This document shows positions 1-64,000 of a stretch of DNA of 64,000 nt, piece by piece. Location: positions 62,001 to 126,000 of the forward strand of contig CACNGC010000001.1 in NCBI GenBank assembly GCA_902619805.1, read 5' to 3'. The translations under genes were made by a program, and so were the position numbers. The stretch's first letter is position 1, and every line of letters begins with the position of its first letter. This DNA is from an uncultured SAR116 cluster alpha proteobacterium (GTDB taxonomy: Bacteria > Pseudomonadota > Alphaproteobacteria > Puniceispirillales > Marisalimonadaceae). The notes below the pieces were generated by a model, which was not told where the DNA came from, did no database searches, and saw only the letters and a program-made list of their open reading frames with translations.

Positions 1-322
1 TTTTTTCTTTTATCGACGCTGCAATTAAATCTCTGTGAACTGCTACTGCTGTAACATTACCACCTGACAAATCAAAAGGTGCTATTTTTTTTAAATTGAA
101 AGGATCACTTATTGAAATTCTTTCTATAGTGCCAGTCTCAGAAGCTGTGACTAAAAGACTTCTAGATTGGGAGTGATAGCGTATCATTTCTGCGTAACCC
201 TCACCTTTTCCAATTTGAAAGGATGATATTTGATTAATTTCCATGGCTTTTGTAGAAATTGAACTTGTAAGTATAATAACTGAAGAAGTTACTAAAATTT
301 TTAACATATTTTTATTAAACAT
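1..322 (-). CDS. Choice-of-anchor I-like beta-propeller protein, N-terminal part (runs off left edge)
   Basis: This is an incomplete gene read leftward off the window; only about the first 107 codons are visible. The ATG at 322 follows a GGAGAG ribosome site by six bases. The protein opens with a hydrophobic signal-like segment (residues 5-26), then a repeat-like stretch with SGSS-free but typical wording such as GEGYAEMIRYHSQ, LLVTASETGTIERISISDP and NVTAVAVHRDLIAASI. This resembles the LVIVD/choice-of-anchor I beta-propeller family found in exported proteins and some phosphatase-like proteins. It is probably periplasmic or surface-exposed. The function is not known. A link to the phosphorus genes next door is possible but unproven. 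Family call is from pattern memory, so only moderate confidence. Confidence 0.6.
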   Translation of the reverse strand, partial: MFNKNMLKILVTSSVIILTSSISTKAMEINQISSFQIGKGEGYAEMIRYHSQSRSLLVTASETGTIERISISDPFNLKKIAPFDLSGGNVTAVAVHRDLIAASIKEK

Positions 323-446
323 AAATCTCTCCTTTTTTTAGTAAGAATACTCTTAACTTTTTTACTGAATTGTTAATTTAAAATTACAATTTAATGAAGT
401 TTACATTGGCTAATATTACGCTGTAGTATATTCAGTAATTTTAAGT

Positions 447-1493
447 CTATTTAAAATATTTTTCTTTAAATTTTAAAGCAACAGAAACTAGTAATATTAG
501 TATAGGCACTTCAACAAGAGGACCAATAACAGTTGCGAAAGCCTCTTTTGATGCAAGGCCAAAAGTGGCAATTGAAACTGCAATAGCTAATTCAAAATTA
601 TTTGAAGCTGCTGTGAATGATAAAGAAGTAGCCGTTGGATAATTAATATTAGCAAACCTACTGATACTAAAACTAATAAAAAACATAATTAGAAAATATA
701 TGACTAGAGGAATTGATATTGTTAAAACATCCAAAGGCAGTTTCAAAATTTCATTTCCTTTTAGAGTAAACATAATAATAATTGTAAATAACAGCGCAAT
801 TAAAGTAATAGGACTTATTCTAGGAAGAAAATTGTTCTCGTACCATTCTTCACCATATCTTTTAACTAATAATGATCTTGTCACAAAACCTGCTAAAAAT
901 GGAATACCAAGATAAATTAGAACAATTTTGGAGATGTATAATATTGAGATATCAATAATTTGTCCACTATATCCAAAAAATTCCGGCAAAATTTTTAAAA
1001 AAAACCACGCATAAGGCGCAAAGAAGATAATTTGAAAAATTGAATTAAAGGCAACTAATCCTGCTACATATTCTGAACTTCCTCTAGCCAACTCATTCCA
1101 AACAAGAACCATTGCTATACATCTAGCTAGACCAATTAGTATGACACCAGTCATATATTCAGGCTTATCAGAAAGAAAAATAAGAGCTAAAAAAAACATT
1201 AATGCAGGGCCTATTATCCAATTTTGAAATAAAGATAAAGCTAAAACTTTCCTATCTTTAAAAACTTCAATTATTTTTTCATATTTTACTTTTGCTAGAG
1301 GTGGATACATCATTAAAATAAGCCCTATTGCAATAGGAATATTTGTATTACTGTAAGTTATTGAATCAAGAAATTTAGGCATATTTAAAAAAACATTACC
1401 AATAACTATACCTATAATCATTGCAAGAAATATCCATAGAGTTAGGTATTTATCTAAAAATGATAGATTTAATTTTTTATGTTTTGGATACAT
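447..1493 (-). CDS. acr3: ACR3-family arsenite efflux permease
   Basis: 348 residues, about ten hydrophobic membrane segments. The ACR3 signature is clear: an invariant cysteine in GLARCIAMV (C125) followed by VWNELARG, and the [11 protein letters not shown] segment. The family exports arsenite across the inner membrane by exchange with protons. It starts only seven bases after the phnM stop and is probably co-transcribed with it. No arsenate reductase (arsC) or ArsR regulator lies nearby. Cells starved of phosphate take up more arsenate, so an arsenite exporter beside phosphonate genes makes sense, but that coupling is inference. An alternative cargo such as an organoarsenical or another oxyanion cannot be excluded. 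Confidence 0.9.
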
Positions 1494-1500
1494 CTTTTAT

Positions 1501-2643
1501 TTAAGCAACTTCTCGACCACTTGCCCATACTTTTCTAATGATTGGTAAATCCTTTTTAATACTTAATCTAACCAAATCTGCTTTTAAACCTTCTTTAATC
1601 ATCCCTCTATCATTTAAGCCTGTAACTTTACAGGGGTTAGCAGTTACTGCAGCGATACTTTTGGGTAAATTATTAGATTTTATGCCCCACATTACGGCTG
1701 CCATCATCAATGATGAAGGCACATAATCAGAACTTAAAATATCTAGAAGGTTTTTATCAATAAGTGATTGAGCTGAAACATTACCTGAATGAGATCCTCC
1801 TCTTACTAAATTTGGTGCTCCCATTATTATTTTTATGTTACTGCTTTTACACTTTGTTGCTGCTTCAAGAGTGGTTGGAAACTCAGCTAAATTTATACCT
1901 TGTGAACAACTCTCTTCCACATCAGAAATTGTAGTATCATCATGACTGGCCAATACTGCATTTAATCTTTTACTAAATTTTATTGTTTCATTTTTATGTT
2001 TTTTACCAAACATTTTTTGAAGATCTTTTAAGTATGAAAAGTGTTGTTGAATTTGTGATTCCGAAAGACCAAATTTTCCGGATAAATAAACTTTGAATTG
2101 TGAAACATCACGAAACTGTCTTTGGCCTGGTGTGTGATCCATAAGACTAACTATTTTTACCTTATCCTGATCGTTGAATTCTTCTAACTCCTGAATTAAA
2201 TTTTCTGAACATATTTCAGCTCTTAGATGAATAAAATGATCAATTTTAAATGATTTGTCTTTTGATAAGTTATTGATAGAGGTGGCTGTTTCTCTTGCAT
2301 ATTTGTCATATCTATGCACACCATCTCTGTTAATAGATCCTACTCTTAAAGCATCGAAAACAGTTGTAATACCTGCAGATGCTAATTCTCCATCGTGAGC
2401 TGTAAGAGCATTATTTATAGGCCAATTTACACCAGGTCTTGGTTTGAGATGCCTTTCTAAATTATCTGTGTGTAGTTCAACTAAACCTGGGATTAAATAA
2501 TCTTCATTGCAATCTATAGATCTAGGTATAGAGCTTTTTCCTTTATTGACCCTTTTAATAAACCCGTCTGTTAATTGAATATTTCCCAAAAAGACTTCGT
2601 CTTCAGTTACAATATTAACATTATTTAAAATGACATCAGACAA
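1501..2643 (-). CDS. phnM: Alpha-D-ribose 1-methylphosphonate 5-triphosphate diphosphatase PhnM
   Basis: 380 residues, matching the usual size of PhnM (378 in E. coli). An amidohydrolase-fold enzyme that removes pyrophosphate from the ribose 5-triphosphate intermediate before C-P bond cleavage. Seen motifs: the metal-binding HTD in GLVELHTDNLERHLKPRPG, LRAEI, ASHDDT, EFPTTLEAA, GAPNLVRGGSHSGN and SDYVPSS. It is separated from the phnGHIJKLN operon by phnN and an opposite-strand DUF1045 gene. A Pho-box-like site (2670-2687) lies in front of it, so it probably has its own promoter and carries acr3 behind it. A second PhnM-type gene sits at 9239-10453. Confidence 0.95.
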   Translation of the reverse strand: MSDVILNNVNIVTEDEVFLGNIQLTDGFIKRVNKGKSSIPRSIDCNEDYLIPGLVELHTDNLERHLKPRPGVNWPINNALTAHDGELASAGITTVFDALRVGSINRDGVHRYDKYARETATSINNLSKDKSFKIDHFIHLRAEICSENLIQELEEFNDQDKVKIVSLMDHTPGQRQFRDVSQFKVYLSGKFGLSESQIQQHFSYLKDLQKMFGKKHKNETIKFSKRLNAVLASHDDTTISDVEESCSQGINLAEFPTTLEAATKCKSSNIKIIMGAPNLVRGGSHSGNVSAQSLIDKNLLDILSSDYVPSSLMMAAVMWGIKSNNLPKSIAAVTANPCKVTGLNDRGMIKEGLKADLVRLSIKKDLPIIRKVWASGREVA

Positions 2644-2669
2644 TATGAATTCCTTAATTATCCATATTT

Positions 2670-2687
2670 ATGACTCTAATATTACAG
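2670..2687 (-). promoter_or_regulatory. Candidate Pho box upstream of phnM
   Basis: On the minus strand the site reads CTGTAAT, four bases, GAGTCAT, i.e. two 7-base half-sites with the spacing of a PhoB box (CTGTCAT-type repeats). The first half is preceded by AAAA. The same AAAACTGTAAT string occurs upstream of phnC and plcP. It lies 27-44 bases before the phnM start. Second half matches the consensus in five of seven places. Binding is inferred. Confidence 0.45.
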
Positions 2688-2747
2688 TTTTTTTAAAAGT
2701 TAAAATATATTAATTAAATTGAAACAAAACTATAATATATAAATCTC

Positions 2748-3455
2748 ATGGAAGAAAATTATAAAAGATATGCAATATATTATGCACCGTTAGAAAATTC
2801 AGAACTAGATGTGTTTGGTAAATGTTGGTTAGGATGGGATCCTTATAGAGGTTTAGAAACTACTAAGTCAGATCTTTCAAGTCTACCCAATTTACAGAAA
2901 TTTTCTAGATTTGTACTTGCACCAAAACAATATGGATTTCATGGCACAATAAAAGCTCCATTTAGATTAAAGGATGGGTATACCTATAATGATCTTGAAA
3001 ATAAAGTTTGTGAAATATCAAAACAAATACATAGTTTTCATTTAGACGAACTAATTATTAAAAAATTAGGTAATTTCATTGCATTAATTCCTACTAACAA
3101 TCTCAAAGTAAATGAAGTATCTAATAAATTTGTAGAGGGATTAGATTATTTAAGAGATGAGCTTTTTGAAGATGAATTAAAAAAAAGAAATCCTGAAAAA
3201 TTAACCCCAAATCAAAAAAAAATGCTCTATAAGTGGGGTTATCCTTACGTATTTAATGAATTCAAATTTCACTTAACACTTACCAGTAAATTAAATATTG
3301 AGGAAATTGATGGTGTGTTTAAATCTCTTCAAAACATTTTAAAACAAGTTAATTTAAGTAAGACAAACTTTAATAATATTTGTATTTTTGGACAAAAGAG
3401 TGATGAAAAATTTTATTTTATTAAAAGATTTAAATTTAATAATTTAAAGCATTAA
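2748..3455 (+). CDS. DUF1045 phosphonate-operon protein, 2H phosphoesterase-like
   Basis: 235 residues, recognisable as the DUF1045/TIGR03223 family of unknown function found beside C-P lyase genes. Two HxT motifs are visible, in YGFHGTIKAPF (H65/T67) and EFKFHLTLTS (H175/T177), spaced as in 2H phosphoesterases, a superfamily that opens cyclic phosphates such as ADP-ribose 1'',2''-cyclic phosphate. The C-P lyase pathway needs exactly such a step on 5-phosphoribosyl 1,2-cyclic phosphate, normally done by PhnP, which is absent here. I infer, but cannot show, that this protein fills that role. The gene is on the plus strand, and its last 20 bases overlap the end of phnN tail to tail. No clear ribosome site precedes the ATG. 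Confidence 0.85.
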   Translation: MEENYKRYAIYYAPLENSELDVFGKCWLGWDPYRGLETTKSDLSSLPNLQKFSRFVLAPKQYGFHGTIKAPFRLKDGYTYNDLENKVCEISKQIHSFHLDELIIKKLGNFIALIPTNNLKVNEVSNKFVEGLDYLRDELFEDELKKRNPEKLTPNQKKMLYKWGYPYVFNEFKFHLTLTSKLNIEEIDGVFKSLQNILKQVNLSKTNFNNICIFGQKSDEKFYFIKRFKFNNLKH

Positions 3456-3972
3456 TTAAGTTATTTACGCCAGTTTCTAAATCAATGTCATTTTTAACAT
3501 AGATTGTATCCGAAGGTAATTTTCCAACTTCTCTATTAAGTCTTTTTTTAATATCATCCTTACTTTCTCTATTTCTTGATATAAGACGACTTTCAATAGC
3601 TTTTTTGGAGGCAATAATGCAAATAATCTTTGCATCAGGATAACTTTCCCTAATTTGCTTCAAAGCGAGTCTTGATCCATTAAAAATTACATTAACACCT
3701 TTTTTCAATTCATCTTCAATATCTTTTGGAATACCATATGATAAGGAATGTGCTTGCCAGCTTATTGCAAAAAAACCATCTTTAACCTTATTTTGAAAAT
3801 CAGTATTTGATATAGAGATATGGTCTTCATTATTTTTATCAAGGGTTCTGGTAATATACCTTTTTACAAAGTAAAAATTTTCTAGCTTAGCTTTTATTTC
3901 ATTTAATAAAGTATCTTTACCTACCCCAGAAGCTCCTACAATCACAAATAAATTGCCATTAGTTTTTTTCAT
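3436..3972 (-). CDS. phnN: Ribose 1,5-bisphosphate phosphokinase PhnN
   Basis: 178 residues (E. coli PhnN has 185), a guanylate-kinase-fold P-loop kinase. The Walker A motif GASGVGKDTL is at residues 13-22, followed by RYITR, the nucleotide-kinase SWQAHSLSYGIP segment and a C-terminal SRNRESKDDIKKRL lid. It converts ribose 1,5-bisphosphate to PRPP with ATP, returning the sugar of the C-P lyase pathway to nucleotide metabolism. It is the last gene of the phnGHIJKLN operon, four bases after phnL. Its presence implies that ribose 1,5-bisphosphate is made here, so some enzyme must open the cyclic phosphate even though phnP is missing. Confidence 0.93.
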   Translation of the reverse strand: MKKTNGNLFVIVGASGVGKDTLLNEIKAKLENFYFVKRYITRTLDKNNEDHISISNTDFQNKVKDGFFAISWQAHSLSYGIPKDIEDELKKGVNVIFNGSRLALKQIRESYPDAKIICIIASKKAIESRLISRNRESKDDIKKRLNREVGKLPSDTIYVKNDIDLETGVNNLINALNY

Positions 3973-3976
3973 TAAT

Positions 3977-4642
3977 TCATAAATTTTCTAAATTGACTTC
4001 TCTGGTAGCAACTTTGTTTCTAGCTGTTTCATCATGAAATATTCCAATTATAGCTGAACCATTTATTTTAGCTTTTTCTATTAAATCTAATACAACATTT
4101 TTATTATTTTGGTCCAGACTTGCGGTTGGTTCATCTAAAAGTAAATACGGATAATTATGAATAAAACCCCTAGCAATATTTACTCTTTGTTGTTCACCTC
4201 CTGAGAAAGTTAAGGGAGACAAGTTCCACAAATTTTTTGGAATATTAAGTCTTTCTAATATTTCTTGGGCTTTTTTTAATGCAATTTTTTTTTCACATCC
4301 AATCTCAAGCAAGGGTTCTATTACAACTTCTATTGTTGGCACTCTAGGTACAACTCTCAAAAATTGACTAACATACCCCAATTTATTCTTTCTTAGTTTT
4401 AAAATATCTCTAGGTGATGATTTTCTAATATTAATATCTGAAATAAGAACATCACCTTTACTTATTACATAACTTCCATAGATTAATTTTAATAAAGTAG
4501 ATTTACCTGTGCCAGAGTTACCAGTAAGTGCAACAATCTCACCTTTATTAACTCTGAAGTTTATATTTTTAAACACATTTATGTTTGTATCGTTTTGATT
4601 ATAAAGTTGGAATGATTTGTTTAAATTTTTAATTTGTATCAT
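3977..4642 (-). CDS. phnL: C-P lyase ABC-type ATPase subunit PhnL
   Basis: 221 residues. An ABC ATPase with Walker A TGNSGTGKSTLL, the Q-loop in YVSQFLRVVPR, signature TFSGGEQQRVNIARG and Walker B YLLLDEPTASLD. PhnL accompanies the C-P lyase core and PhnK. It is not part of a membrane importer; no permease gene adjoins it. The start lies one base after the phnK stop, and phnN follows four bases later, so it is embedded in the phnG-to-phnN operon. The RVVPRVPTIEVV and LNIPKNLWNLSP segments are typical of PhnL and distinguish it from LolD-type ATPases. Confidence 0.93.
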   Translation of the reverse strand: MIQIKNLNKSFQLYNQNDTNINVFKNINFRVNKGEIVALTGNSGTGKSTLLKLIYGSYVISKGDVLISDINIRKSSPRDILKLRKNKLGYVSQFLRVVPRVPTIEVVIEPLLEIGCEKKIALKKAQEILERLNIPKNLWNLSPLTFSGGEQQRVNIARGFIHNYPYLLLDEPTASLDQNNKNVVLDLIEKAKINGSAIIGIFHDETARNKVATREVNLENL

Positions 4643-4643
4643 T

Positions 4644-5420
4644 TTACACCTGTAATACTGAACTAACTAATAATTGCGAGTATTTATGCTGTGGATCATC
4701 TAAAACCTGATCACACAAACCAGCTTCTATTACATTTCCATTTTGCATTACAATTATACGATCAGCTAAAAGTCTAACTACTGCAAGATCGTGTGTAACT
4801 ATTACTGCAGCAATGCCAAGTTCTCTTACAAGGTTTCTTAATAAATCCAAGATTTTAGCTTGTACAGATACATCCAAACCTCCAGTAGGTTCATCCATAA
4901 AAATCAATCTTGGTCTAGTTACAAGATTTCTTGCAATTTGAAGTCTTTGTTGCATTCCTCCAGAAAAAGTACTTGGCTTATCATCAATTCTGCTAACATC
5001 AATTTCAACTTTTTCTAGCCAATTTGCAGCAATTTCTCTAATTTCACCATAATTTCTATGACCAATGGCCATTAATCTTTCACCAATATTTCCTCCTGCG
5101 CTTATATTCATTCTGAGACCATCACGAGGATTTTGATGCACAAATGCTAGATCAGATCTTTGAATTAAACGAAGTTTTGGTTCCGAAATTTTTGTAAAAT
5201 TGAGGATTGTTTTTGATTTGTCGTTTAAGAAAATATCTCCTTCATCAACTTCTAAATTTCCATGAATACAGTTTAATAATGTAGATTTCCCAGAACCTGA
5301 CTCGCCAACAATTCCAAGGACCTCTCCAGGATTAATATCTAAAGATACATTTTTGCAACCTATATTTTGGCCATAGTATTTAGAAATATTAGAGGCTTTA
5401 AATAAGAAATCTTGATTCAT
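4644..5420 (-). CDS. phnK: C-P lyase ABC-type ATPase subunit PhnK
   Basis: I place the start at 5420 (MNQDFLFKAS), where ATG overlaps the phnJ stop as ATGA, giving 258 residues against 252 in E. coli. An upstream in-frame start at 5483 would lie inside phnJ and add a basic tail foreign to the family. ABC ATPase motifs are Walker A GESGSGKSTLLN, signature TFSGGMQQRLQIARN and Walker B LIFMDEPTGGLDVS. PhnK docks on the PhnGHIJ core, and its ATPase is needed for phosphonate breakdown in vivo. The HQNPRDGLRMNISAGGNIGERLMA stretch is characteristic of PhnK. Confidence in identity is high, and in the start good. Confidence 0.94.
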   Translation of the reverse strand: MNQDFLFKASNISKYYGQNIGCKNVSLDINPGEVLGIVGESGSGKSTLLNCIHGNLEVDEGDIFLNDKSKTILNFTKISEPKLRLIQRSDLAFVHQNPRDGLRMNISAGGNIGERLMAIGHRNYGEIREIAANWLEKVEIDVSRIDDKPSTFSGGMQQRLQIARNLVTRPRLIFMDEPTGGLDVSVQAKILDLLRNLVRELGIAAVIVTHDLAVVRLLADRIIVMQNGNVIEAGLCDQVLDDPQHKYSQLLVSSVLQV

Positions 5421-6301
5421 AATTGATCTTCTTTTTTTGAATTTAATTTGGTTTGTTCTTTGCAATAATCTGTGTCTGAACATATGTATGATCGTTTACC
5501 GTCATCTGAAACAATAATTTCATCTAAATAACTATTACTGGATCCGCATATTGAACATTTGAAATTAGCTTTCATAGCTTCAAAAGGATAGTCTTCAAAA
5601 TCAAGACTTTTAACATTTGTGTAAGGTGGAATAGCATAAATTCTTTGTTCTCTTCCAGCGCCAAAAAGTTGAATAGCTGGACTATTATTCATTTTGGGAT
5701 TATCAAATTTTGGAATAGGAGAAGGGTCAGTAACATAATTTCCATTTGTTTTTACTGGATAAGCATATGCTGTCTCAATGTGGCCGTGTTTTGCAATATC
5801 TTCATAAAGTTTTACATACATTAATCCATATTCAGAAAGAGCATGCATTTTTCTAGTTTCTACCTCCCTTGGTTCTAAGAATCTAAGAGGTTCTGGAATT
5901 GGAACTTGATATACTAATATTTGTTTTTCTTTTAATTTTGTTTCAGGAATTCTGTGTCTGGTCTGTATAAGAGATGCATCTGAAGTTTTTTCAGTCACAG
6001 CTACATTTGCAGTTTTTTGAAAAAATTTTCTTATTGATACAGCATTTGTAGTATCGTCGGCGCCTTGATCAATTACCTTTAAAACATCTTTGGGTATTAA
6101 ACACGCAGATGTTACCTGAATTCCACCAGTACCCCAACCATATGGCATTGGCATTTCTCTTGAGGAAAAAGGTACTTGATAGCCAGGTATGCATAATGCT
6201 TTCAGAAGAGCTCGTCTTATCATTCTTTTTGTATTTTCATCTAAGTAAGCAAAATTATAAATTTGAATATCTAAATTTTCATTTTTACTCATTTCATTCA
6301 T
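5417..6301 (-). CDS. phnJ: Carbon-phosphorus lyase radical-SAM subunit PhnJ
   Basis: 294 residues (281 in E. coli). PhnJ cleaves the C-P bond of ribose 1-alkylphosphonate 5-phosphate with a 4Fe-4S cluster and S-adenosylmethionine, releasing the alkane (methane from methylphosphonate) and leaving 5-phosphoribosyl 1,2-cyclic phosphate. The cluster motif Cx2Cx21Cx5C is complete near the C-terminus (CSIC ... C SDTDY C). The glycine that carries the radical corresponds to G40 in IPGYQVPF. The block REMPMPYGWGTGGIQ and DPSPIPKFDNPKM are near identical to E. coli. The ATG at 6301 has AAGG eight bases upstream; another ATG at 6292 is possible. Confidence 0.97.
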   Translation of the reverse strand: MNEMSKNENLDIQIYNFAYLDENTKRMIRRALLKALCIPGYQVPFSSREMPMPYGWGTGGIQVTSACLIPKDVLKVIDQGADDTTNAVSIRKFFQKTANVAVTEKTSDASLIQTRHRIPETKLKEKQILVYQVPIPEPLRFLEPREVETRKMHALSEYGLMYVKLYEDIAKHGHIETAYAYPVKTNGNYVTDPSPIPKFDNPKMNNSPAIQLFGAGREQRIYAIPPYTNVKSLDFEDYPFEAMKANFKCSICGSSNSYLDEIIVSDDGKRSYICSDTDYCKEQTKLNSKKEDQL

Positions 6302-6305
6302 TTTA

Positions 6306-7382
6306 TTACCTTTTCATATTAACTTTGGCGTCAGCTCTAATTTTTCTAATGAGCTCTAGTTCAGATTGAAAATCAACATAGTGTGGTAGTTTTATGTGCT
6401 CTAAAAAACCAGTCGCTTGAATGTTGTCACAATGTGATATAACAAATTCTTCGTCTTGTGCTGGTGCGCCAGAATAATCTTCACCTAATTCTTTCCATCT
6501 TAAAGCTCTATCGATCAAAGCCATTGCTAAAGCTTTTCTTTCAGTCTGTCCGAATACTAAACCATAACCTCTTGTAAATTGTGGAGGTTCAATTTTGGAT
6601 CCTTGAAATTGATTTACCGTTTCACATTCAGTTAAAATGATCTCAGCAACATTAATTTCAAAACCTAATTCTGGAATATAAAGCTCAATGTCAACAATGC
6701 CAATTCTTAGTTCCCCTACAAATGCATGATTTCTTGCATATCCTCTTTGAGTAGAATATGCGAGACCAAGTAAAAAACCCTCATCTCCTCTTGATAATGC
6801 TTGTAACCTTGCCGAACGAGATGTTGGATAGCTAATAGGTTCTCGTGTTATATCGATAGGATCAAGATTGTTATCTTTTTCGTCTTGCATTAAATCTTCT
6901 TGATTTAAAAAACTTAAAACGTGAGGCATTTTGTTGTCATTATATTTTTTTGTTGGGCTAATAGGTACTTCATTTTCAGCTAGTAATTTAAAGTCCAAAA
7001 GCCTATGCGTGTAATCAAAAGTAGGGCCTAATTTTTGTCCACCTGGTATATCTTTAAAAGTTGCTGAAATCCTTCTAAGGCATGTCATATTTGCTGTATT
7101 AACTGGTTTGCTGTAACTAAATCTTGTAAGAGTTGTTCTGTAAGCTCTTAACAAAAATATAGCTTCTATTAAATCACCCCTAGACTGTTTTATAGCTAAT
7201 GCAGCAAGGTCTTTATCATAAAGAGAACCCTCAGACATTACTCTGTCAACGCCAAGTGTGAGTTGTTCTGATATTTGATCAAGGGAAATATTTGGGATGG
7301 ATGTGTCACCTCTTCTTATTTCTGACATCCAAGAATGTGCATTATCAATTGCTACTTCTCCACCTTTTACAGCTACATACAT
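6306..7382 (-). CDS. phnI: C-P lyase core subunit PhnI
   Basis: 358 residues (354 in E. coli). PhnI forms the PhnG2H2I2J2 core and, with PhnG, PhnH and PhnL, attaches the phosphonate to ribose 5-triphosphate by displacing adenine from ATP; alone it acts as a nucleosidase. Seen here are the typical N-terminal MYVAVKGGEVAIDNAH, then YTHRLLDFKLLAENE, EPISYPTSRSARLQALSRGDEGFLLGLAYSTQRGYARNHAFVGELR and SHCDNIQATGFLEHIKLPHYVDFQ. The start abuts the phnH stop directly (TAG ATG) with GGAG six bases ahead. This high motif density leaves little doubt about the identity. Confidence 0.97.
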   Translation of the reverse strand: MYVAVKGGEVAIDNAHSWMSEIRRGDTSIPNISLDQISEQLTLGVDRVMSEGSLYDKDLAALAIKQSRGDLIEAIFLLRAYRTTLTRFSYSKPVNTANMTCLRRISATFKDIPGGQKLGPTFDYTHRLLDFKLLAENEVPISPTKKYNDNKMPHVLSFLNQEDLMQDEKDNNLDPIDITREPISYPTSRSARLQALSRGDEGFLLGLAYSTQRGYARNHAFVGELRIGIVDIELYIPELGFEINVAEIILTECETVNQFQGSKIEPPQFTRGYGLVFGQTERKALAMALIDRALRWKELGEDYSGAPAQDEEFVISHCDNIQATGFLEHIKLPHYVDFQSELELIRKIRADAKVNMKR

Positions 7383-7952
7383 CTAATACTCCGAATTTAT
7401 GACATTGATTTTTGTTGAACGAGGAATTGACAATATTTCTAAGTCATTAGTGAAATAGAAATCTAAACCTAAAGGATAAAGATTATTATTTTCGATAAAT
7501 AATTCAGGATTAGGTAAATCAATATGTAATTTATTTTTTATTCCTGGACCATCAATGCTGCATTTTACTTTTTTATATTTTGTTTCTTCAATTATTAAAG
7601 TTGCAGATCTTTCTGGATACTCAGGTACTCCTATTTTGAATTCATTTAATGGCAATAAAGATTTCCATGTACCAATTACAAAATCAGCATTCTTTTTGTT
7701 ACTAATAATAGCACCAGTATTAAAAATTAACCAATTCCTTACTTCTTCTGTATTATAATCTTTTGAGAGGTAAACATTACTTTCATTATCACATAATGTA
7801 ATTAATATTGTAGCTGCTGCATTTGACAATACACTTGGTTTGTTAAGTTTATTTATCTGAAAAGTTCTACCTGGATATGATGTTGCATTTACTAATGATC
7901 TAAAAGCAATAGAACTATTTATAGAATTTTCAGAAAAAGGATAATGTTCCAT
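7383..7952 (-). CDS. phnH: C-P lyase core subunit PhnH
   Basis: 189 residues (194 in E. coli). PhnH is a structural subunit at the ends of the C-P lyase core, related in fold to PLP enzymes but without the PLP lysine. Visible family segments include the N-terminal FRSLVNATSYPGRTFQINKL, AAATILITLCDNESNVYL, NTGAIISNKKNADFVIG and the closing YPLGLDFYFTNDLEILSIPRST. The start overlaps the phnG stop as TAATG, which implies translational coupling and equal subunit supply. Sequence divergence from E. coli is larger than for PhnI and PhnJ, as usual for this subunit. Confidence 0.93.
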   Translation of the reverse strand: MEHYPFSENSINSSIAFRSLVNATSYPGRTFQINKLNKPSVLSNAAATILITLCDNESNVYLSKDYNTEEVRNWLIFNTGAIISNKKNADFVIGTWKSLLPLNEFKIGVPEYPERSATLIIEETKYKKVKCSIDGPGIKNKLHIDLPNPELFIENNNLYPLGLDFYFTNDLEILSIPRSTKINVINSEY

Positions 7953-8392
7953 TAATCGCTTTCTCCTCTTACAAGAGTAAAAAAATCAACTTTTGTAGCT
8001 TCAGCTTTTGAGAGAATTTTGTCTTTATTATCTTTTTTAATTTTTTCTAAAGGAATAATAATATTTTTATTTATTTCTTTAGACATTTTAGTTTGCATAA
8101 GAGCATCACATAATGCGCTTATTTCAGCTTTTTTCTTACTTCTTCCTTGAACATAACTATGACCTATTGTTCCACAATTCAATTTTAAGGAACATCTAGT
8201 TATAGTAACTTCACCAATATTAAATTTATCTCCAGTTACACCCATTCTTCCTTGAGCCATTATGCTTCCAATTTCAGGTGTTCTTAACCATACATAATTG
8301 ACTTTTATTTTTTTTTGTTCCCAGAGATTTAACAAATCACTTTGGTTAGATGTTGCTAACAAACTCATCCAAGATTTTCTTTTTTCAATCAT
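7952..8392 (-). CDS. phnG: C-P lyase core subunit PhnG
   Basis: 146 residues (150 in E. coli). First gene of the phnGHIJKLN operon. The family is recognised by RKSWMSLLATSNQSDLLNLW, WLRTPEIGSIMAQGRMGVTGDKFNIGEVTITRCSLKL and GHSYVQGRSKKKAEISALCDALMQ. PhnG forms part of the core complex and is needed for transfer of the phosphonate onto ribose. The 87-base gap to the divergent phnF gene carries a TATAAT-like -10 (8431-8436 on the minus strand) and a tandem 8-base repeat that may be the PhnF operator. The ATG at 8392 fits the family start; the ribosome site (AAGAAG) is weak. Confidence 0.94.
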   Translation of the reverse strand: MIEKRKSWMSLLATSNQSDLLNLWEQKKIKVNYVWLRTPEIGSIMAQGRMGVTGDKFNIGEVTITRCSLKLNCGTIGHSYVQGRSKKKAEISALCDALMQTKMSKEINKNIIIPLEKIKKDNKDKILSKAEATKVDFFTLVRGESD

Positions 8393-8408
8393 TTAGATTA
8401 CTTCTTTA

Positions 8409-8424
8409 CTATACAACTATACAA
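8409..8424. promoter_or_regulatory. Tandem CTATACAA repeat between phnG and phnF, candidate PhnF operator
   Basis: CTATACAA occurs twice back to back (8409-8416 and 8417-8424). The pair lies 17-32 bases before the phnG start and just downstream of a TATAAT-like hexamer at 8431-8436 (minus strand), so it would cover the likely transcription start. HutC-type GntR regulators such as PhnF bind short TATAGAC-like sequences, and TGTATAG on the minus strand is similar. Binding is inferred. Confidence 0.4.
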
Positions 8425-8479
8425 CTTATAATTATAAAATATTAATTACACAATTATATTTTTATTAAGTTTTTATTAC

Positions 8480-9187
8480 ATGAATTCTAAACTCATTTAT
8501 TATCAAATTTATGAAGCATTAAAAAAAGATGTGGCGGATAACATATACAATTCAGGTGATAAACTACCTTCTGAAAATCATCTTTCAAAAAGATTTGGAG
8601 TAAATAGACACACGATTAGAAGAGCTTTGCAAATATTAAAAAATGAAGGAATTTTGTTTTCTAAAAGAGGTTCTGGTGTAATAGTTCAAGCTTCTAAGTT
8701 AAACTATAAACTTGGAAAAAGAGTAAGATTTTCACAGAATATTACTCATGAAAACAATATTCCTAAAACAACAATTATTAGATCAGAGTATAGAAAAGCA
8801 TCAAAGATAGAAGCTGATAATTTAAAAATAAATTCAAAAGATGGGATTCTTTTAATAGAAACAACTGGTAAAATTAATAATATTCCAACTATTATAACTA
8901 AAAGAATAATTCCAAATAAAAGGTTTCCCAGTTTTCTAGAAATATTTCAAAAAGAATTATCTGTCACACACACACTAAAGTTATTGGGTGTAAATGATTT
9001 TGTTAGGTCAAACACTAATATAATCGCAGAGCAAGCTGATAGTATTCAAGCAAATTTACTTGATTGTAAAATTAATAGCCCACTTCTTAAAACAACATAT
9101 GTGAATCAAGATTTAAATTGTATCCCAATAGAGTTCAGTCAGACATGGTTTGTTGGCGAAAGAATTCAATTAACATTAGAAGATTAA
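8480..9187 (+). CDS. phnF: GntR/HutC-family regulator PhnF
   Basis: 235 residues. An N-terminal winged helix-turn-helix of the GntR type (about residues 1-70; KLPSENHLSKRFGVNRHTIRRALQILKNEGILFSKRGSG) is followed by a UTRA ligand-binding domain (about 85-232). Family members next to C-P lyase genes are called PhnF and act as repressors that sense a phosphonate-pathway or phosphate-related ligand. It is transcribed divergently from phnG and is followed 51 bases later by a second phnM-type gene on the same strand, so it likely controls both directions through the 87-base intergenic region. Confidence 0.85.
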   Translation: MNSKLIYYQIYEALKKDVADNIYNSGDKLPSENHLSKRFGVNRHTIRRALQILKNEGILFSKRGSGVIVQASKLNYKLGKRVRFSQNITHENNIPKTTIIRSEYRKASKIEADNLKINSKDGILLIETTGKINNIPTIITKRIIPNKRFPSFLEIFQKELSVTHTLKLLGVNDFVRSNTNIIAEQADSIQANLLDCKINSPLLKTTYVNQDLNCIPIEFSQTWFVGERIQLTLED

Positions 9188-9238
9188 ACTTTTGATATTT
9201 GTAATATAAAATTAATAAAATTAAGATAACTAAAATAT

Positions 9239-10453
9239 ATGAATCAAATACAATCAAATCAATTTTCAGGATATATTTTACAGGGCAGTAAATTTTTGCA
9301 TCATAATAAAATGCAATCGGGAACCATAACTATTGAAGATAAATTTTTAACTTCAATTGAAGTTAATAAAACTAATCAATACCCAAAAAAAAATTATCCA
9401 GTTATAGATTTGACGGGTTTTTGGGTATTACCTGGAATAATAGACTTACATGGAGATGGATTTGAAAGGCAGTTATTTCCAAGGCCAGGCGTAAGTTTTG
9501 ATATGAATGATACTCTTAAAATTGTTGACAAAGAACTTTCCATTAATGGCATTACTACAGCTTACCTAGCATGTAGCTATAGCTGGGAAGGTAGAATAAG
9601 AAGCCCTGAGTACGCTAAAATATTTTTAGAAAATCTCAATAAATACAGACCTTCTATGATAACGAATATAAATGTTCAGGTAAGATACGAAACTCATCTT
9701 GTAGAAAAAGTTCAAGAACTTATTGATTTAATTACAGAATACAAACTTAATTATGTGGTATTCAACAACCATATACCTGATGCCATAGAAAAAATTCAAA
9801 ACAAACCATCAGCATTTGCAACATGGGCTAATAAAATGTCTATGGAAAAAAGCGAACTTGCAAATATTGTGAATTATCGATTAACAAAAGAAAATGAAGT
9901 AAGTGATAGTTTAAAAACATTAAGCAATTTTATGAAATCTAATAATATTAAATTTGGTTCGCATGATGATGAAAGCAAAAAGGATAGAAAATGGTTTAGA
10001 AGTTTTGGTGCTAATATTTGTGAATTTCCAACAAGTATTTTGGCTGCTAAAGAAGCATACTTTAATAATGAAAATGTAATAATGGGTGCGCCTAATTTAG
10101 TTAGAGGTGGTTCACATAATGGAAATGTATCTACATTAGAATTATTAAAACTAGGATACTGTAGTATTCTAGTATCAGATTATTATTATCCATCACTACT
10201 CCAGTCAATTTGGTATTTGCTAGATCATAAGATTTGTTCTATTGAAAATGCATGGGCATTAATATCAGAAAATCCCGCGAAGGCCCTAAATATTGACAAA
10301 AGAGGAACTATAAAAGTAGAAAATTACGCAGATTTAGTAATTATAAACCCAAAAACTAGAGAGATAGAAGCAACAATATGTAATGGAAAGATTGCAAGTG
10401 TTTGTAAAAGCGTTGCTGACAGATTTATTAAATCATCTAATGCAGTATCCTAA
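9239..10453 (+). CDS. Second PhnM-type amidohydrolase
   Basis: 404 residues. It keeps all the main PhnM landmarks, though divergent from the gene at 1501-2643: LPGIIDLHGDGFERQLFPRPGVSF with the HxD metal motif, GSHDDE, EFPTSILAAK, GAPNLVRGGSHNGN and SDYYYPSLL. It extends about 24 residues beyond the other copy. It lies behind phnF on the same strand, away from the main operon. It may act on a different alkyl side chain or a different nucleotide intermediate, or simply raise PhnM dosage under different control; which one cannot be told from sequence. It ends one base short of the oppositely oriented acyltransferase gene. Confidence 0.85.
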   Translation: MNQIQSNQFSGYILQGSKFLHHNKMQSGTITIEDKFLTSIEVNKTNQYPKKNYPVIDLTGFWVLPGIIDLHGDGFERQLFPRPGVSFDMNDTLKIVDKELSINGITTAYLACSYSWEGRIRSPEYAKIFLENLNKYRPSMITNINVQVRYETHLVEKVQELIDLITEYKLNYVVFNNHIPDAIEKIQNKPSAFATWANKMSMEKSELANIVNYRLTKENEVSDSLKTLSNFMKSNNIKFGSHDDESKKDRKWFRSFGANICEFPTSILAAKEAYFNNENVIMGAPNLVRGGSHNGNVSTLELLKLGYCSILVSDYYYPSLLQSIWYLLDHKICSIENAWALISENPAKALNIDKRGTIKVENYADLVIINPKTREIEATICNGKIASVCKSVADRFIKSSNAVS

Positions 10454-10454
10454 T

Positions 10455-11069
10455 CTATATATGTTTTGATATAAAATCCTCAACACATAAAGTTCTAAAG
10501 TCGTTTAAGGAAGATCCTATTTTCTCATGAGACCAATTCCACCATTGAATTTCAGATAATTGAATTGAAACTTTTTCTGAAAATCTTCTTCTTATAATCT
10601 TAGCAGGATTTCCTACTACAATAGTATAACTTTCTACATCTTTGGTAACAACGGAACCAGCTCCAATTATAGCACCATCTCCAACTGTAATGTCAGGTTT
10701 AACAATAGCAGCATGTCCTATCCATGTATCATTGCCAATTATAGTTTTTCTGGAATATCGATTTTTAAAAAAATCTTTGTCATGTTCTTTGTCTTCCCAA
10801 TAGTCAGTTGATCTATATAAAAAATGATGAAGACTTGCTTTTTCCATTGGATGGTCCGTTGGACCAATTCTAACAGAGCTTGCAATATTAGAAAATTTTT
10901 TTATGTCTGTATTGGCTATATCACAAAATCTTGTACAATAAGAATAATCACCGAAATTAGAATTTGAAATAATAGAATATTCACCTATTTCAACAAATGA
11001 ACCAAAATCACTGTCTACAATTTGACAATTTGAGTGAATTAAAGGCTTGTTTTTATTAAGTTTTTTCAT
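10455..11069 (-). CDS. Phosphonate-cluster hexapeptide-repeat acyltransferase
   Basis: 204 residues with left-handed beta-helix hexapeptide repeats from start to end (IVDSDFGSFVEIGEYSIISNSNFGDYSYCTR, then TIIGNDTWIGHAAIVKPDITVGDGAIIGAGSVVTKDV and VGNPAKIIRRRF). This matches the xenobiotic acetyltransferase subgroup known as the phosphonate-metabolism transferase hexapeptide family (TIGR03308). The acceptor is unknown; an aminoalkylphosphonate is possible by analogy with PhnO, but that is inference. It is the last gene behind ugpB on the minus strand, beyond a strong palindromic terminator-like hairpin, so it may be read only by partial read-through. Confidence 0.8.
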   Translation of the reverse strand: MKKLNKNKPLIHSNCQIVDSDFGSFVEIGEYSIISNSNFGDYSYCTRFCDIANTDIKKFSNIASSVRIGPTDHPMEKASLHHFLYRSTDYWEDKEHDKDFFKNRYSRKTIIGNDTWIGHAAIVKPDITVGDGAIIGAGSVVTKDVESYTIVVGNPAKIIRRRFSEKVSIQLSEIQWWNWSHEKIGSSLNDFRTLCVEDFISKHI

Positions 11070-11082
11070 GTTTTTAAAAAAG

Positions 11083-11114
11083 AAGTTAAAATGGTACTAG
11101 TACCATTTTAACTT
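11083..11114 (-). terminator. Perfect 32-base palindrome after ugpB, likely terminator
   Basis: Positions 11083-11114 form a perfect inverted repeat (14-base arms around a CTAG centre). On the minus strand, in the direction of ugpB transcription, it is followed by CTTTTTT, the layout of an intrinsic terminator. It lies seven bases past the ugpB stop and 13 bases before the acyltransferase start. Because the repeat is symmetrical it could also bind a dimeric regulator. Confidence 0.7.
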
Positions 11115-11120
11115 TTAAAG

Positions 11121-12380
11121 TTATCTTGGAAGTAAATCTTTAACTTCCTCATCCATTTGTTGTTGAAGTTCTTTCATATCATTATACTCGTCAGTAACAA
11201 TCCCTTCGATACTGTCGAAAATAACTTGAGTGATAGCAAGACCTTTATCACCAGGATATGCTTGCCAATCGCTCAGCAAGGGAAGTTGTCGAACTGCAGT
11301 CGCTTTATTAGGATTTTCTGAATAAAAGTCTTTCAAAACAATTTCGTTTGCTGCTTGGTTAGGTGGCATATAACCTGTTGTTCTAGCTACATCTGCAGCT
11401 CCCTCGCCTGAAGTAATAAATTTGAGCCACTTCCAAGAAGCATCAATTACTTTAGGATCTTTTGATTGTGATACTAACATTGCAGCATTACCACCAGCAG
11501 GCAAACCTTTTGGGCCTGATTTCACTAATCCAGGATACTCATTGGTTTTGAAGGTAAAATCAGTTTTATTTCTTTCTACAGCCGCCACTGAAGAAGTTGA
11601 CCAAAAAAACATTCCTGAGTTTCCTGAATTAAAAAATGCTTGAGCTTCGCCAGTACCTAAATTAGGCATATTACAGCCTTCAAAAAGCATTTTCATCGTC
11701 TCAAGGGCTTTTAGTCCTTCGGGAGTATTCATCATAAATTTTCCATTTTCCATAAGCGCTTGACCCTGACTCCACATCAGTGCTTGCAAAAACCAATTTC
11801 CAGTTATGTTCCATCCCCAAAACATCGGTTGCTTAACACCTGCGGCAATTAATTTTTTGCAAGCACCCACTACGTCTTCCCAAGTTTTAGGTAGATCATT
11901 TACTGATTTTACTCCTGCTTTCGCCATAACATCCATATTATAATAACCAATTGGCAATGAGATTGAGAAAGGTAATCCATACACTTTATCATTAAATTTT
12001 GATAAATTTAACATGGACGCATGGTAACCATCTTTTTTAAAGTTAGCTTCTTTAGCTATAAATGGCTCTAACGATTTTGCTATTCCCTTTTCGACTAGAA
12101 TAGCCTGTCTGTTCAAACCTTGCATTGTTACATCTGGAAGTTTGTTAGCAACAGCTTCTCTAAGAATTGAGTTTGTACCGTCTTCATAATTTTCATATGG
12201 AGCTCTTATTTTAATCTCAATATCTGGATGAGCTTTGTAAAATTTGGGAAGTATCTTTTCATACGTAATTTCAAAAAGACCAGCATAAGGATAAGCAAAT
12301 TCTACTACAACCTTAGCTTGTGCTACACCTAAAAATATTGTAGTCAAATATATTAGAGTAGCTGAGTAAAAGTTTTTCAT
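11121..12380 (-). CDS. ugpB: Glycerol-3-phosphate-type ABC transporter binding protein
   Basis: 419 residues with a signal peptide (about residues 1-22, ending VAQA). It belongs to the family-1 extracellular solute-binding proteins; the C-terminal half resembles UgpB of E. coli (TTGYMPPNQAANEIV, FYSENPNKATAVRQLPLL). The cargo is probably sn-glycerol 3-phosphate or a glycerophosphodiester given the neighbours, but related proteins bind sugars, so the substrate is inferred. It is the last gene of ugpC-A-E-B and is set off from ugpE by two hairpins and from the next gene by a palindromic terminator, which would let the binding protein be made in excess over the permease. Confidence 0.85.
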   Translation of the reverse strand: MKNFYSATLIYLTTIFLGVAQAKVVVEFAYPYAGLFEITYEKILPKFYKAHPDIEIKIRAPYENYEDGTNSILREAVANKLPDVTMQGLNRQAILVEKGIAKSLEPFIAKEANFKKDGYHASMLNLSKFNDKVYGLPFSISLPIGYYNMDVMAKAGVKSVNDLPKTWEDVVGACKKLIAAGVKQPMFWGWNITGNWFLQALMWSQGQALMENGKFMMNTPEGLKALETMKMLFEGCNMPNLGTGEAQAFFNSGNSGMFFWSTSSVAAVERNKTDFTFKTNEYPGLVKSGPKGLPAGGNAAMLVSQSKDPKVIDASWKWLKFITSGEGAADVARTTGYMPPNQAANEIVLKDFYSENPNKATAVRQLPLLSDWQAYPGDKGLAITQVIFDSIEGIVTDEYNDMKELQQQMDEEVKDLLPR

Positions 12381-12399
12381 TATTTTTTCTCCTATTCGA

Positions 12400-12430
12400 G
12401 GGGTTCTATGACCTTAAAACTTAGAACCCC
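12400..12430 (-). other. Stable hairpin just upstream of ugpB
   Basis: GGGGTTCTA (12400-12408) pairs with TAGAACCCC (12422-12430) around a 13-base loop. It lies in the ugpE-ugpB gap, in the leader of ugpB, about 20 bases ahead of the start codon. No U tract follows on the minus strand, so mRNA stabilisation or translation control fits better than termination. Confidence 0.55.
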
Positions 12431-12437
12431 GTTTTAT

Positions 12438-12459
12438 CATTTAGCTTGATTGCTAAATG
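12438..12459 (-). other. Hairpin just after ugpE
   Basis: CATTTAGC (12438-12445) pairs perfectly with GCTAAATG (12452-12459) around a six-base loop. It sits 12 bases past the ugpE stop on the minus strand. The following bases (ATAAAAC) are not a strong U tract. A 3'-end stabiliser or weak attenuator is possible. Confidence 0.5.
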
Positions 12460-12470
12460 AATTCTTTTAA

Positions 12471-13460
12471 TTATTTCATTCCAGAAAAAGTAATTCCTTC
12501 AATAAATCTTTTTTGAGCGATAAGAAACGCAACTATAAGTGGTGTGACAATAGTAACAGCTACTGCCATCATGGGTCCGTGCAAATCACCTTCAGTATCT
12601 TGTTTAAAAACTCTCATTCCAAGAGGAGGAGTAAATAAGTCAGGATCACCAGTTATAACTACTCTTGGCCAAAAATAATCATTCCAATGAGCGACCACAG
12701 AAAAAATTGCAAAAGCTAACAATGCTGGTACGGCAGTAGGAAGCATGACTCTCCATATTATAGAAAACTCACTCATCCCATCCATTCTTCCGGCATCAAT
12801 ATAATCATCAGGTACGGTCATAAAAAATTGTCTCATAAGAAAAATTCCAAAAACAGATATAGTCCAAGGTATAATTAATGCTGCATAAGAATTTGTTAAA
12901 CCTAATTTTGCAAGCATAATGTATAAAGGCAATGCAACAGCATGAATAGGAATTAGTAGACATAGTAAAACTAATGTGAAAATAAATTCTCTTCCTACGA
13001 ATCTTAATTTTGCGAGGGCATAAGCTGCTGGTAAAGCAACAACAACTTGTAATAAAAATATTGAAGCTGTTACTATTACTCCATTTAATAAATATCTCAG
13101 CAATGGTGCTTTTGTAAAAGCTTGGGTGTAATTCATATATGCAGGTTTTTTTAGACAATTTTCTGTTACATCTTTTAAAAGAATATTGTAGACTTCTCTT
13201 TCGGTTTTACCTGGCATTTTAAGCATTAAAGAATTAACTTCTTCCTTCTCAGGTGTATTAGATTTAAAGCAAAATTGATCAACAATTTTTTCCTGTGTTC
13301 CTAAAAAACCTGCTTTTTCTCCTTTAGAATTTTTCCCAGTTTCTATCTCTCCTTGTGACTGAAAAGAATAGCTCATCATGCTGTAAAAGGGGAGGATTAC
13401 AATAATTGCTCCCAATACTAGTAAAAAATGTTTTATTGGTTGACCAATGTCATAGTTCAT
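12471..13460 (-). CDS. ugpE: Glycerol-3-phosphate-type ABC permease UgpE, with loop insertion
   Basis: 329 residues, longer than UgpE of E. coli (281). Six membrane segments and the permease EAA loop (EFSIIWRVMLPTAVPALLAFAIF, with DAGRMDGMS just before) are visible. The extra length lies in the first periplasmic loop, roughly residues 40-105, a charged segment with two cysteines (C64, C102) that could form a disulfide. The start overlaps the ugpA end as ATGA. It works as a heterodimer with UgpA, energised by UgpC. The insertion is matched by a cysteine-bearing insertion in UgpA. Confidence 0.88.
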   Translation of the reverse strand: MNYDIGQPIKHFLLVLGAIIVILPFYSMMSYSFQSQGEIETGKNSKGEKAGFLGTQEKIVDQFCFKSNTPEKEEVNSLMLKMPGKTEREVYNILLKDVTENCLKKPAYMNYTQAFTKAPLLRYLLNGVIVTASIFLLQVVVALPAAYALAKLRFVGREFIFTLVLLCLLIPIHAVALPLYIMLAKLGLTNSYAALIIPWTISVFGIFLMRQFFMTVPDDYIDAGRMDGMSEFSIIWRVMLPTAVPALLAFAIFSVVAHWNDYFWPRVVITGDPDLFTPPLGMRVFKQDTEGDLHGPMMAVAVTIVTPLIVAFLIAQKRFIEGITFSGMK

Positions 13461-14419
13461 GAGTAGTGTACCTTTCTTTCAACTAGAAAACGTTGAATTA
13501 AGGTAATAGACAAAACTAAAATTAAAAATATAACAGAAATAGCTGCTCCAACTCCAATAAGGTTTTGTTTAATCCCTTTTTCAAAAATTGCAAACATCAT
13601 CACATATGCTGATTTGGAGGGTCCTGCGCTTCCAAATCCATAAAAAGCTTCAACTATATCAAACACCTGAAAAGCTTTTATGAACGATATAGTCACAACA
13701 AAAACTGTTGTAGGCCCCAAAGCAGGCCATGTTACTAACTTAAATCTTTCCCATCCAGATTTTGCTCCATCCATTTCAGCTGCCATATAAAGTTCTCTTG
13801 AAACACTGGTTAAACCTGCCAAATAAAGAACCATATTAAAACCAAATCCCTGCCAAACGCCAACAAAGCAAACTACCCAAATCGCATATTTTTTATCTCC
13901 TAACCAGTTAGGCATGTTGCCGTTACATATAGAGCCATACCAACTTTCTGAGGCTTCCTGTCCAACAAAGGATAGGGTAAATAAATTGTATATATAATCA
14001 ATTTCACATCCGGAAGAGAGCAATCTATTTATTGAGCCTGCAGTAGGATGAAGCATAACTTGCCAAACTATTGCCATTGCCATCAAAGTTGCCATAACAG
14101 GTAAAAAATAGATTGTTTTATATATTTCGCTAAATCTTGTTATTGAATTAATTAATAGAGCAGCACCTAAGCCTAGTCCAACAGTAAGAGGCACAACAAC
14201 AATTACATATCTAAGCGTTGCTCCCCACATTTTTTCATATGATGATCTAGTAAAAATTTTGAAATAATTTTCAAAACCCACAAATTCAAAAGTTTTGTTG
14301 CCTAGTGAATAATCTGTGAAGCTTAAGAAAATTGCGATAGCAATTGGGATTCCAAATATTAGTAACATTAAAACTAATGCAGGAGATACAAACCAATAAT
14401 GTGCTATTCGTGAATTCAT
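13457..14419 (-). CDS. ugpA: Glycerol-3-phosphate-type ABC permease UgpA, with loop insertion
   Basis: 320 residues. N-terminal FVSPALVLMLLIFGIPIAIAIFLSF and the EAA motif MAAEMDGAKSGWERFKLVTWPALGP mark it as the UgpA/MalF-type permease. Between membrane helices, around residues 136-170, a segment with two cysteines (C138, C165) replaces the short loop usual in the family. Its ATG shares a base with the ugpC stop (TAATG), and ugpE follows with an ATGA overlap, so the three genes are translationally coupled. Substrate follows the operon call (glycerol 3-phosphate or glycerophosphodiester) and is inferred. Confidence 0.88.
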   Translation of the reverse strand: MNSRIAHYWFVSPALVLMLLIFGIPIAIAIFLSFTDYSLGNKTFEFVGFENYFKIFTRSSYEKMWGATLRYVIVVVPLTVGLGLGAALLINSITRFSEIYKTIYFLPVMATLMAMAIVWQVMLHPTAGSINRLLSSGCEIDYIYNLFTLSFVGQEASESWYGSICNGNMPNWLGDKKYAIWVVCFVGVWQGFGFNMVLYLAGLTSVSRELYMAAEMDGAKSGWERFKLVTWPALGPTTVFVVTISFIKAFQVFDIVEAFYGFGSAGPSKSAYVMMFAIFEKGIKQNLIGVGAAISVIFLILVLSITLIQRFLVERKVHYS

Positions 14420-15561
14420 TAAGCTATTTTTTTCTGGAAAGTATGATAAGAGGCATTAAATCTGACCCCATCTACATCAAAAAATAGAATCTTTTCTAGA
14501 TTTATAGAAAAATCAATGGAACTATCAACTTTAATATTAGTAAAATCACATTGGGATATTCTTATGATAATTTTATTGCTTAATGATTTAACTTTTAAAT
14601 GTAAAAAATAGTCTGAACCTAGATTCTCAATATGCTTTACTCTTCCATTAAATTGATTAGTTTTTTTATTTAAAATAATATTTTCAGACCTAAAACCAAT
14701 AAAAATTTTAGTATTTTTGATTTTAGTTTTAAAATTTGATTTGAAGTTACCTATTGATAAATAACCTAGTTTATCAGTAGTAGCAGGTAAAATATTAATT
14801 TTTGGAGAACCAATAAACTCTGCGACTTTAATACAATTTGGTTCAGAATAAATTTTGTTTGGTTCATCAAGCTGCAAAATTCTGCCATCCATCATTACTG
14901 CCATTCTGTTAGACATCGTGAGTGCCTCGGCTTGATCATGAGTTACATAGATAAATGTAATCCCTAATTTCTTATGAAGTTCAGACAACTCTGATCGCAT
15001 ATGCACCCTTAAGGCTGCATCTAAATTTGATAATGGCTCGTCCATCAGAAAAGCTATTGGTTTTCTAACCATTGCTCTACCAAGAGCTGCTCTTTGCCTT
15101 TGTCCTCCAGACAATTGTCCAGGTTTTCTATTTAAAAGTTTTTTTAATCTTAAAATTTCGGCTGTTTCTGAAACAAGAATATCCAATTTTTCAAGTTTTT
15201 TTTTGGCAAAATACTTGCCAATTAAAGGGAATCTTTGAAATGACGACAAATCTCTCAATTTTAATGGAGTTAACATATTTTCTTTTACTGTTAAATGAGG
15301 GTAAAGTGCATATGATTGAAAAACCATTGCAAGATTCCTATCGGACGGTCTGACAAAAGTAACATCTTTTTGGTCAATATAAATCTTACCAGAATTGATT
15401 TGTTCTAAACCAGCTATAATTCTTAATAAAGTTGATTTTCCGCAGCCAGACGGACCAACTAGTGTTATGAACTCTTTACTCTTAATTTCTATAGAAATAT
15501 CTTCGATTACACTTGTATTTCCATATGATTTATATATTTCTTTTACTAGAATATTAGACAT
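14419..15561 (-). CDS. ugpC: Glycerol-3-phosphate-type ABC transporter ATPase UgpC
   Basis: 380 residues. ABC ATPase with Walker A GPSGCGKSTLLR, signature QLSGGQRQRAALGRA, Walker B AFLMDEPLSNLDA and the H-loop THDQAEA, followed by a C-terminal TOBE/MOI-type regulatory domain (about 240-380). UgpC/MalK-type. First gene of the ugpCAEB operon; the 136-base gap upstream is AT-rich and is where a promoter would lie, though I see no clear Pho box there. An insertion in the helical subdomain (SSFQRFPLIGKYFAKKKLEKLD) is a little longer than usual. Confidence 0.9.
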   Translation of the reverse strand: MSNILVKEIYKSYGNTSVIEDISIEIKSKEFITLVGPSGCGKSTLLRIIAGLEQINSGKIYIDQKDVTFVRPSDRNLAMVFQSYALYPHLTVKENMLTPLKLRDLSSFQRFPLIGKYFAKKKLEKLDILVSETAEILRLKKLLNRKPGQLSGGQRQRAALGRAMVRKPIAFLMDEPLSNLDAALRVHMRSELSELHKKLGITFIYVTHDQAEALTMSNRMAVMMDGRILQLDEPNKIYSEPNCIKVAEFIGSPKINILPATTDKLGYLSIGNFKSNFKTKIKNTKIFIGFRSENIILNKKTNQFNGRVKHIENLGSDYFLHLKVKSLSNKIIIRISQCDFTNIKVDSSIDFSINLEKILFFDVDGVRFNASYHTFQKKIA

Positions 15562-15697
15562 GAATTTCTCGCATTCACATTAGCCTATATAATTATTTCA
15601 AATTTTTTACAAAATCACATAAATTAGTATTTTTTTTTTTATAAATTATACATTTTTTCAAATAAAAAATTTATTTATAAAAACAATAACTTAATCC

Positions 15698-16522
15698 TTA
15701 CCTTTTCATTGTTCCCTTGTCCCAAGAAGCGTAGTCAGGCGAACCTTCAACAATAATGTCTCCTTTGTATCCAAATTCTACCATATGTACTGTAACACTG
15801 GGTTCGTTATATATAATCACTGAATATGATTCGGGTAAATATGAAGCAGATAAAAGGTATTTTTCAGAAAAGTTTGGATATCCAGCATGATTAGTTCCTC
15901 TCGGAGCACTAATTGGGATCCCACAAAATGAACCAGATAATGGCATATGACAATGACCAAAAAATATGTGTTTAACTTTTTCTTTATATTTTCTTAAAAC
16001 TTGTTCTAAATATGTTGTGTCTAATAACATTATTTTGTCTGTCGGAATAATATAAGTAGGTATTGGGTTATGATGCATAAAAATGAAACATTGATTTTCT
16101 AAATTACTTAAAGTTTTATCAAGCCAATCAGCTCTTTTTTTACAAAAAAAACCTGCATGAGTTTCTGGACCCCAGGTATCTAGAAAAATTCCATTGGCCT
16201 CAGAAAAACTTTTATGGTATTGAACAAATCCTTCATCGTTGACAAAATTTGGAAAAATTTTTGAAAAAATTTCTCTATCATCGTGATTACCAATACAAAG
16301 GTAAGTTGGAACTGATAACTTAGATATTTTTTCTTTCAAAAATTCATAATCTGCTTTTTCTCCCCAGTCAGATAAATCTCCTGAGATTATTATTGCTTCA
16401 ATATCGTTATGATTTTTGAATGCATCATTCAATGCAAGTTCGAAATTTAAAATTGGATCACGTCCTATAATTGTTTTACCTGGACTAGTTAAATGGATAT
16501 CTGTTAATTGTAATATTTTCAA
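15698..16522 (-). CDS. Class III metallophosphoesterase, GpdQ/CpdA-like
   Basis: 274 residues, the same length as the glycerophosphodiesterase GpdQ of Enterobacter. All metal ligands are present: TDIHLTS, SGDLSDWG, GNHDD, MHHNP and GHCHMP. The family hydrolyses glycerophosphodiesters or cyclic nucleotides with a two-metal centre. No signal peptide, so cytoplasmic. The start is TTG, supported by AGGAG six bases upstream. It sits between the PHP gene and the ugp importer; the natural reading is that it splits imported glycerophosphodiesters into glycerol 3-phosphate and an alcohol, taking the role of UgpQ, which is absent. cAMP hydrolysis is the main alternative. Confidence 0.8.
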   Translation of the reverse strand: MKILQLTDIHLTSPGKTIIGRDPILNFELALNDAFKNHNDIEAIIISGDLSDWGEKADYEFLKEKISKLSVPTYLCIGNHDDREIFSKIFPNFVNDEGFVQYHKSFSEANGIFLDTWGPETHAGFFCKKRADWLDKTLSNLENQCFIFMHHNPIPTYIIPTDKIMLLDTTYLEQVLRKYKEKVKHIFFGHCHMPLSGSFCGIPISAPRGTNHAGYPNFSEKYLLSASYLPESYSVIIYNEPSVTVHMVEFGYKGDIIVEGSPDYASWDKGTMKR

Positions 16523-16537
16523 TCTCTTCTCCTGTTA

Positions 16538-17458
16538 TTAATAAATTTCATCTAACCAGTAAGGATTAGACCAAGCATATTTACCATACTCGTTTAATAC
16601 TGTTACTCTAAAAAAATTTGTATCAAGCTTATTTAAATCAAATTTGGCACTTGTAATGTTGTAACCATTTTTGGAAAGGGAGGTATTAGAAGAGCCTGAA
16701 ATAATTATGTGTGAAGCTGGACTACATTGTATTAAGAGTTCATTATCATCAAGTTCTATATTATGTATTGCTATCCCTGTAGAAGAGTAATAATTGCCCT
16801 TTTTAAGGGAATATAAAATATCTTGTATAGACAGGTTTCTGCATTTTACGAATACCCAACCTCCTAAAGCATCTTCTTTATGAAAATGCGAATCGTCAGA
16901 TGCAGTTAGTAAAATTTTTTTATTATTATTTAGTAGGAAGTCAGCTGTAGCTATTCCACTACCTCTATTTGAGCTAATTGTTGCGGCGTGATTATAGATT
17001 TCAACTGCGTGAGCATTACTTACTTTAATGGCCTCATCAGACGATAATGAATACCACTCTGGATGAGCTATTGTTACAAATGCTCCAGTCTCTATGATTC
17101 TATTAAGTAGTTCATCTACTGTTTCATTATCAGATGCAATTTTGAAATCTAAAGGCAAACCGTTAGCAACAAGGTGCCACAAGCCAGCTCTTTCGTACTT
17201 TTTTCCTTTTACATGAATTTCAGCACTTGGAATTGTAATAAAATCTTTAAAATTAAAATCAGAAACATCATTTACACTTTCTGCAGCAAATCTCTTGTCA
17301 TGCCATAAATGATCAGAAAGACATGTAAAGTCATAGCTATATGATTTGTAAAACTCAATCACAGTTTTTGGTTTAAGCAGTCCGTCAGAGTAATCGCTAT
17401 GTCCATGCAAATTTCCTTTATAAAAGGTTCCTGGACGATCAAAAGGTTTTAATTTCAA
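16538..17458 (-). CDS. PHP-domain metallohydrolase, CehA/McbA-like
   Basis: 306 residues. PHP motifs are complete: NLHGHSDYSDG, CLSDHLWHD, SAEIH, AHPEW and TASDDSHFH. The last ~70 residues (ISGSSNTSLSKNGYN and FRVTVLNEYGKYAWSNPYW) look like a small beta domain as in CehA-type proteins. No signal peptide is seen. PHP enzymes hydrolyse phosphoesters; one from Eggerthella lenta opens and dephosphorylates the cyclic ribose phosphate of the C-P lyase pathway, so a role in place of PhnP is possible but less specific than the DUF1045 case. Start is TTG with AGGAG seven bases ahead; the metallophosphoesterase follows 15 bases later. Confidence 0.8.
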   Translation of the reverse strand: MKLKPFDRPGTFYKGNLHGHSDYSDGLLKPKTVIEFYKSYSYDFTCLSDHLWHDKRFAAESVNDVSDFNFKDFITIPSAEIHVKGKKYERAGLWHLVANGLPLDFKIASDNETVDELLNRIIETGAFVTIAHPEWYSLSSDEAIKVSNAHAVEIYNHAATISSNRGSGIATADFLLNNNKKILLTASDDSHFHKEDALGGWVFVKCRNLSIQDILYSLKKGNYYSSTGIAIHNIELDDNELLIQCSPASHIIISGSSNTSLSKNGYNITSAKFDLNKLDTNFFRVTVLNEYGKYAWSNPYWLDEIY

Positions 17459-17463
17459 TTTAG

Positions 17464-17481
17464 ATCTCCTTTTTAGGAGAT
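17464..17481 (-). promoter_or_regulatory. Hairpin that includes the ribosome site of the PHP gene
   Basis: ATCTCCT (17464-17470) and AGGAGAT (17475-17481) can pair around four bases. On the minus strand the 3' arm carries the AGGAG that precedes the TTG start at 17458, so folding would hide the ribosome site. Regulation is inferred. Confidence 0.35.
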
Positions 17482-17540
17482 TGTTAAGAAATTATTTTTC
17501 ATTTTTTTAACAAATATTTGAACAAAAAATTAAATTTTAA

Positions 17541-18005
17541 CTACCAAAATTTCCACCATGGTTTATCTTTTGTACCATTAGAAGGATCTTTATCTTTTGT
17601 GGTTTCAACTTCTTTTTTAACAGTTTCTAATCCACCTGTACCAGTCTGACCAAATCTCTCAGATGCAGCTTGTTTGGCAATATCATATGCTTCTGTTAAT
17701 TTTACTTTAGCTTCCTCAGGGTTATTCTTCGAGCAAATTTCAAAACCTTCTAACATCATCTTTTCAACTTTCTCGGCATCTGATTTATCTATTCTAGGTA
17801 ATTCTAATCTTATTCTCGCCCTTAACATAAGAAGATTAACATCATCGCACTTATCAATAAGCTTTTGAAAAATTTCTTCTGTATTTACAAGTTTTCCGGC
17901 ACCTTGTGATGCAGCTTCTTCAGTAAGTTCATTAACTGATTTTGTTTGAGCATACGTAATATAAGGGAAAATGGCTATTACTATGGCAATAATTAATTTA
18001 TTCAT
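17541..18005 (-). CDS. Small exported protein of unknown function in the phnCDEE operon
   Basis: 154 residues. Not recognised. A clear signal peptide (residues 1-19, ITYAQ) is followed by a mostly helical, charged domain with two cysteine-bearing stretches (IDKCDDVNLLMLRARIRLEL and EICSKNNPEEAKVKLTEAYDIAKQA) that look like one or two short helical repeats. The C-terminus is a polar low-complexity tail ending in the aromatic WWKFW. It begins 11 bases after the phnE2 stop with a strong GAGGAG ribosome site, so it belongs to the importer operon. It is expected in the periplasm and might serve the phosphonate binding protein or permease loop; this is inference from position only. Confidence 0.8.
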   Translation of the reverse strand: MNKLIIAIVIAIFPYITYAQTKSVNELTEEAASQGAGKLVNTEEIFQKLIDKCDDVNLLMLRARIRLELPRIDKSDAEKVEKMMLEGFEICSKNNPEEAKVKLTEAYDIAKQAASERFGQTGTGGLETVKKEVETTKDKDPSNGTKDKPWWKFW

Positions 18006-18016
18006 TTAAAACTCCT

Positions 18017-19378
18017 CTAGTTATTTTTATCTTCAATACCAATTAATAATCTTCTTAATTTCGCTGACATTGTGTCTATACACATAACTGCAATCAACAC
18101 TAAGATAGCCATATATGCTACGTTTTCGAAGTCATTACCTGTCATAAGGGCACCTAAGAAATGTAAACCAATACCTCCAGCTCCCATTGCCCCAATAATA
18201 ACTGCTGCTCGCGTGTTTGATTCTAAGTAATATAAACTTTGAGATATGAAGATTGGCATTATTTGTGGAATTATTCCAAATCTGTGCTGGAGGACTTTGT
18301 TTGCTCCAGTCGATTGAATTCCTTCTTTGTCTTTTTTATCAGTATTTTCAATAGCTTCAGACATTAATTTTCCGAGCGTGCCTGTATCTGTGAATGCTAT
18401 TGCAAAGATACCAGTAAACAAACCAGGTCCAAAAGCTCTTAAAAATATTAGACTCCAAATAAGCATGTCTATACCACGTAACATGTCAAAAAGTCTTCTT
18501 AGGAAAAATCTAATTGAGGAAAGTGGGGTAACATTGTAAGCAGCAAGAAAAGCTAATGGAAGTCCAACAATAGAGGCTATTAACGTGCCAAGAATAGCCA
18601 TTAATAAAGTTTCGACCATAGCAAATAATACAGTATCATGATGCCAAATTTCGTTTCCCCAAAATTCTTTTATCACTAAATTAAAGTTTGAGATTTCAGG
18701 ATCGACCCTATTTTTATCAAACATAAGTGCGATACCTTCGAAAAACCCTTTTCCCTCCAAGGGACTATTAAAATCAAACCAAAAATATTTCCATCCTAAC
18801 TCATATCTATGAACTTCAACTTTTGATCCGTAAACTTGAAGTCTTTCATATAAAGAAGGCCTAACTTCAACTTTATTTTCAGTTGCACGCATCCAACTTG
18901 GTAACAATTCTTCTTTACCAACATAGTTTTCTACATAAGGTTTGCCTTCTTGATTAAGTTTGAAAACAAAAGTTTCTTTTGTTTTTGGAAAATTTCTCAT
19001 TTCAACCCTGTTAGGAAAAAAAACAAATTTTCCACCATTTTCAAAATTCACAGTTGTAGATTTCTTTTGATTGTCTCTGATCAACCATGATGGATCTTGT
19101 TTATAAACCTCTCTATATCCACCTTCAAATCGTACATCGATCTTTTCTGGCTCTTTCCAATTCATTTTTATGTGATCTTTGTGAGCATATATATCCAGCA
19201 TAAACATAGATGCTCTATCATTATTCCATTTTTTGGCTAATCCTGGTAAATTGAAATGGATTATAGACCCAATTAAGTAAATCAAAAAAACACAAGCTGA
19301 AATAATAAGAATTCTAATATGCTTTTTATGCTTTATTTCTACTTCATTGCTAATGTCATGAGTTATAGCATAATTCAT
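18017..19378 (-). CDS. phnE: Phosphonate ABC permease PhnE2 with a large periplasmic loop
   Basis: 453 residues, much longer than an ordinary PhnE (about 260-290). After a first membrane helix (21-40) comes a ~200-residue hydrophilic loop rich in aromatic and charged residues (about 45-245), then the PhnE permease core: LRRLFDMLRGIDMLIWSLIF, the GTLGKLMSEAIENTDKKDKEGIQSTGA cytoplasmic loop and IGAMGAGGIG. It overlaps phnE1 as TAATG and should form the channel with it. The loop lies on the periplasmic side and may contact PhnD or the small exported protein encoded next. A two-permease PhnE arrangement is common in alphaproteobacteria. Confidence 0.9.
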   Translation of the reverse strand: MNYAITHDISNEVEIKHKKHIRILIISACVFLIYLIGSIIHFNLPGLAKKWNNDRASMFMLDIYAHKDHIKMNWKEPEKIDVRFEGGYREVYKQDPSWLIRDNQKKSTTVNFENGGKFVFFPNRVEMRNFPKTKETFVFKLNQEGKPYVENYVGKEELLPSWMRATENKVEVRPSLYERLQVYGSKVEVHRYELGWKYFWFDFNSPLEGKGFFEGIALMFDKNRVDPEISNFNLVIKEFWGNEIWHHDTVLFAMVETLLMAILGTLIASIVGLPLAFLAAYNVTPLSSIRFFLRRLFDMLRGIDMLIWSLIFLRAFGPGLFTGIFAIAFTDTGTLGKLMSEAIENTDKKDKEGIQSTGANKVLQHRFGIIPQIMPIFISQSLYYLESNTRAAVIIGAMGAGGIGLHFLGALMTGNDFENVAYMAILVLIAVMCIDTMSAKLRRLLIGIEDKNN

Positions 19379-20232
19379 TATTTATTATCTCCTATTAACC
19401 TACCTCTGAGAAATCTGGAGAAATAATCTAAGGAAATTATAGTGACAACTAATAAAAACATAATAGCTATAATTTCGTCCCCATATCTGAACTGAATTAC
19501 AGCTGACAAAGCTTCCCCAATTCCACCAGCTCCAACAAAACCTAGTATTGTTGAGGCGCGGACATTAATTTCTAATCTTAACAGAGTATATGAAATAAAA
19601 AGAGGAACAACTTGTGGTATAACTGCAAATCTTATTCTAGCCCACCAACGAGCGCCACATGATTGCAAACCTTCAATTGGTTTGCTATCGGCGTTTTCAA
19701 TTGCTTCGGAGAATAATTTTCCAAGAGCCCCAGCAGTATGTATCACAATTGCAATAACAGCAGGTAACTCTGATTTTCCCATTAAATATAAAAAAATCAT
19801 AGCAATAACTAGTTCTGGGAATGATCTTAAAATATCCATAGTTCTTCTAGCGAAAGTAACGATATATGGATTTTTAATTAAATTTTTACTCGCAAACAAG
19901 CTTAGGAGAAGAGCAAAGATTGCCCCAAACAGAGTTGAAAAAAAAGCCATATTGATAGTAGATATTAAATCTGGTAAATACTTAAATACATATGCGTACC
20001 ATCTCCAACCAGATTCAAAAGCTTCTTTGAAAAGATCAACAGGGTAATCGAAAAATTTACTTATTCCTCTTTCAAAACTACCAGCATTATTATTTTCTGC
20101 AATTGTAAGACCGCTTGATAGGAGAAAAATGACGGCCAAAATGCTGATTAAAGAATAAAGTAGTCTTTTAAAAGCCATAGCTTTCAAATTTTTTTCTATG
20201 GTATCAAAGCCTAATGCGAAGTCTGAATTCAT
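19378..20232 (-). CDS. phnE: Phosphonate ABC permease PhnE1
   Basis: 284 residues, normal for the family. Core signatures: RRTMDILRSFPELVIAMIFL, ALGKLFSEAIENADSKPIEGLQSCGARWWARIRFAVIPQVVPLFISY and LGFVGAGGIGEALS. These cytoplasmic-loop features are shared with PhnE2, its partner. It starts 83 bases after phnD, beyond a strong terminator-like hairpin at 20272-20302 that would lower its expression relative to the binding protein. The ribosome site is poor. Located in the inner membrane; imports phosphonates (and possibly phosphate esters) with PhnC and PhnD. Confidence 0.92.
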   Translation of the reverse strand: MNSDFALGFDTIEKNLKAMAFKRLLYSLISILAVIFLLSSGLTIAENNNAGSFERGISKFFDYPVDLFKEAFESGWRWYAYVFKYLPDLISTINMAFFSTLFGAIFALLLSLFASKNLIKNPYIVTFARRTMDILRSFPELVIAMIFLYLMGKSELPAVIAIVIHTAGALGKLFSEAIENADSKPIEGLQSCGARWWARIRFAVIPQVVPLFISYTLLRLEINVRASTILGFVGAGGIGEALSAVIQFRYGDEIIAIMFLLVVTIISLDYFSRFLRGRLIGDNK

Positions 20233-20271
20233 ATTTAAGTAACTCTAACGTATAAAATTTTTGTTATAAAA

Positions 20272-20302
20272 AAACGAAAGACAGAAAAACTGTCTTTCGT
20301 TT
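20272..20302 (-). terminator. Intercistronic terminator/attenuator between phnD and phnE1
   Basis: AAACGAAAGACAG (20272-20284) pairs perfectly over 13 bases with CTGTCTTTCGTTT (20290-20302); the loop is five A on the plus strand. On the minus strand the stem runs straight into a T run (CGTTTTTTTAT), the form of an intrinsic terminator. Sitting 14 bases past the phnD stop and 40 bases before phnE1, it would make PhnD more abundant than the permeases. Confidence 0.8.
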
Positions 20303-20315
20303 AAATATTAAATTA

Positions 20316-21275
20316 TTAGCCTTTTTTCTTTTTAGCTTCTAATTTTGCTTTTCTAGCCTTTACTACAACTTCATAGAAAGTATGATCAACTGGAACCCAG
20401 GCTTTAACTATTCCATTAGCAACATCTTCGCTACATTTTGGATCGTTCTTAAGTATCCATTGTTTCATTCCTACCATTACGTCTCTTGCCTCTTGAGGAA
20501 GTTTTTTAGGCATAACTATTGGACCGTTTGGAATAAGCTTTGAAGACCATACTTGTTCTAGGTCATCCATATTTAAAATACCTTTATCTACCATTTTTCT
20601 TAAGTTACCAGATGTGTAACCTTCTTCCCATTTACCTACACCTGATACCCATGTTACACCTGCATCAACGTCACCATTTAGAACAGCTAATACGTTGTTT
20701 TCATGACCACCAGAAAATTGTGTTCCAGAAAAATATGTATCTATATCAACATTATATAGTTCAGGAAGTTCAATAGATGGAATTAAATATCCAGATGTAG
20801 AGTTAGGGTCAGCAAAACCTAATTTTTTACCTTTTAGATCTTTCAGTGATTTAATACCAGAATCTTTTCTCGCTACCATTACTGAATAATAACCAGTATC
20901 ACCAGTAGGTTGCATTCTTGTTAAAACTGGAGTAACAGCATCAGGATTTTGAAGGTAAATTCCTGCATATCCGGAGGCTCCAAACCAACCATAGTCTAAG
21001 TTACCACCAAGCATTGATTCCATTGTTCCAGCATAATCTTTAAATGTAAACATTTTAGCTGGCACATTATATGCTTTTTCAATATAATCTTTTAGACATC
21101 CATTTCTTGCGATGATATCTTGGGATGCTTCATCTCCAAGAAAACCAATTCTGAACTCAGGCTGAAATTTACTGAGGTCCATTTTTGGTCCATCGTATTT
21201 TTTATCTGCATTAGCTGTAGAGACCATTAAAAAAGCGGTCATTACAGCTAAAAAACTATATAATTTTTTTAACAT
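20316..21275 (-). CDS. phnD: Phosphonate ABC transporter binding protein PhnD
   Basis: 319 residues with a signal peptide ending near STANA (residue 23). PhnD family features: EFRIGFLGDEASQDIIARNGCLKDYIEKAYNVPAKMFTFKDY, YGWFGASGYAGIYLQ, KLGFADPNSTSGYLIPSIEL, GGHENNVLAVLNGDVDAGVTW and IPNGPIVMPKKLP. It captures phosphonates in the periplasm and delivers them to PhnE. The ending KARKAKLEAKKKKG is very basic. The start has GGAGAA eight bases upstream; phnC lies 47 bases before it. Specific ligand (methylphosphonate, 2-aminoethylphosphonate or other) cannot be read from sequence. Confidence 0.93.
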   Translation of the reverse strand: MLKKLYSFLAVMTAFLMVSTANADKKYDGPKMDLSKFQPEFRIGFLGDEASQDIIARNGCLKDYIEKAYNVPAKMFTFKDYAGTMESMLGGNLDYGWFGASGYAGIYLQNPDAVTPVLTRMQPTGDTGYYSVMVARKDSGIKSLKDLKGKKLGFADPNSTSGYLIPSIELPELYNVDIDTYFSGTQFSGGHENNVLAVLNGDVDAGVTWVSGVGKWEEGYTSGNLRKMVDKGILNMDDLEQVWSSKLIPNGPIVMPKKLPQEARDVMVGMKQWILKNDPKCSEDVANGIVKAWVPVDHTFYEVVVKARKAKLEAKKKKG

Positions 21276-21322
21276 TTATATTTCTCCATTGATTTAAGTT
21301 TGGTCTTCTAATTTTCATAAGT

Positions 21323-22126
21323 TCACGCAGTTTTTTTAATATCTGCGCTCTCTAATGAAACTGATGTCATAGTGCCTTCAAAAGCTTCGTCAGCTTCAGC
21401 ACCATAAATTTCTCTAGCTTTTTGATTTGTAAGTTTTGATGGTAAATCATCAAACACTATTTCTCCGTTCTGCATACCAATAATACGATCACAATACTGC
21501 TTTGCAGTATCTAGAGTATGTAGGTTACAAATCACTGTGATATTTTGTTCATCGTGAATTTTTCTAAGAGATTCCATAACAAGTCTAGCATTTAAAGGAT
21601 CTAATGAAGCTATAGGTTCGTCTGCAAGGATTAGTTTAGGGTCTTGCATCATAGCTCTACATATTGCAACTCTTTGTTGCTGACCACCAGAGAGTGTTTC
21701 AGCTCTTTGTAAAGCAGTCTGTAACATGCCAAATTTGTCTAGTAAGCTTAGTGCGACATGTCTTTCTTCAGACGTAAAAAGTTTTAAACTAGCACGCACA
21801 GTAGACATCTCATTTAATTTGCCTAACATAACATTAGTAAGAACATCCAATCTTGGAACAAGATTAAACTGTTGGAATATCATGGCACAATTTTTTTGCC
21901 ATGCGAGTTTATCCTTTTTCTTCAACTCTAATATATTTTGATCTTTAAAAAGAATTTCGCCAGAGGTGGCATCAGTGAGTCTGTTTATCGTTCTTAATAA
22001 TGTAGATTTGCCAGCACCTGATCTACCAATAATTCCTATCATTGAGGAATTTTCAACATTTATTGAAACGTTATTAACAGCTTTAACTTGATCGAAATAT
22101 TTTGAGATATTAATTATTTTGAGCAT
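21323..22126 (-). CDS. phnC: Phosphonate ABC transporter ATPase PhnC
   Basis: 267 residues. Walker A GRSGAGKSTLLR, signature TLSGGQQQRVAICRAMMQ, Walker B LILADEPIASLDPLNAR. The DKLAWQKNCAMIFQQFNLVPRLDVLTNVMLG stretch is typical of PhnC. Leads the operon phnC-phnD-phnE1-phnE2-small exported protein and perhaps the PHP and metallophosphoesterase genes. GGAG lies seven bases before the ATG. A Pho-box-like motif stands 29-46 bases upstream. It has a C-terminal extension of about 20 residues (ADEAFEGTMTSVSLESADIK) beyond the ATPase core. Confidence 0.93.
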   Translation of the reverse strand: MLKIINISKYFDQVKAVNNVSINVENSSMIGIIGRSGAGKSTLLRTINRLTDATSGEILFKDQNILELKKKDKLAWQKNCAMIFQQFNLVPRLDVLTNVMLGKLNEMSTVRASLKLFTSEERHVALSLLDKFGMLQTALQRAETLSGGQQQRVAICRAMMQDPKLILADEPIASLDPLNARLVMESLRKIHDEQNITVICNLHTLDTAKQYCDRIIGMQNGEIVFDDLPSKLTNQKAREIYGAEADEAFEGTMTSVSLESADIKKTA

Positions 22127-22154
22127 AAGTAATCTCCATGATTCTCTACTTTTT

Positions 22155-22172
22155 GATCTTCAAATATTACAG
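22155..22172 (-). promoter_or_regulatory. Candidate Pho box upstream of phnC
   Basis: The minus strand reads CTGTAAT (22172-22166), four bases, then GAAGATC. The first half and the AAAA before it match the sites in front of phnM and plcP exactly, but the second half is poor. It lies 29 bases before the phnC start. PhoB binding is inferred from the family of the genes. Confidence 0.35.
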
Positions 22173-22321
22173 TTTTGTTTAATTTTTATTTTTAAATTGT
22201 TAAATAAAATTTAGTTATATAAATCAGTAGTTTAATTATAAAAAAAAATTATTTCTTATTTTAATGTCATATGAATTATCAAAATAAAAATTAATTTTTT
22301 AATGATTAAAGAATCATCTTG

Positions 22322-22894
22322 TTAACATTTCCAATTTAAAACAAAGTTTTTTTGCTCATCTGTATCAATTGATCCTGGTCTATATTTTCTTATGAATTTA
22401 ATGGCATCTTTTGTGGATATTCCTAATTTAGTTAATAATAATGATGCGATTGTACCAGTTCTACCTAATCCCGCCTTACAATGTATAATAATATTTTTTT
22501 CTTTTTTTAAAAAATTTTCTAGATCCGAGAGAAGTAAATTTAACTTTAAAAGTGAATTTTTAGTAGGTATATTAAAATCATTAATTGGAAAATGAAACCA
22601 AACGAAGTTATTTAATCTAATTTCGTTTTCTAAATTTTCACATCCTAGTGATTTTAATTCTGATGTTTCCGTAAGAGATAAAACAACATTAACGTCATGA
22701 TTTTTAAAAATTTTTAATGTTTTTTGAATCTCAATAATTTGATTATTAGTATCTAATAAAGTGCCAGGACAACCACATAATCCTAACTTTCCAAAATTTT
22801 GAGAACAATGAAATTTATTAAAGAAAATATGTTTTAATGGTATCCATGTAATTAGATCATCTTTGGCCAATTCATAAGTTGAGTTAATTTCCAT
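22322..22894 (-). CDS. CDKN3-like dual-specificity protein phosphatase
   Basis: 190 residues. The cysteine phosphatase loop HCKAGLGRTG holds the nucleophile C139 and R145, with the likely general acid D106 in FPINDFNIP. The N-terminal LGLCGCPGT and overall order match the CDKN3-like group of dual-specificity phosphatases, which in bacteria is sparsely studied. No signal peptide, so it is cytoplasmic. It lies upstream of phnC on the same strand with a 195-base gap. The substrate may be a phosphoprotein or a small phosphate ester; its place beside a phosphonate importer is the only hint. Confidence 0.8.
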   Translation of the reverse strand: MEINSTYELAKDDLITWIPLKHIFFNKFHCSQNFGKLGLCGCPGTLLDTNNQIIEIQKTLKIFKNHDVNVVLSLTETSELKSLGCENLENEIRLNNFVWFHFPINDFNIPTKNSLLKLNLLLSDLENFLKKEKNIIIHCKAGLGRTGTIASLLLTKLGISTKDAIKFIRKYRPGSIDTDEQKNFVLNWKC

Positions 22895-22990
22895 ATAAAT
22901 AAGTATATTGTTATTGATTACAAAAATATTAAATCTTATTTCATTAATTGTACTTTGGTTATTATAAATGTTAATAGACTTTAATGACTC

Positions 22991-23334
22991 TCATATTTTA
23001 TCCCAATATTTACGCCTGTTTTTATCCAAATGTCCTTGGTCAATGAACCATTTTTCTAACACTTTAAGCTCATATCGAATTATTCGCCCTTGCTCTGCTC
23101 TGACTTTAGCCTTTTCTCTTTCAATCTTTGAAAAGCGTCCATGTTTAGTTTTGGAATCTGCTAATCTTTTTAGGCCTTCCTCAGTCCTAGGGCCTGTACT
23201 AGCACCTCCATGAAGCCTGCAACGACCAGCTGGTAATTTAGCTGGGCTTGACAAGGTGTCCCTTTTCTAGTTTTTGCTTCACATCTTTGACCTGGCCAGT
23301 TAGGGCCAAAACGCCAAGGTATCCCTTTTATCAA
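22991..23334 (-). pseudogene. Frameshifted HGG-motif small protein (mobile-DNA associated)
   Basis: The 3' part (from about 23254, 87 codons) encodes GRCRLHGGASTGPRTEEGL, the hallmark of a small-protein family often found on plasmids, phages and integrated elements. Reading upstream in another frame gives RCEAKTRKGTPCQA, the expected preceding segment (family pattern CGAKTRxGTPCQxPA). The two frames join at the GGG run at 23244-23246, where one base appears to be missing. The intact product would start at or before the TTG at 23334. The segment is visibly richer in G and C than its neighbours, which supports transfer. A sequencing or assembly error in the homopolymer would restore the gene. 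Confidence 0.7.
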
Positions 23335-23637
23335 GTTATTTTGTATTATCTATAATATACCAAAATTTATGAGTTTTATTTTAACACTCATTTAAATATT
23401 TGTCAGCGAGGTCTTTACCCAATAAACCGGACTATTTAAATGCAGAAAATTTGGTGGATTTAAAATAGATCAAGTAATCATAAATATTTTTAAAAATTTT
23501 TAGATTAAGAACCTGAAAGATTCTTTAATACTAGTTTCAATGCATAATTATTATTTTTTAAAAAGAAATGACTAAATTAATTTTGAAATGCATGATATTA
23601 AAAATTTTAAAAAATCACATTTTTCTAGGTTTAATCA
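23335..23637. other. Gene-free stretch of about 300 bases
   Basis: AT-rich sequence with no convincing gene. A more GC-rich patch at about 23402-23445 reads on the minus strand as a short open stretch ending LLGKDLADKYLNEC and a stop, but an upstream stop interrupts it. Together with the broken HGG-motif gene it may be a remnant of lost mobile DNA. Confidence 0.4.
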
Positions 23638-24411
23638 TTGGATATATCAATTAACTCAAACGAAGTTGCCCTAATAGTAAGCTTTGCTTTTTTTGTTGCT
23701 GGTGTTGTTAAAGGGGTAATTGGCATTGGTCTTCCAACAACAGCAATTACAATTATGACTTTTTTTGTCTCACCATTAATGGCATTAGGACTTAATCTAA
23801 TACCAATGACCGTTGCAAACATTTGGCAGTTGAGTAAGGCAGATAATCCCAGAGAATTAGTAAAAAATTATAAATATTTCGCTACGTCATTAGTAGTTTG
23901 TATCTTAATTACTTCTTTTTATGCAAACCAAATTGGAGATGATGTCGTTAGATTAATTTTTGCTATTGCCGTTCTTTTATTTGTTTGTCTCCAAGTTTTT
24001 GGTTTTAATTTTAAAATGAAACCTAATCATGACAATTTTTGGCAAGGTGGTCTAGGGGCATTAGGAGGTTTAGTTGGAGGTGCAGCATCAATATGGGCAG
24101 TTCCAGTAACAATGTATTTATTAATGAAAAATGTAAAACCTAAACAGTTTGTTGATGTAAGTGGTTTCTTAATTACCATTGGGTGTATACCTGTATCAAT
24201 TGGATATATAGCAACAGGTGTTTTTCAGCCTAATATGTTTATTTATGGAGCTCTTGGGTCAGTGGTTGCAGTAATAGGGTTTCAAATAGGAGAAAAGCTT
24301 AGAAATAAAGTAAATGCTAAAACATTTAAAAATTTGTTGCTCATTTTTTTCAGTATATCAGCTATAAACATGATCATACGGTCATTGTTAGAGTATAATA
24401 TTTTAAATTAA
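23638..24411 (+). CDS. TauE/SafE-family membrane transporter
   Basis: 257 residues with about seven to eight hydrophobic segments. The family pattern GVVKGVIGIGLPTTAITIM near the start and the GGLVGGAASIWAVPVTMYLL repeat in the middle identify TauE/SafE (formerly DUF81), which exports sulfite, sulfoacetate or related anions. The start is TTG at 23638 with TAGG eight bases before; upstream ATGs are out of frame. Substrate cannot be read from the sequence and the neighbours (a hydratase and a flavin monooxygenase) do not settle it. Its last four bases overlap the end of the next gene on the other strand. Confidence 0.85.
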   Translation: MDISINSNEVALIVSFAFFVAGVVKGVIGIGLPTTAITIMTFFVSPLMALGLNLIPMTVANIWQLSKADNPRELVKNYKYFATSLVVCILITSFYANQIGDDVVRLIFAIAVLLFVCLQVFGFNFKMKPNHDNFWQGGLGALGGLVGGAASIWAVPVTMYLLMKNVKPKQFVDVSGFLITIGCIPVSIGYIATGVFQPNMFIYGALGSVVAVIGFQIGEKLRNKVNAKTFKNLLLIFFSISAINMIIRSLLEYNILN

Positions 24412-25181
24412 ATTATCTTAATCTCTACTTCCGATAGATCCTCAACTTTATATATTATGTAATCACCTTTATTAGGAGCACGTGTCTTAATCACGCTTCC
24501 GGTAATTATAACACTATCTTTTGGGATAGTTCTTCCCAACGAATTTAATAGGTTCGAAACCCAAGATAATGACTCAAGTGGGTTAGCGTCCTTTATCATT
24601 GCGTCTTGGGGAATTTCATCATTCCAAAGTAATTGTGATCTAATAATATCTAGGTTTAATTTTTCCCAATTTGGAAGTTCTTTGCCCATAACTATACCAG
24701 AACACCAAGCATTATCTGTTATCATTGATAGTGGATTTATATTAGAATAATCTGCATTTCGATCTATAATTAATTCAAAAGCTGGTGACAGGGATTTTAT
24801 AAATTCTCTAATATTATCTTTATTAAATGGTCCCATTTCAGGTTTCAAATCATGTGATAATTTTACAGCTATTTCGAATTCTAATCCTAATCCATGAAAG
24901 TTTTCTAATTCAAAGGTTGAAGGACTTGAATTAATTTCATTTGCAAAAATACCACCAGCAACAGGATGGTCTATCCCACATAGTTGTTGCTGCACTTTAG
25001 AGGCTAAAGCAATTTTAAAACCACCCAAGCTACCTCTTCCAGAATTTTCTTGAAAGATTTCTTGTATTTTATAAGCTTCATCAAAATCTTTAGGCATTAA
25101 TGTTTCTGGTAAGTTTTCATAGTTTTGTTTTGAATCATGTTGGTCCAACATAAATTGTGCAATTTGCTCTAATCTATTCAT
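24408..25181 (-). CDS. 2-keto-4-pentenoate hydratase-like protein (FAH superfamily)
   Basis: 257 residues. Resembles MhpD/2-oxopent-4-dienoate hydratases: YKIQEIFQENSGRGSLGGFKIALASK, GLEFEIAVKLS (metal-binding glutamates), GPFNKDNIREFIKSLSPAFELIIDR, ITDNAWCSGIVMG and DSVIITGSVIKTRAPNKGDYI. The family adds water to 2-oxo-4-pentenoates in meta-cleavage pathways, using Mg or Mn. No companion ring-cleavage genes are nearby, so the physiological substrate is uncertain. Cytoplasmic. The ATG at 25181 is preceded by a weak AAGGATT-like site. Confidence 0.82.
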   Translation of the reverse strand: MNRLEQIAQFMLDQHDSKQNYENLPETLMPKDFDEAYKIQEIFQENSGRGSLGGFKIALASKVQQQLCGIDHPVAGGIFANEINSSPSTFELENFHGLGLEFEIAVKLSHDLKPEMGPFNKDNIREFIKSLSPAFELIIDRNADYSNINPLSMITDNAWCSGIVMGKELPNWEKLNLDIIRSQLLWNDEIPQDAMIKDANPLESLSWVSNLLNSLGRTIPKDSVIITGSVIKTRAPNKGDYIIYKVEDLSEVEIKII

Positions 25182-25296
25182 AATTAATCCTTCACAAAAA
25201 TCATGTAGAAATATCTTATAAAAAATTTATATTATTACAAACTATAGTTTGATATTATAGAGATCTAAAATTATACCGAATTTATTGAGGCTTGCT

Positions 25297-27060
25297 GTGT
25301 TAGACAACCAAATTATTAATATCAGAAGTGAAGTGGATAATTGGTTGCAGAGTTTCAATCAAGCTATTTCTCAGCAAAAAAATAAAGATGAATCTATAAA
25401 AATTCTTTCCAATTTATTTTTTGAAGATAGTCATTGGAGAGACATTTTAGCTCTTACATGGAAGATACAAACTGTATCGGGAAAATCAAAAGTAATCGAA
25501 AATCTTTACAACAAAATAATGGACGTTTCCGCCAAGAGTTTCCAAATTGACCAGCAAAGAACACTTCCAAGAGAAGTCATAAGAGCTGGAAAAAATGTTA
25601 TTGAAGTTATTTTAAGATTCAAAACAAAGTTTGGAAATTGTGAGGGAGTAGTTCGTTTATTTGAAGATCAAGAAAGAAAGGGTTATTTTAAAGCCTGGAG
25701 TCTTCTGACTGCCCTAAGTGATCTAAGTTCTTCTGACAAAAAAAACAATGAACAATATCAAAATGTACTAGAAGGACCTAATTGGTTAGATAAAAGAAAT
25801 GAAGATAGGCTTTATAAAAACAGGGAACCAAAAGTGATTGTTGTTGGAAGTGGTCAGGCTGGTCTTTCAATTGCAGCAAGGCTTAAACAACAAAATATAG
25901 ATACACTTATTGTAGATAAAAATGAAAGAATAGGAGATAACTGGAGAAATAGATATCATTCTTTAAAATTACATAATCAGACACTTGTTAATCATTTACC
26001 TTATATGCCTTTTCCTTCTACTTGGCCAACATATATTCCAAAAGATAAGTTGGCAGGGTGGTTTGAGTATTATGTTGAAAGTATGGAATTAAATGTATGG
26101 ACTAATACAAAATTTATTGGGGCGGAATATGACGAAAATAAAAAGCACTGGAAAGTAAAACTCAAATTATCTGATGATACTATTAAGATCATGAAGCCAA
26201 AGCATATTGTGATGGCTGTTGGTGTAAGCTCAGTTCCAAATCGCACAAAAATACCTGGCATGGATCACTATAAAGGCAAGGTCATTCACTCAGCAGATTA
26301 TGATAATGGAAAACACTACAATGGAAAAAACGTTTTAGTTTACGGTACTGGAACAAGTGCACATGATGTTGCACAAGATCTCTATGCTCATGGAGCAAAT
26401 GTAAAAATCGTACAACGCTCACCATCTATGGTAGTTAATGTGGAACCTAGCGCACAATTGCCATATCAATTATATAATGAAGGTCCAAATACTGACGATT
26501 GTGATTTAATAACCATTTCAACACCTCTACAAGTACTCAAAAAGACACACCAGTTATTAACTGAAAAAACTAAGAGAATTGATAAACCACTTTTGGATAA
26601 ACTTACAAGAGTTGGCTTTAACCTTGAATATGGAGAAGAAAACTCTGGGTGGCAATTTAAATATTTAACAAGGGGTGGTGGTTATTATTTCAATGTAGGA
26701 GCATCAGATTTAATCGCAGATGGTAAGATAAAAGTTTTACAATTTTCAAACATTGAAAATTTTTTACCCTCTGGCATTGAAATGAAATCAGGAGAAAAGC
26801 TTGATATAGATTTGATGGTTACAGCTACTGGATATAAAGGTCAAGAATATGTTGTAGAAGAATTATTTGGCAAAGCAGTTGTAGACAAAATTGGTCCGAT
26901 TTGGGGGTTTGATGATGAAAGGCAAGAATTAAGAAATATGTGGATGCAAACCAAACAGCCAGGACTTTGGTTTCATGCAGGAAGTTTAGCTCAGTGCAGA
27001 ATTTTTTCAAAGTTTCTAGCTTTGCATATAAAAGCAATTAATGAGGGTATTTTAATTTAA
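25297..27060 (+). CDS. Flavin-containing monooxygenase with N-terminal NTF2-like domain
   Basis: I choose the GTG at 25297, which has GAGG six bases upstream; a TTG at 25285 is in frame but has no ribosome site. This gives 587 residues. An N-terminal SnoaL/NTF2-like domain (about 1-145) precedes the monooxygenase: FAD site VIVVGSGQAGLSIAARL, WRNRYHSLKLHNQ, the FMO-type YKGKVIHSADY, the NADPH site VLVYGTGTSAHDVAQ and the MVTATGY motif near the end. The closing segment PGLWFHAGSLAQCRIFSKFLALHIKA is typical of this FMO subfamily. It oxidises a soft heteroatom or a ketone; the substrate is unknown. Confidence 0.87.
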   Translation: MLDNQIINIRSEVDNWLQSFNQAISQQKNKDESIKILSNLFFEDSHWRDILALTWKIQTVSGKSKVIENLYNKIMDVSAKSFQIDQQRTLPREVIRAGKNVIEVILRFKTKFGNCEGVVRLFEDQERKGYFKAWSLLTALSDLSSSDKKNNEQYQNVLEGPNWLDKRNEDRLYKNREPKVIVVGSGQAGLSIAARLKQQNIDTLIVDKNERIGDNWRNRYHSLKLHNQTLVNHLPYMPFPSTWPTYIPKDKLAGWFEYYVESMELNVWTNTKFIGAEYDENKKHWKVKLKLSDDTIKIMKPKHIVMAVGVSSVPNRTKIPGMDHYKGKVIHSADYDNGKHYNGKNVLVYGTGTSAHDVAQDLYAHGANVKIVQRSPSMVVNVEPSAQLPYQLYNEGPNTDDCDLITISTPLQVLKKTHQLLTEKTKRIDKPLLDKLTRVGFNLEYGEENSGWQFKYLTRGGGYYFNVGASDLIADGKIKVLQFSNIENFLPSGIEMKSGEKLDIDLMVTATGYKGQEYVVEELFGKAVVDKIGPIWGFDDERQELRNMWMQTKQPGLWFHAGSLAQCRIFSKFLALHIKAINEGILI

Positions 27061-27086
27061 GTTTTTAGAAATTTATAGCAATAAAA

Positions 27087-27104
27087 CTGTAATAAAAGTC
27101 CTAT
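27087..27104 (+). promoter_or_regulatory. Candidate Pho box upstream of plcP
   Basis: CTGTAAT (27087-27093), four A, then GTCCTAT (27098-27104), preceded by AAAA. This is the spacing of a PhoB box and shares AAAACTGTAAT with phnC and phnM. It lies 39-56 bases before the plcP start. The second half is only a partial match. Confidence 0.4.
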
Positions 27105-27142
27105 ATTCAATATATTATTATAAATTTTAATTAAAATACTAT

Positions 27143-27946
27143 ATGGTTGAATTAAAAAAAAAAAATATATACAGAGCCATATGGATTTCAGACATTCACT
27201 TAGGTTCTTCAGGTGCGCAAGCAGAACATCTTCTTGAGTTTTTAAAATATAATGAAAGTAAATATCTCTATTTAGTTGGTGATATTATAGATGGGTGGCG
27301 TTTAACTAAAAAGTGGTATTGGCCTCAATCTCATAATGATGTAATTCAAAAAATACTAAGAAAAGCTAGAAAAGGAACAAATATTACTTTTATTCCAGGC
27401 AATCATGATGAGGGTGCAAGAACTTTTTTAGGTATGACATTTGGTGATATCAAAATCAAAAATGAGGCTTTTCACAAAACTGCAAAGAAAGAAAAATTAT
27501 GGATAGTTCATGGTGATCTTTTTGACGAAGTAATGCAACATGCCAGATGGCTAGCGTATTTAGGAGACTCAGCATATACTTTTCTTTTATGGCTAAATAG
27601 ATGGTTTAACAAAATAAGACGTTTTTTTAATTTACCGTATTGGTCACTATCTAAGTATCTAAAATTAAAAGTTAAAAAAGCAGTTTCTTTTATAAATGCA
27701 TTTGAAACTCTTATGGTAAAAGAGGCGTCTAGAAGAGGATGTGATGGTGTGGTATGTGGTCATATACATAAATCTGAATTAAAAAAGATTAATAACTTAA
27801 TTTATGCTAACGATGGTGACTGGGTTGAGTCTCTTACTGCTCTTGTTGAGCACGGAGATGGTGAGCTAGAAATTATTAACTGGAGTGAATTGGGTCATGA
27901 GTTTAAATTTGATCAAGATCTACTCAAACCTAAACAAATAGCATGA
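27143..27946 (+). CDS. plcP: Phospholipase C-like metallophosphoesterase PlcP
   Basis: 267 residues. Calcineurin-type metal motifs SDIHLGS (D17, H19), GDIIDGW, GNHDEG, VHGDLFD and CGHIHKS. The WYWPQSHNDV and DEVMQHARWLAYLGDSAYTFLLWLNRW stretches match PlcP, which under phosphate starvation removes the phosphate head group of phospholipids to give diacylglycerol, as known in Sinorhizobium and marine bacteria. The alternative, an LpxH-like UDP-diacylglucosamine hydrolase, is less likely because the next gene, overlapping by ATGA, is an Agt-type glycosyltransferase. A Pho-box-like motif stands upstream. Acts at the inner membrane surface. Confidence 0.9.
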   Translation: MVELKKKNIYRAIWISDIHLGSSGAQAEHLLEFLKYNESKYLYLVGDIIDGWRLTKKWYWPQSHNDVIQKILRKARKGTNITFIPGNHDEGARTFLGMTFGDIKIKNEAFHKTAKKEKLWIVHGDLFDEVMQHARWLAYLGDSAYTFLLWLNRWFNKIRRFFNLPYWSLSKYLKLKVKKAVSFINAFETLMVKEASRRGCDGVVCGHIHKSELKKINNLIYANDGDWVESLTALVEHGDGELEIINWSELGHEFKFDQDLLKPKQIA

Positions 27947-29328
27947 AAATTATAATAGTTACAGATGCGTGGTATCCTCAAGTCAATGGGGTAGTAAGAA
28001 CTCTTGATGAAACATCCAAGCAATTAAAAAAATTAGGTCATGAGGTTAAGCTGATCACTCCAGAACATTTTTTAACAATACCATGCCCAACTTATCCTGA
28101 AATAAAATTATCTCTTTTTCCAGGTGCAAAAGTTTCATCTATGATCAGAGATTTTAATCCTGATTGTCTTCATATTTCAACTGAAGGTCCTTTAGGTCTT
28201 GCAGCACGTGGATATGCTAGTAGAAATGGTTTGGCTTTCACTTCTGCTTATCACACTAGGTTCCCTGAGTATGTTTATGCAAGAACAAAACTTCCACTTA
28301 AAATCACTTATTCATTCTTAAGATGGTTTCACAATAGATCCGAACTTGTGATGGTGCCAACTGAAGAAGTTAAAAAAGATTTAATTAAATACAAAATTGG
28401 GAATCCTAAAATATGGTCAAGAGGTGTAGACTTAGATATTTTTAAACCAAAAAAAGGAAGAAGAAAAAATAAAAATCCAATTTTGTTAAATGTAGGAAGG
28501 GTAGCTGTAGAAAAAAATTTACAAGAATTTTTAAAAATAGACCTCCCATATGAAAAATGGGTTGTAGGAGATGGACCCGCATTTAAAGAATTAAAGAAAA
28601 AATACCCTAAGGTAATTTTTCATGGAGCTAAGAGTAAAGAAGAGTTAGAATATTACTATAACAAAGCAGATGTATTTGTCTTTCCGAGTAAAACGGACAC
28701 ATTTGGCCTTGTATTATTAGAGGCTATGGCATGTGGTCTTCCTGTTGCTGCTTTCCCAGTAAGTGGTCCTTTAGATGTTATTGGTGATTCGAATGCAGGT
28801 ATTCTAAATTATAACTTAAAAGAAGCATGTAAAAAGGCTTTGTTGATACCAAGAAAAGTGCCAAGAGAATACGCTAAAAAATTTTCATGGGAATCAACAA
28901 GTAAAACATTTGAGTCTTATCTAGTTAGCATAAGAGACAAAGACACTACATACAACATTGAAGACAATCCTCATAAGGGTAATACTGGAATTACAAGAGC
29001 ACTTCATGCGGCTAAAAACTCATGGTCAGGTTTAATTTTTGCACTCCGAGAAGAAAGCGCTTTTAGGCAAGAAATGTTTTTAGTAATAATTTCCTTATCT
29101 GTAATAATTATTGCAGAAGTTAGTACTCTTGAAATAATATTCATGACTTTTGCAACTTCTCTCGTTTTAATTATAGAACTATTAAATTCTAGCGTTGAAG
29201 CAGCTGTTGATAGAATATCGTTTGAATATCATGGTTTGTCTAAAAGAGCTAAGGACTACGGTTCAGCTGCTGTTATGCTGTCACTTTTTTTATGGACTTT
29301 AATTCATGGATTGGTGTTGTTTAATTAG
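27943..29328 (+). CDS. agt: Agt-type lipid glycosyltransferase fused to DgkA diacylglycerol kinase
   Basis: 461 residues in one unbroken frame. Residues 1-330 are a GT4 glycosyltransferase (MKIIIVTDAWYPQVNGVVRT, NVGRVAVEKN, VVGDGP, and the nucleotide-sugar motif D252-x7-E260 in TDTFGLVLLEAM), like Agt, which glycosylates diacylglycerol in phosphate-starved marine bacteria. After a short linker, residues 349-461 are a whole DgkA domain aligning without gaps to E. coli DgkA: E371, R375, E377, E412, N415, E419, D423, K437 and D438 match all catalytic positions, with three membrane helices. Both halves use diacylglycerol, the PlcP product. The ATG overlaps the plcP stop. The fusion is unfamiliar to me. 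Confidence 0.92.
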   Translation: MKIIIVTDAWYPQVNGVVRTLDETSKQLKKLGHEVKLITPEHFLTIPCPTYPEIKLSLFPGAKVSSMIRDFNPDCLHISTEGPLGLAARGYASRNGLAFTSAYHTRFPEYVYARTKLPLKITYSFLRWFHNRSELVMVPTEEVKKDLIKYKIGNPKIWSRGVDLDIFKPKKGRRKNKNPILLNVGRVAVEKNLQEFLKIDLPYEKWVVGDGPAFKELKKKYPKVIFHGAKSKEELEYYYNKADVFVFPSKTDTFGLVLLEAMACGLPVAAFPVSGPLDVIGDSNAGILNYNLKEACKKALLIPRKVPREYAKKFSWESTSKTFESYLVSIRDKDTTYNIEDNPHKGNTGITRALHAAKNSWSGLIFALREESAFRQEMFLVIISLSVIIIAEVSTLEIIFMTFATSLVLIIELLNSSVEAAVDRISFEYHGLSKRAKDYGSAAVMLSLFLWTLIHGLVLFN

Positions 29329-29334
29329 AGTTTT

Positions 29335-30219
29335 TTAAGGTCTGATTTTTGTGCCAGTTAATTTTTCATAAGTAAGAGCGACATTGCTCATATCAGCATC
29401 TTCTCCAAACTCGTCAATAGTCCTATTTAACAATTCCTGAGATAATTTTCCTAAAGGAATATCAATTTTATTTGCATTGGCTATTTTTGTCGCTACACTT
29501 GCATCCTTCTTCATTAAACCAGTGCTAAAACCCTGAAACATTTTACCAGATAAAATATTATCAGGGAGTGTGATTTCAGTGGCATAGTTTCTACCAGAAC
29601 TTTTTTGAATAATTTCAACTGCTCTATTTGAATCAACACCATCCTTAACAAGAAGTGAGATAACCTCAAAAGTTGCCATCCTACAAATTAAATTAAGTAA
29701 ATTGTTGCCAGCTTTAATAGAGTGTCCTGATCCTATTTTACCAGCATAGAAAATATTTGAACTTATATCATCCATTATAGGTTTTATTTTTGCGAATTGG
29801 CTTTCTGTCCCACCTACCATTATAGCTATATTTCCTTGATGAGCCCCTTTTGGACCTCCACTAACTGGAGCATCTATAAAATTAATCTCTTTTTCTTTAA
29901 GTATTTTAGCTATTTTCCTTGTGGTTTCAGGTTCCCCTGTGGTCATATCAATAATGTAAGAACCTTTTGTTGCTGATTTAATTAATCCATTTTCTCCATT
30001 AATAACTTTGTCTACGATTGCACTTGTGGGCAAACATAAAAAAATTATAGATGTAGTTGAAGCTAATTCTGAGGGGGTAGAGCATGATATTGCTCCTTTA
30101 TTTGTAAAATACTCTAATTTTTTTTGATCAAGATCATAAACAAAAAGCTCATTATTTATAAGCAATCTATCAGCAAGTGGTTTGCCCATGTTACCTAAAC
30201 CAATGAAACCAACTTTCAT
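29335..30219 (-). CDS. Beta-hydroxyacid dehydrogenase (3-hydroxyisobutyrate dehydrogenase / tartronate semialdehyde reductase family)
   Basis: Start set at 30219 (MKVGFIGLGNMG) where AAGGA lies five bases upstream; the longer TTG frame adds a tail that breaks the usual N-terminus. 294 residues. NAD(P)-binding GFIGLGNMGKPLA, substrate motif DAPVSGGPKGAHQG, and the catalytic lysine in GSGHSIKAGNNLLN. The family oxidises or reduces small beta-hydroxyacids. 3-hydroxyisobutyrate, glycerate and L-threonate-type substrates are all possible; neighbours do not decide. It converges with the agt-dgkA gene, ending six bases from it. Confidence 0.85.
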   Translation of the reverse strand: MKVGFIGLGNMGKPLADRLLINNELFVYDLDQKKLEYFTNKGAISCSTPSELASTTSIIFLCLPTSAIVDKVINGENGLIKSATKGSYIIDMTTGEPETTRKIAKILKEKEINFIDAPVSGGPKGAHQGNIAIMVGGTESQFAKIKPIMDDISSNIFYAGKIGSGHSIKAGNNLLNLICRMATFEVISLLVKDGVDSNRAVEIIQKSSGRNYATEITLPDNILSGKMFQGFSTGLMKKDASVATKIANANKIDIPLGKLSQELLNRTIDEFGEDADMSNVALTYEKLTGTKIRP

Positions 30220-30295
30220 TGAAGTCCTTACCTCCAATTTAATCAAAATTGTCTTATAAATAATCTAATATAAAATTAGAAGAAAATAAATGATA

Positions 30296-30640
30296 TCATA
30301 TTTTTGTTAAAATAGGCCCATGAAAAACAGCCCACCCTGATTTTCCAACAGGTTTTTTAAAAGTTTTCCTTTTGAGGTGTCTTTGCCTAAGAGTTTTAGC
30401 GCTACCATTTCTTTTTTTACAATCATTATTGTCGATTTTATTTATATTCTTAATTTTTTGAATTCTTTGGTACTCATCTTTTTCAAATTCGTATTTGATC
30501 ATTTTATTTATAAGATTAGACGTGTTTCTTCTTTCAACTTTTTTCTTTTTATAGTTTTGTTGACCGCGTTTTCGAAAATGCCAACTCTTTTTTGGTTTAG
30601 GGCGACTTCTATTGTCATTTTGATATGAAAAAATATACAA
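30296..30640 (-). CDS. Possible small, very basic protein
   Basis: An open frame of 114 codons starting at TTG 30640. Not recognised. The product is rich in lysine, arginine and asparagine, with no hydrophobic segment, and ends in KKPVGKSGWAVFHGPILTKI. No good ribosome site precedes the TTG and there is no early ATG, though an internal ATG would give a 68-residue product. It fills an otherwise empty stretch between two genes. If real it is likely a nucleic-acid-binding protein; it may equally be a chance frame or a decayed gene. Confidence 0.3.
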   Translation of the reverse strand: MYIFSYQNDNRSRPKPKKSWHFRKRGQQNYKKKKVERRNTSNLINKMIKYEFEKDEYQRIQKIKNINKIDNNDCKKRNGSAKTLRQRHLKRKTFKKPVGKSGWAVFHGPILTKI

Positions 30641-30727
30641 AAAATAAGACTTATATTAATTATTAACGAAAAAATATTTTCATTAAATTATTACAAATTA
30701 TTTAGATTTTTGTTTCAAAATTATTAA

Positions 30728-31201
30728 TTAAGGATTTTTAAAGAAACTGAGTGCTTCAGAAAGTACTTTAAAATTATTTTTTGATAGTAATATAGCATTT
30801 TTAAAGTAAGAAGCTGCAATTTCATTATTTCCTAGCATCACCTCTAATTTACCCAAAATGAGATTTATATCAGCTCTCTGGCATAACTCAATATCCAAGC
30901 ACCTTAAATAGTCTGCCTTTGCATAATCATAATTTTTAGTAAAGAAGTATGCATTGCCTCTATTAATTAAACTCTCTACCATGTAACTATCAGGTATATC
31001 TCTACTTTTAATATTAATAGAAAGAAGATTTATAACACTATCATAATCTTTTAATATTAATTTTTCTTTTGCTGATTCTACATTTTCAACAAAATTAACA
31101 TTTCTTGATTTATTAAAATTGTTGTTAGTTGGTAATGCTGCTAGGGATGCAAAATTAAAACTTATAAATACAAAAAAAAGGAAAAAACACCTAAGAATCA
31201 T
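30728..31201 (-). CDS. Exported TPR-repeat protein of unknown function
   Basis: 157 residues. A signal peptide (1-21, ending SLAA) is followed by tetratricopeptide-like helices: AKEKLILKDYDSVINLLSIN, NRGNAYFFTKNYDYAKADYLRCLDI and ILGKLEVMLGNNEIAASYFKNAI, about three repeats. Such proteins act as periplasmic or lipid-side adaptors. No partner gene is obvious: the phosphohistidine phosphatase-like gene upstream is 73 bases away on the same strand. A pair of ATTACA(G/A) repeats four bases apart lies right before the start, but is too close to be a usual activator site. Confidence 0.75.
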   Translation of the reverse strand: MILRCFFLFFVFISFNFASLAALPTNNNFNKSRNVNFVENVESAKEKLILKDYDSVINLLSINIKSRDIPDSYMVESLINRGNAYFFTKNYDYAKADYLRCLDIELCQRADINLILGKLEVMLGNNEIAASYFKNAILLSKNNFKVLSEALSFFKNP

Positions 31202-31274
31202 TACAAATTTCCTTATTATTACAGATTTATTACAATAATATTAAATTTTTATTACAAATCAAGGTTTTTTAATT

Positions 31275-31778
31275 TTACATATACATTCTAGGAAAAAAAT
31301 AATCGACAACTTCCCCATTTGTAAAATCTGGTGTTTTAAAATTATTTTCAGAATATTCTATCATAACAACACCACAAGTAACTAAATTAGTTGGTAATTT
31401 AGTATGACCTTTAGTTGTCAGTTCATACATTAATAAATTTAAAATAGGATTATGGGCTATTATAACCACTGTACTAAATCCAAACACTTTAGAAATTAAT
31501 TTTTTTTTAATCTGTTCTATTGATGCAAAATATAAATCTTCTTCCACAAATAAATTATTATCTTTATCATCCCAATTTAAAAAGATATTTTCGTAAGTTA
31601 ATTTTGCTCTTAATGCAGGTGAGATTAAAAATAAATCTGGTTTATTTATTCTTTTTTTTAGTTCCTTTGAAATAACTCTACAAGAATTATAACCTCTTTT
31701 GTTCAAACCCCTTTGAAAATCATTAACATTACCACTCCAATCAGATTTAGCATGACGTATTATAATTAATTTAGACAT
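31275..31778 (-). CDS. SixA-like histidine phosphatase
   Basis: 167 residues. RHG-type phosphatase motif LIIIRHAKSDW at the N-terminus and the second histidine in VVIIAHNPILNLLMYELT, close to SixA, which dephosphorylates phosphohistidine in phosphorelay proteins such as Hpt domains or the nitrogen PTS. The short length lacks the alpha-helical insert of phosphoglycerate mutases. Substrate is inferred from family. It is alone on its transcript as far as can be seen; the 163-base gap upstream holds no recognisable element. Confidence 0.85.
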   Translation of the reverse strand: MSKLIIIRHAKSDWSGNVNDFQRGLNKRGYNSCRVISKELKKRINKPDLFLISPALRAKLTYENIFLNWDDKDNNLFVEEDLYFASIEQIKKKLISKVFGFSTVVIIAHNPILNLLMYELTTKGHTKLPTNLVTCGVVMIEYSENNFKTPDFTNGEVVDYFFPRMYM

Positions 31779-31941
31779 TTAAAATTATTGTAATCTAAAA
31801 AAATTTATCACAACTAAAACTGATCGAACGTCTGTATGTATTCTTTTGTAATCACTCATTATAGCGGTTAATATTTATTCTATTTAAATTATTTTTCTTC
31901 AATATCACAAATTTACATCAAATATATATATGAATATGATT

Positions 31942-32559
31942 TTATCCAAAAGTACCAAGAATATTTTTTTTAAAACAATCACGGTTGCTTATTTTATCGT
32001 ACCAACTTTTTAAGTTTAAAAGATTTGGGCGTTCAATAGGTAAAGAAAGGTATCTATAAGAAGCAGCGCCCATTATAATATCTGACATACCAAATTTATT
32101 ATTTAAAATATATTCATGATCTTCTAAAAATTTATCAAAAATTTCAAACTTTTTATTTAATAAAATAATATTTTTATCAATCAGTTCTTGATCACGATCT
32201 TCTGGTGGATTTCTAACTAATCCCCAAAATATCGGTGTCATATTTAGTTGTAAATCAGTTGTTTGAAATTCCATCCATGACTCAGCAATTGCAATATCTT
32301 CGTCTTTAGAAATTTCATATACATCTGTATATTTTCTATATAAGTATCTCACAATCGCATTTGACTGCTTAATTACAGATCCGTTGTGATCTAAAGTTGG
32401 GACAATAAGTTGAGGATTTATTTTTTCATAATTTTCTACGTTAACTTTTCCAAACTTTCCATACTCATCATGCCATTTAAATTCAAGATTTAGTTCGCAA
32501 AGAGCCCATGAGACCTTTTGGACGTTTATAGAATTTCTTCTACCATATAATTGTATCAA
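31942..32559 (-). CDS. Glutathione S-transferase family protein
   Basis: 205 residues. Thioredoxin-like N-terminal domain (IQLYGRRNSINVQKVSWALCELNLEFKW, with the cis-proline in LIVPTLDHNGSVIKQSNAIVRYL that binds glutathione) and an all-helical C-terminal domain from about residue 85. No CxxC, so it is a transferase type rather than glutaredoxin-like. The NIPSNAP gene lies 13 bases upstream on the same strand, so the two are probably co-transcribed. The substrate is unknown. Confidence 0.85.
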   Translation of the reverse strand: MIQLYGRRNSINVQKVSWALCELNLEFKWHDEYGKFGKVNVENYEKINPQLIVPTLDHNGSVIKQSNAIVRYLYRKYTDVYEISKDEDIAIAESWMEFQTTDLQLNMTPIFWGLVRNPPEDRDQELIDKNIILLNKKFEIFDKFLEDHEYILNNKFGMSDIIMGAASYRYLSLPIERPNLLNLKSWYDKISNRDCFKKNILGTFG

Positions 32560-32572
32560 AAATTTATCCTTT

Positions 32573-32950
32573 TTATTTCATTACAGATAGTGGAGTGGAG
32601 CTTAAGTTCTGAACAAGTATAGAATTTCTATCTACAAGTTTTACGACTGTTGGAGCAATATTTTCCAACCACTCATTGCTTTCATAAACAGCCTTGTAAA
32701 GTTTTACTTTTTCATCTTGATTTTCAAATCTTCTAATCCAGACATATGTATTTCCTTTTTTTTCAGAATTCATTACACGTTCACCATTCTCTAAAGCGAA
32801 TTGGTCTGAACTATCCATTACAAAACTGCCATGTATAACCATACCTTTTTCTACTTGAAAAGGCATTATAGTTTTCTCCATAAACGAAACCCATTCATTC
32901 ATTTTCCCAGGAGCAATTTGATAAATTCTTAATTCAAAAAAAGCACTCAT
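32573..32950 (-). CDS. NIPSNAP-family protein
   Basis: 125 residues. The pattern FFELRIYQIAPGKMNEWVSFMEKTIMPFQVEKGMVIHGSFV and YVWIRRFENQDEKVKLYKAVYESNEW is characteristic of NIPSNAP, a ferredoxin-like dimeric alpha-beta barrel family of poorly known function related to EthD and monooxygenase folds. It is the first gene of a probable pair with the glutathione S-transferase. It is divergent from the FAH-family gene at 33054, with a 103-base gap between them that is AT-rich and may contain both promoters. Confidence 0.82.
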   Translation of the reverse strand: MSAFFELRIYQIAPGKMNEWVSFMEKTIMPFQVEKGMVIHGSFVMDSSDQFALENGERVMNSEKKGNTYVWIRRFENQDEKVKLYKAVYESNEWLENIAPTVVKLVDRNSILVQNLSSTPLSVMK

Positions 32951-33053
32951 TACAACACCTCTTAAAAGTAAATAAAATTAAACATTATATAATTAAATTT
33001 AAATATTCAAATTTTCATTTATATTATCATCAGTAGTTTTTTAGGAGAGCTGA

Positions 33054-34187
33054 ATGGATTACTCAAAGGGATGTTTTATTGGACGAATATGGGACAATTC
33101 CAAAAATGGACCATGTTTAATTAGAATAAAAGATGGAAATGTATATGACATTACATCTAAAGAGATCCCCACTCTAAGAGATTTGCTTGAATTAGAAGAT
33201 ATAAAAAAATATTTAAATAGCGTTCAAGGTATAAAATTAATTTCAGTTGAAGAATTGTTTGAATTAAGCTTTAAAAAAAATTCAGAATATCACCTACTTG
33301 CTCCCTGTGATTTTCAAGCAATTAAAGCATGCGGTGTAACATTTGCTAAATCAATGGTTGAAAGAGTAATTGAAGAAAGAGCAGCAGGTGATCCTAAAAA
33401 AGCAGAAAGTCTTAGAAATCATATTGGTGGATTGATTGGTGACAGTCTGCAAAATATTATTCCTGGGTCAGAAAAAGCTATTGAAGTTAAAAATGCACTT
33501 ATTAAAGAAGGTTTATGGTCACAATACTTAGAGGTTGGAATTGGTAAAGATGCTGAAGTTTTTACTAAAGCTCAGACTTTATCATCAGTTGGTTTTGGAT
33601 CAGAAGTAGGTCTAAATCCCATTTCAAATTGGAATAATCCTGAACCAGAAATCGTTTTAGCGGTTAACAGCAAAGGCATAATCAAAGGAGCTACTCTTGG
33701 TAACGATGTTAACTTAAGAGATGTTGAAGGGCGTTCGGCTCTTCTTTTGGGCAAAGCTAAAGACAATAACGCCTCTTGTTCAATTGGACCCTTTATAAGA
33801 ATTTTTGATGATACCTATTCACTAGATGATATGAAATCAGCTCATATTACATTAAAAGTTGAAGGCGAAGAAGGATATATATTAAATGGTTCAAGCTCTA
33901 TGTCAGAAATAAGTAGGGATCCAGAAGATTTGGTAAATCAAACAATTGGAAGACATCATCAATATCCAGACGGTTTTATGTTATTTTTAGGAACCTTATT
34001 TGCCCCAACTGAAGATAGAGACGTCGTAGGTGAGGGATTTACTCATAAAATTGGTGATAAGGTAACTATTTCAGAGCCTAATTTGGGTGAATTAGTAAAT
34101 TATGTGAATTTATCCACAGCTTGTCCACAGTGGGAGTTTGGCATATCTTCAATGATTAAAAATTTAAGTCAAAGAGGTTTGATATAA
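33054..34187 (+). CDS. Fumarylacetoacetate hydrolase-family protein
   Basis: 377 residues. The C-terminal two-thirds has FAH-fold motifs: CGVTFAKSMVERVIEERAAGDPKKAE, SNWNNPEPEIVLAVNSKGIIKGATLGNDVNLRDVEGRSALLLGKAKDNNASCSIGPFI. The acidic metal ligands in EPEIVLAV and the LGND block are in place. Long members of this family hydrolyse or dehydrate 2-keto acids from sugar-acid pathways. Starts with an excellent AGGAG six bases before the ATG. A CaiB-type CoA transferase follows 21 bases later, suggesting a joint degradation pathway for a carboxylic acid that cannot be named from sequence. Confidence 0.83.
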   Translation: MDYSKGCFIGRIWDNSKNGPCLIRIKDGNVYDITSKEIPTLRDLLELEDIKKYLNSVQGIKLISVEELFELSFKKNSEYHLLAPCDFQAIKACGVTFAKSMVERVIEERAAGDPKKAESLRNHIGGLIGDSLQNIIPGSEKAIEVKNALIKEGLWSQYLEVGIGKDAEVFTKAQTLSSVGFGSEVGLNPISNWNNPEPEIVLAVNSKGIIKGATLGNDVNLRDVEGRSALLLGKAKDNNASCSIGPFIRIFDDTYSLDDMKSAHITLKVEGEEGYILNGSSSMSEISRDPEDLVNQTIGRHHQYPDGFMLFLGTLFAPTEDRDVVGEGFTHKIGDKVTISEPNLGELVNYVNLSTACPQWEFGISSMIKNLSQRGLI

Positions 34188-34208
34188 ATTAAATTTTAGG
34201 AATTCATT

Positions 34209-35336
34209 ATGAAAGAAGTATTAAAAGGATCCTTAGAGGGCATAAAAGTAATAGATTTTTCAACTCTCTTACCTGGACCACTTGCAAGCTTGTTCTTATC
34301 AGAAACAGGAGCAGAGGTAATTAAGATTGAAAAACCTGATGTTGGTGATGAAATAAGATTGTCTAATCCTCAATGGGGTGAACAAAGTGTATCTTTTTCT
34401 TTGCTTAATAGAGGTAAAAAAAGTTTATCACTTGATTTAAAAGATCCTAAAAATCTTAAAATCTTGATACCAATTTTAAAAGAAGCTGACATTATAATTG
34501 AACAATTCAGGCCTGGCGTAATGAAAAGACTCGGATTAGATTATGAAAGTGTAAAAAAAATTAACCAAGATGTAATTTACGTCTCTATCACAGGTTATGG
34601 TCAATATGGCCCAAAAAGTCAGGTAGCTGGCCACGATCTAAACTACATAGGAAATGCAGGTCTTCTGAGTATAAGCATGGGTAGAGAAAATGATACCGTT
34701 GTACCGCCAGCACTTGTAGCAGATATAGCAGGTGGATCTTATCCGGCTGTAATTAATATCTTATTAGCATTAAGAAAAAGGGACTTAAATAAAGAAGGCT
34801 CATATATAGATCTATCTATGACAGAAAATCTTTTTCCTTTTATGTTTTGGGGTTTAGGTTCTGGGTTTGCCCATAACAAATGGCCAGGCAATAGTGATGG
34901 AGTTTTATCAGGAGGTTCTCCTAGATATAATATCTACAAAACAAGTGATGGAAGTTATGTAGCTGCAGCCCCTTTAGAGGATAGATTTTGGAATAAGTTT
35001 TGTGAGGCAATAGAACTCCCAAAAAAATTTATCAAAATGCAGAATGATCAAGAAAAGGTCATTCAAGAAATTAGAAAAATTATTGGACAAAAAGAAAAAA
35101 ATTACTGGGTTGATGTATTTAACAAAGCAGATTGTTGCTGCTCAATTGTTAAATCAATTGAAGAAGCAATCAATGATAATCACTTTAAAGTTAGAAAGAT
35201 TTTTGAAAACAAAATCATAAATAATTTAGGTGAAGAAATTCCTGCTCTTCCTATACCTGTAGATATGCAATTTAGAAAAGACCAAAAAAGAGCTTCTGCT
35301 CCAAGTCTTGGAGATATTAATGATCAATTTTTCTAA
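34209..35336 (+). CDS. CaiB/BaiF-family CoA transferase
   Basis: 375 residues. Family-III CoA transferase: LEGIKVIDFSTLLPGPLASLFLSETGAEVIKIEKP, NRGKKSLSLDLKDP, RPGVMKRLGLDYE, YVSITGYGQYGP, and the catalytic aspartate in LVADIAGGSYPAV. It moves CoA between two carboxylic acids; the family includes formyl-CoA, mesaconyl-CoA and alpha-methylacyl-CoA racemase relatives, so the exact reaction is open. In a two-gene unit with the FAH-family gene; the omega-aminotransferase downstream has its own promoter region. Confidence 0.87.
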   Translation: MKEVLKGSLEGIKVIDFSTLLPGPLASLFLSETGAEVIKIEKPDVGDEIRLSNPQWGEQSVSFSLLNRGKKSLSLDLKDPKNLKILIPILKEADIIIEQFRPGVMKRLGLDYESVKKINQDVIYVSITGYGQYGPKSQVAGHDLNYIGNAGLLSISMGRENDTVVPPALVADIAGGSYPAVINILLALRKRDLNKEGSYIDLSMTENLFPFMFWGLGSGFAHNKWPGNSDGVLSGGSPRYNIYKTSDGSYVAAAPLEDRFWNKFCEAIELPKKFIKMQNDQEKVIQEIRKIIGQKEKNYWVDVFNKADCCCSIVKSIEEAINDNHFKVRKIFENKIINNLGEEIPALPIPVDMQFRKDQKRASAPSLGDINDQFF

Positions 35337-35352
35337 TTAAAAAATCATTAAC

Positions 35353-35378
35353 TTGACGTTATTAATACATGTTGTCAA
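35353..35378. promoter_or_regulatory. Inverted repeat upstream of the aminotransferase
   Basis: TTGAC (35353-35357) and GTCAA (35374-35378) form a spaced inverted repeat about 46 bases before the aminotransferase start. TTGACG could also serve as a -35 element with CAAAAT 17 bases further as a weak -10. The role is uncertain. Confidence 0.3.
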
Positions 35379-35424
35379 AATAGTTAAATAGCGAGTTGTA
35401 AGATTTAGCTCTCGGAGATTTATA

Positions 35425-36738
35425 ATGAAAAGATTAAATAATTTAGAATCTTACTGGATGCCATTTACGGCTAATAGGGATTTCAAGAAAGATCCCAGAA
35501 TGGTTGTTGCTGCTGATGGTATGTATTACAAAAGTGAAACTGGGCAAGATATTTTAGATAGTGCAGCTGGATTATGGTGTGTTAATGCAGGACATAATAG
35601 ACCAGAAATAACATCTGCTATTTCTGAGCAAGCAGCAACTTTGGATTTTGCTCCAAGTTTTCAATATGGTCATCCAAAATCTTTTGAACTTGCAAGTCGT
35701 GTCGCTGATATATTTCCAAAAGGTTTAGACCATGTTTTTTTTACAAATTCTGGTTCTGAAGCTGTTGATAGTACTCTTAAAATAGCTTTAGCTTATCATC
35801 GTGCTAGAGGCAAAGGAACTAAGACAAGACTAATTGGTCGTGAAAGAGGCTACCATGGTGTTGGATTTGGTGGAATTTCAGTTGGTGGAATGCCAAGAAA
35901 CAGACAATATTTTGGATCATTGCTAACGGGGGTAGATCATATATCCCATACATTTCTTCCAGAAAAGAATAGATTTTCTAGAGGTTTACCTGAACATGGT
36001 GATTATTTGGCAGATACATTAGAAGACATTATTGCACTTCATGATGCATCCAATATTGCTTCTGTGATTGTAGAGCCTGTAGCAGGTTCTACTGGAGTTT
36101 TACCGCCTCCAAAAAATTATTTAAAAAGACTAAGAGAAATATGTGATAAACACGACATTTTATTAATTTTTGATGAAGTTATAACTGGTTTTGGGCGCCT
36201 TGGAAAAGCAACAGCTTCTGAGTATTTTGGAGTTACTCCTGATATTATTTCGTGTGCGAAGGCAATCACTAATGGAATTATTCCTATGGGTGCTGCTGTA
36301 GTGTCTAAGGAGATATATGATACTATGATGGACGAAGCAGATATGCCCATAGAACTCTTTCATGGATATACATATTCAGGACATCCAATAGCATCTGCCG
36401 CTGGTCTTGCTGCACTAGATATTTATAGAGATGAGGACTTGTTCAACAAGGCTGGTAAAACAGCTAAATATTTAGAGAATATCGTTCACCAGCTTAAAAA
36501 TGATAAAAATGTAATTGATATAAGAAACTTAGGTTTAGTAGCTGCAATAGAAGTTGCTCCAAGGCCAGGAGCTGTAGGCGCTAGAGGATATGAAGCTATG
36601 AAAAAAGCTTGGCATAAGGGTTTAATGCTAAGAGTGACAGGAGATACACTTGCATTTTCTCCCCCTTTAATTGCAGAAAATCATGATATAGACAAAATTT
36701 TTGAAATTGTTCAATCTGTTTTAAAAGAATTAGACTAA
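35425..36738 (+). CDS. Omega-aminotransferase, beta-alanine:pyruvate type
   Basis: 437 residues. Class III PLP aminotransferase with the PLP lysine K279 in DIISCAKAITNG and the cofactor aspartate in LLIFDEVITGFGRLG. The N-terminus (LESYWMPFTANRDFKKDPRM and ILDSAAGLWCVNAGHNRP) matches the omega-amino acid:pyruvate group, which uses beta-alanine, taurine-like amines or polyamine products as amino donor. SGSEA and GYHGVGFGG are as in the family. It ends with a nine-base tail-to-tail overlap with the MBL gene. Exact donor is inferred, not shown. Confidence 0.88.
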   Translation: MKRLNNLESYWMPFTANRDFKKDPRMVVAADGMYYKSETGQDILDSAAGLWCVNAGHNRPEITSAISEQAATLDFAPSFQYGHPKSFELASRVADIFPKGLDHVFFTNSGSEAVDSTLKIALAYHRARGKGTKTRLIGRERGYHGVGFGGISVGGMPRNRQYFGSLLTGVDHISHTFLPEKNRFSRGLPEHGDYLADTLEDIIALHDASNIASVIVEPVAGSTGVLPPPKNYLKRLREICDKHDILLIFDEVITGFGRLGKATASEYFGVTPDIISCAKAITNGIIPMGAAVVSKEIYDTMMDEADMPIELFHGYTYSGHPIASAAGLAALDIYRDEDLFNKAGKTAKYLENIVHQLKNDKNVIDIRNLGLVAAIEVAPRPGAVGARGYEAMKKAWHKGLMLRVTGDTLAFSPPLIAENHDIDKIFEIVQSVLKELD

Positions 36739-37623
36739 ATTTTTCATGCTATTAATTGGCACCTTGATAAAGACATCTCCACTGTCCTCTGCGGGCGGTA
36801 GATTACCAGCTCTCATATTTACTTGAATTGATGGTATTATGAGTTTAGGCATATTTAATGTTTTGTCTCTTGCCTCTCTTACTTTAACAAACTCATCTTC
36901 TCCAATTGAAGTCTTTACATGAATATTCTTTTTTTTCTGCTCACCCACCGTTGTAACCCACTCTACTTTTCGTGAAGTCGGTGGATAATCATGGCAAACA
37001 AAAATTAAGGTATCGTCTGGATAGCTCAATATTTTTTGAATCGATCTATAAAGTTCACGAGCGTCTCCACCAGGAAAATCAGCTCTGGCACTACCAAGAT
37101 CTGGCATAAATAAGGTGTCTCCTACAAAAATAGAATTTCCAATCACATGTGCGGTACAAGCTGGTGTGTGGCCTGGAGTATTGATTACTTTACATTTTAT
37201 ACATCCAATTTTGTATTCATCATTATCTTTAAATAATCTATCAAACTGACTACCATCCCTTTGAAATTCTGTCCCAGCATTAAATGTTTTACCAAAAATA
37301 TTTTGTATATCGGAGATTTTTTCAGATATACCAATTTTTCCACCTAGTTTTTTCTGGATATAGGGAGATGCAGACAAGTGATCTGCGTGAACGTGCGTTT
37401 CGATAAGCCACTCAAGATCTAATTTCATCTTTTCAATAAAAGAAATAATTTTTTCTGCATTATGATAATCTATTGTACCTGATGAAAAATCAAAATCTAA
37501 AACACTATCTATTACGGCGCATTTTTTTGAGGTCATGTCATAAACGACATAACTGATAGTGGATGTTTCCTCATCAAAAAAACCTTTAATTTTGAAATTT
37601 TTATCTAATCTTGTCTCAATCAT
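36730..37623 (-). CDS. ETHE1/Blh-like MBL-fold hydrolase (likely persulfide dioxygenase)
   Basis: 297 residues. Metallo-beta-lactamase motifs ETHVHADHLSASPYI, NTPGHTPACTAHVIGNSIFVGDTLF, PGGDARELYRSIQKIL and VCHDYPP. The layout with a single iron site fits the persulfide dioxygenase group (ETHE1, Blh, SdoA) which oxidises glutathione persulfide to sulfite. It is not PhnP-like: it lacks that family's pattern and phn context. The amidase at 37633-39054 lies ten bases upstream on the same strand, so co-transcription is likely. Confidence 0.85.
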   Translation of the reverse strand: MIETRLDKNFKIKGFFDEETSTISYVVYDMTSKKCAVIDSVLDFDFSSGTIDYHNAEKIISFIEKMKLDLEWLIETHVHADHLSASPYIQKKLGGKIGISEKISDIQNIFGKTFNAGTEFQRDGSQFDRLFKDNDEYKIGCIKCKVINTPGHTPACTAHVIGNSIFVGDTLFMPDLGSARADFPGGDARELYRSIQKILSYPDDTLIFVCHDYPPTSRKVEWVTTVGEQKKKNIHVKTSIGEDEFVKVREARDKTLNMPKLIIPSIQVNMRAGNLPPAEDSGDVFIKVPINSMKNLV

Positions 37624-37632
37624 TTTTAAACC

Positions 37633-39054
37633 TTAAACTATTTGTGGAACTGGCCTTTTAGTAACTTCATTTTTAATTAAAATTGACTCCAAACTTTTTG
37701 CAATCTCAGATAAATCTACATCTTTTCCAGCTGGCGCAATTAATTGAATTCCGAAGGGCATTTGTTGATGATCTAATCCACATGGCAATGCCCAAACACA
37801 AGGGATTGCCATTGTGGTTGCATAGCTAAGTGATAACCACCTCATATAAGTTGGCATTTTCTCTCCATTAATTTCATCAACAAATAATTGTTCATGCGGA
37901 TATGGAGAAACTGATGCAGCAGGACAAATCAGAACATCATATTCATTAAAAAAATTACGAAAGTTTCTGTAAATTTTCGTTTGCCTCACATGAGCCCATG
38001 ATACATCTGAAAGAGAGTACTTTAATCCTCTTTCAACATTATCAATTACATTTGGCCCCAACAAATCTTTTGAATTATCAAATCTTTCTTTATGTGATGC
38101 AACATAGTTAAATCCTCGTATGATTTCAAAGCAATTATGTACATCTAAAAAATCTGGTTCAGCTTGCTCTGATTTTCGAAAATTACTTTTAAAAGTACTT
38201 ACCTTATCAAGAAAAATTGATTTAATCTCATTATCTACTGGAGCACATCCAAGATCAGCTGAGTATGCCATTTTTATATTTGATAGGTCAGCCCCAATCA
38301 ATTCTTGAGGCATTGAAATACTGTCAAAACTTGAGAACGGATCCATTCTATTTAAATTTGCTTGAGCTTGTAATAGTAAATAAGTGTCCGACACACTTCT
38401 GCCCATTGGGCCTTGAACTGAAAAAGGGTTCAAACCTACAGCAGCTTCAGTTGCTGGTACTAAACCAGGAGAAGGTCTAAAACCATTAACACCACAAAAC
38501 CCAGCAGGGGTCCTGAGGCTTCCTCCATAATCACTACCATTAGCCAATGGCATCATGTTACAGGCTAGAGCTGCAGCGCTTCCACCAGAAGAACCTGCAG
38601 GAGTTTTTGTTAGATCAAATGGATTAGAAGTAGCACCATAAACAAAATTTTTTGTATTACCACCTGCACCAAATTCTGGTGTGTTTGTCTTACAAAAAAT
38701 TATTGCACCTTCACTTCTTATATCCTCAACTATAGTGTCATCACTTTCAGGAATTCTATTTTTATAGATTTTAGACCCAGATGTTGAGCGGAGATTTTTA
38801 ACAATATTTAAATCTTTTATGCCAACGGGTAAACCATGAAGTAAACCTAGTTCTGATCCAGACATTACATCATCTTCAGCTTTTTTTGCCTGTTTTAGAA
38901 CATCTTCATTATTAATTGCTACAACTGCATTTATAGATGGGTTTAATTTTTCTATTTGCTCAATACAACTCTTTGTTAGCTCTAATGGTGAAAGTTTTTT
39001 GTTTCCAATTAACCTTCTTGCTTCAATAGCATCTAGATCACATGGCCTTGACAT
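37633..39054 (-). CDS. Amidase (amidase-signature family)
   Basis: Start set at 39054 (MSRPCDLDAIEARRLI), preceded by AAGGAG; the longer frame adds ten hydrophobic residues without support. 473 residues. Catalytic Ser-cisSer-Lys triad: lysine in LPVGIKDLN, serine in TPAGSSGGSAAAL and nucleophile in GSDYGGSLRTPAGFCG. Amidases of this type hydrolyse small amides or carbamates. It is not GatA: no gatB or gatC nearby and the C-terminal part differs. Co-directional with the MBL hydrolase. The substrate is unknown. Confidence 0.87.
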   Translation of the reverse strand: MSRPCDLDAIEARRLIGNKKLSPLELTKSCIEQIEKLNPSINAVVAINNEDVLKQAKKAEDDVMSGSELGLLHGLPVGIKDLNIVKNLRSTSGSKIYKNRIPESDDTIVEDIRSEGAIIFCKTNTPEFGAGGNTKNFVYGATSNPFDLTKTPAGSSGGSAAALACNMMPLANGSDYGGSLRTPAGFCGVNGFRPSPGLVPATEAAVGLNPFSVQGPMGRSVSDTYLLLQAQANLNRMDPFSSFDSISMPQELIGADLSNIKMAYSADLGCAPVDNEIKSIFLDKVSTFKSNFRKSEQAEPDFLDVHNCFEIIRGFNYVASHKERFDNSKDLLGPNVIDNVERGLKYSLSDVSWAHVRQTKIYRNFRNFFNEYDVLICPAASVSPYPHEQLFVDEINGEKMPTYMRWLSLSYATTMAIPCVWALPCGLDHQQMPFGIQLIAPAGKDVDLSEIAKSLESILIKNEVTKRPVPQIV

Positions 39055-39151
39055 ATTTTCTCCTTTTAATAAGAAAAAGATCACATTTTATTTGACTTAC
39101 GTAAAGCTTGAATGAACAAAAAGGCTCAATAATACAATAAATTAATTGTTT

Positions 39152-39170
39152 ATTGAGAATTACTATCAAT
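39152..39170. promoter_or_regulatory. 19-base inverted repeat upstream of the irr-like gene
   Basis: ATTGAGAAT, one base, ACTATCAAT: the arms match in seven of nine places. It lies 18 bases before the regulator's ATG and resembles a degenerate Fur-type box, so self-regulation is plausible. Confidence 0.4.
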
Positions 39171-39188
39171 TAGTGTAATAATTATCTC

Positions 39189-39587
39189 ATGAATAATAAA
39201 GAAAAATTAAGGAAAGCTGGTCTAAGACCTACTAAACAGAGGATGATAATTGCAGACATCCTTTTAGATGGTATTAATAGGCATTTTACTGCTGAAAATC
39301 TGCAGAACGAAATAAATTCTTCAGGTAATTCAATGTCTATAGCTACAATATATAATTGTCTTAAAAAATTTAGAAATTGTGGTCTCATTAAACAGGTTGA
39401 ATCTTCAAAAGACACCGCTATTTTTGATACAAATATAAATCAACATCATCATTTTTTAGACGAAGAAACAGGTAAATTAATTGACATTGAAAATGATGAA
39501 GTTAACTTACACAAGCTTCCAAAAATTCCTCAAGGTTATCTTAATAACGGTGTTGAGGTCTTAATAAAAATTAAGAAGCAAATTTGA
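39189..39587 (+). CDS. irr: Irr-type Fur-family regulator
   Basis: 132 residues. Winged-helix Fur family: LRKAGLRPTKQRMIIADILLDG, MSIATIYNCLKKFRNCGLIKQVE. The three-histidine cluster DTNINQHHHFLDEETGKLIDI (H86-H88) and the lack of the CxxC zinc pairs fit Irr, the heme-responsive iron regulator of alphaproteobacteria, better than PerR or Fur. The N-terminal heme motif of Bradyrhizobium Irr is absent, as in many species. Next to katG, 101 bases upstream on the same strand, with an ICE-like palindrome between, so it probably controls katG. Confidence 0.82.
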   Translation: MNNKEKLRKAGLRPTKQRMIIADILLDGINRHFTAENLQNEINSSGNSMSIATIYNCLKKFRNCGLIKQVESSKDTAIFDTNINQHHHFLDEETGKLIDIENDEVNLHKLPKIPQGYLNNGVEVLIKIKKQI

Positions 39588-39597
39588 TTTTTTTTAC

Positions 39598-39614
39598 TTT
39601 AAAATCGTTCTAAA
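39598..39614. promoter_or_regulatory. ICE-like palindrome upstream of katG, candidate Irr site
   Basis: TTTAAAA, TCG, TTCTAAA. This differs at a single base from the symmetrical iron control element consensus TTTAGAA-N3-TTCTAAA. It ends four bases before the katG -35 hexamer, a position suited to control of the promoter. Binding by Irr is inferred. Confidence 0.6.
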
Positions 39615-39618
39615 CTAC

Positions 39619-41824
<2,206 letters not shown>

Positions 41825-41846
41825 TCAGATAGATAATGTTTTCAAG

Positions 41847-41880
41847 AAGGCGATTTGATTATGTTAAATCGCCTTTTTTT
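41847..41880 (+). terminator. Intrinsic terminator after katG
   Basis: AAGGCGATTT (41847-41856) pairs perfectly with AAATCGCCTT (41866-41875) around nine bases, followed by a T run to 41880. It lies 22 bases past the katG stop and between convergent genes; AAGGCG stems with A on the other side could also stop the recombinase gene. Confidence 0.85.
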
Positions 41881-42832
41881 ATGAGCGTGGATGTATAGCT
41901 TTATGTAATCTCAAAAGTTCTGCTTCGTTTACATCTGTATATCTTTGGGTGGTTGAAAGGCTGGAGTGGCCTAGCAATTGTTGTATAGCTCTTAAATCTG
42001 CGCCACCAGATAATAAATGAGTGGCGAATGCATGCCGTAAAGCATGAGGAGTAGTATGGGATGGTAAGCCCAATTCATACCTCAGATTTTCAACTCTTCT
42101 TTGAATAATCCTTGGAGATAATTCTCCTCCTCGTTTTCCCAAAAAAAGCGGTTCATCCCCATTAGTATCAAATGGACAATGATCTATATATTCTCTGACT
42201 CCTTCACAAATAATTGGTAAAAGAGGTACATCTCGATATTTGTTACCTTTACCTTTTACTCTTAACCACTCCCCATTGGGTGCATCTTTTCTTTTTAATG
42301 ATAACGCCTCACTTATTCTTAAACCTGAGCCATACAATAGAAGTAAAACTGCCCTATCACGTAAATTAATCCAGTGATCAGACTCATTATTCATAATTGA
42401 TTCTAAAGCCTGTGCTACTAGATTTGACTCTATGGACTTTGGAAATGATCTTTTAAGTTTTGGGCTTTTAAAAATAGACATATCGAGTGAAGAAATAATT
42501 TTATCTCTTATAAGGAATTTATAAAAATTTTTTAAACTTGATACTTTTCTAGCGACTGTTGGTCTAGATAATTGTCTTTCAGATAAAACTGACAAAAATT
42601 CTCTAAAAATGTATTTATCTAGTAACAAGAATTCATAATTTTTGTCAGTACAAAAATTTGAAAATTCTAACACGTCTCTTTTATATGCGTCTAAGGTATG
42701 TTCCCCATAACCACGAATTGTTTCTAGATATTTTATCCAGGAAAAAATGGTATCATTTTCATTTTTAGAAATACTATCTTTATTCAATTCTTCCACATTT
42801 ATTACAAAATTGATTGTCCTGTTTTTTTCCAA
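41879..42832 (-). CDS. xerC: Tyrosine recombinase XerC/XerD
   Basis: Up to 317 residues. SAM-like N-terminal domain and a catalytic domain with R in [14 protein letters not shown] in [52 protein letters not shown] (His, Arg, His and the nucleophile Tyr). Matches chromosomal XerC/D that resolve chromosome dimers; XerC is preferred because alphaproteobacterial xerC commonly sits near priA, but XerD cannot be ruled out. Start unsure: TTG at 42832 (31-base overlap with fsa) or GTG at 42796 just after the fsa stop. Not a phage integrase: no flanking mobile genes. Confidence 0.87.
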
Positions 42833-43455
42833 TCGGATAGAAAATCTGATAAGCCTTTATCAGTTAGAGGATGGTTGTACATAGATTTTAAAAATTTTGG
42901 TGGTACTGTAGCAACATCTGCACCTAACTTTGCAGAATCCACGATATCTTGAACACTTCTTATTGAGGCTGCAAGAACTTTAGTATCAAATCCGTGAATA
43001 TCGTAGATCTCAGTAATTTCAGAAATTAAATTCATGCCATCAGCACCAATGTCATCTAATCTACCTATAAAAGGAGATATAAAAGTTGCGCCTGCTTTTG
43101 CGGCTAATAGGGCCTGAGCCGCACTAAAACATAAGGTGACATTTACCATAATGCCATCGTCAGAAAATGCTTTGCACGCTCTTAAGCCGTCAATTGTTAA
43201 AGGAACTTTAATTGCAACATTTTGAGCAATTGAAGAAAGTTTTTTGCCTTCTAAAATCATATTATCAAAATCTGTTGCGGTGACTTCTGCGCTTACTGGT
43301 CCTGACACTTCATTGCAAATTTCTTCAATAGTACTAATTATATTTCTTCCAGATTTAGCTATTAAGGACGGGTTAGTAGTAACACCATCAATTAACCCAG
43401 TAATATTCAACGATTTAATTTCCTCAATCTCAGCGGTGTCTATAAATAATTGCAT
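42802..43455 (-). CDS. fsa: Transaldolase-like fructose-6-phosphate aldolase
   Basis: 217 residues, the short transaldolase form (TalC/MipB/FSA). [15 protein letters not shown] near the start and the Schiff-base lysine K83 in [12 protein letters not shown]. Likely transfers or cleaves dihydroxyacetone units in the pentose phosphate area. Divergent from priA with a 115-base AT-rich gap. Many alphaproteobacteria have this gene beside priA, which supports its being housekeeping. Whether it acts as true transaldolase or as aldolase cannot be told here. Confidence 0.9.
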
Positions 43456-43570
43456 CTCGTATCCTTTTAACTTTTTTGAAGTTTAAACATTTCTTTAAGC
43501 ATAATTTATAATACACTATTTAAAAATTATAACTATATTTAGCTTTAAACTTATTTCATAAAGATAGTAA

Positions 43571-45805
43571 ATGAAAAATATAAATTCAAAAGAAGTGTCT
43601 GTCTTAGTTAGTGGCCCTTTCAACGAACCATTTGACTACGTTTTAGAAGATAACAATATCAATTTTAGTGTTGGTCAAATCGTTTTAGTTCCTTTTGGAA
43701 AAAGAAAAATAGTAGGTATAATTATTGGTAATGGTACTAAAACCATACCTGAAACAAAATTGAAAACAGTTCTTCAAGTTTATGATCTTAAACCAGTACC
43801 AAAACCTTCAATTGAATTAATGAATTTTTTAGCAAGTTGGTATTGTGTCTTTAAAGGTTTGGTTTTGAAAATGATATTATCTCCATTAGAAGCTATTACT
43901 TCTCCAGATTATGAAAAAGTTTATAAAAGTAATTTCGCAAATGAAAATGAGATAAACGAAATTGAAGAAATAAAAATTACATACAAACGTAAGTTAGTCT
44001 TAGATTTTCTGTTAAATTTTGATATAGGAAAATCACAAAATGATATAATTAAACAAATAGGCGTTTCAAAAGCAATTTTGAAAGATATGACCCAAAAAAA
44101 ACTGATACAAGAAAAGAAAGTCTACAAAACACTGAATTTAGATTCCTGTTTTTTAAAAAACTCTAAAGAAAATAAAAAAAATTATGACTATTTAAATTTA
44201 GAACAAAAATTTGCAGTAGATACTATAAATAATTCAATTATTAAGACAAAATCAGATTGTTTCTTGCTTGATGGGGTCCCAGGTTCTGGTAAAACAGAAA
44301 CTTACTTTGAAACAGTTAGGACATGTTTAGATCAAGGTAAGCAAGCATTAATTTTGTTACCAGAAATAGTTTTGACGCCGGATTGGAAAAAAAGATTTTT
44401 GAAAAAATTCTCTTTTGCTCCATTAGTTTGGAACTCTGAAATAACAAAGAAAAAAAAGAAAAAAATTTGGTTGTCTGCATTAAACGGTACGGCAGGAGTT
44501 ATTGTAGGAGCAAGATCAGCGCTAATGATACCTATTTCAAATTTAGGTTTAATTATCGTTGATGAAGAACATGAACAAGCTTTTAAACAAGAAGAAAACG
44601 TCAGGTATAATGCTAGAGATATGGCTATCTACAGGTCTACAAGATCTTCAGCTCCAATAGTTTTAGCCTCTGCAACTCCATCATTAGAAACATTTTACAA
44701 TGCAAAAAATGGTAAATATATTCATTTAAATTTGCCAAAAAGAGCAACGGGGGCAACTTTACCTCATATTAAACTAATTGATTTAATTTCCAACCCACCT
44801 GATAAAGGAAAATGGTTATCTCCCTTGCTTGTAGGTGAAATAGAAAGCAAATTAAAGAATAAAGAACAAAGTTTATTATTTTTAAACAGAAGAGGTTATG
44901 CGCCCTTATCAATTTGCAATTCATGCGGAGATAAAATTAAGTGTGTTAATTGTGATGCTTGGTTAGTTGAGCATAGATCTAAAAATATATTAGTTTGTCA
45001 CCATTGTGGATATTCTAGAATATTTGAAAATGTTTGTAAGAAATGTGGCGTTGAAGATCAAATTAAAGCTTGTGGTCCTGGAGTTGAACGAATCGAAGAA
45101 GAGATAAAAGAAATTTTTCCTAAGGCAAGATTAATAGTATTATCGAGTGATACTATGAATAATCATAAAATACTGAATGAAACAGTTGAAAAAATAAAAA
45201 ATAACAAAGTAGATATTATTATAGGAACACAAATGATTGCTAAAGGTCATGATTTTCCAAATTTAAAATTAGTTGGTATTGTCGATAGTGATGTTGGATT
45301 GTCTGGTGGTGATTTGAGAGCATCAGAGAGAACTTTTCAGGTTTTACAGCAAGTATCAGGAAGATCTGGCAGACATTCAAAAAAAGAAGAAGACAAAGGT
45401 GTTGTTCTAATTCAGACTTTTGATACTAAAAATCCAATAATTAATGCAATCTCCAAAAATAATAGAAATGAATTTTTTGATAAAGAGCTAGTGTCAAGAA
45501 AATACGCTAATATGCCACCTTATGGTAGGTTAGCATCTATAATATTGTCATCGAAATTAGAGAGAAAATTAGAAATTTTTTCATCAGAATTGTTAAAATT
45601 AGCACCATTTTTCAAAAATGTTAAAATTTTTGGACCTGCCCCTGCACCAATATATTTTTTAAGAGGGAGATTTAGAAGAAGATTTTTAATAAAATCTGAT
45701 AAGAATGTAAATATTCAAGATGTAATTCTGAATTGGACAAGAAAAATCAACACACCAAACTATATTAAATTAACTATAGATATTGACCCATTTTCTTTTA
45801 TGTAA
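43571..45805 (+). CDS. priA: Primosomal replication restart helicase PriA
   Basis: 744 residues. 3'-binding N-terminal domain, then a superfamily 2 helicase: Walker A DGVPGSGKTETY, Walker B IVDEEHEQAF, SATPSLET and QQVSGRSGRH. The zinc-binding block with eight cysteines (CNSCGDKIKCVNCDAW, CHHCGYS, CKKCG) lies inside the second helicase lobe as in PriA. It loads the replisome on stalled forks. It is directly upstream of atpH as in other alphaproteobacteria, with a 95-base gap that should hold the ATP synthase promoter. Confidence 0.95.
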   Translation: MKNINSKEVSVLVSGPFNEPFDYVLEDNNINFSVGQIVLVPFGKRKIVGIIIGNGTKTIPETKLKTVLQVYDLKPVPKPSIELMNFLASWYCVFKGLVLKMILSPLEAITSPDYEKVYKSNFANENEINEIEEIKITYKRKLVLDFLLNFDIGKSQNDIIKQIGVSKAILKDMTQKKLIQEKKVYKTLNLDSCFLKNSKENKKNYDYLNLEQKFAVDTINNSIIKTKSDCFLLDGVPGSGKTETYFETVRTCLDQGKQALILLPEIVLTPDWKKRFLKKFSFAPLVWNSEITKKKKKKIWLSALNGTAGVIVGARSALMIPISNLGLIIVDEEHEQAFKQEENVRYNARDMAIYRSTRSSAPIVLASATPSLETFYNAKNGKYIHLNLPKRATGATLPHIKLIDLISNPPDKGKWLSPLLVGEIESKLKNKEQSLLFLNRRGYAPLSICNSCGDKIKCVNCDAWLVEHRSKNILVCHHCGYSRIFENVCKKCGVEDQIKACGPGVERIEEEIKEIFPKARLIVLSSDTMNNHKILNETVEKIKNNKVDIIIGTQMIAKGHDFPNLKLVGIVDSDVGLSGGDLRASERTFQVLQQVSGRSGRHSKKEEDKGVVLIQTFDTKNPIINAISKNNRNEFFDKELVSRKYANMPPYGRLASIILSSKLERKLEIFSSELLKLAPFFKNVKIFGPAPAPIYFLRGRFRRRFLIKSDKNVNIQDVILNWTRKINTPNYIKLTIDIDPFSFM

Positions 45806-45900
45806 AATTAATTCAATTTGGTGCCCTTGTTACTTGCAATGATATGAATGCTGTGGTAGCAATCCATATTATTTTGTTTACTTAAAAGGGAAGTATTAAG

Positions 45901-46452
45901 ATGAGCGTTTCATCTGGTTTGTCAGGTAGATATGCTAAAGCTATATATGAATTAGCTGAAGAAAAAAAGATTTTAACAAAAATAGTTGATGATTTTATTG
46001 GCCTCCAAAAGTTGCTTGAAGATAGTGATACTTTGTCTAATTTAATCAAATCACCAGCTGTATCTAAATCCGATAAACAAAATTCAATACTTAAAATTTT
46101 AAATAAAGCTAAAGTTCAAAAATTAACTATCAAATTTTTCGGAACTTTGGCAAATAATGGAAGATTAATATTAATCAAAGAAGTAATAGAAGACTTTTTA
46201 TCAGAAGTATCTAGAATTAATGGTGAGGTTAAAGCTGAAGTCACATCATCTTTTAAGCTTGACCAGGATCAACAAAAAAAAGTAGTAGCCGCAATATCTG
46301 AAGCAACAGGTATTAAAAAAATAATATCATCAGCAAGCGTTGATGAAAGTTTGATTGGAGGCCTTATCGTTAAAATAGGTTCCAAAATGATAGACAACTC
46401 ATTAAAAACTAAATTAAATAGACTTGAAATAGCTATGAGAGGTACAAACTAA
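45901..46452 (+). CDS. atpH: F1F0 ATP synthase subunit delta
   Basis: 183 residues. [17 protein letters not shown] at the start and the C-terminal [35 protein letters not shown] are characteristic. The delta subunit ties the F1 head to the peripheral stalk. First gene of atpHAGDC; its stop overlaps the atpA start as TAATG. The F0 genes are not in this window, as usual for alphaproteobacteria, where they lie in a separate operon. A GGGAAG-like ribosome site precedes the ATG. Confidence 0.95.
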
Positions 46453-47987
46453 TGGATATTCGTGCAGCAGAAATATCAACAATATTAAAAGATCAGATAG
46501 AAAATTTTGGCTCTGATGCTGAAATTACAGAAGTTGGTAAGGTTTTATCAGTAGGAGATGGAATTGCGCGTGTTTACGGACTTGATCAGATACAAGCTGG
46601 TGAAATGGTTGAGTTTCCTGGTGGTATTGCTGGTATGGCTTTAAATCTTGAAAGAGATAATGTTGGCGTAGTTATATTTGGAAGTGATAAAACAATAAAA
46701 GAAGGTGACGTTGTCAAAAGAACAGGTTCAATCGTTGACGTGCCAATAGGTAAAGGGCTTTTAGGAAGAGTTGTTGATGCACTAGGTAATCCTATAGATG
46801 GAAAGGGCGCTCTTAAAAATGTAAAAAGATCAAGGGTTGAGACTAAAGCTCCGGGTATTATGCCAAGAGAATCAGTAAGCGAACCAATGCAAACTGGTTT
46901 GAAAGCAATTGATTCTCTTATTCCTGTTGGAAGAGGGCAGAGAGAGCTTATTATTGGTGACAGACAAACAGGCAAAACAGCTATTGCAATAGATACTTTT
47001 TTAAATCAAAAGAGTACTAATGATAAAGCTGGGAAAGATGATACTAAGAAGTTGTTCTGTATTTATGTGGCAGTAGGTCAAAAAAGATCAACAGTAGCAC
47101 AAATTGTTAAAACTTTAGAGGAAAGAGGAGCTTTAGAATATTCGATTGTGGTAGCAGCCACGGCATCTGATCCAGCTCCTATGCAATTTCTTGCACCTTA
47201 TTCTGCCGCTGCTATGGGAGAGTTTTTTAGAGATAATGAAATGCATGCGGTTGTTGTTTATGATGATTTGTCAAAACAAGCAGTTGCCTACAGACAAATG
47301 TCTCTTCTTTTAAGGAGACCTCCAGGAAGAGAAGCTTATCCTGGTGATGTGTTTTATTTACATTCCCGCTTGCTCGAAAGAGCCGCAAAATTAAATGGAG
47401 AAAATGGATCTGGGTCTCTAACAGCCCTTCCAATAATTGAAACACAAGGTGGTGACGTTTCCGCATTTATTCCAACTAATGTTATTTCAATTACAGATGG
47501 TCAAATTTTTTTAGAAACAGAACTCTTTTATAAAGGTATTAGGCCAGCTGTTAACGTCGGTTTATCAGTTTCAAGGGTTGGGTCAGCTGCTCAAATTAAA
47601 GCTATGAAACAAGTAGCTGGTACAATTAAGCTGGATTTAGCACAATATCGTGAAATGGCTGCTTTTGCACAATTTGCTTCTGATATGGATGCTTCAACAA
47701 GGCAACTTTTATCAAGAGGCGAAAGGTTAACTGAATTACTTAAACAACCTCAATATTCTCCAATGGATGTTGAAGAACAGGTAGCCGTTATTTTTGCCGG
47801 AGTGAAAGGATATTTAGATCAAATCCCAACACAAAAAATTGGTGAGTTTGAACAGTCACTTATCCAAAAATTAAATGCTAAGGGCTCTAATATTTTAGAA
47901 TCCATAAGAAAACATAAGTCTATTTCAGATGATACTGAAAAAGCTCTTAAAGACACACTAGATGAATTAGTAAAGAATTTTGCTTAG
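46452..47987 (+). CDS. atpA: F1F0 ATP synthase subunit alpha
   Basis: 511 residues, as usual for AtpA. Non-catalytic nucleotide site [13 protein letters not shown], with [43 protein letters not shown] and [38 protein letters not shown]. Forms the alternating hexamer with beta. Overlaps atpH at its start and is followed 28 bases later by atpG. Highly conserved; identity is secure. Confidence 0.98.
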
Positions 47988-48015
47988 ATAATTTGAATTA
48001 GTAAGGGTTAGGTTA

Positions 48016-48888
48016 ATGCCTTCTTTAAAAGACCTTAAAAATAGAATTGGTTCTGTCAAGTCTACACAAAAAATTACATCAGCAATGAAGATGGTTGCGG
48101 CTGCTAAACTACGTAAAGCTCAAGAGCAAGCATTAGCCTCAAGACCATACACTACTCTTATGGACAGTGTTGTATCCAAAATTTCTTCTAAAGCAATTGG
48201 AAGTTCTATAGATTTACTACGTGGTAAAGAAGAAATTAAAACTCATTTATTAGTTGTTTTTTCTGCAGATAGAGGATTATGTGGTGGTTTTAACGGATCA
48301 ATTACAAGAACAGTTAGGTCTGAAATTAAAAAACTAAAAGATGATGGTATAAATGTTAAATTACTTATGGTAGGAAAAAAATCTGCTGATGCACTAAATA
48401 GAGAATTTGGTGACTTATTTGTTGAAAAAATAGATGGAAATTCAGCAAAACCTAATTACACAGATGCTGAAGTTTTAGCAAAGAAAATAATTGATTTGTT
48501 TGAAAATAATGAGTTTGGTGTATGCAGAGTAATATTTAATAAATTTGTTTCTGCAATTACTCAAGAAGTTACTTTCAAATCTCTTATACCGGTAGAAGTT
48601 AAAATTGATGAGATTGATGAAAATAACTCTAGTTCAATTTATGAATTTGAACCTAGCGAAGAAGAAATATTGAATGATCTATTACCTCGTAATTTAGCTA
48701 CACAGCTATATAGTTCTCAAATCGAAAGTACAGCAAGTGAACTAGCTGCTAGAATGACTGCAATGGATAATGCTACTAGGAATGCTGGCGAGATGATAGA
48801 TAATTTAACCCTACAATATAATAGAACAAGACAAGCTGTTATTACAAAAGAATTAATTGAAATTATATCAGGTGCAGAAGCCTTATAA
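48016..48888 (+). CDS. atpG: F1F0 ATP synthase subunit gamma
   Basis: 290 residues. N-terminal PSLKDLKNRIGSVKSTQKITSAMKMVAAAKLRKAQ and C-terminal ELAARMTAMDNATRNAGEMIDNLTLQYNRTRQAVITKELIEIISGAEAL are the two coiled-coil ends of the rotor shaft. The DRGLCGGFNGS motif is present. Couples rotation of the ring to catalysis in beta. Lies between atpA and atpD with short gaps on both sides. Confidence 0.97.
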   Translation: MPSLKDLKNRIGSVKSTQKITSAMKMVAAAKLRKAQEQALASRPYTTLMDSVVSKISSKAIGSSIDLLRGKEEIKTHLLVVFSADRGLCGGFNGSITRTVRSEIKKLKDDGINVKLLMVGKKSADALNREFGDLFVEKIDGNSAKPNYTDAEVLAKKIIDLFENNEFGVCRVIFNKFVSAITQEVTFKSLIPVEVKIDEIDENNSSSIYEFEPSEEEILNDLLPRNLATQLYSSQIESTASELAARMTAMDNATRNAGEMIDNLTLQYNRTRQAVITKELIEIISGAEAL

Positions 48889-48893
48889 TATAA

Positions 48894-50345
<1,452 letters not shown>

Positions 50346-50374
50346 TCTTTTGAACTTTTTTAGATGAGGTAAGA

Positions 50375-50773
50375 ATGGCAGAAACAACTAATTTAGAAGT
50401 AGTAACTCCCTCAGCTATAATTTTATCTGAACCTGTTGAAATGGTTGTTGTTCCAGGTTCAGAAGGTCAAATTGGTGCTCTTCCAAGACATTCTAAAGTT
50501 ATTTCTACTCTGGATAGAGGGTTGGTTGATATTTTTAGTGATAATAAAGTTTCATCGCAGATAATGATAGATGGTGGAATAGCCGAAATAAATGAAACTA
50601 CAGTTACAATATTAGCAGAAAGAGCTGAAAAGATTGATAAAGCAAACAAACAAGTTCTAGAAGAAAAACTTATAGCTTGTCAGTCTCAAGAAAATCATGA
50701 TGATCAAAATATAGCAGATCTTGCAAAAAAAAATTCGTCTTTTATAAAGGCTGTTTTAGACAAAATAGGTTGA
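50375..50773 (+). CDS. atpC: F1F0 ATP synthase subunit epsilon
   Basis: 132 residues. Beta-sandwich pattern LEVVTPSAIILSEPVEMVVVPGSEGQIGALPRHSKVISTLDRGLVDIF and GGIAEINETTVTILAERAE, followed by a helical tail. It regulates F1 and links the rotor. Last gene of the operon, ending one base before the oppositely oriented amidase gene, so no room remains for a terminator outside coding sequence. The last 25 residues are less conserved than usual. Confidence 0.94.
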   Translation: MAETTNLEVVTPSAIILSEPVEMVVVPGSEGQIGALPRHSKVISTLDRGLVDIFSDNKVSSQIMIDGGIAEINETTVTILAERAEKIDKANKQVLEEKLIACQSQENHDDQNIADLAKKNSSFIKAVLDKIG

Positions 50774-50774
50774 T

Positions 50775-52064
50775 CTATTTCTGCAATACTTTTTCTATTT
50801 CAGAGCTTATACTCAAAAGGTAATCATCTTGATTAGTCGTCGCGTTTAACATAATCCCAATTGGTTCTTTATTTTCAAAATAAGGTATAGAAATACTACA
50901 ACCATTCATATAATTAGCCAAAGTTGTGTTTCTTAACGATATTAAATTTGCTTTATCATAAAATTCACTATCTTTACATTCTTCTACTAAAGGTGGTTTT
51001 ATTGTCACAGTTGGCATAATTAAAAAATTATTTTTTAAAAATTTGTTAAACTCTTCTACTAAATCTGCTCTAATTTTTTGTAATAGATTATATTCAACAG
51101 CCATAACTTCATTTGCTCGTTCTATTCGTCTTAATACGTTTGGATCAATTAAATGTTTTTTTTGATCATATAAATAAAAATATTCTGTTGCACACTCTAC
51201 TGATGCGAATTGCCATATTGGCACTTTTTTGTATAAATCTAAAACCGGTACATTCATTTCAGCGACTTCATATCCACTCTTAGTAATTTTTTTCTTAGCT
51301 AAGTCAAAAGCAACTTTAATTTCATTGTCTATATCTTCAAATCCAAAGTTAGAAGGAATTATTAATTTTGGATTTTTATTTTGTAATTTTTCCTGTTTAG
51401 TATTTATTTTTTTTCTCATAGCATGGTAGCCAAGTTTACAAAGTTCAACGTCTCTTGCCATTAATCCAACACTATCTAAGCTACTGGAGAGGGTAAGAAC
51501 ACCATCTCTTGAAATACTATCTTGTGTAGGTTTGAAGCCTGTAATTCCTGTGAAAGCAGATGGTATCCTCGTTGAACCTCCAGTATCAGTTCCTATAGCA
51601 ATGTCAGACAAATCTAAAGCAACAGACACAGCTCCACCAGATGTCGATCCACCTGGCACAGAACCAGGATAAAAAGGGTTATCTGGAGTTCCGTAATGAG
51701 GATTTATTCCTAAACCTGAGTAGGCAAGTTCAGTCATATTTGTATGTCCAAGAAGTAAACCACCAGCTTTTCTAATATTAGAGATACATTTTGCATCGTT
51801 TAAAGAAATATCGGGTTCTAGAAACTTAGTTCCTCCTCTTGTATGATATCCCTTTACATCAAATAAAGCTTTTACAGATATTATTAAACCTTTCAATAAT
51901 CCATTTTTAAGTTTACTTATTTTATTCAGCTGGACTTTAAAATCTTTTTCAAAAAGCTCAGTAAATATATTCTCAAATTTTTTAGGGTCGTCTCTAAATT
52001 TTGTTAGTATCTCAAAAAGTTTATTAACAAGCTTTTCGTTATTTGAGTTGATCTGTTTTTTCAT
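50775..52064 (-). CDS. Amidase (amidase-signature family), second copy
   Basis: 429 residues. Amidase-signature triad: lysine in GLIISVKALFDVKG, cis-serine in VPGGSTSGGAVSVAL and nucleophilic serine in GTDTGGSTRIPSAFTG. It differs widely from the amidase at 37633-39054 and from GatA (no gatCB nearby). The LGHTNMTELAYSGLGINPHYGTPDNP segment is like fungal/bacterial amidases acting on small amides. It lies five bases from rppH on the same strand and converges on atpC. The substrate is unknown. Confidence 0.87.
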   Translation of the reverse strand: MKKQINSNNEKLVNKLFEILTKFRDDPKKFENIFTELFEKDFKVQLNKISKLKNGLLKGLIISVKALFDVKGYHTRGGTKFLEPDISLNDAKCISNIRKAGGLLLGHTNMTELAYSGLGINPHYGTPDNPFYPGSVPGGSTSGGAVSVALDLSDIAIGTDTGGSTRIPSAFTGITGFKPTQDSISRDGVLTLSSSLDSVGLMARDVELCKLGYHAMRKKINTKQEKLQNKNPKLIIPSNFGFEDIDNEIKVAFDLAKKKITKSGYEVAEMNVPVLDLYKKVPIWQFASVECATEYFYLYDQKKHLIDPNVLRRIERANEVMAVEYNLLQKIRADLVEEFNKFLKNNFLIMPTVTIKPPLVEECKDSEFYDKANLISLRNTTLANYMNGCSISIPYFENKEPIGIMLNATTNQDDYLLSISSEIEKVLQK

Positions 52065-52069
52065 AATAA

Positions 52070-52585
52070 TTAATTAAAGTTTGAAGCATTAAAGTTTTTG
52101 ATCATTGGGATGAATATTTCATTAATTTTTCTGTAAACATCTTTTTTAAATGAAATTGCTTTTTCAGGTAATAATTCTGGATCAAGCCAAATCCAGTTTT
52201 TAAATTCAGGATGGTTAGTATTAATATCTATCTCTTTATCCTTGCCCAAAAAATGAAATAAGAGCCACCTTTGAGTTTGTCCTCTATACTTTCCTTCCCA
52301 AAGACTATCTGCTAATGTCAAAGGAATATCATAATTCAACCAATCTGGATATTCACTTATAAACTCAACATTAGTTATACTGGTCTCTTCTTTTAATTCT
52401 CTATATCCAGCCTCTACAGGCAGTTCTCCTTTGTCAATACCTCCTTGGGGTAATTGCCATGCTTCAGCTTTGTTATCAAGTCTTTGTCCACAAAATACGT
52501 TTCCGACTTTATTAAAAACCATTAACCCAACACAAGAACGATATGGTCTTTCTAAAAGAGGAATATTGTTCTTAATTATACTCAA
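52070..52585 (-). CDS. rppH: RNA pyrophosphohydrolase RppH
   Basis: 171 residues. RPYRSCVGLMVFNKVGNVFCGQRLD, WQLPQGGIDKGE and the Nudix box GGIDKGELPVEAGYRELKEETSI are all present, with the WLNYDIP and GQTQRWLLFHFLG of RppH. Removes pyrophosphate from mRNA 5' ends to start decay. The TTG start overlaps the ctpA stop as TTGA. In alphaproteobacteria rppH commonly follows ctpA, as here. Confidence 0.93.
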   Translation of the reverse strand: MSIIKNNIPLLERPYRSCVGLMVFNKVGNVFCGQRLDNKAEAWQLPQGGIDKGELPVEAGYRELKEETSITNVEFISEYPDWLNYDIPLTLADSLWEGKYRGQTQRWLLFHFLGKDKEIDINTNHPEFKNWIWLDPELLPEKAISFKKDVYRKINEIFIPMIKNFNASNFN

Positions 52586-53958
52586 TTGCTAAAACTACTA
52601 AATTTATTATGTAAAGGTTTTTTTAAAATTTTGGCAGTAGAAGTTGTTTTCTTTTTATTACTAAATAAATTAATTCCTCTTATAAGGTCAACTGCTCTAG
52701 ATATTTGATTATCTTGTAAAAGTTTTTCAACTTGAGTTAATTCTGGCTTATTAGCACTATCTTTTTTGTTTTTTTCTTTTTTGTCCAAGGCTCCTCTTAA
52801 ATTTTCTTCTCTTCTATTTTCTGGTGTTTCTTTAGTCAATTCAGTTATACCAGCTTCTACAATAATATCTGGTTCAATACCTTTGGCTTGTATAGATATA
52901 CCACTTGGTGTGTAATATCTTGCAGTTGTAAGTCTCATTGCACCATTACCTGCTAAAGGAATTATAGATTGAACTGATCCTTTACCGAAACTACGAGTTC
53001 CAACTATTATTGCTCTTGAATGATCTTTAAGTGCTCCTGCTACAATTTCGCTAGCAGATGCTGACCCACTATTGATAAGAACTATCATGGGTTTGCCATC
53101 AATTATATCACCTTTTTTTGCAAAAATTCTTGAAGTATCATCATCTTTTCTTCCTTGGGTCGATACTATTTCTCCTTGGTTTAAGAAAGAGTCTGTAACT
53201 GAAATTGATTGGTTTAAAAGACCTCCTGGATTATTCCTTAAATCTAATATTAGTCCTTGAAATTTTTCTCCAAGTTCTTTTTTAATTTCAACTACGGATT
53301 TTTCTAGACCAGAAGTTGTTGTATCCGAAAAGGTAGTTAAACGTACATAACCTATATTTTTAATAATGTTGTGTCTAACAGATCTTATTTTTATAACGTC
53401 TCTAATTATTTCAATTTCAATAGGATCTTTTTTATCACGAACAACAGTTATGACAACCTTACTTCCAACAGGCCCTCGAAGTTGAGATACAGCGTCATTT
53501 ATTGAAAGTCCTCTAATTGACTCTCCATTAATGCCAATAATTAAATCGCCTGACTTCATACCTGCGTTAGCAGCAGGAGTGTCATCTATCGGTGAGACAA
53601 CTTTTACCACACCATCTTCCATGGTTATTTCAATACCTAAGCCACCAAATTTTCCTTTGGTCTTTACCTGCATATCTTTATATGATTCTGCACTTAAGTA
53701 AGAGGAATGAGGATCAAGAGATTGAAGCATCCCTGAGATTGCAGATTCAATAAGTTTTTTGTCAGTAACTTCTTCTACGTATTGTTCCTGTACTCTTTGA
53801 AAAACATCACCAAAAAGATTTAGCTGTTTATAGGTTTCTTGACGATTTTCAGCACTAGCAAGATTTTGCTCAGACAAACATATATTAAAAACCAAAAAAA
53901 ATGCTAAAAAAACATTAGTATTATAATTTATATTATAAATAAAAATTTTTTTAATCAT
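52582..53958 (-). CDS. ctpA: Carboxy-terminal processing protease CtpA (S41)
   Basis: 458 residues. A signal-anchor near the N-terminus (about 11-30), the SYLSAESYKDMQVKTKGKFGGLGIEI lead, a PDZ domain (about 95-175), and the S41 core with the catalytic serine in NSGSASASEIVAGAL and lysine in GTRSFGKGSVQ. Cleaves periplasmic proteins at the C-terminus. The C-terminal 90 residues are lysine- and asparagine-rich and vary in this family. Its usual upstream neighbour envC is missing here. Confidence 0.93.
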   Translation of the reverse strand: MIKKIFIYNINYNTNVFLAFFLVFNICLSEQNLASAENRQETYKQLNLFGDVFQRVQEQYVEEVTDKKLIESAISGMLQSLDPHSSYLSAESYKDMQVKTKGKFGGLGIEITMEDGVVKVVSPIDDTPAANAGMKSGDLIIGINGESIRGLSINDAVSQLRGPVGSKVVITVVRDKKDPIEIEIIRDVIKIRSVRHNIIKNIGYVRLTTFSDTTTSGLEKSVVEIKKELGEKFQGLILDLRNNPGGLLNQSISVTDSFLNQGEIVSTQGRKDDDTSRIFAKKGDIIDGKPMIVLINSGSASASEIVAGALKDHSRAIIVGTRSFGKGSVQSIIPLAGNGAMRLTTARYYTPSGISIQAKGIEPDIIVEAGITELTKETPENRREENLRGALDKKEKNKKDSANKPELTQVEKLLQDNQISRAVDLIRGINLFSNKKKTTSTAKILKKPLHNKFSSFSN

Positions 53959-54048
53959 TTGAGTAGGCCTTAATTCAAGTTGAGAACATACTATAACAAT
54001 ATAGAATATATTTAGTACAGCAACTACAGAAAAATCTAATTATAACTT

Positions 54049-55581
54049 TTATTTTACTAAAAGTGATTTACCACTCATGTTTTTAGGTGATTTGATAGAA
54101 ATAAGTTCTAAAATTGTTGGAGCAATATCTGCTAATCTTCCATCTCTTAACTTATAATTATTATCTTTAGAAATAAGTATCAAAGGAACTTTATTACATG
54201 TATGTGAGGTATGTGGTAAGTTCGCTATTTCATCGAACATAACCTCACAGTTTCCGTGGTCTGCGGTCAATAACATGTGTCCATCATATTTAATTATTGT
54301 ATCTTTTATATTTCCAATTGCTTTATCAACAGTTTCCACTGCTTTAATAGCTGCTTTCAAATCACCTGTATGTCCAACCATATCAGGATTTGCAAAATTA
54401 ATTACAATTAGATCATAAGTTTTATTTTTTATGGAGGATATTAATTTAGTCTCAATTTTCTTTGCTGACATTTCAGGTTGTAAATCATATGTAGATATTT
54501 TTGGTGAAGGTATCATTACCCTAGTTTCACCGGGGTAAACCGTCTCCTCTCCTCCATTAAAAAAGAAAGTAACATGAGGATATTTTTCTGTTTCAGCTAG
54601 TCTTAATTGTTTTAAATTAGCTTTTGAAACGACCTCCCCAAGTGTGTCCTTAATATTTTCTTTTACAAAAATAGAATTCATAAATTTTGATAATTCTGTT
54701 GAATATTCTGTCATTCCAAGATTGTTTGATAAAATTGGAGTGTTAAAATCTTTTTCAAATTGTCTAAATGTAGGATCTAGTAATGCTGTTAATAACTCTC
54801 TAACTCGGTCCGCCCGAAAATTTATCATAATTAAACTATCACCATCTTCAAATCCTTTATAATTTCCAATCAGAGTTGGTGAAATAAATTCGTCAGTTTC
54901 ATTGTTTTTATAAGCTTCTTCTATTCCTTCTGATACATTAGAAAACTTTCTGTCATATTTTCCGCATACAATAAGATCATAAGCCTTTTTTACTCTCTCC
55001 CACCTATTATCTCTATCCATTGAGTAGTATCTACCTACAAGTGAGGCTATCTTGATATTTTTTGGGAGGGATATTTCAAATTTTTCAATATCCTGGCCTA
55101 GTTGTTTTGGAGAACAATCTCGTCCATCTGAAAAAATGTGTATCCAAGTTTTACAATTATTTTTTTTTAAAAGTTTTGACATTTCAATCATGTGATATGA
55201 ATGTGAATGCACTCCACCATCACTACATAAACCAAGCAGATGAACAGTCTTATTTTTATTATGATTTGACATAAAATTCTGAAAATTGTTATTTTTTTCT
55301 ATTTCATTATTGTCAAAAGCTTTGTTTATTTTTGGCAGAGTTTGTAGTACCACTCTGCCAGAACCAAGGTTCATATGTCCAACCTCAGAGTTTCCAACTT
55401 GACCTATAGGCAACCCAACATCTTGACCAGAAGCATCTAGGGTTGAATATGGAAATATTTTAGTTAAAAAATCTACATTTGGAGTTTTAGCTAATGCTAC
55501 AGCATTATTTTCTATATTTTCATTAATTCCCCAGCCATCCATTATACATAAAACTATTGGTTTTTTTTGTATGTTTTCCAT
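54049..55581 (-). CDS. gpmI: 2,3-bisphosphoglycerate-independent phosphoglycerate mutase
   Basis: 510 residues from the ATG at 55581; a TTG one codon earlier is possible. IVLCIMDGWGINENIENNAVALAKTPNVDFL, the catalytic serine in GNSEVGHMNLGSGRVV, the SDGRDCSP motif and LLTADHGNCEVM and TSHTCNKVPLIL with metal ligands are present. It interconverts 3- and 2-phosphoglycerate using manganese. The gene lies between rlmH and ctpA as in other alphaproteobacteria. Confidence 0.96.
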   Translation of the reverse strand: MENIQKKPIVLCIMDGWGINENIENNAVALAKTPNVDFLTKIFPYSTLDASGQDVGLPIGQVGNSEVGHMNLGSGRVVLQTLPKINKAFDNNEIEKNNNFQNFMSNHNKNKTVHLLGLCSDGGVHSHSYHMIEMSKLLKKNNCKTWIHIFSDGRDCSPKQLGQDIEKFEISLPKNIKIASLVGRYYSMDRDNRWERVKKAYDLIVCGKYDRKFSNVSEGIEEAYKNNETDEFISPTLIGNYKGFEDGDSLIMINFRADRVRELLTALLDPTFRQFEKDFNTPILSNNLGMTEYSTELSKFMNSIFVKENIKDTLGEVVSKANLKQLRLAETEKYPHVTFFFNGGEETVYPGETRVMIPSPKISTYDLQPEMSAKKIETKLISSIKNKTYDLIVINFANPDMVGHTGDLKAAIKAVETVDKAIGNIKDTIIKYDGHMLLTADHGNCEVMFDEIANLPHTSHTCNKVPLILISKDNNYKLRDGRLADIAPTILELISIKSPKNMSGKSLLVK

Positions 55582-55604
55582 CAATTTAATCCATTAAGAA
55601 AATT

Positions 55605-56054
55605 TTATTTATGATAAGGATGCCCTTGAATAATAGTTTCTATTCTGTATATCTGTTCAGCAATCATCATTTTAACCATTTGATGTGGCCAAGTAAGCTT
55701 ACCAAAAGCAATAATTTTATCTGCTGATTTTTTTATTTTTAGTCCATTTCCAAATGCACCACCAATCGCAAAATTCACACTTGTTATATTATTATTGCTC
55801 CAATTTAATATTAATTTTGCTAGGTCTGAACTGGATAAATTCTCACCTTCTTCATCAAGTAAGATCAATTTACCGTTTTTAGGGGTTGAATTAATTAACT
55901 TATCAGCTTCTTTGTCTAATTGTTTTTCTTTATTTTTTGTTTTAATTTCATATTGTTTTAATTCAATGTTTTTAATTCTTTTAATATATTTTCTAGTAAT
56001 CAAATCTTCATCATTACTTTTAATTTTACCAATTGTTGAAATTCTATATTTCAT
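55605..56054 (-). CDS. rlmH: 23S rRNA pseudouridine-1915 methyltransferase RlmH
   Basis: 149 residues. SPOUT-family methyltransferase. LILLDEEGENLSSSDLAKLI, NFAIGGAFGNGLKIKKSADKIIAFGKLTWPHQMVKMMIAEQIYRIETIIQGHPYHK is the conserved C-terminal SAM site and dimer knot. Methylates the pseudouridine in helix 69. It starts one base after rsfS ends, so the two are probably co-translated. Confidence 0.95.
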   Translation of the reverse strand: MKYRISTIGKIKSNDEDLITRKYIKRIKNIELKQYEIKTKNKEKQLDKEADKLINSTPKNGKLILLDEEGENLSSSDLAKLILNWSNNNITSVNFAIGGAFGNGLKIKKSADKIIAFGKLTWPHQMVKMMIAEQIYRIETIIQGHPYHK

Positions 56055-56055
56055 T

Positions 56056-56430
56056 TTATTTTTTTACTGCGTCACTTGATATATTATCTTGTTTTTTTTC
56101 CCACATTTTTTCTAGGCTATAAAAATCTCTTACTTCTGGTCGAAAAATATGAACTAAAATATCATTCGCATCAATTAAAACCCAATCTCCATTTGACATA
56201 CCTTCTGGAGACGATAAGCGAAGGCCTATTTCTTTATATTTTTTTACTAAGTTATTTGCCATAGCAGTTACTTGTCTTGTAGTATTCCCACTTACAACTA
56301 TCATATAATCTGCAATGCTACTTCTACCAATTAGATCAATGCTTACAATGTCTATTCCTTTATCATTTTCCAATGATTTTAATGTAAATTTTAACAATTC
56401 TCTAGACGATAAACTTTTTGTTTTTATCAT
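56056..56430 (-). CDS. rsfS: Ribosomal silencing factor RsfS
   Basis: 124 residues. LENDKGIDIVSIDLIGRSSIADYMIVVSGNTTRQVTAMANNLVKKYKEIG and SPEGMSNGDWVLIDANDILVHIFRPEVRDFYSLEKMW are diagnostic. Binds L14 and blocks joining of ribosomal subunits in stationary phase or starvation. It sits between nadD and rlmH, the normal order. The tail (KKQDNISSDAVKK) is lysine rich. Confidence 0.95.
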   Translation of the reverse strand: MIKTKSLSSRELLKFTLKSLENDKGIDIVSIDLIGRSSIADYMIVVSGNTTRQVTAMANNLVKKYKEIGLRLSSPEGMSNGDWVLIDANDILVHIFRPEVRDFYSLEKMWEKKQDNISSDAVKK

Positions 56431-56442
56431 TACATAATCCCA

Positions 56443-57102
56443 TTAAGTGTAAGTTTTAGTTTTTCTTATCTCTGATGACGAGATAGATAATAATTTATTC
56501 TTTAAAAAAACCCAGACTGGTTTTTTTTTGTGAAATATAATTCTACTTTTGATTGTTTTAAGTTTCTTCCCAAAATTTGGAACTCTAGATGTGTTTAAAA
56601 AAGAATTTAAATAGCCTGGCCTAGAAATAACAGCAATATGAATATTTTGAGCTATTAAATTTGGATAAAGCCATTTATTTAAATTGTCTAAAATATCACT
56701 TCCCATTAGCCAGATAAATTTTACCTTTCGGGTTTTCTGATTTAAAAAATTAACTGTTTTGTATGTAGCATAAAGCTGATTTTTTTTTTCAAGGTCTAAG
56801 ACTTTTATATAAGAAATATTATTTGTTAATAGCCTAGCATAACTCAGTCTTTTGTCAAAATTCTCCATATCTAGACTTGATTTTAATCTATTTTGAGGAG
56901 CAACCAGCCACCAAATTTCATCCAGTCCAAGATTTATAAGTGCAGTATTTGTAATGTGAATATGTCCAATATGTGCTGGATTAAAAGAACCTCCTAAAAT
57001 ACCGATTTTTCTTTTTCTAGAGTAAGAATAACATATTGGAATACTATTTTTAAAATTGACTTTCAGATCTTTATCCACGTATTTGGTAATTTCCTCTAAC
57101 AA
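56443..57102 (-). CDS. nadD: Nicotinate-nucleotide adenylyltransferase NadD
   Basis: 219 residues from the TTG at 57102. GILGGSFNPAHIGHIHITNTALINLGLDEIWWLVAPQNRLK, WLMGSDIL and the C-terminal LLSISSSEIRKT, a variant of the ISSTxIR motif. Makes NaAD for NAD synthesis. The start is doubtful: TTG at 57102 gives a 32-base overlap with proA; GTG at 57078 is an alternative. About 30 residues precede the nucleotide-binding motif. Confidence 0.92.
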   Translation of the reverse strand: MLEEITKYVDKDLKVNFKNSIPICYSYSRKRKIGILGGSFNPAHIGHIHITNTALINLGLDEIWWLVAPQNRLKSSLDMENFDKRLSYARLLTNNISYIKVLDLEKKNQLYATYKTVNFLNQKTRKVKFIWLMGSDILDNLNKWLYPNLIAQNIHIAVISRPGYLNSFLNTSRVPNFGKKLKTIKSRIIFHKKKPVWVFLKNKLLSISSSEIRKTKTYT

Positions 57103-58336
57103 TATATTTAAAACTAGTTAATTGAGCAGCTCCTACTGGACCTCTAGCATGTATTCTACCAGTAGATATTCCTATTTCTGCACCCATTCCAAACTCTCCT
57201 CCATCCGCAAATTGAGTTGAAGTGTTATGCATAACAATTGCGCTATCAACATTAGTTAGAAAAGTCTCAGCTACTCTGGTATTTTCTGTGATTATAGATT
57301 CTGTATGATTTGATGAATATTTACTAATGTGGTCTAAAGCCCCTGATACTCCATCAACTAACTTGATGGATAAAATAGCGTCAAGATATTCAGTATGCCA
57401 ATCTTTTTCAGAAGCTAACTCAATTTCATCTACAATTTTTTTTGTCTCAATATCTCCTTTAATATGACATCCCGATTCAATTAAGTTTTTAACTATAATT
57501 GGCACAGCTTTTTCTGAGATATGTCTATCTACAAGTAATGTTTCTAAGGCGCCACATATCCCTGTTCTTCTCATTTTTGAGTTTACTATGAGTTTTACTG
57601 CTTTATTTATATCTGCATCTTTATCTACATATACATGGCATATCCCTTCCAAGTGAGCAAAGACTGGAACTCTTGCTTCATCTTGAATTTTTTTAACGAG
57701 AGATTTCCCTCCACGAGGTATGATTATATCAATTTCTCCAGTTGAAGTAAGCATCGCTGAAACAGCCTCTCTATCAGTGTTTTCAACTAATTGTACCGTG
57801 TTACTAGGTAAATTTGCACTTTCTAGGCCTTTTTGCATACATTTAGCTAATATTTTAGAAGAATTAATAGAGTCAGATCCACCTCTAAGTATTGCAGTGT
57901 TACCAGATTTAATGCATAGGCTACCAGCATCTATAGTTACATTAGGTCTGGATTCGTAAATAATACCAATTATACCTAATGGAACTGATATTCTTGAAAT
58001 ATTTAAACCATTTGGTTGTGTCCATTTTGATAACTCAACGCCAATTGGATCATTCATTTCTGAAATTTGCTTTAAGCCCTCCACAATATTATCAATTCTT
58101 TTATCATCTAGTAAAAGCCTATCAACAAAAGCATTGTTAAGTTGTTTTCTTTTAGCATTTTCAATATCAATTTTGTTTGCTTTGAGGATCTCCTCTTGTT
58201 CTTGTTTTATATTTTTAGATGTATTTAATATTGCTAAATTTCTATCTTTTGAACTACTTCTAGAGATGACATTAAAAGCTTCTTTAGATTTTTTATTTAT
58301 ATTTTTTATATATTCAAAAATATTGTTGTGACTCAT
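57071..58336 (-). CDS. proA: Gamma-glutamyl phosphate reductase ProA
   Basis: 421 residues. DPIGVELSKWTQPNGLNISRISVPLGIIGIIYESRPNVTIDAGSLCIKSGNTAILRGGSD, the catalytic cysteine in RRTGICGALETLLVD and HARGPVGAAQLTSFKY. NADPH-dependent second step of proline synthesis. Starts by overlapping the proB stop (ATGA). Part of the proB-proA-nadD run. Confidence 0.96.
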   Translation of the reverse strand: MSHNNIFEYIKNINKKSKEAFNVISRSSSKDRNLAILNTSKNIKQEQEEILKANKIDIENAKRKQLNNAFVDRLLLDDKRIDNIVEGLKQISEMNDPIGVELSKWTQPNGLNISRISVPLGIIGIIYESRPNVTIDAGSLCIKSGNTAILRGGSDSINSSKILAKCMQKGLESANLPSNTVQLVENTDREAVSAMLTSTGEIDIIIPRGGKSLVKKIQDEARVPVFAHLEGICHVYVDKDADINKAVKLIVNSKMRRTGICGALETLLVDRHISEKAVPIIVKNLIESGCHIKGDIETKKIVDEIELASEKDWHTEYLDAILSIKLVDGVSGALDHISKYSSNHTESIITENTRVAETFLTNVDSAIVMHNTSTQFADGGEFGMGAEIGISTGRIHARGPVGAAQLTSFKYIVRGNYQIRG

Positions 58337-59460
58337 TTTTTTTCCAGTACTAGATCATCTCTGTGAACAACTTCGTCCTTACCTCTGTAGCCTAATATAG
58401 TTTCAATATCATTGCTTTTTGACCCTTTAATTAAATCTACTTCAGAATTATTAAAGTGTATTAAGCCTTTTCCTACAAAGTTTTGTTGTTCATCTACTAT
58501 TTGTATCAAATCACCTTTTTCATAATTCCCCTCTGTACTAACTATACCAGCAGACAGCATAGAAAAACCTTTTTTAATAGCTTCGAGCGCACCCTTGTCT
58601 ATAGTTATTTTTCCTTTAACTTGTAATGCACCAGAAATCCATTGTTTTCTTGAACTCAGTGGTTTTTCGATTGCACTAAACAAACTAAATTGCGTTCCAT
58701 CAATTTCTAACTTTGATAAAGGGCCATTAAAATGTCCATTACAAATGATCATATGACATCCTGCTTTGGTAGCTATTTTAGCAGCTGCAATTTTGGTGAC
58801 CATACCTCCAGATGAAATACCTGTGATTGGTGGACCTGCCATTCTTTCAATTTCATCGGTAATTTCAGGAATTTCTTCTATAAAAACTGTACCCTTATTC
58901 TTATTAGGATCAGAAGAATAAAGACCATTTATATCAGACAGTAATATAAGTAAATCTGCACTACACATTTGTGCAACTCTTGCAGCCAGCCTATCATTGT
59001 CTCCAAATCTAATCTCTTCAGTAGATACTGTGTCGTTTTCATTAATTACTGGAACAACTTGTAACTCAATAAGTTTTAATAACGTTGCTCTTGCATTTAG
59101 ATGTTTTCTTCTTGTCTCCGTATCGTCAGGTGCAAGTAAAATTTGTGCAATATTGAGACCAAATTTTTCCATAATCTCTTTCCAAGCATGAGCTAGGCTT
59201 ATTTGACCTGTTGCAGCAGCAGCTTGTTTTTCATCTAAAGACAAATTACCTCTTAGTTTCAATTGTTTTTGACCAAGTGCAATAGACCCTGAGGAAACGA
59301 TTATAATTTCTTTTTTTTGTTTTATAAGTTGATTTATTTCTTGAGCTAAAGACCTTAACCACTCACTTTTAAGATTGCCCTCATTTTTGTCTATCAAAAG
59401 TGAGGAGCCTATTTTTATTACAATTCTTTTTGAGTCTTTTATTAAATTTTCTTTTTTCAT
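58333..59460 (-). CDS. proB: Glutamate 5-kinase ProB
   Basis: Start set to the ATG at 59460, 11 bases after obgE; an in-frame TTG at 59484 lies inside obgE. 375 residues. Amino-acid kinase domain with RIVIKIGSSLLI, IIVSSGSIALGQKQL, NENDTV, DNDRLAARVAQM and ISSGGMVTKIAAAKIA, and a C-terminal PUA domain (about 280-375). First step of proline synthesis, normally feedback inhibited by proline. Coupled to proA through an ATGA overlap. Confidence 0.94.
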   Translation of the reverse strand: MKKENLIKDSKRIVIKIGSSLLIDKNEGNLKSEWLRSLAQEINQLIKQKKEIIIVSSGSIALGQKQLKLRGNLSLDEKQAAAATGQISLAHAWKEIMEKFGLNIAQILLAPDDTETRRKHLNARATLLKLIELQVVPVINENDTVSTEEIRFGDNDRLAARVAQMCSADLLILLSDINGLYSSDPNKNKGTVFIEEIPEITDEIERMAGPPITGISSGGMVTKIAAAKIATKAGCHMIICNGHFNGPLSKLEIDGTQFSLFSAIEKPLSSRKQWISGALQVKGKITIDKGALEAIKKGFSMLSAGIVSTEGNYEKGDLIQIVDEQQNFVGKGLIHFNNSEVDLIKGSKSNDIETILGYRGKDEVVHRDDLVLEKK

Positions 59461-59471
59461 ATTGTCATTCT

Positions 59472-60515
59472 TTATGGAGACCAAGATATAATTTTTTTTC
59501 TTTGATTTTTACTGTTTTCTTTATTTTTCATCTTTACTATAAAGTTTTGTAATTCTCTAATTAGGTAAGTAATATTTTCTCCTGAAACTGAAGAAATATT
59601 AATAACATTATCTACATTGAGTTTTTTTAAAATTTCTTTAGCAGACTTAATTTTTTTATCATCAACTGCATCGCATTTTGTTAAGACTAAGATTTGTTTT
59701 TTCTCCGACAAATTACTATCATATGCTTCAATTTCACGAATAATAGTAAGGTAATCTTTTTTAATATCTTTAGAAGTAACGTCTATTAGATGCAATAATC
59801 CTTGGCAGCGTTCAACATGACCTAAAAATCTGTGGCCTAAGCCAGATCCTTCATGAGCACCCTCTATTAATCCAGGAATATCCGCTATTACAAATTCCAT
59901 ATTATCTTGGTTTACCACTCCAAGATTTGGATGCAGTGTTGTAAAAGGGTAGTCGGCTATTTTAGGTTTGGCTGCCGTAATTCTGGAAAGTAACGTACTT
60001 TTACCTGCATTAGGTAGTCCAATCAAGCCTATATCTGCTATTAATTTTAGTCGAAGCCAAATCCATTTTTCTTCTAATGGACCTCCAGGTTGTGCTTTTC
60101 TTGGTGCTTGATTAACAGACGTTTTAAAAAAAGCGTTACCTTTACCTCCGTCACCTCCTTTGGCTAAAACAATTTTTTGCCCAATTTCTGTCATATCAGC
60201 TAATATAAAATTATTTGTTTCGTCTAATATCTGTGTTCCAATGGGAAGCCTTAAAACAACATCTTTGCCACTCGTTCCACTTCTATCTCTTCCTTTGCCA
60301 CCCTCTCCAGGTCTGGCTTTGAAATGTTGTTGATAACGAAAATCTATTAGTGTATTGAGACCATCGGAACACAAAGCAATAACATCGCCACCTCGGCCAC
60401 CATTACCACCATCTGGTCCACCAAAAGGAACATGAGCTTCTCTTCTAAAAGAAATAGATCCAGGTCCACCATGCCCACTAGCTATATAGATTTTAGCTTG
60501 ATCTAAAAACTTCAT
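59472..60515 (-). CDS. obgE: Obg-family GTPase ObgE/CgtA
   Basis: 347 residues. Glycine-rich Obg domain (residues 1-158; GHGGPGSISFRREAHVPFGGPDGGNGGRGGDV), GTPase domain with G1 GLPNAGKSTLLSRI, G3 DIPGLIEGA, G4 LTKCD and G5 SSVSG. A short basic C-terminus. Assists 50S assembly and stress response. It follows rpmA after a 98-base gap that contains a terminator-like hairpin, so part of its transcription may start within that gap. Confidence 0.97.
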   Translation of the reverse strand: MKFLDQAKIYIASGHGGPGSISFRREAHVPFGGPDGGNGGRGGDVIALCSDGLNTLIDFRYQQHFKARPGEGGKGRDRSGTSGKDVVLRLPIGTQILDETNNFILADMTEIGQKIVLAKGGDGGKGNAFFKTSVNQAPRKAQPGGPLEEKWIWLRLKLIADIGLIGLPNAGKSTLLSRITAAKPKIADYPFTTLHPNLGVVNQDNMEFVIADIPGLIEGAHEGSGLGHRFLGHVERCQGLLHLIDVTSKDIKKDYLTIIREIEAYDSNLSEKKQILVLTKCDAVDDKKIKSAKEILKKLNVDNVINISSVSGENITYLIRELQNFIVKMKNKENSKNQRKKIISWSP

Positions 60516-60566
60516 TATAAAACCCTAATATATAGTATTATAGATGAAAAGATTTAAAATAAATAA

Positions 60567-60589
60567 GGAATAGCTAGTAAAGCTATTCC
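60567..60589 (-). terminator. Hairpin after rpmA, probable weak terminator
   Basis: GGAATAGCT (60567-60575) pairs perfectly with AGCTATTCC (60581-60589) around five bases. On the minus strand it is followed by TTATTTATTTT, an imperfect T run. It lies 25 bases past the rpmA stop and ahead of obgE, so it may lower obgE expression relative to the two ribosomal proteins. Confidence 0.6.
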
Positions 60590-60613
60590 AGGGTTTAAAT
60601 AATAAGGGTTTGA

Positions 60614-60883
60614 TTATTCAGCTGCTTGTTTGATTGGCTCTACAGAAACAAACATTTTTTTTCCTTTATGTTCTTTAAACTTAACATGACCATCTATAAG
60701 TGAAAAAATTGTATGATCCTTACCCATTCCAACGTTTAATCCTGGGTGATATTTAGTACCACGTTGTCTAATAATAATGTTGCCAGCAACAACTGCTTCA
60801 CTGCCAAATTTTTTAACACCCAATCTCCTTCCAGCTGAGTCTCTACCATTTCTAGAACTACCGCCTGCTTTTTTGTGTGCCAT
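60614..60883 (-). CDS. rpmA: 50S ribosomal protein L27
   Basis: 89 residues. [62 protein letters not shown] is the classic L27 pattern; no N-terminal extension that would need protease processing. Fourteen bases downstream of rplU. Secure. Confidence 0.98.
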
Positions 60884-60897
60884 TTGTTAATCCTTTA

Positions 60898-61440
60898 CTA
60901 TTTTCTAGTAGTTGTTTTTTTTGTTTTAGCTTTTGTTTCAGGTTTAGTGGAAGCTGATTTTGTTTTTGATTCAGTTGTCTTGCTATTAGTTGACTTAGCT
61001 TTAACTGCTTTTTTAACTTTATCTTCAACTACTTTTGACTGAGATACGGGCTTTGGTTTAGTTACAACTTTAGTCTTTTTTTCTGTTGTTTTAGCGGCAG
61101 CTTTTTTTGGAGATAACTTAGATCCACCAGTTTCAGCTATATCAATTATTTTAAGAAGTGTAAGATCTTGTTTATGACCTTGTTTTCTTCTACTATTCTT
61201 TCTTCTCCGCTTATATATCATTGTAATTTTAGGACCACGAGTCTGTCTAATAACTTGTGCCATTACTGCAGCATCATTAACAAGTGGATTTCCCAGTGTT
61301 ACTTTTTTGCCATCACCTACCATTAGTACATCACTAAGCACTAGCTGATCACCATCATTAGCGGTAAGTTTTTCAACTAAAACTAAATCTTCTTTTTGAA
61401 CACGATATTGTTTTCCGCCGGTTTTAACTACTGCATACAT
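60898..61440 (-). CDS. rplU: 50S ribosomal protein L21 with long basic tail
   Basis: 180 residues, against about 103 in most bacteria. Residues 1-103 are L21: MYAVVKTGGKQYRVQKEDLV, KITMIYKRRRKNSRRKQGHKQDLTLLKI. Residues ~104-180 form a lysine-, threonine- and alanine-rich low-complexity tail (KTTEKKTKVVTKPKPVSQSK and so on). Tails of this type occur in some alphaproteobacterial L21 proteins. A near-consensus promoter lies about 80 bases upstream. Starts the rplU-rpmA unit. Confidence 0.95.
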   Translation of the reverse strand: MYAVVKTGGKQYRVQKEDLVLVEKLTANDGDQLVLSDVLMVGDGKKVTLGNPLVNDAAVMAQVIRQTRGPKITMIYKRRRKNSRRKQGHKQDLTLLKIIDIAETGGSKLSPKKAAAKTTEKKTKVVTKPKPVSQSKVVEDKVKKAVKAKSTNSKTTESKTKSASTKPETKAKTKKTTTRK

Positions 61441-61518
61441 TTTTATAATCCGATAAATAATTAATATAATGATTATTTAAATAATTATTATTAGAATAAT
61501 CACTGTAAATTGTTTTGG

Positions 61519-61546
61519 AATATAACTTGATACTGTAATCTGTCAA
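61519..61546 (-). promoter_or_regulatory. rplU-rpmA promoter
   Basis: On the minus strand TTGACA (61546-61541) is followed 16 bases on by TATATT (61524-61519), a near-consensus sigma-70 pair. The predicted transcript would have a leader of about 70 AT-rich bases before the rplU start at 61440. A CTGTAAT string in the spacer (plus strand) is probably coincidental. Confidence 0.65.
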
Positions 61547-61594
61547 GTTTTAAGATCATGTAAATTACATTCTATTAAACAATTTTCTACTTAT

Positions 61595-62473
61595 TTATTT
61601 TTTTATAAACAGTGCTGGATCTAAGCGTTCAGAAAACCAATTGATTCTCCAATCTAAGTGAGGCCCTGTTGATCTTCCAGTTGATCCAACTTCACCAATT
61701 TTTTGATCTTTATTTATTTTGTCTCCAACTTTTACATTTATAGAGGACAAATGAGAATATACTGAAGTTACCCCGTGTCCGTGATCTAACATGACAGTTC
61801 CGCCTGTATAATATAGGTCTTTTTCTGCCATTCTTACTATAGCTTCTGTGGGGGCAAGTATATTTGTTCCCTCTGGAGCAGCTATGTCAATACCATAATG
61901 TGGACGTTTCGGTTTTCCATTAAGTATTCTTTGACTCCCAAAAACTCCAGAAATTATACCTTTAGTAGGCCAATCAAACTTTTGAAATATAAAATCTAAA
62001 TTACTATCTAAACTTCTAACTTCTCTAATTAATTTATTTTCTTTTTTAATTCTATCCCAAAAAGACTTGGGTGGGGTCACCATTTTTTTTTCAAGGCCAC
62101 TAATAACTTGAGTTTTATAATTTCTTTTTTTTATATCTAATTTTTTCAAAATCCAATTTTGATTGATAAAAAAATATAAATTAGCTTCTTTCGGATGATC
62201 TCTTCCAAAACCTATTACAAAACTTCCATCGGACGTTTTTCTTAAAACTTTTTCTTTAAATTTTACATCTAAATCCTTATTGACCCTACCTTTTACCAGG
62301 CCACCTTGAACAAAATTACCTTCAAGTATGATTTTTGTATCATTAATATTTATAATTAAGTTGTTTGTTGCAAAGCAAGGAGATGTTTTCAGTAATAAAA
62401 AGATTAACATTAATTTAATATAGTTCAAATTCACTTCTTCAACCCAATTGGGAGAACTTTTAATTTTTGACAT
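61595..62473 (-). CDS. M23-family (LytM-like) metallopeptidase
   Basis: 292 residues; a hydrophobic signal at about residues 20-35 (LMLIFLLLKTSPCFA), so a later start (for example GTG at 62431 or ATG at 62410) may be right. C-terminal LytM domain: RPHYGIDIAAPEGTNI, VMLDHGHGVTSVYSHLSSINVKVGDKI, GSTGRSTGPHLDWRINWF. The last metal motif reads HLD rather than HLH, a variant common in this subgroup. Likely a periplasmic peptidoglycan endopeptidase or activator. It follows livM with two bases between. Confidence 0.85.
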   Translation of the reverse strand: MSKIKSSPNWVEEVNLNYIKLMLIFLLLKTSPCFATNNLIININDTKIILEGNFVQGGLVKGRVNKDLDVKFKEKVLRKTSDGSFVIGFGRDHPKEANLYFFINQNWILKKLDIKKRNYKTQVISGLEKKMVTPPKSFWDRIKKENKLIREVRSLDSNLDFIFQKFDWPTKGIISGVFGSQRILNGKPKRPHYGIDIAAPEGTNILAPTEAIVRMAEKDLYYTGGTVMLDHGHGVTSVYSHLSSINVKVGDKINKDQKIGEVGSTGRSTGPHLDWRINWFSERLDPALFIKK

Positions 62474-62475
62474 AA

Positions 62476-63789
62476 TTAACGTTTTACCTCAGGTATTAGG
62501 CCTTTAGGAGCAAACCTTAATGTGATCAATAAAATCATACCCATGAACATCAGCCTTATATGAGCAGCATTTTCTAATAAGTGACTTTTAATTATATTTG
62601 TATCAGATATGTGAGCAGTAATTTGAGATATAAACCATAAACCAAGTGGTTCACTTTGCACCCAAAAAAACCAAATTAAAAAGCCACCAATTATTGAACC
62701 AAAATTATTGCCAGATCCGCCAACAATAACCATTATCCAAATTAAAAATGTATATCTTAAGGGTTGATATGATACAGGAGTAAATTGACCATCAAGTGTA
62801 GTCAACATTGCTCCAGCAAGTCCTACGATTGCAGATCCAATAATAAATACTTGTAAATGTCTTTGTTTAATGTTTTTACCCATTGCATTTGCAGAAACTT
62901 CATTGTCTCTTATTGCCCTCATCATTCGACCCCATGGTGATTTAACTGCTACTTCAAGTAAAAATAAAACAATCAATAAGACTGCACAAAATAATAATGA
63001 ATAAGATAATTTTACTATAATTGATGAAAGTTCAGTAATAGGAGTGTCCAAATAATTTGAGACTTTTAAAACCCATTCTTTTGATTGAAGCTCAATTTCG
63101 TAAGGTACAGGTCTTGGGAGACCATTAACGTTTTTAACTCCTCTTGATAGCCAATCTTCATTCTTTAAGAAATAAATAATAATCTCTGAAATTCCTAATG
63201 TAGCAATAGCTAAGTAATCTGATCTCAAGCCAAGAGAAATTTTTCCAATTATAAAAGCAGAAAAGGCCGCTAATAAAGCTCCTACAGGCCAAGATAATAA
63301 AACCGGTAAATTAAATCCTCCTAAATAACCTGTTTTTGCAGGCTCTATAGCTTCTATTTTTTCAATAGGGGTATCAACTAAATGACGCATAATGAAATAC
63401 GCAGAAATTATAAAGGCAAATGAAATTAAGTATTTAATTCTTTTATTTAAATTACTTTTTTTAAATAATATAATTGAAAAAATGATAGCTAGGGTAAATA
63501 TCATTAAACCAACTATTATGATTTCACCACCTGCTTCCCAAGCATTTTGGGTAGGTGGCATTGAAATAATAATATTTGCCAGTCCACCTAATGCGGCAAA
63601 ACCCATTACACCAAAGTTAACAATACCTGCATTACCCCATTGAATATTTATGCCGAGTGTCATTATCGACGAAATTAAACATAAATTAAATATAGTTAGT
63701 GCTACATTCCAACTTTGGAAAAAACCAACAAAAAGTAATGTTATAGTCATTAAAATATAAAAAATTTTTATTCGTGAAGCATTAGTCAT
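62476..63789 (-). CDS. livM: Branched-chain amino acid ABC permease LivM
   Basis: 437 residues, with GINIQWGNAGIVNFGVMGFAALGG, LRSDYLAIATLGISEIIIYFLKNE, WGRMMRAIRDNEVSANAMGKNIKQRHLQVFIIGSAIVGLAGAML and a PVSYQPLRYTFLIWIMVIVGGSGNNFGSIIGGFL end. About 100 residues longer than E. coli-type core because of an extra hydrophobic insert near residues 85-150. Partner of LivH, encoded just upstream. The ATPase and binding-protein genes are outside the window; amino acids or amides are the likely cargo. Confidence 0.9.
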   Translation of the reverse strand: MTNASRIKIFYILMTITLLFVGFFQSWNVALTIFNLCLISSIMTLGINIQWGNAGIVNFGVMGFAALGGLANIIISMPPTQNAWEAGGEIIIVGLMIFTLAIIFSIILFKKSNLNKRIKYLISFAFIISAYFIMRHLVDTPIEKIEAIEPAKTGYLGGFNLPVLLSWPVGALLAAFSAFIIGKISLGLRSDYLAIATLGISEIIIYFLKNEDWLSRGVKNVNGLPRPVPYEIELQSKEWVLKVSNYLDTPITELSSIIVKLSYSLLFCAVLLIVLFLLEVAVKSPWGRMMRAIRDNEVSANAMGKNIKQRHLQVFIIGSAIVGLAGAMLTTLDGQFTPVSYQPLRYTFLIWIMVIVGGSGNNFGSIIGGFLIWFFWVQSEPLGLWFISQITAHISDTNIIKSHLLENAAHIRLMFMGMILLITLRFAPKGLIPEVKR

Positions 63790-63799
63790 ATTTAAATCT

Positions 63800-64000
63800 T
63801 TAAATAACTTTACCTTTGTAGATTCCAGTTGGTTTAATTAGTAAAACTAAAACTAATATCAAAAAAGATATAGCTATTTTGTAATCGGTTGAGAGAATTT
63901 GTGATAATCCTTCTGGAACAAGATTAATTGGAAGGAAGTAAAAAAATATTTTTTTATAAGCGAATGTTATTATTAATTCTGAAAAAGCTATAACAAATCC
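63800..64000 (-). CDS. livH: Branched-chain amino acid ABC permease LivH, C-terminal part (cut by right edge)
   Basis: The last 66 residues of a gene that enters from the right edge: hydrophobic with the ending LSTDYKIAISFLILVLVLLIKPTGIYKGKVI, the usual C-terminus of LivH (KPTGLFG-type). It ends 10 bases before livM begins, so both permeases are coupled. Everything upstream lies outside the window. Confidence 0.85.
   Translation of the reverse strand, partial: GFVIAFSELIITFAYKKIFFYFLPINLVPEGLSQILSTDYKIAISFLILVLVLLIKPTGIYKGKVI

Follow-up and report, generated by a model that had tools for sequence, protein, structure and literature searches.

Many ocean bacteria respond to scarce phosphate by replacing phospholipids with glycolipids. 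To our knowledge, the usual remodelling scheme leaves out the fate of the diacylglycerol (DAG) that is not glycosylated. E. coli DgkA, a small stand-alone protein that forms trimers with a cytoplasmic N terminus, recycles DAG released when, for instance, envelope glycans or lipid A are modified. The described route to MGDG and GADG under phosphorus limitation uses plcP followed by an Agt-type GT4 glycosyltransferase gene, as found in SAR11 HTCC7211, Pseudomonas aeruginosa (PA3219-PA3218) and Methylosinus trichosporium, and in the available text of these papers DgkA is neither linked to the pair nor fused to it (PMC4796936, PMC8231724, PMC8528852, PMC9239053). In P. putida, PlcP and a DagK are both lipid-remodelling proteins raised under Pi depletion; in the available part of that report they are separate proteins, the kinase family is unstated and no Agt fusion appears (PMC5082522). 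Next to pst, phoRB, ppk and alkaline phosphatase, the phosphate island of HIMB59 carries genes that bear the labels LpxH, RfaG and DGK; the accessible portion of the paper classes the glycosyltransferase and diacylglycerol kinase as having no direct phosphorus function and mentions no fusion (PMC10734472). The three HIMB59 genes are likely plcP, agt and dgkA. Annotation may need correcting: where phosphate islands list LpxH, RfaG and DGK, the products are probably PlcP, Agt and the kinase that partners it.

The window analysed here, 64,000 nucleotides of a contig from an uncultured SAR116 bacterium, likewise has plcP directly before an Agt-type GT4 gene. Its Agt bears a whole C-terminal DgkA, so that this DgkA, unlike that of E. 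coli, sits behind a 330-aa glycosyltransferase. The original prediction knew of no description of such a fusion, and a literature search likewise found neither an Agt-DgkA fusion nor a plcP-agt-dgkA operon in the texts available (including PMC13086504, PMC6852614 and PMC8547437; an earlier mention is possible). Both enzymes and the pathway are already known; the fusion architecture and DgkA as a third member are, as far as seen, new. The reading favoured here, and considered probable, is that the fusion is a membrane-anchored enzyme with two activities, placed at the DAG branch point in the lipid remodelling that saves phosphorus.

The fused gene and its two halves

27143..27946, + strand: plcP-type metallophosphoesterase gene (Pfam Metallophos; adjoins the fusion upstream in relatives too)
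27943..29328, + strand: agt-dgkA fusion gene, 461 aa (single open frame; both domains above Pfam cut-offs)
27943..28932, + strand: GT4 Agt-type glycosyltransferase part, aa 1-330 (Pfam; GT-B fold in the model)
28933..28986, + strand: linker, aa 331-348 (low model confidence, block pLDDT 48-59)
28987..29325, + strand: DgkA part, aa 349-461 (Pfam DAGK_prokar, gap-free match to a solved DgkA, invariant catalytic residues)

The fusion had been described as one unbroken frame of 461 codons downstream of plcP, and this is what the window holds. The frame starts with ATG at 27943, ends with TAG at 29326-29328 and contains no internal stop. The end of plcP and the start of the fusion, both on the + strand, share four bases (ATGA), so the two genes are probably translated together, and the same neighbour is found in relatives. 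The name PlcP for the upstream gene is our assumption, drawn from gene context and general knowledge; this metallophosphoesterase matched no curated PlcP model.

Pfam confirmed a GT4 part followed by a complete DgkA. Glyco_transf_4 was matched at residues 14-165 (E 1.7e-24), Glycos_transf_1 at 168-288 (E 1.9e-23) and DAGK_prokar (PF01219) at 359-459, over profile positions 2-102 of 102 (E 3.9e-28). The last is a full-length domain scoring 97.7 bits against a curated cut-off of 22.3, and DAGK_cat (PF00781) is absent from the Pfam matches of the fusion protein. No curated equivalog cut-off was reached by the glycosyltransferase (GT) part. It belongs with the PlcP-Agt pairs by two other marks: it clusters with the Agt of plcP operons in the GT tree, and it lies beside plcP on the same strand in the window and in relatives. 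Its identity to the best-matched Agt-only loci among L062-L121 is 45-59%, and 41-45% for the viral ones.

The kinase half had been described as aligning gap-free with E. coli DgkA and keeping nine catalytic residues, and both points were borne out. Residues 346-454 of the fusion align without a gap on residues 3-111 of the solved DgkA 2kdc, which we take to be the E. coli enzyme, and the best solved-structure match is a diacylglycerol kinase. E371, R375, E377, E412, N415, E419, D423, K437 and D438, which presumably have a catalytic role in DgkA, stand at the stated numbers. They do not vary among the 18 fusions of alignment A1, nor across 38 rows made up of 37 distinct fused DgkA domains and the window. 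In full-length domain, gap-free alignment and catalytic residues the fusion thus resembles E. coli-type DgkA.

The family PF01219 includes both DAG kinases and undecaprenol kinases, and sequence alone, as tested, does not separate the two kinds. The C-terminal part could accordingly be an undecaprenol kinase and not a DAG kinase; the gap-free best match to a solved diacylglycerol kinase speaks against this, as do its partners, a PlcP-type phosphoesterase and an Agt-type GT, and we regard it as very unlikely.

Purifying selection acts on both halves of the fusion. Against six distinct relatives of 85-89% identity (L010 and L052 gave identical figures and were counted once), dN/dS was 0.05-0.09 for the GT half and 0.12-0.15 for the DgkA half. 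Comparison with the near-identical L032 gave 0.11 for GT and 0.45 for DgkA, on very few changes. On this sequence record the kinase part looks active.

The AlphaFold2 model of the fusion (pLDDT 83.9, pTM 0.68) has a GT-B head plus three further long helices, with a low-confidence stretch at residues 331-370 (blocks of pLDDT 48-61) covering the linker and the first DgkA helix. A fold search with the GT part returned MshA, BshA and other GT4 enzymes as best matches, which identifies the GT-B fold and nothing finer. No membrane helix is predicted in the Agt part alone, and three come from the DgkA part. Given the cytoplasmic N terminus of E. coli-type DgkA, the Agt head would lie on the UDP-sugar side.

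These predicted helices would suit a DgkA part that acts chiefly as an anchor or scaffold, its trimer keeping Agt membrane-bound and close to DAG, with kinase activity minor or lost. Free-standing Agt also speaks for this reading, since it functions in other lineages, as the known pathway illustrates; of the Agt loci L062-L121, 60 in all and taken from named bacteria and viral contigs, none has DgkA within the stretch around the locus. The invariance of the nine catalytic residues in 37 distinct domains counts against an anchor, and so does the occurrence of dgkA as a separate gene beside plcP-agt in Burkholderiaceae (below), where it cannot serve as one. This explanation is considered unlikely.

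Distribution of the fusion and its tie to PlcP

A protein 97-98% identical to the fusion is encoded on the named SAR116 contigs L032, L033, L034 and L056. The genome to which the window belongs is 91% complete in 52 contigs. Across 72 genomes of the SAR116 order, each at least 80% complete, profile matches revealed the whole fusion in 23, the GT part alone in nine, DgkA alone in one (G052), a weak partial-GT match in six and no match in 33. Reading frames were intact in 22 of the 23 fusion genomes. The only broken copy in the order (G089, locus L317) ends within the DgkA part, with a 379-aa frame followed by a 74-aa DgkA piece, which reflects either decay or assembly error.

Intact fused frames were present at 30 of the 31 loci L001-L031, on all 30 named contigs L032-L061 and at all ten loci L122-L131, sets that share some genomes. 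The exception in the first set, L002 of G052, has DgkA without GT. An assembly error splitting the frame, named in the original prediction as grounds for abandoning it, is excluded: the fused frame recurs in relatives, including the single-contig genomes G058, G063 and G069. The fusion is no assembly artefact. Nor is it confined to one genome, since the search for GT4-DgkA architecture found it intact in 22 of the order's 72 genomes and, in a second alphaproteobacterial family, f11, in 13 of 32.

Linkage to plcP, which had also been proposed for checking, holds in both groups. The fusion lies directly behind plcP at 30 of 30 GT-bearing loci of L001-L031, on 30 of 30 contigs L032-L061 and at 13 of 13 fused f11 loci.

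The distribution is patchy across the genera of the order. In the window the pair is bordered by flavoprotein and dehydrogenase genes (25285-27060 and 29335-30246). At L040 and L053 these genes adjoin each other and the plcP-fusion lies a few kb off; the plcP-fusion cassette has thus moved. L062 and L065 carry a SAR116-like Agt without DgkA, and the convergent gene behind it resembles an acyltransferase, judged from the frame.

PlcP was found in 31 of the 72 genomes, namely all 23 with the fusion and eight without a DgkA match. The fusion is accordingly present in 23 of 31 PlcP genomes (one of the 23 broken) against none of 41 PlcP-less genomes, counts that are neither independent nor free of misses because the genomes share ancestry and may lack as much as a fifth of their content. 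The eight PlcP genomes without a DgkA match count against a general need for the kinase. Together with the 60 Agt loci described above, they indicate that Agt works without linked DgkA in most lineages.

In the window's own genome the fusion holds the sole DgkA, and each of the 41 relatives with any DgkA match has a single match. The expected absence of stand-alone dgkA from fusion genomes was upheld: none was found in the 23 fusion genomes of the order, and a second DAG kinase of the DgkB type (DAGK_cat, PF00781) was found in none of these 23, the window's own genome included. DAGK_cat occurs in three of the 72 genomes, all of genus g6 and all without the fusion.

A further explanation is that the kinase handles DAG from other sources, such as envelope glycan or lipid A modification, and that its fusion to Agt is incidental. 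General recycling of this kind is the role of DgkA in E. coli. It fits poorly with the absence of the fusion from all 41 PlcP-less genomes, where the one lone DgkA (G052) is a probable f11-like contaminant, and with the unfused dgkA found beside plcP-agt in other families, also in another gene order; it is held to be quite unlikely. The stand-alone DgkA of G052 was set aside because its contig shares 88-95% identity with an f11 contig and probably reflects contamination or faulty binning; the listed contamination of G052 is 5%.

Outside the order, DgkA was detected in 44 of 289 sampled alphaproteobacterial genomes. GT was sought at 30 of these loci and the other 14 were judged by frame length; the locus with the longest frame among the 14 (G397) was fetched and gave no GT match. 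Within this sample the fusion occurs in the window's own order and in f11 only. The 13 fused f11 genomes have a single frame behind plcP. In one f11 genus (G234, G410) agt and dgkA are two overlapping genes in different frames, and one f11 genome has dgkA without agt. No 16S was found in the f11 genomes G383, G315 and G234; a likeness of f11 to HIMB59 is a guess from island content.

Linkage of agt and dgkA is not universal in the phylum sample, where G431, G441, G475 and G479 combine a strong Agt match with a distant dgkA. Ten agt-like genes lie on the viral-collection contigs L112-L121, nine of them with plcP directly upstream; these are possibly phage-borne lipid remodelling genes or misassigned host contigs. 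Some P. aeruginosa plasmids (matches H5-H7) also carry an agt-like gene, and the match touches a gene annotated as UDP-2,3-diacylglucosamine diphosphatase, which is probably plcP.

Unfused operons and the history of the fusion

Genus g349 was assigned to Burkholderiaceae because its 16S is 93.9% like that of Cupriavidus. Unfused plcP-agt-dgkA operons were present at all 32 of its loci L195-L197 and L204-L232, and at 30 of 39 further agt loci hand-picked from the remaining matches; dgkA is in two pieces at L276, and L263 is cut at a contig end. At the other nine loci dgkA is about 6.5 kb (L269) or 7.8 kb (L252) away or, in seven, outside the stretch; among these seven genomes it lies about 42 kb off in G744 and G826 and on another contig in G777. 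Whole-profile matches in g349 had looked like fusions and were rejected after the frame check, which resolved them into two separate genes, agt of about 342 aa and dgkA of about 134 aa. In many g349 loci the two genes share one frame with a stop between them.

Other genera of Burkholderiaceae (L198-L202) have the same gene order, in four of five cases by the distance rule; the dgkA match of L202 starts about 240 bases past the agt match. Two g307 genomes of another family, G480 (L311) and G500 (L312), have the order dgkA-plcP-agt, and their DgkA falls outside the clade of fused DgkA in the DgkA tree.

Phylogenies were computed for GT (70 rows) and DgkA (101 rows, 123 columns), with SH-aLRT supports from quick trees. 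In the GT tree SAR116 and f11 form one clade (98), in which f11 branches with the sequences from the window's own family (96). Agt-only proteins, L062 and L166 among them, are also nested in this clade. The place of some f11 rows may be pulled by their odd letter make-up. Holding the SAR116 proteins together without f11 was rejected (p 0.0094). In the DgkA tree the fused domains and the DgkA of Burkholderiaceae operons form one clade (93) apart from other stand-alone DgkA; SAR116 and f11 are separate groups within it, and a single fused clade was not rejected (p 0.61).

Most simply, an old plcP-agt-dgkA set would have fused once and been transferred between the SAR116 order and f11; some lines would then have lost DgkA, and in G234 and G410 the gene would later have split. 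One fusion with transfer and a later split is favoured by the GT tree, whereas the DgkA tree is too short to settle the matter. Independent fusions in SAR116 and f11 were set aside, as the same GT-tree test (p 0.0094) counts against them and the DgkA tree is undecided; two separate fusions are possible. The arrangement in G234 and G410 is probably a split of a once-fused gene. A run of six A stands just before the agt stop at both of their loci (L161:6551-6576 and L237), and slippage may restore the fusion there.

A proposed DAG branch point and the phosphorus context

The original prediction offered three roles for the fusion: a switch between glycolipid and phospholipid synthesis, a buffer against toxic DAG, or a membrane anchor for Agt. 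Either of the first two may apply. A functional kinase with a place in remodelling is indicated by the invariance of its catalytic residues, by the plcP-agt-dgkA operons that are unfused elsewhere and by the co-occurrence of DgkA with PlcP, and this makes a bare membrane-anchor role for the DgkA part unlikely. A bifunctional enzyme at the DAG branch point would operate as follows. PlcP would remove the phospholipid head group and so supply DAG to the inner leaflet. Agt, the N-terminal part, would transfer sugar, presumably from a UDP-sugar, to DAG and give a phosphorus-free glycolipid, and the C-terminal DgkA part would phosphorylate the DAG left unglycosylated; the resulting phosphatidic acid could re-enter phospholipid synthesis. 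Both active sites are predicted to be cytoplasmic and joined by a short flexible linker. Judging by the families to which they belong, the two halves would compete for DAG.

If DgkA is trimeric here as in E. coli, each trimer would bear three Agt heads and the two DAG users would be fixed at 1:1. Tying both users together would fix their ratio and prevent DAG build-up. With the ratio fixed, how much DAG goes to glycolipid and how much to phospholipid would depend on the available UDP-sugar and ATP, not on separate gene expression. This more specific version, a self-balancing DAG valve in which a DgkA trimer and three Agt heads share a local DAG pool with the ratio set by UDP-sugar and ATP, and in which DgkA is the overlooked third member of plcP-agt, an operon gene in Burkholderiaceae and fused in SAR116 and a second family, is put forward tentatively, as an idea that may well hold yet stops short of being probable.

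The occurrence of the fusion across the SAR116 order, tied to PlcP, suggests that re-phosphorylation of DAG belongs to the pathway. A single membrane protein probably decides the fate of DAG when phosphate is scarce, and the fusion offers one protein in which DAG partition could be measured directly.

Three further features of the window bear on its phosphorus context.

27076..27093, + strand: weak Pho-box-like stretch ahead of plcP (agrees with the consensus at 9 of 14 bases)
18017..22126, - strand: phosphonate transporter genes phnC, phnD and two phnE (all four above curated NCBIfam cut-offs)
11121..15561, - strand: ugp-like ABC transporter genes (best NCBIfam names UgpB, UgpE, UgpA and UgpC, all below cut-off)

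The Pho-box-like stretch lies in an aligned block partly conserved in near relatives. It was not significant, with 99 of 200 shuffles scoring as well. Upstream of plcP in Burkholderiaceae, Pho boxes were significant in nine of ten chosen loci, with at most 3 of 200 shuffles as good. A level of at most 5 of 200 was reached in three of 22 upstream stretches in SAR116 and in none of four in f11.

The phn genes stand 5 kb upstream of the plcP-fusion pair on the opposite strand. From its best family names the ugp-like transporter is a probable system for uptake of glycerol-3-phosphate or a related compound. Two of the five SAR116 flanks examined (L048, where one protein was scanned, and L058) showed no evident phosphorus gene, judged from frame starts. 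Among relatives, the pair is flanked by alkaline phosphatase at L159 and by a phosphate-selective porin at L160, with Ppk further off. At L057 it lies beside a histidine kinase, a PhoB-type regulator, a PstS-like protein and a Pst permease, and at L059 beside a Pst-type permease and ATPase, PhoU, Ppx and Ppk.
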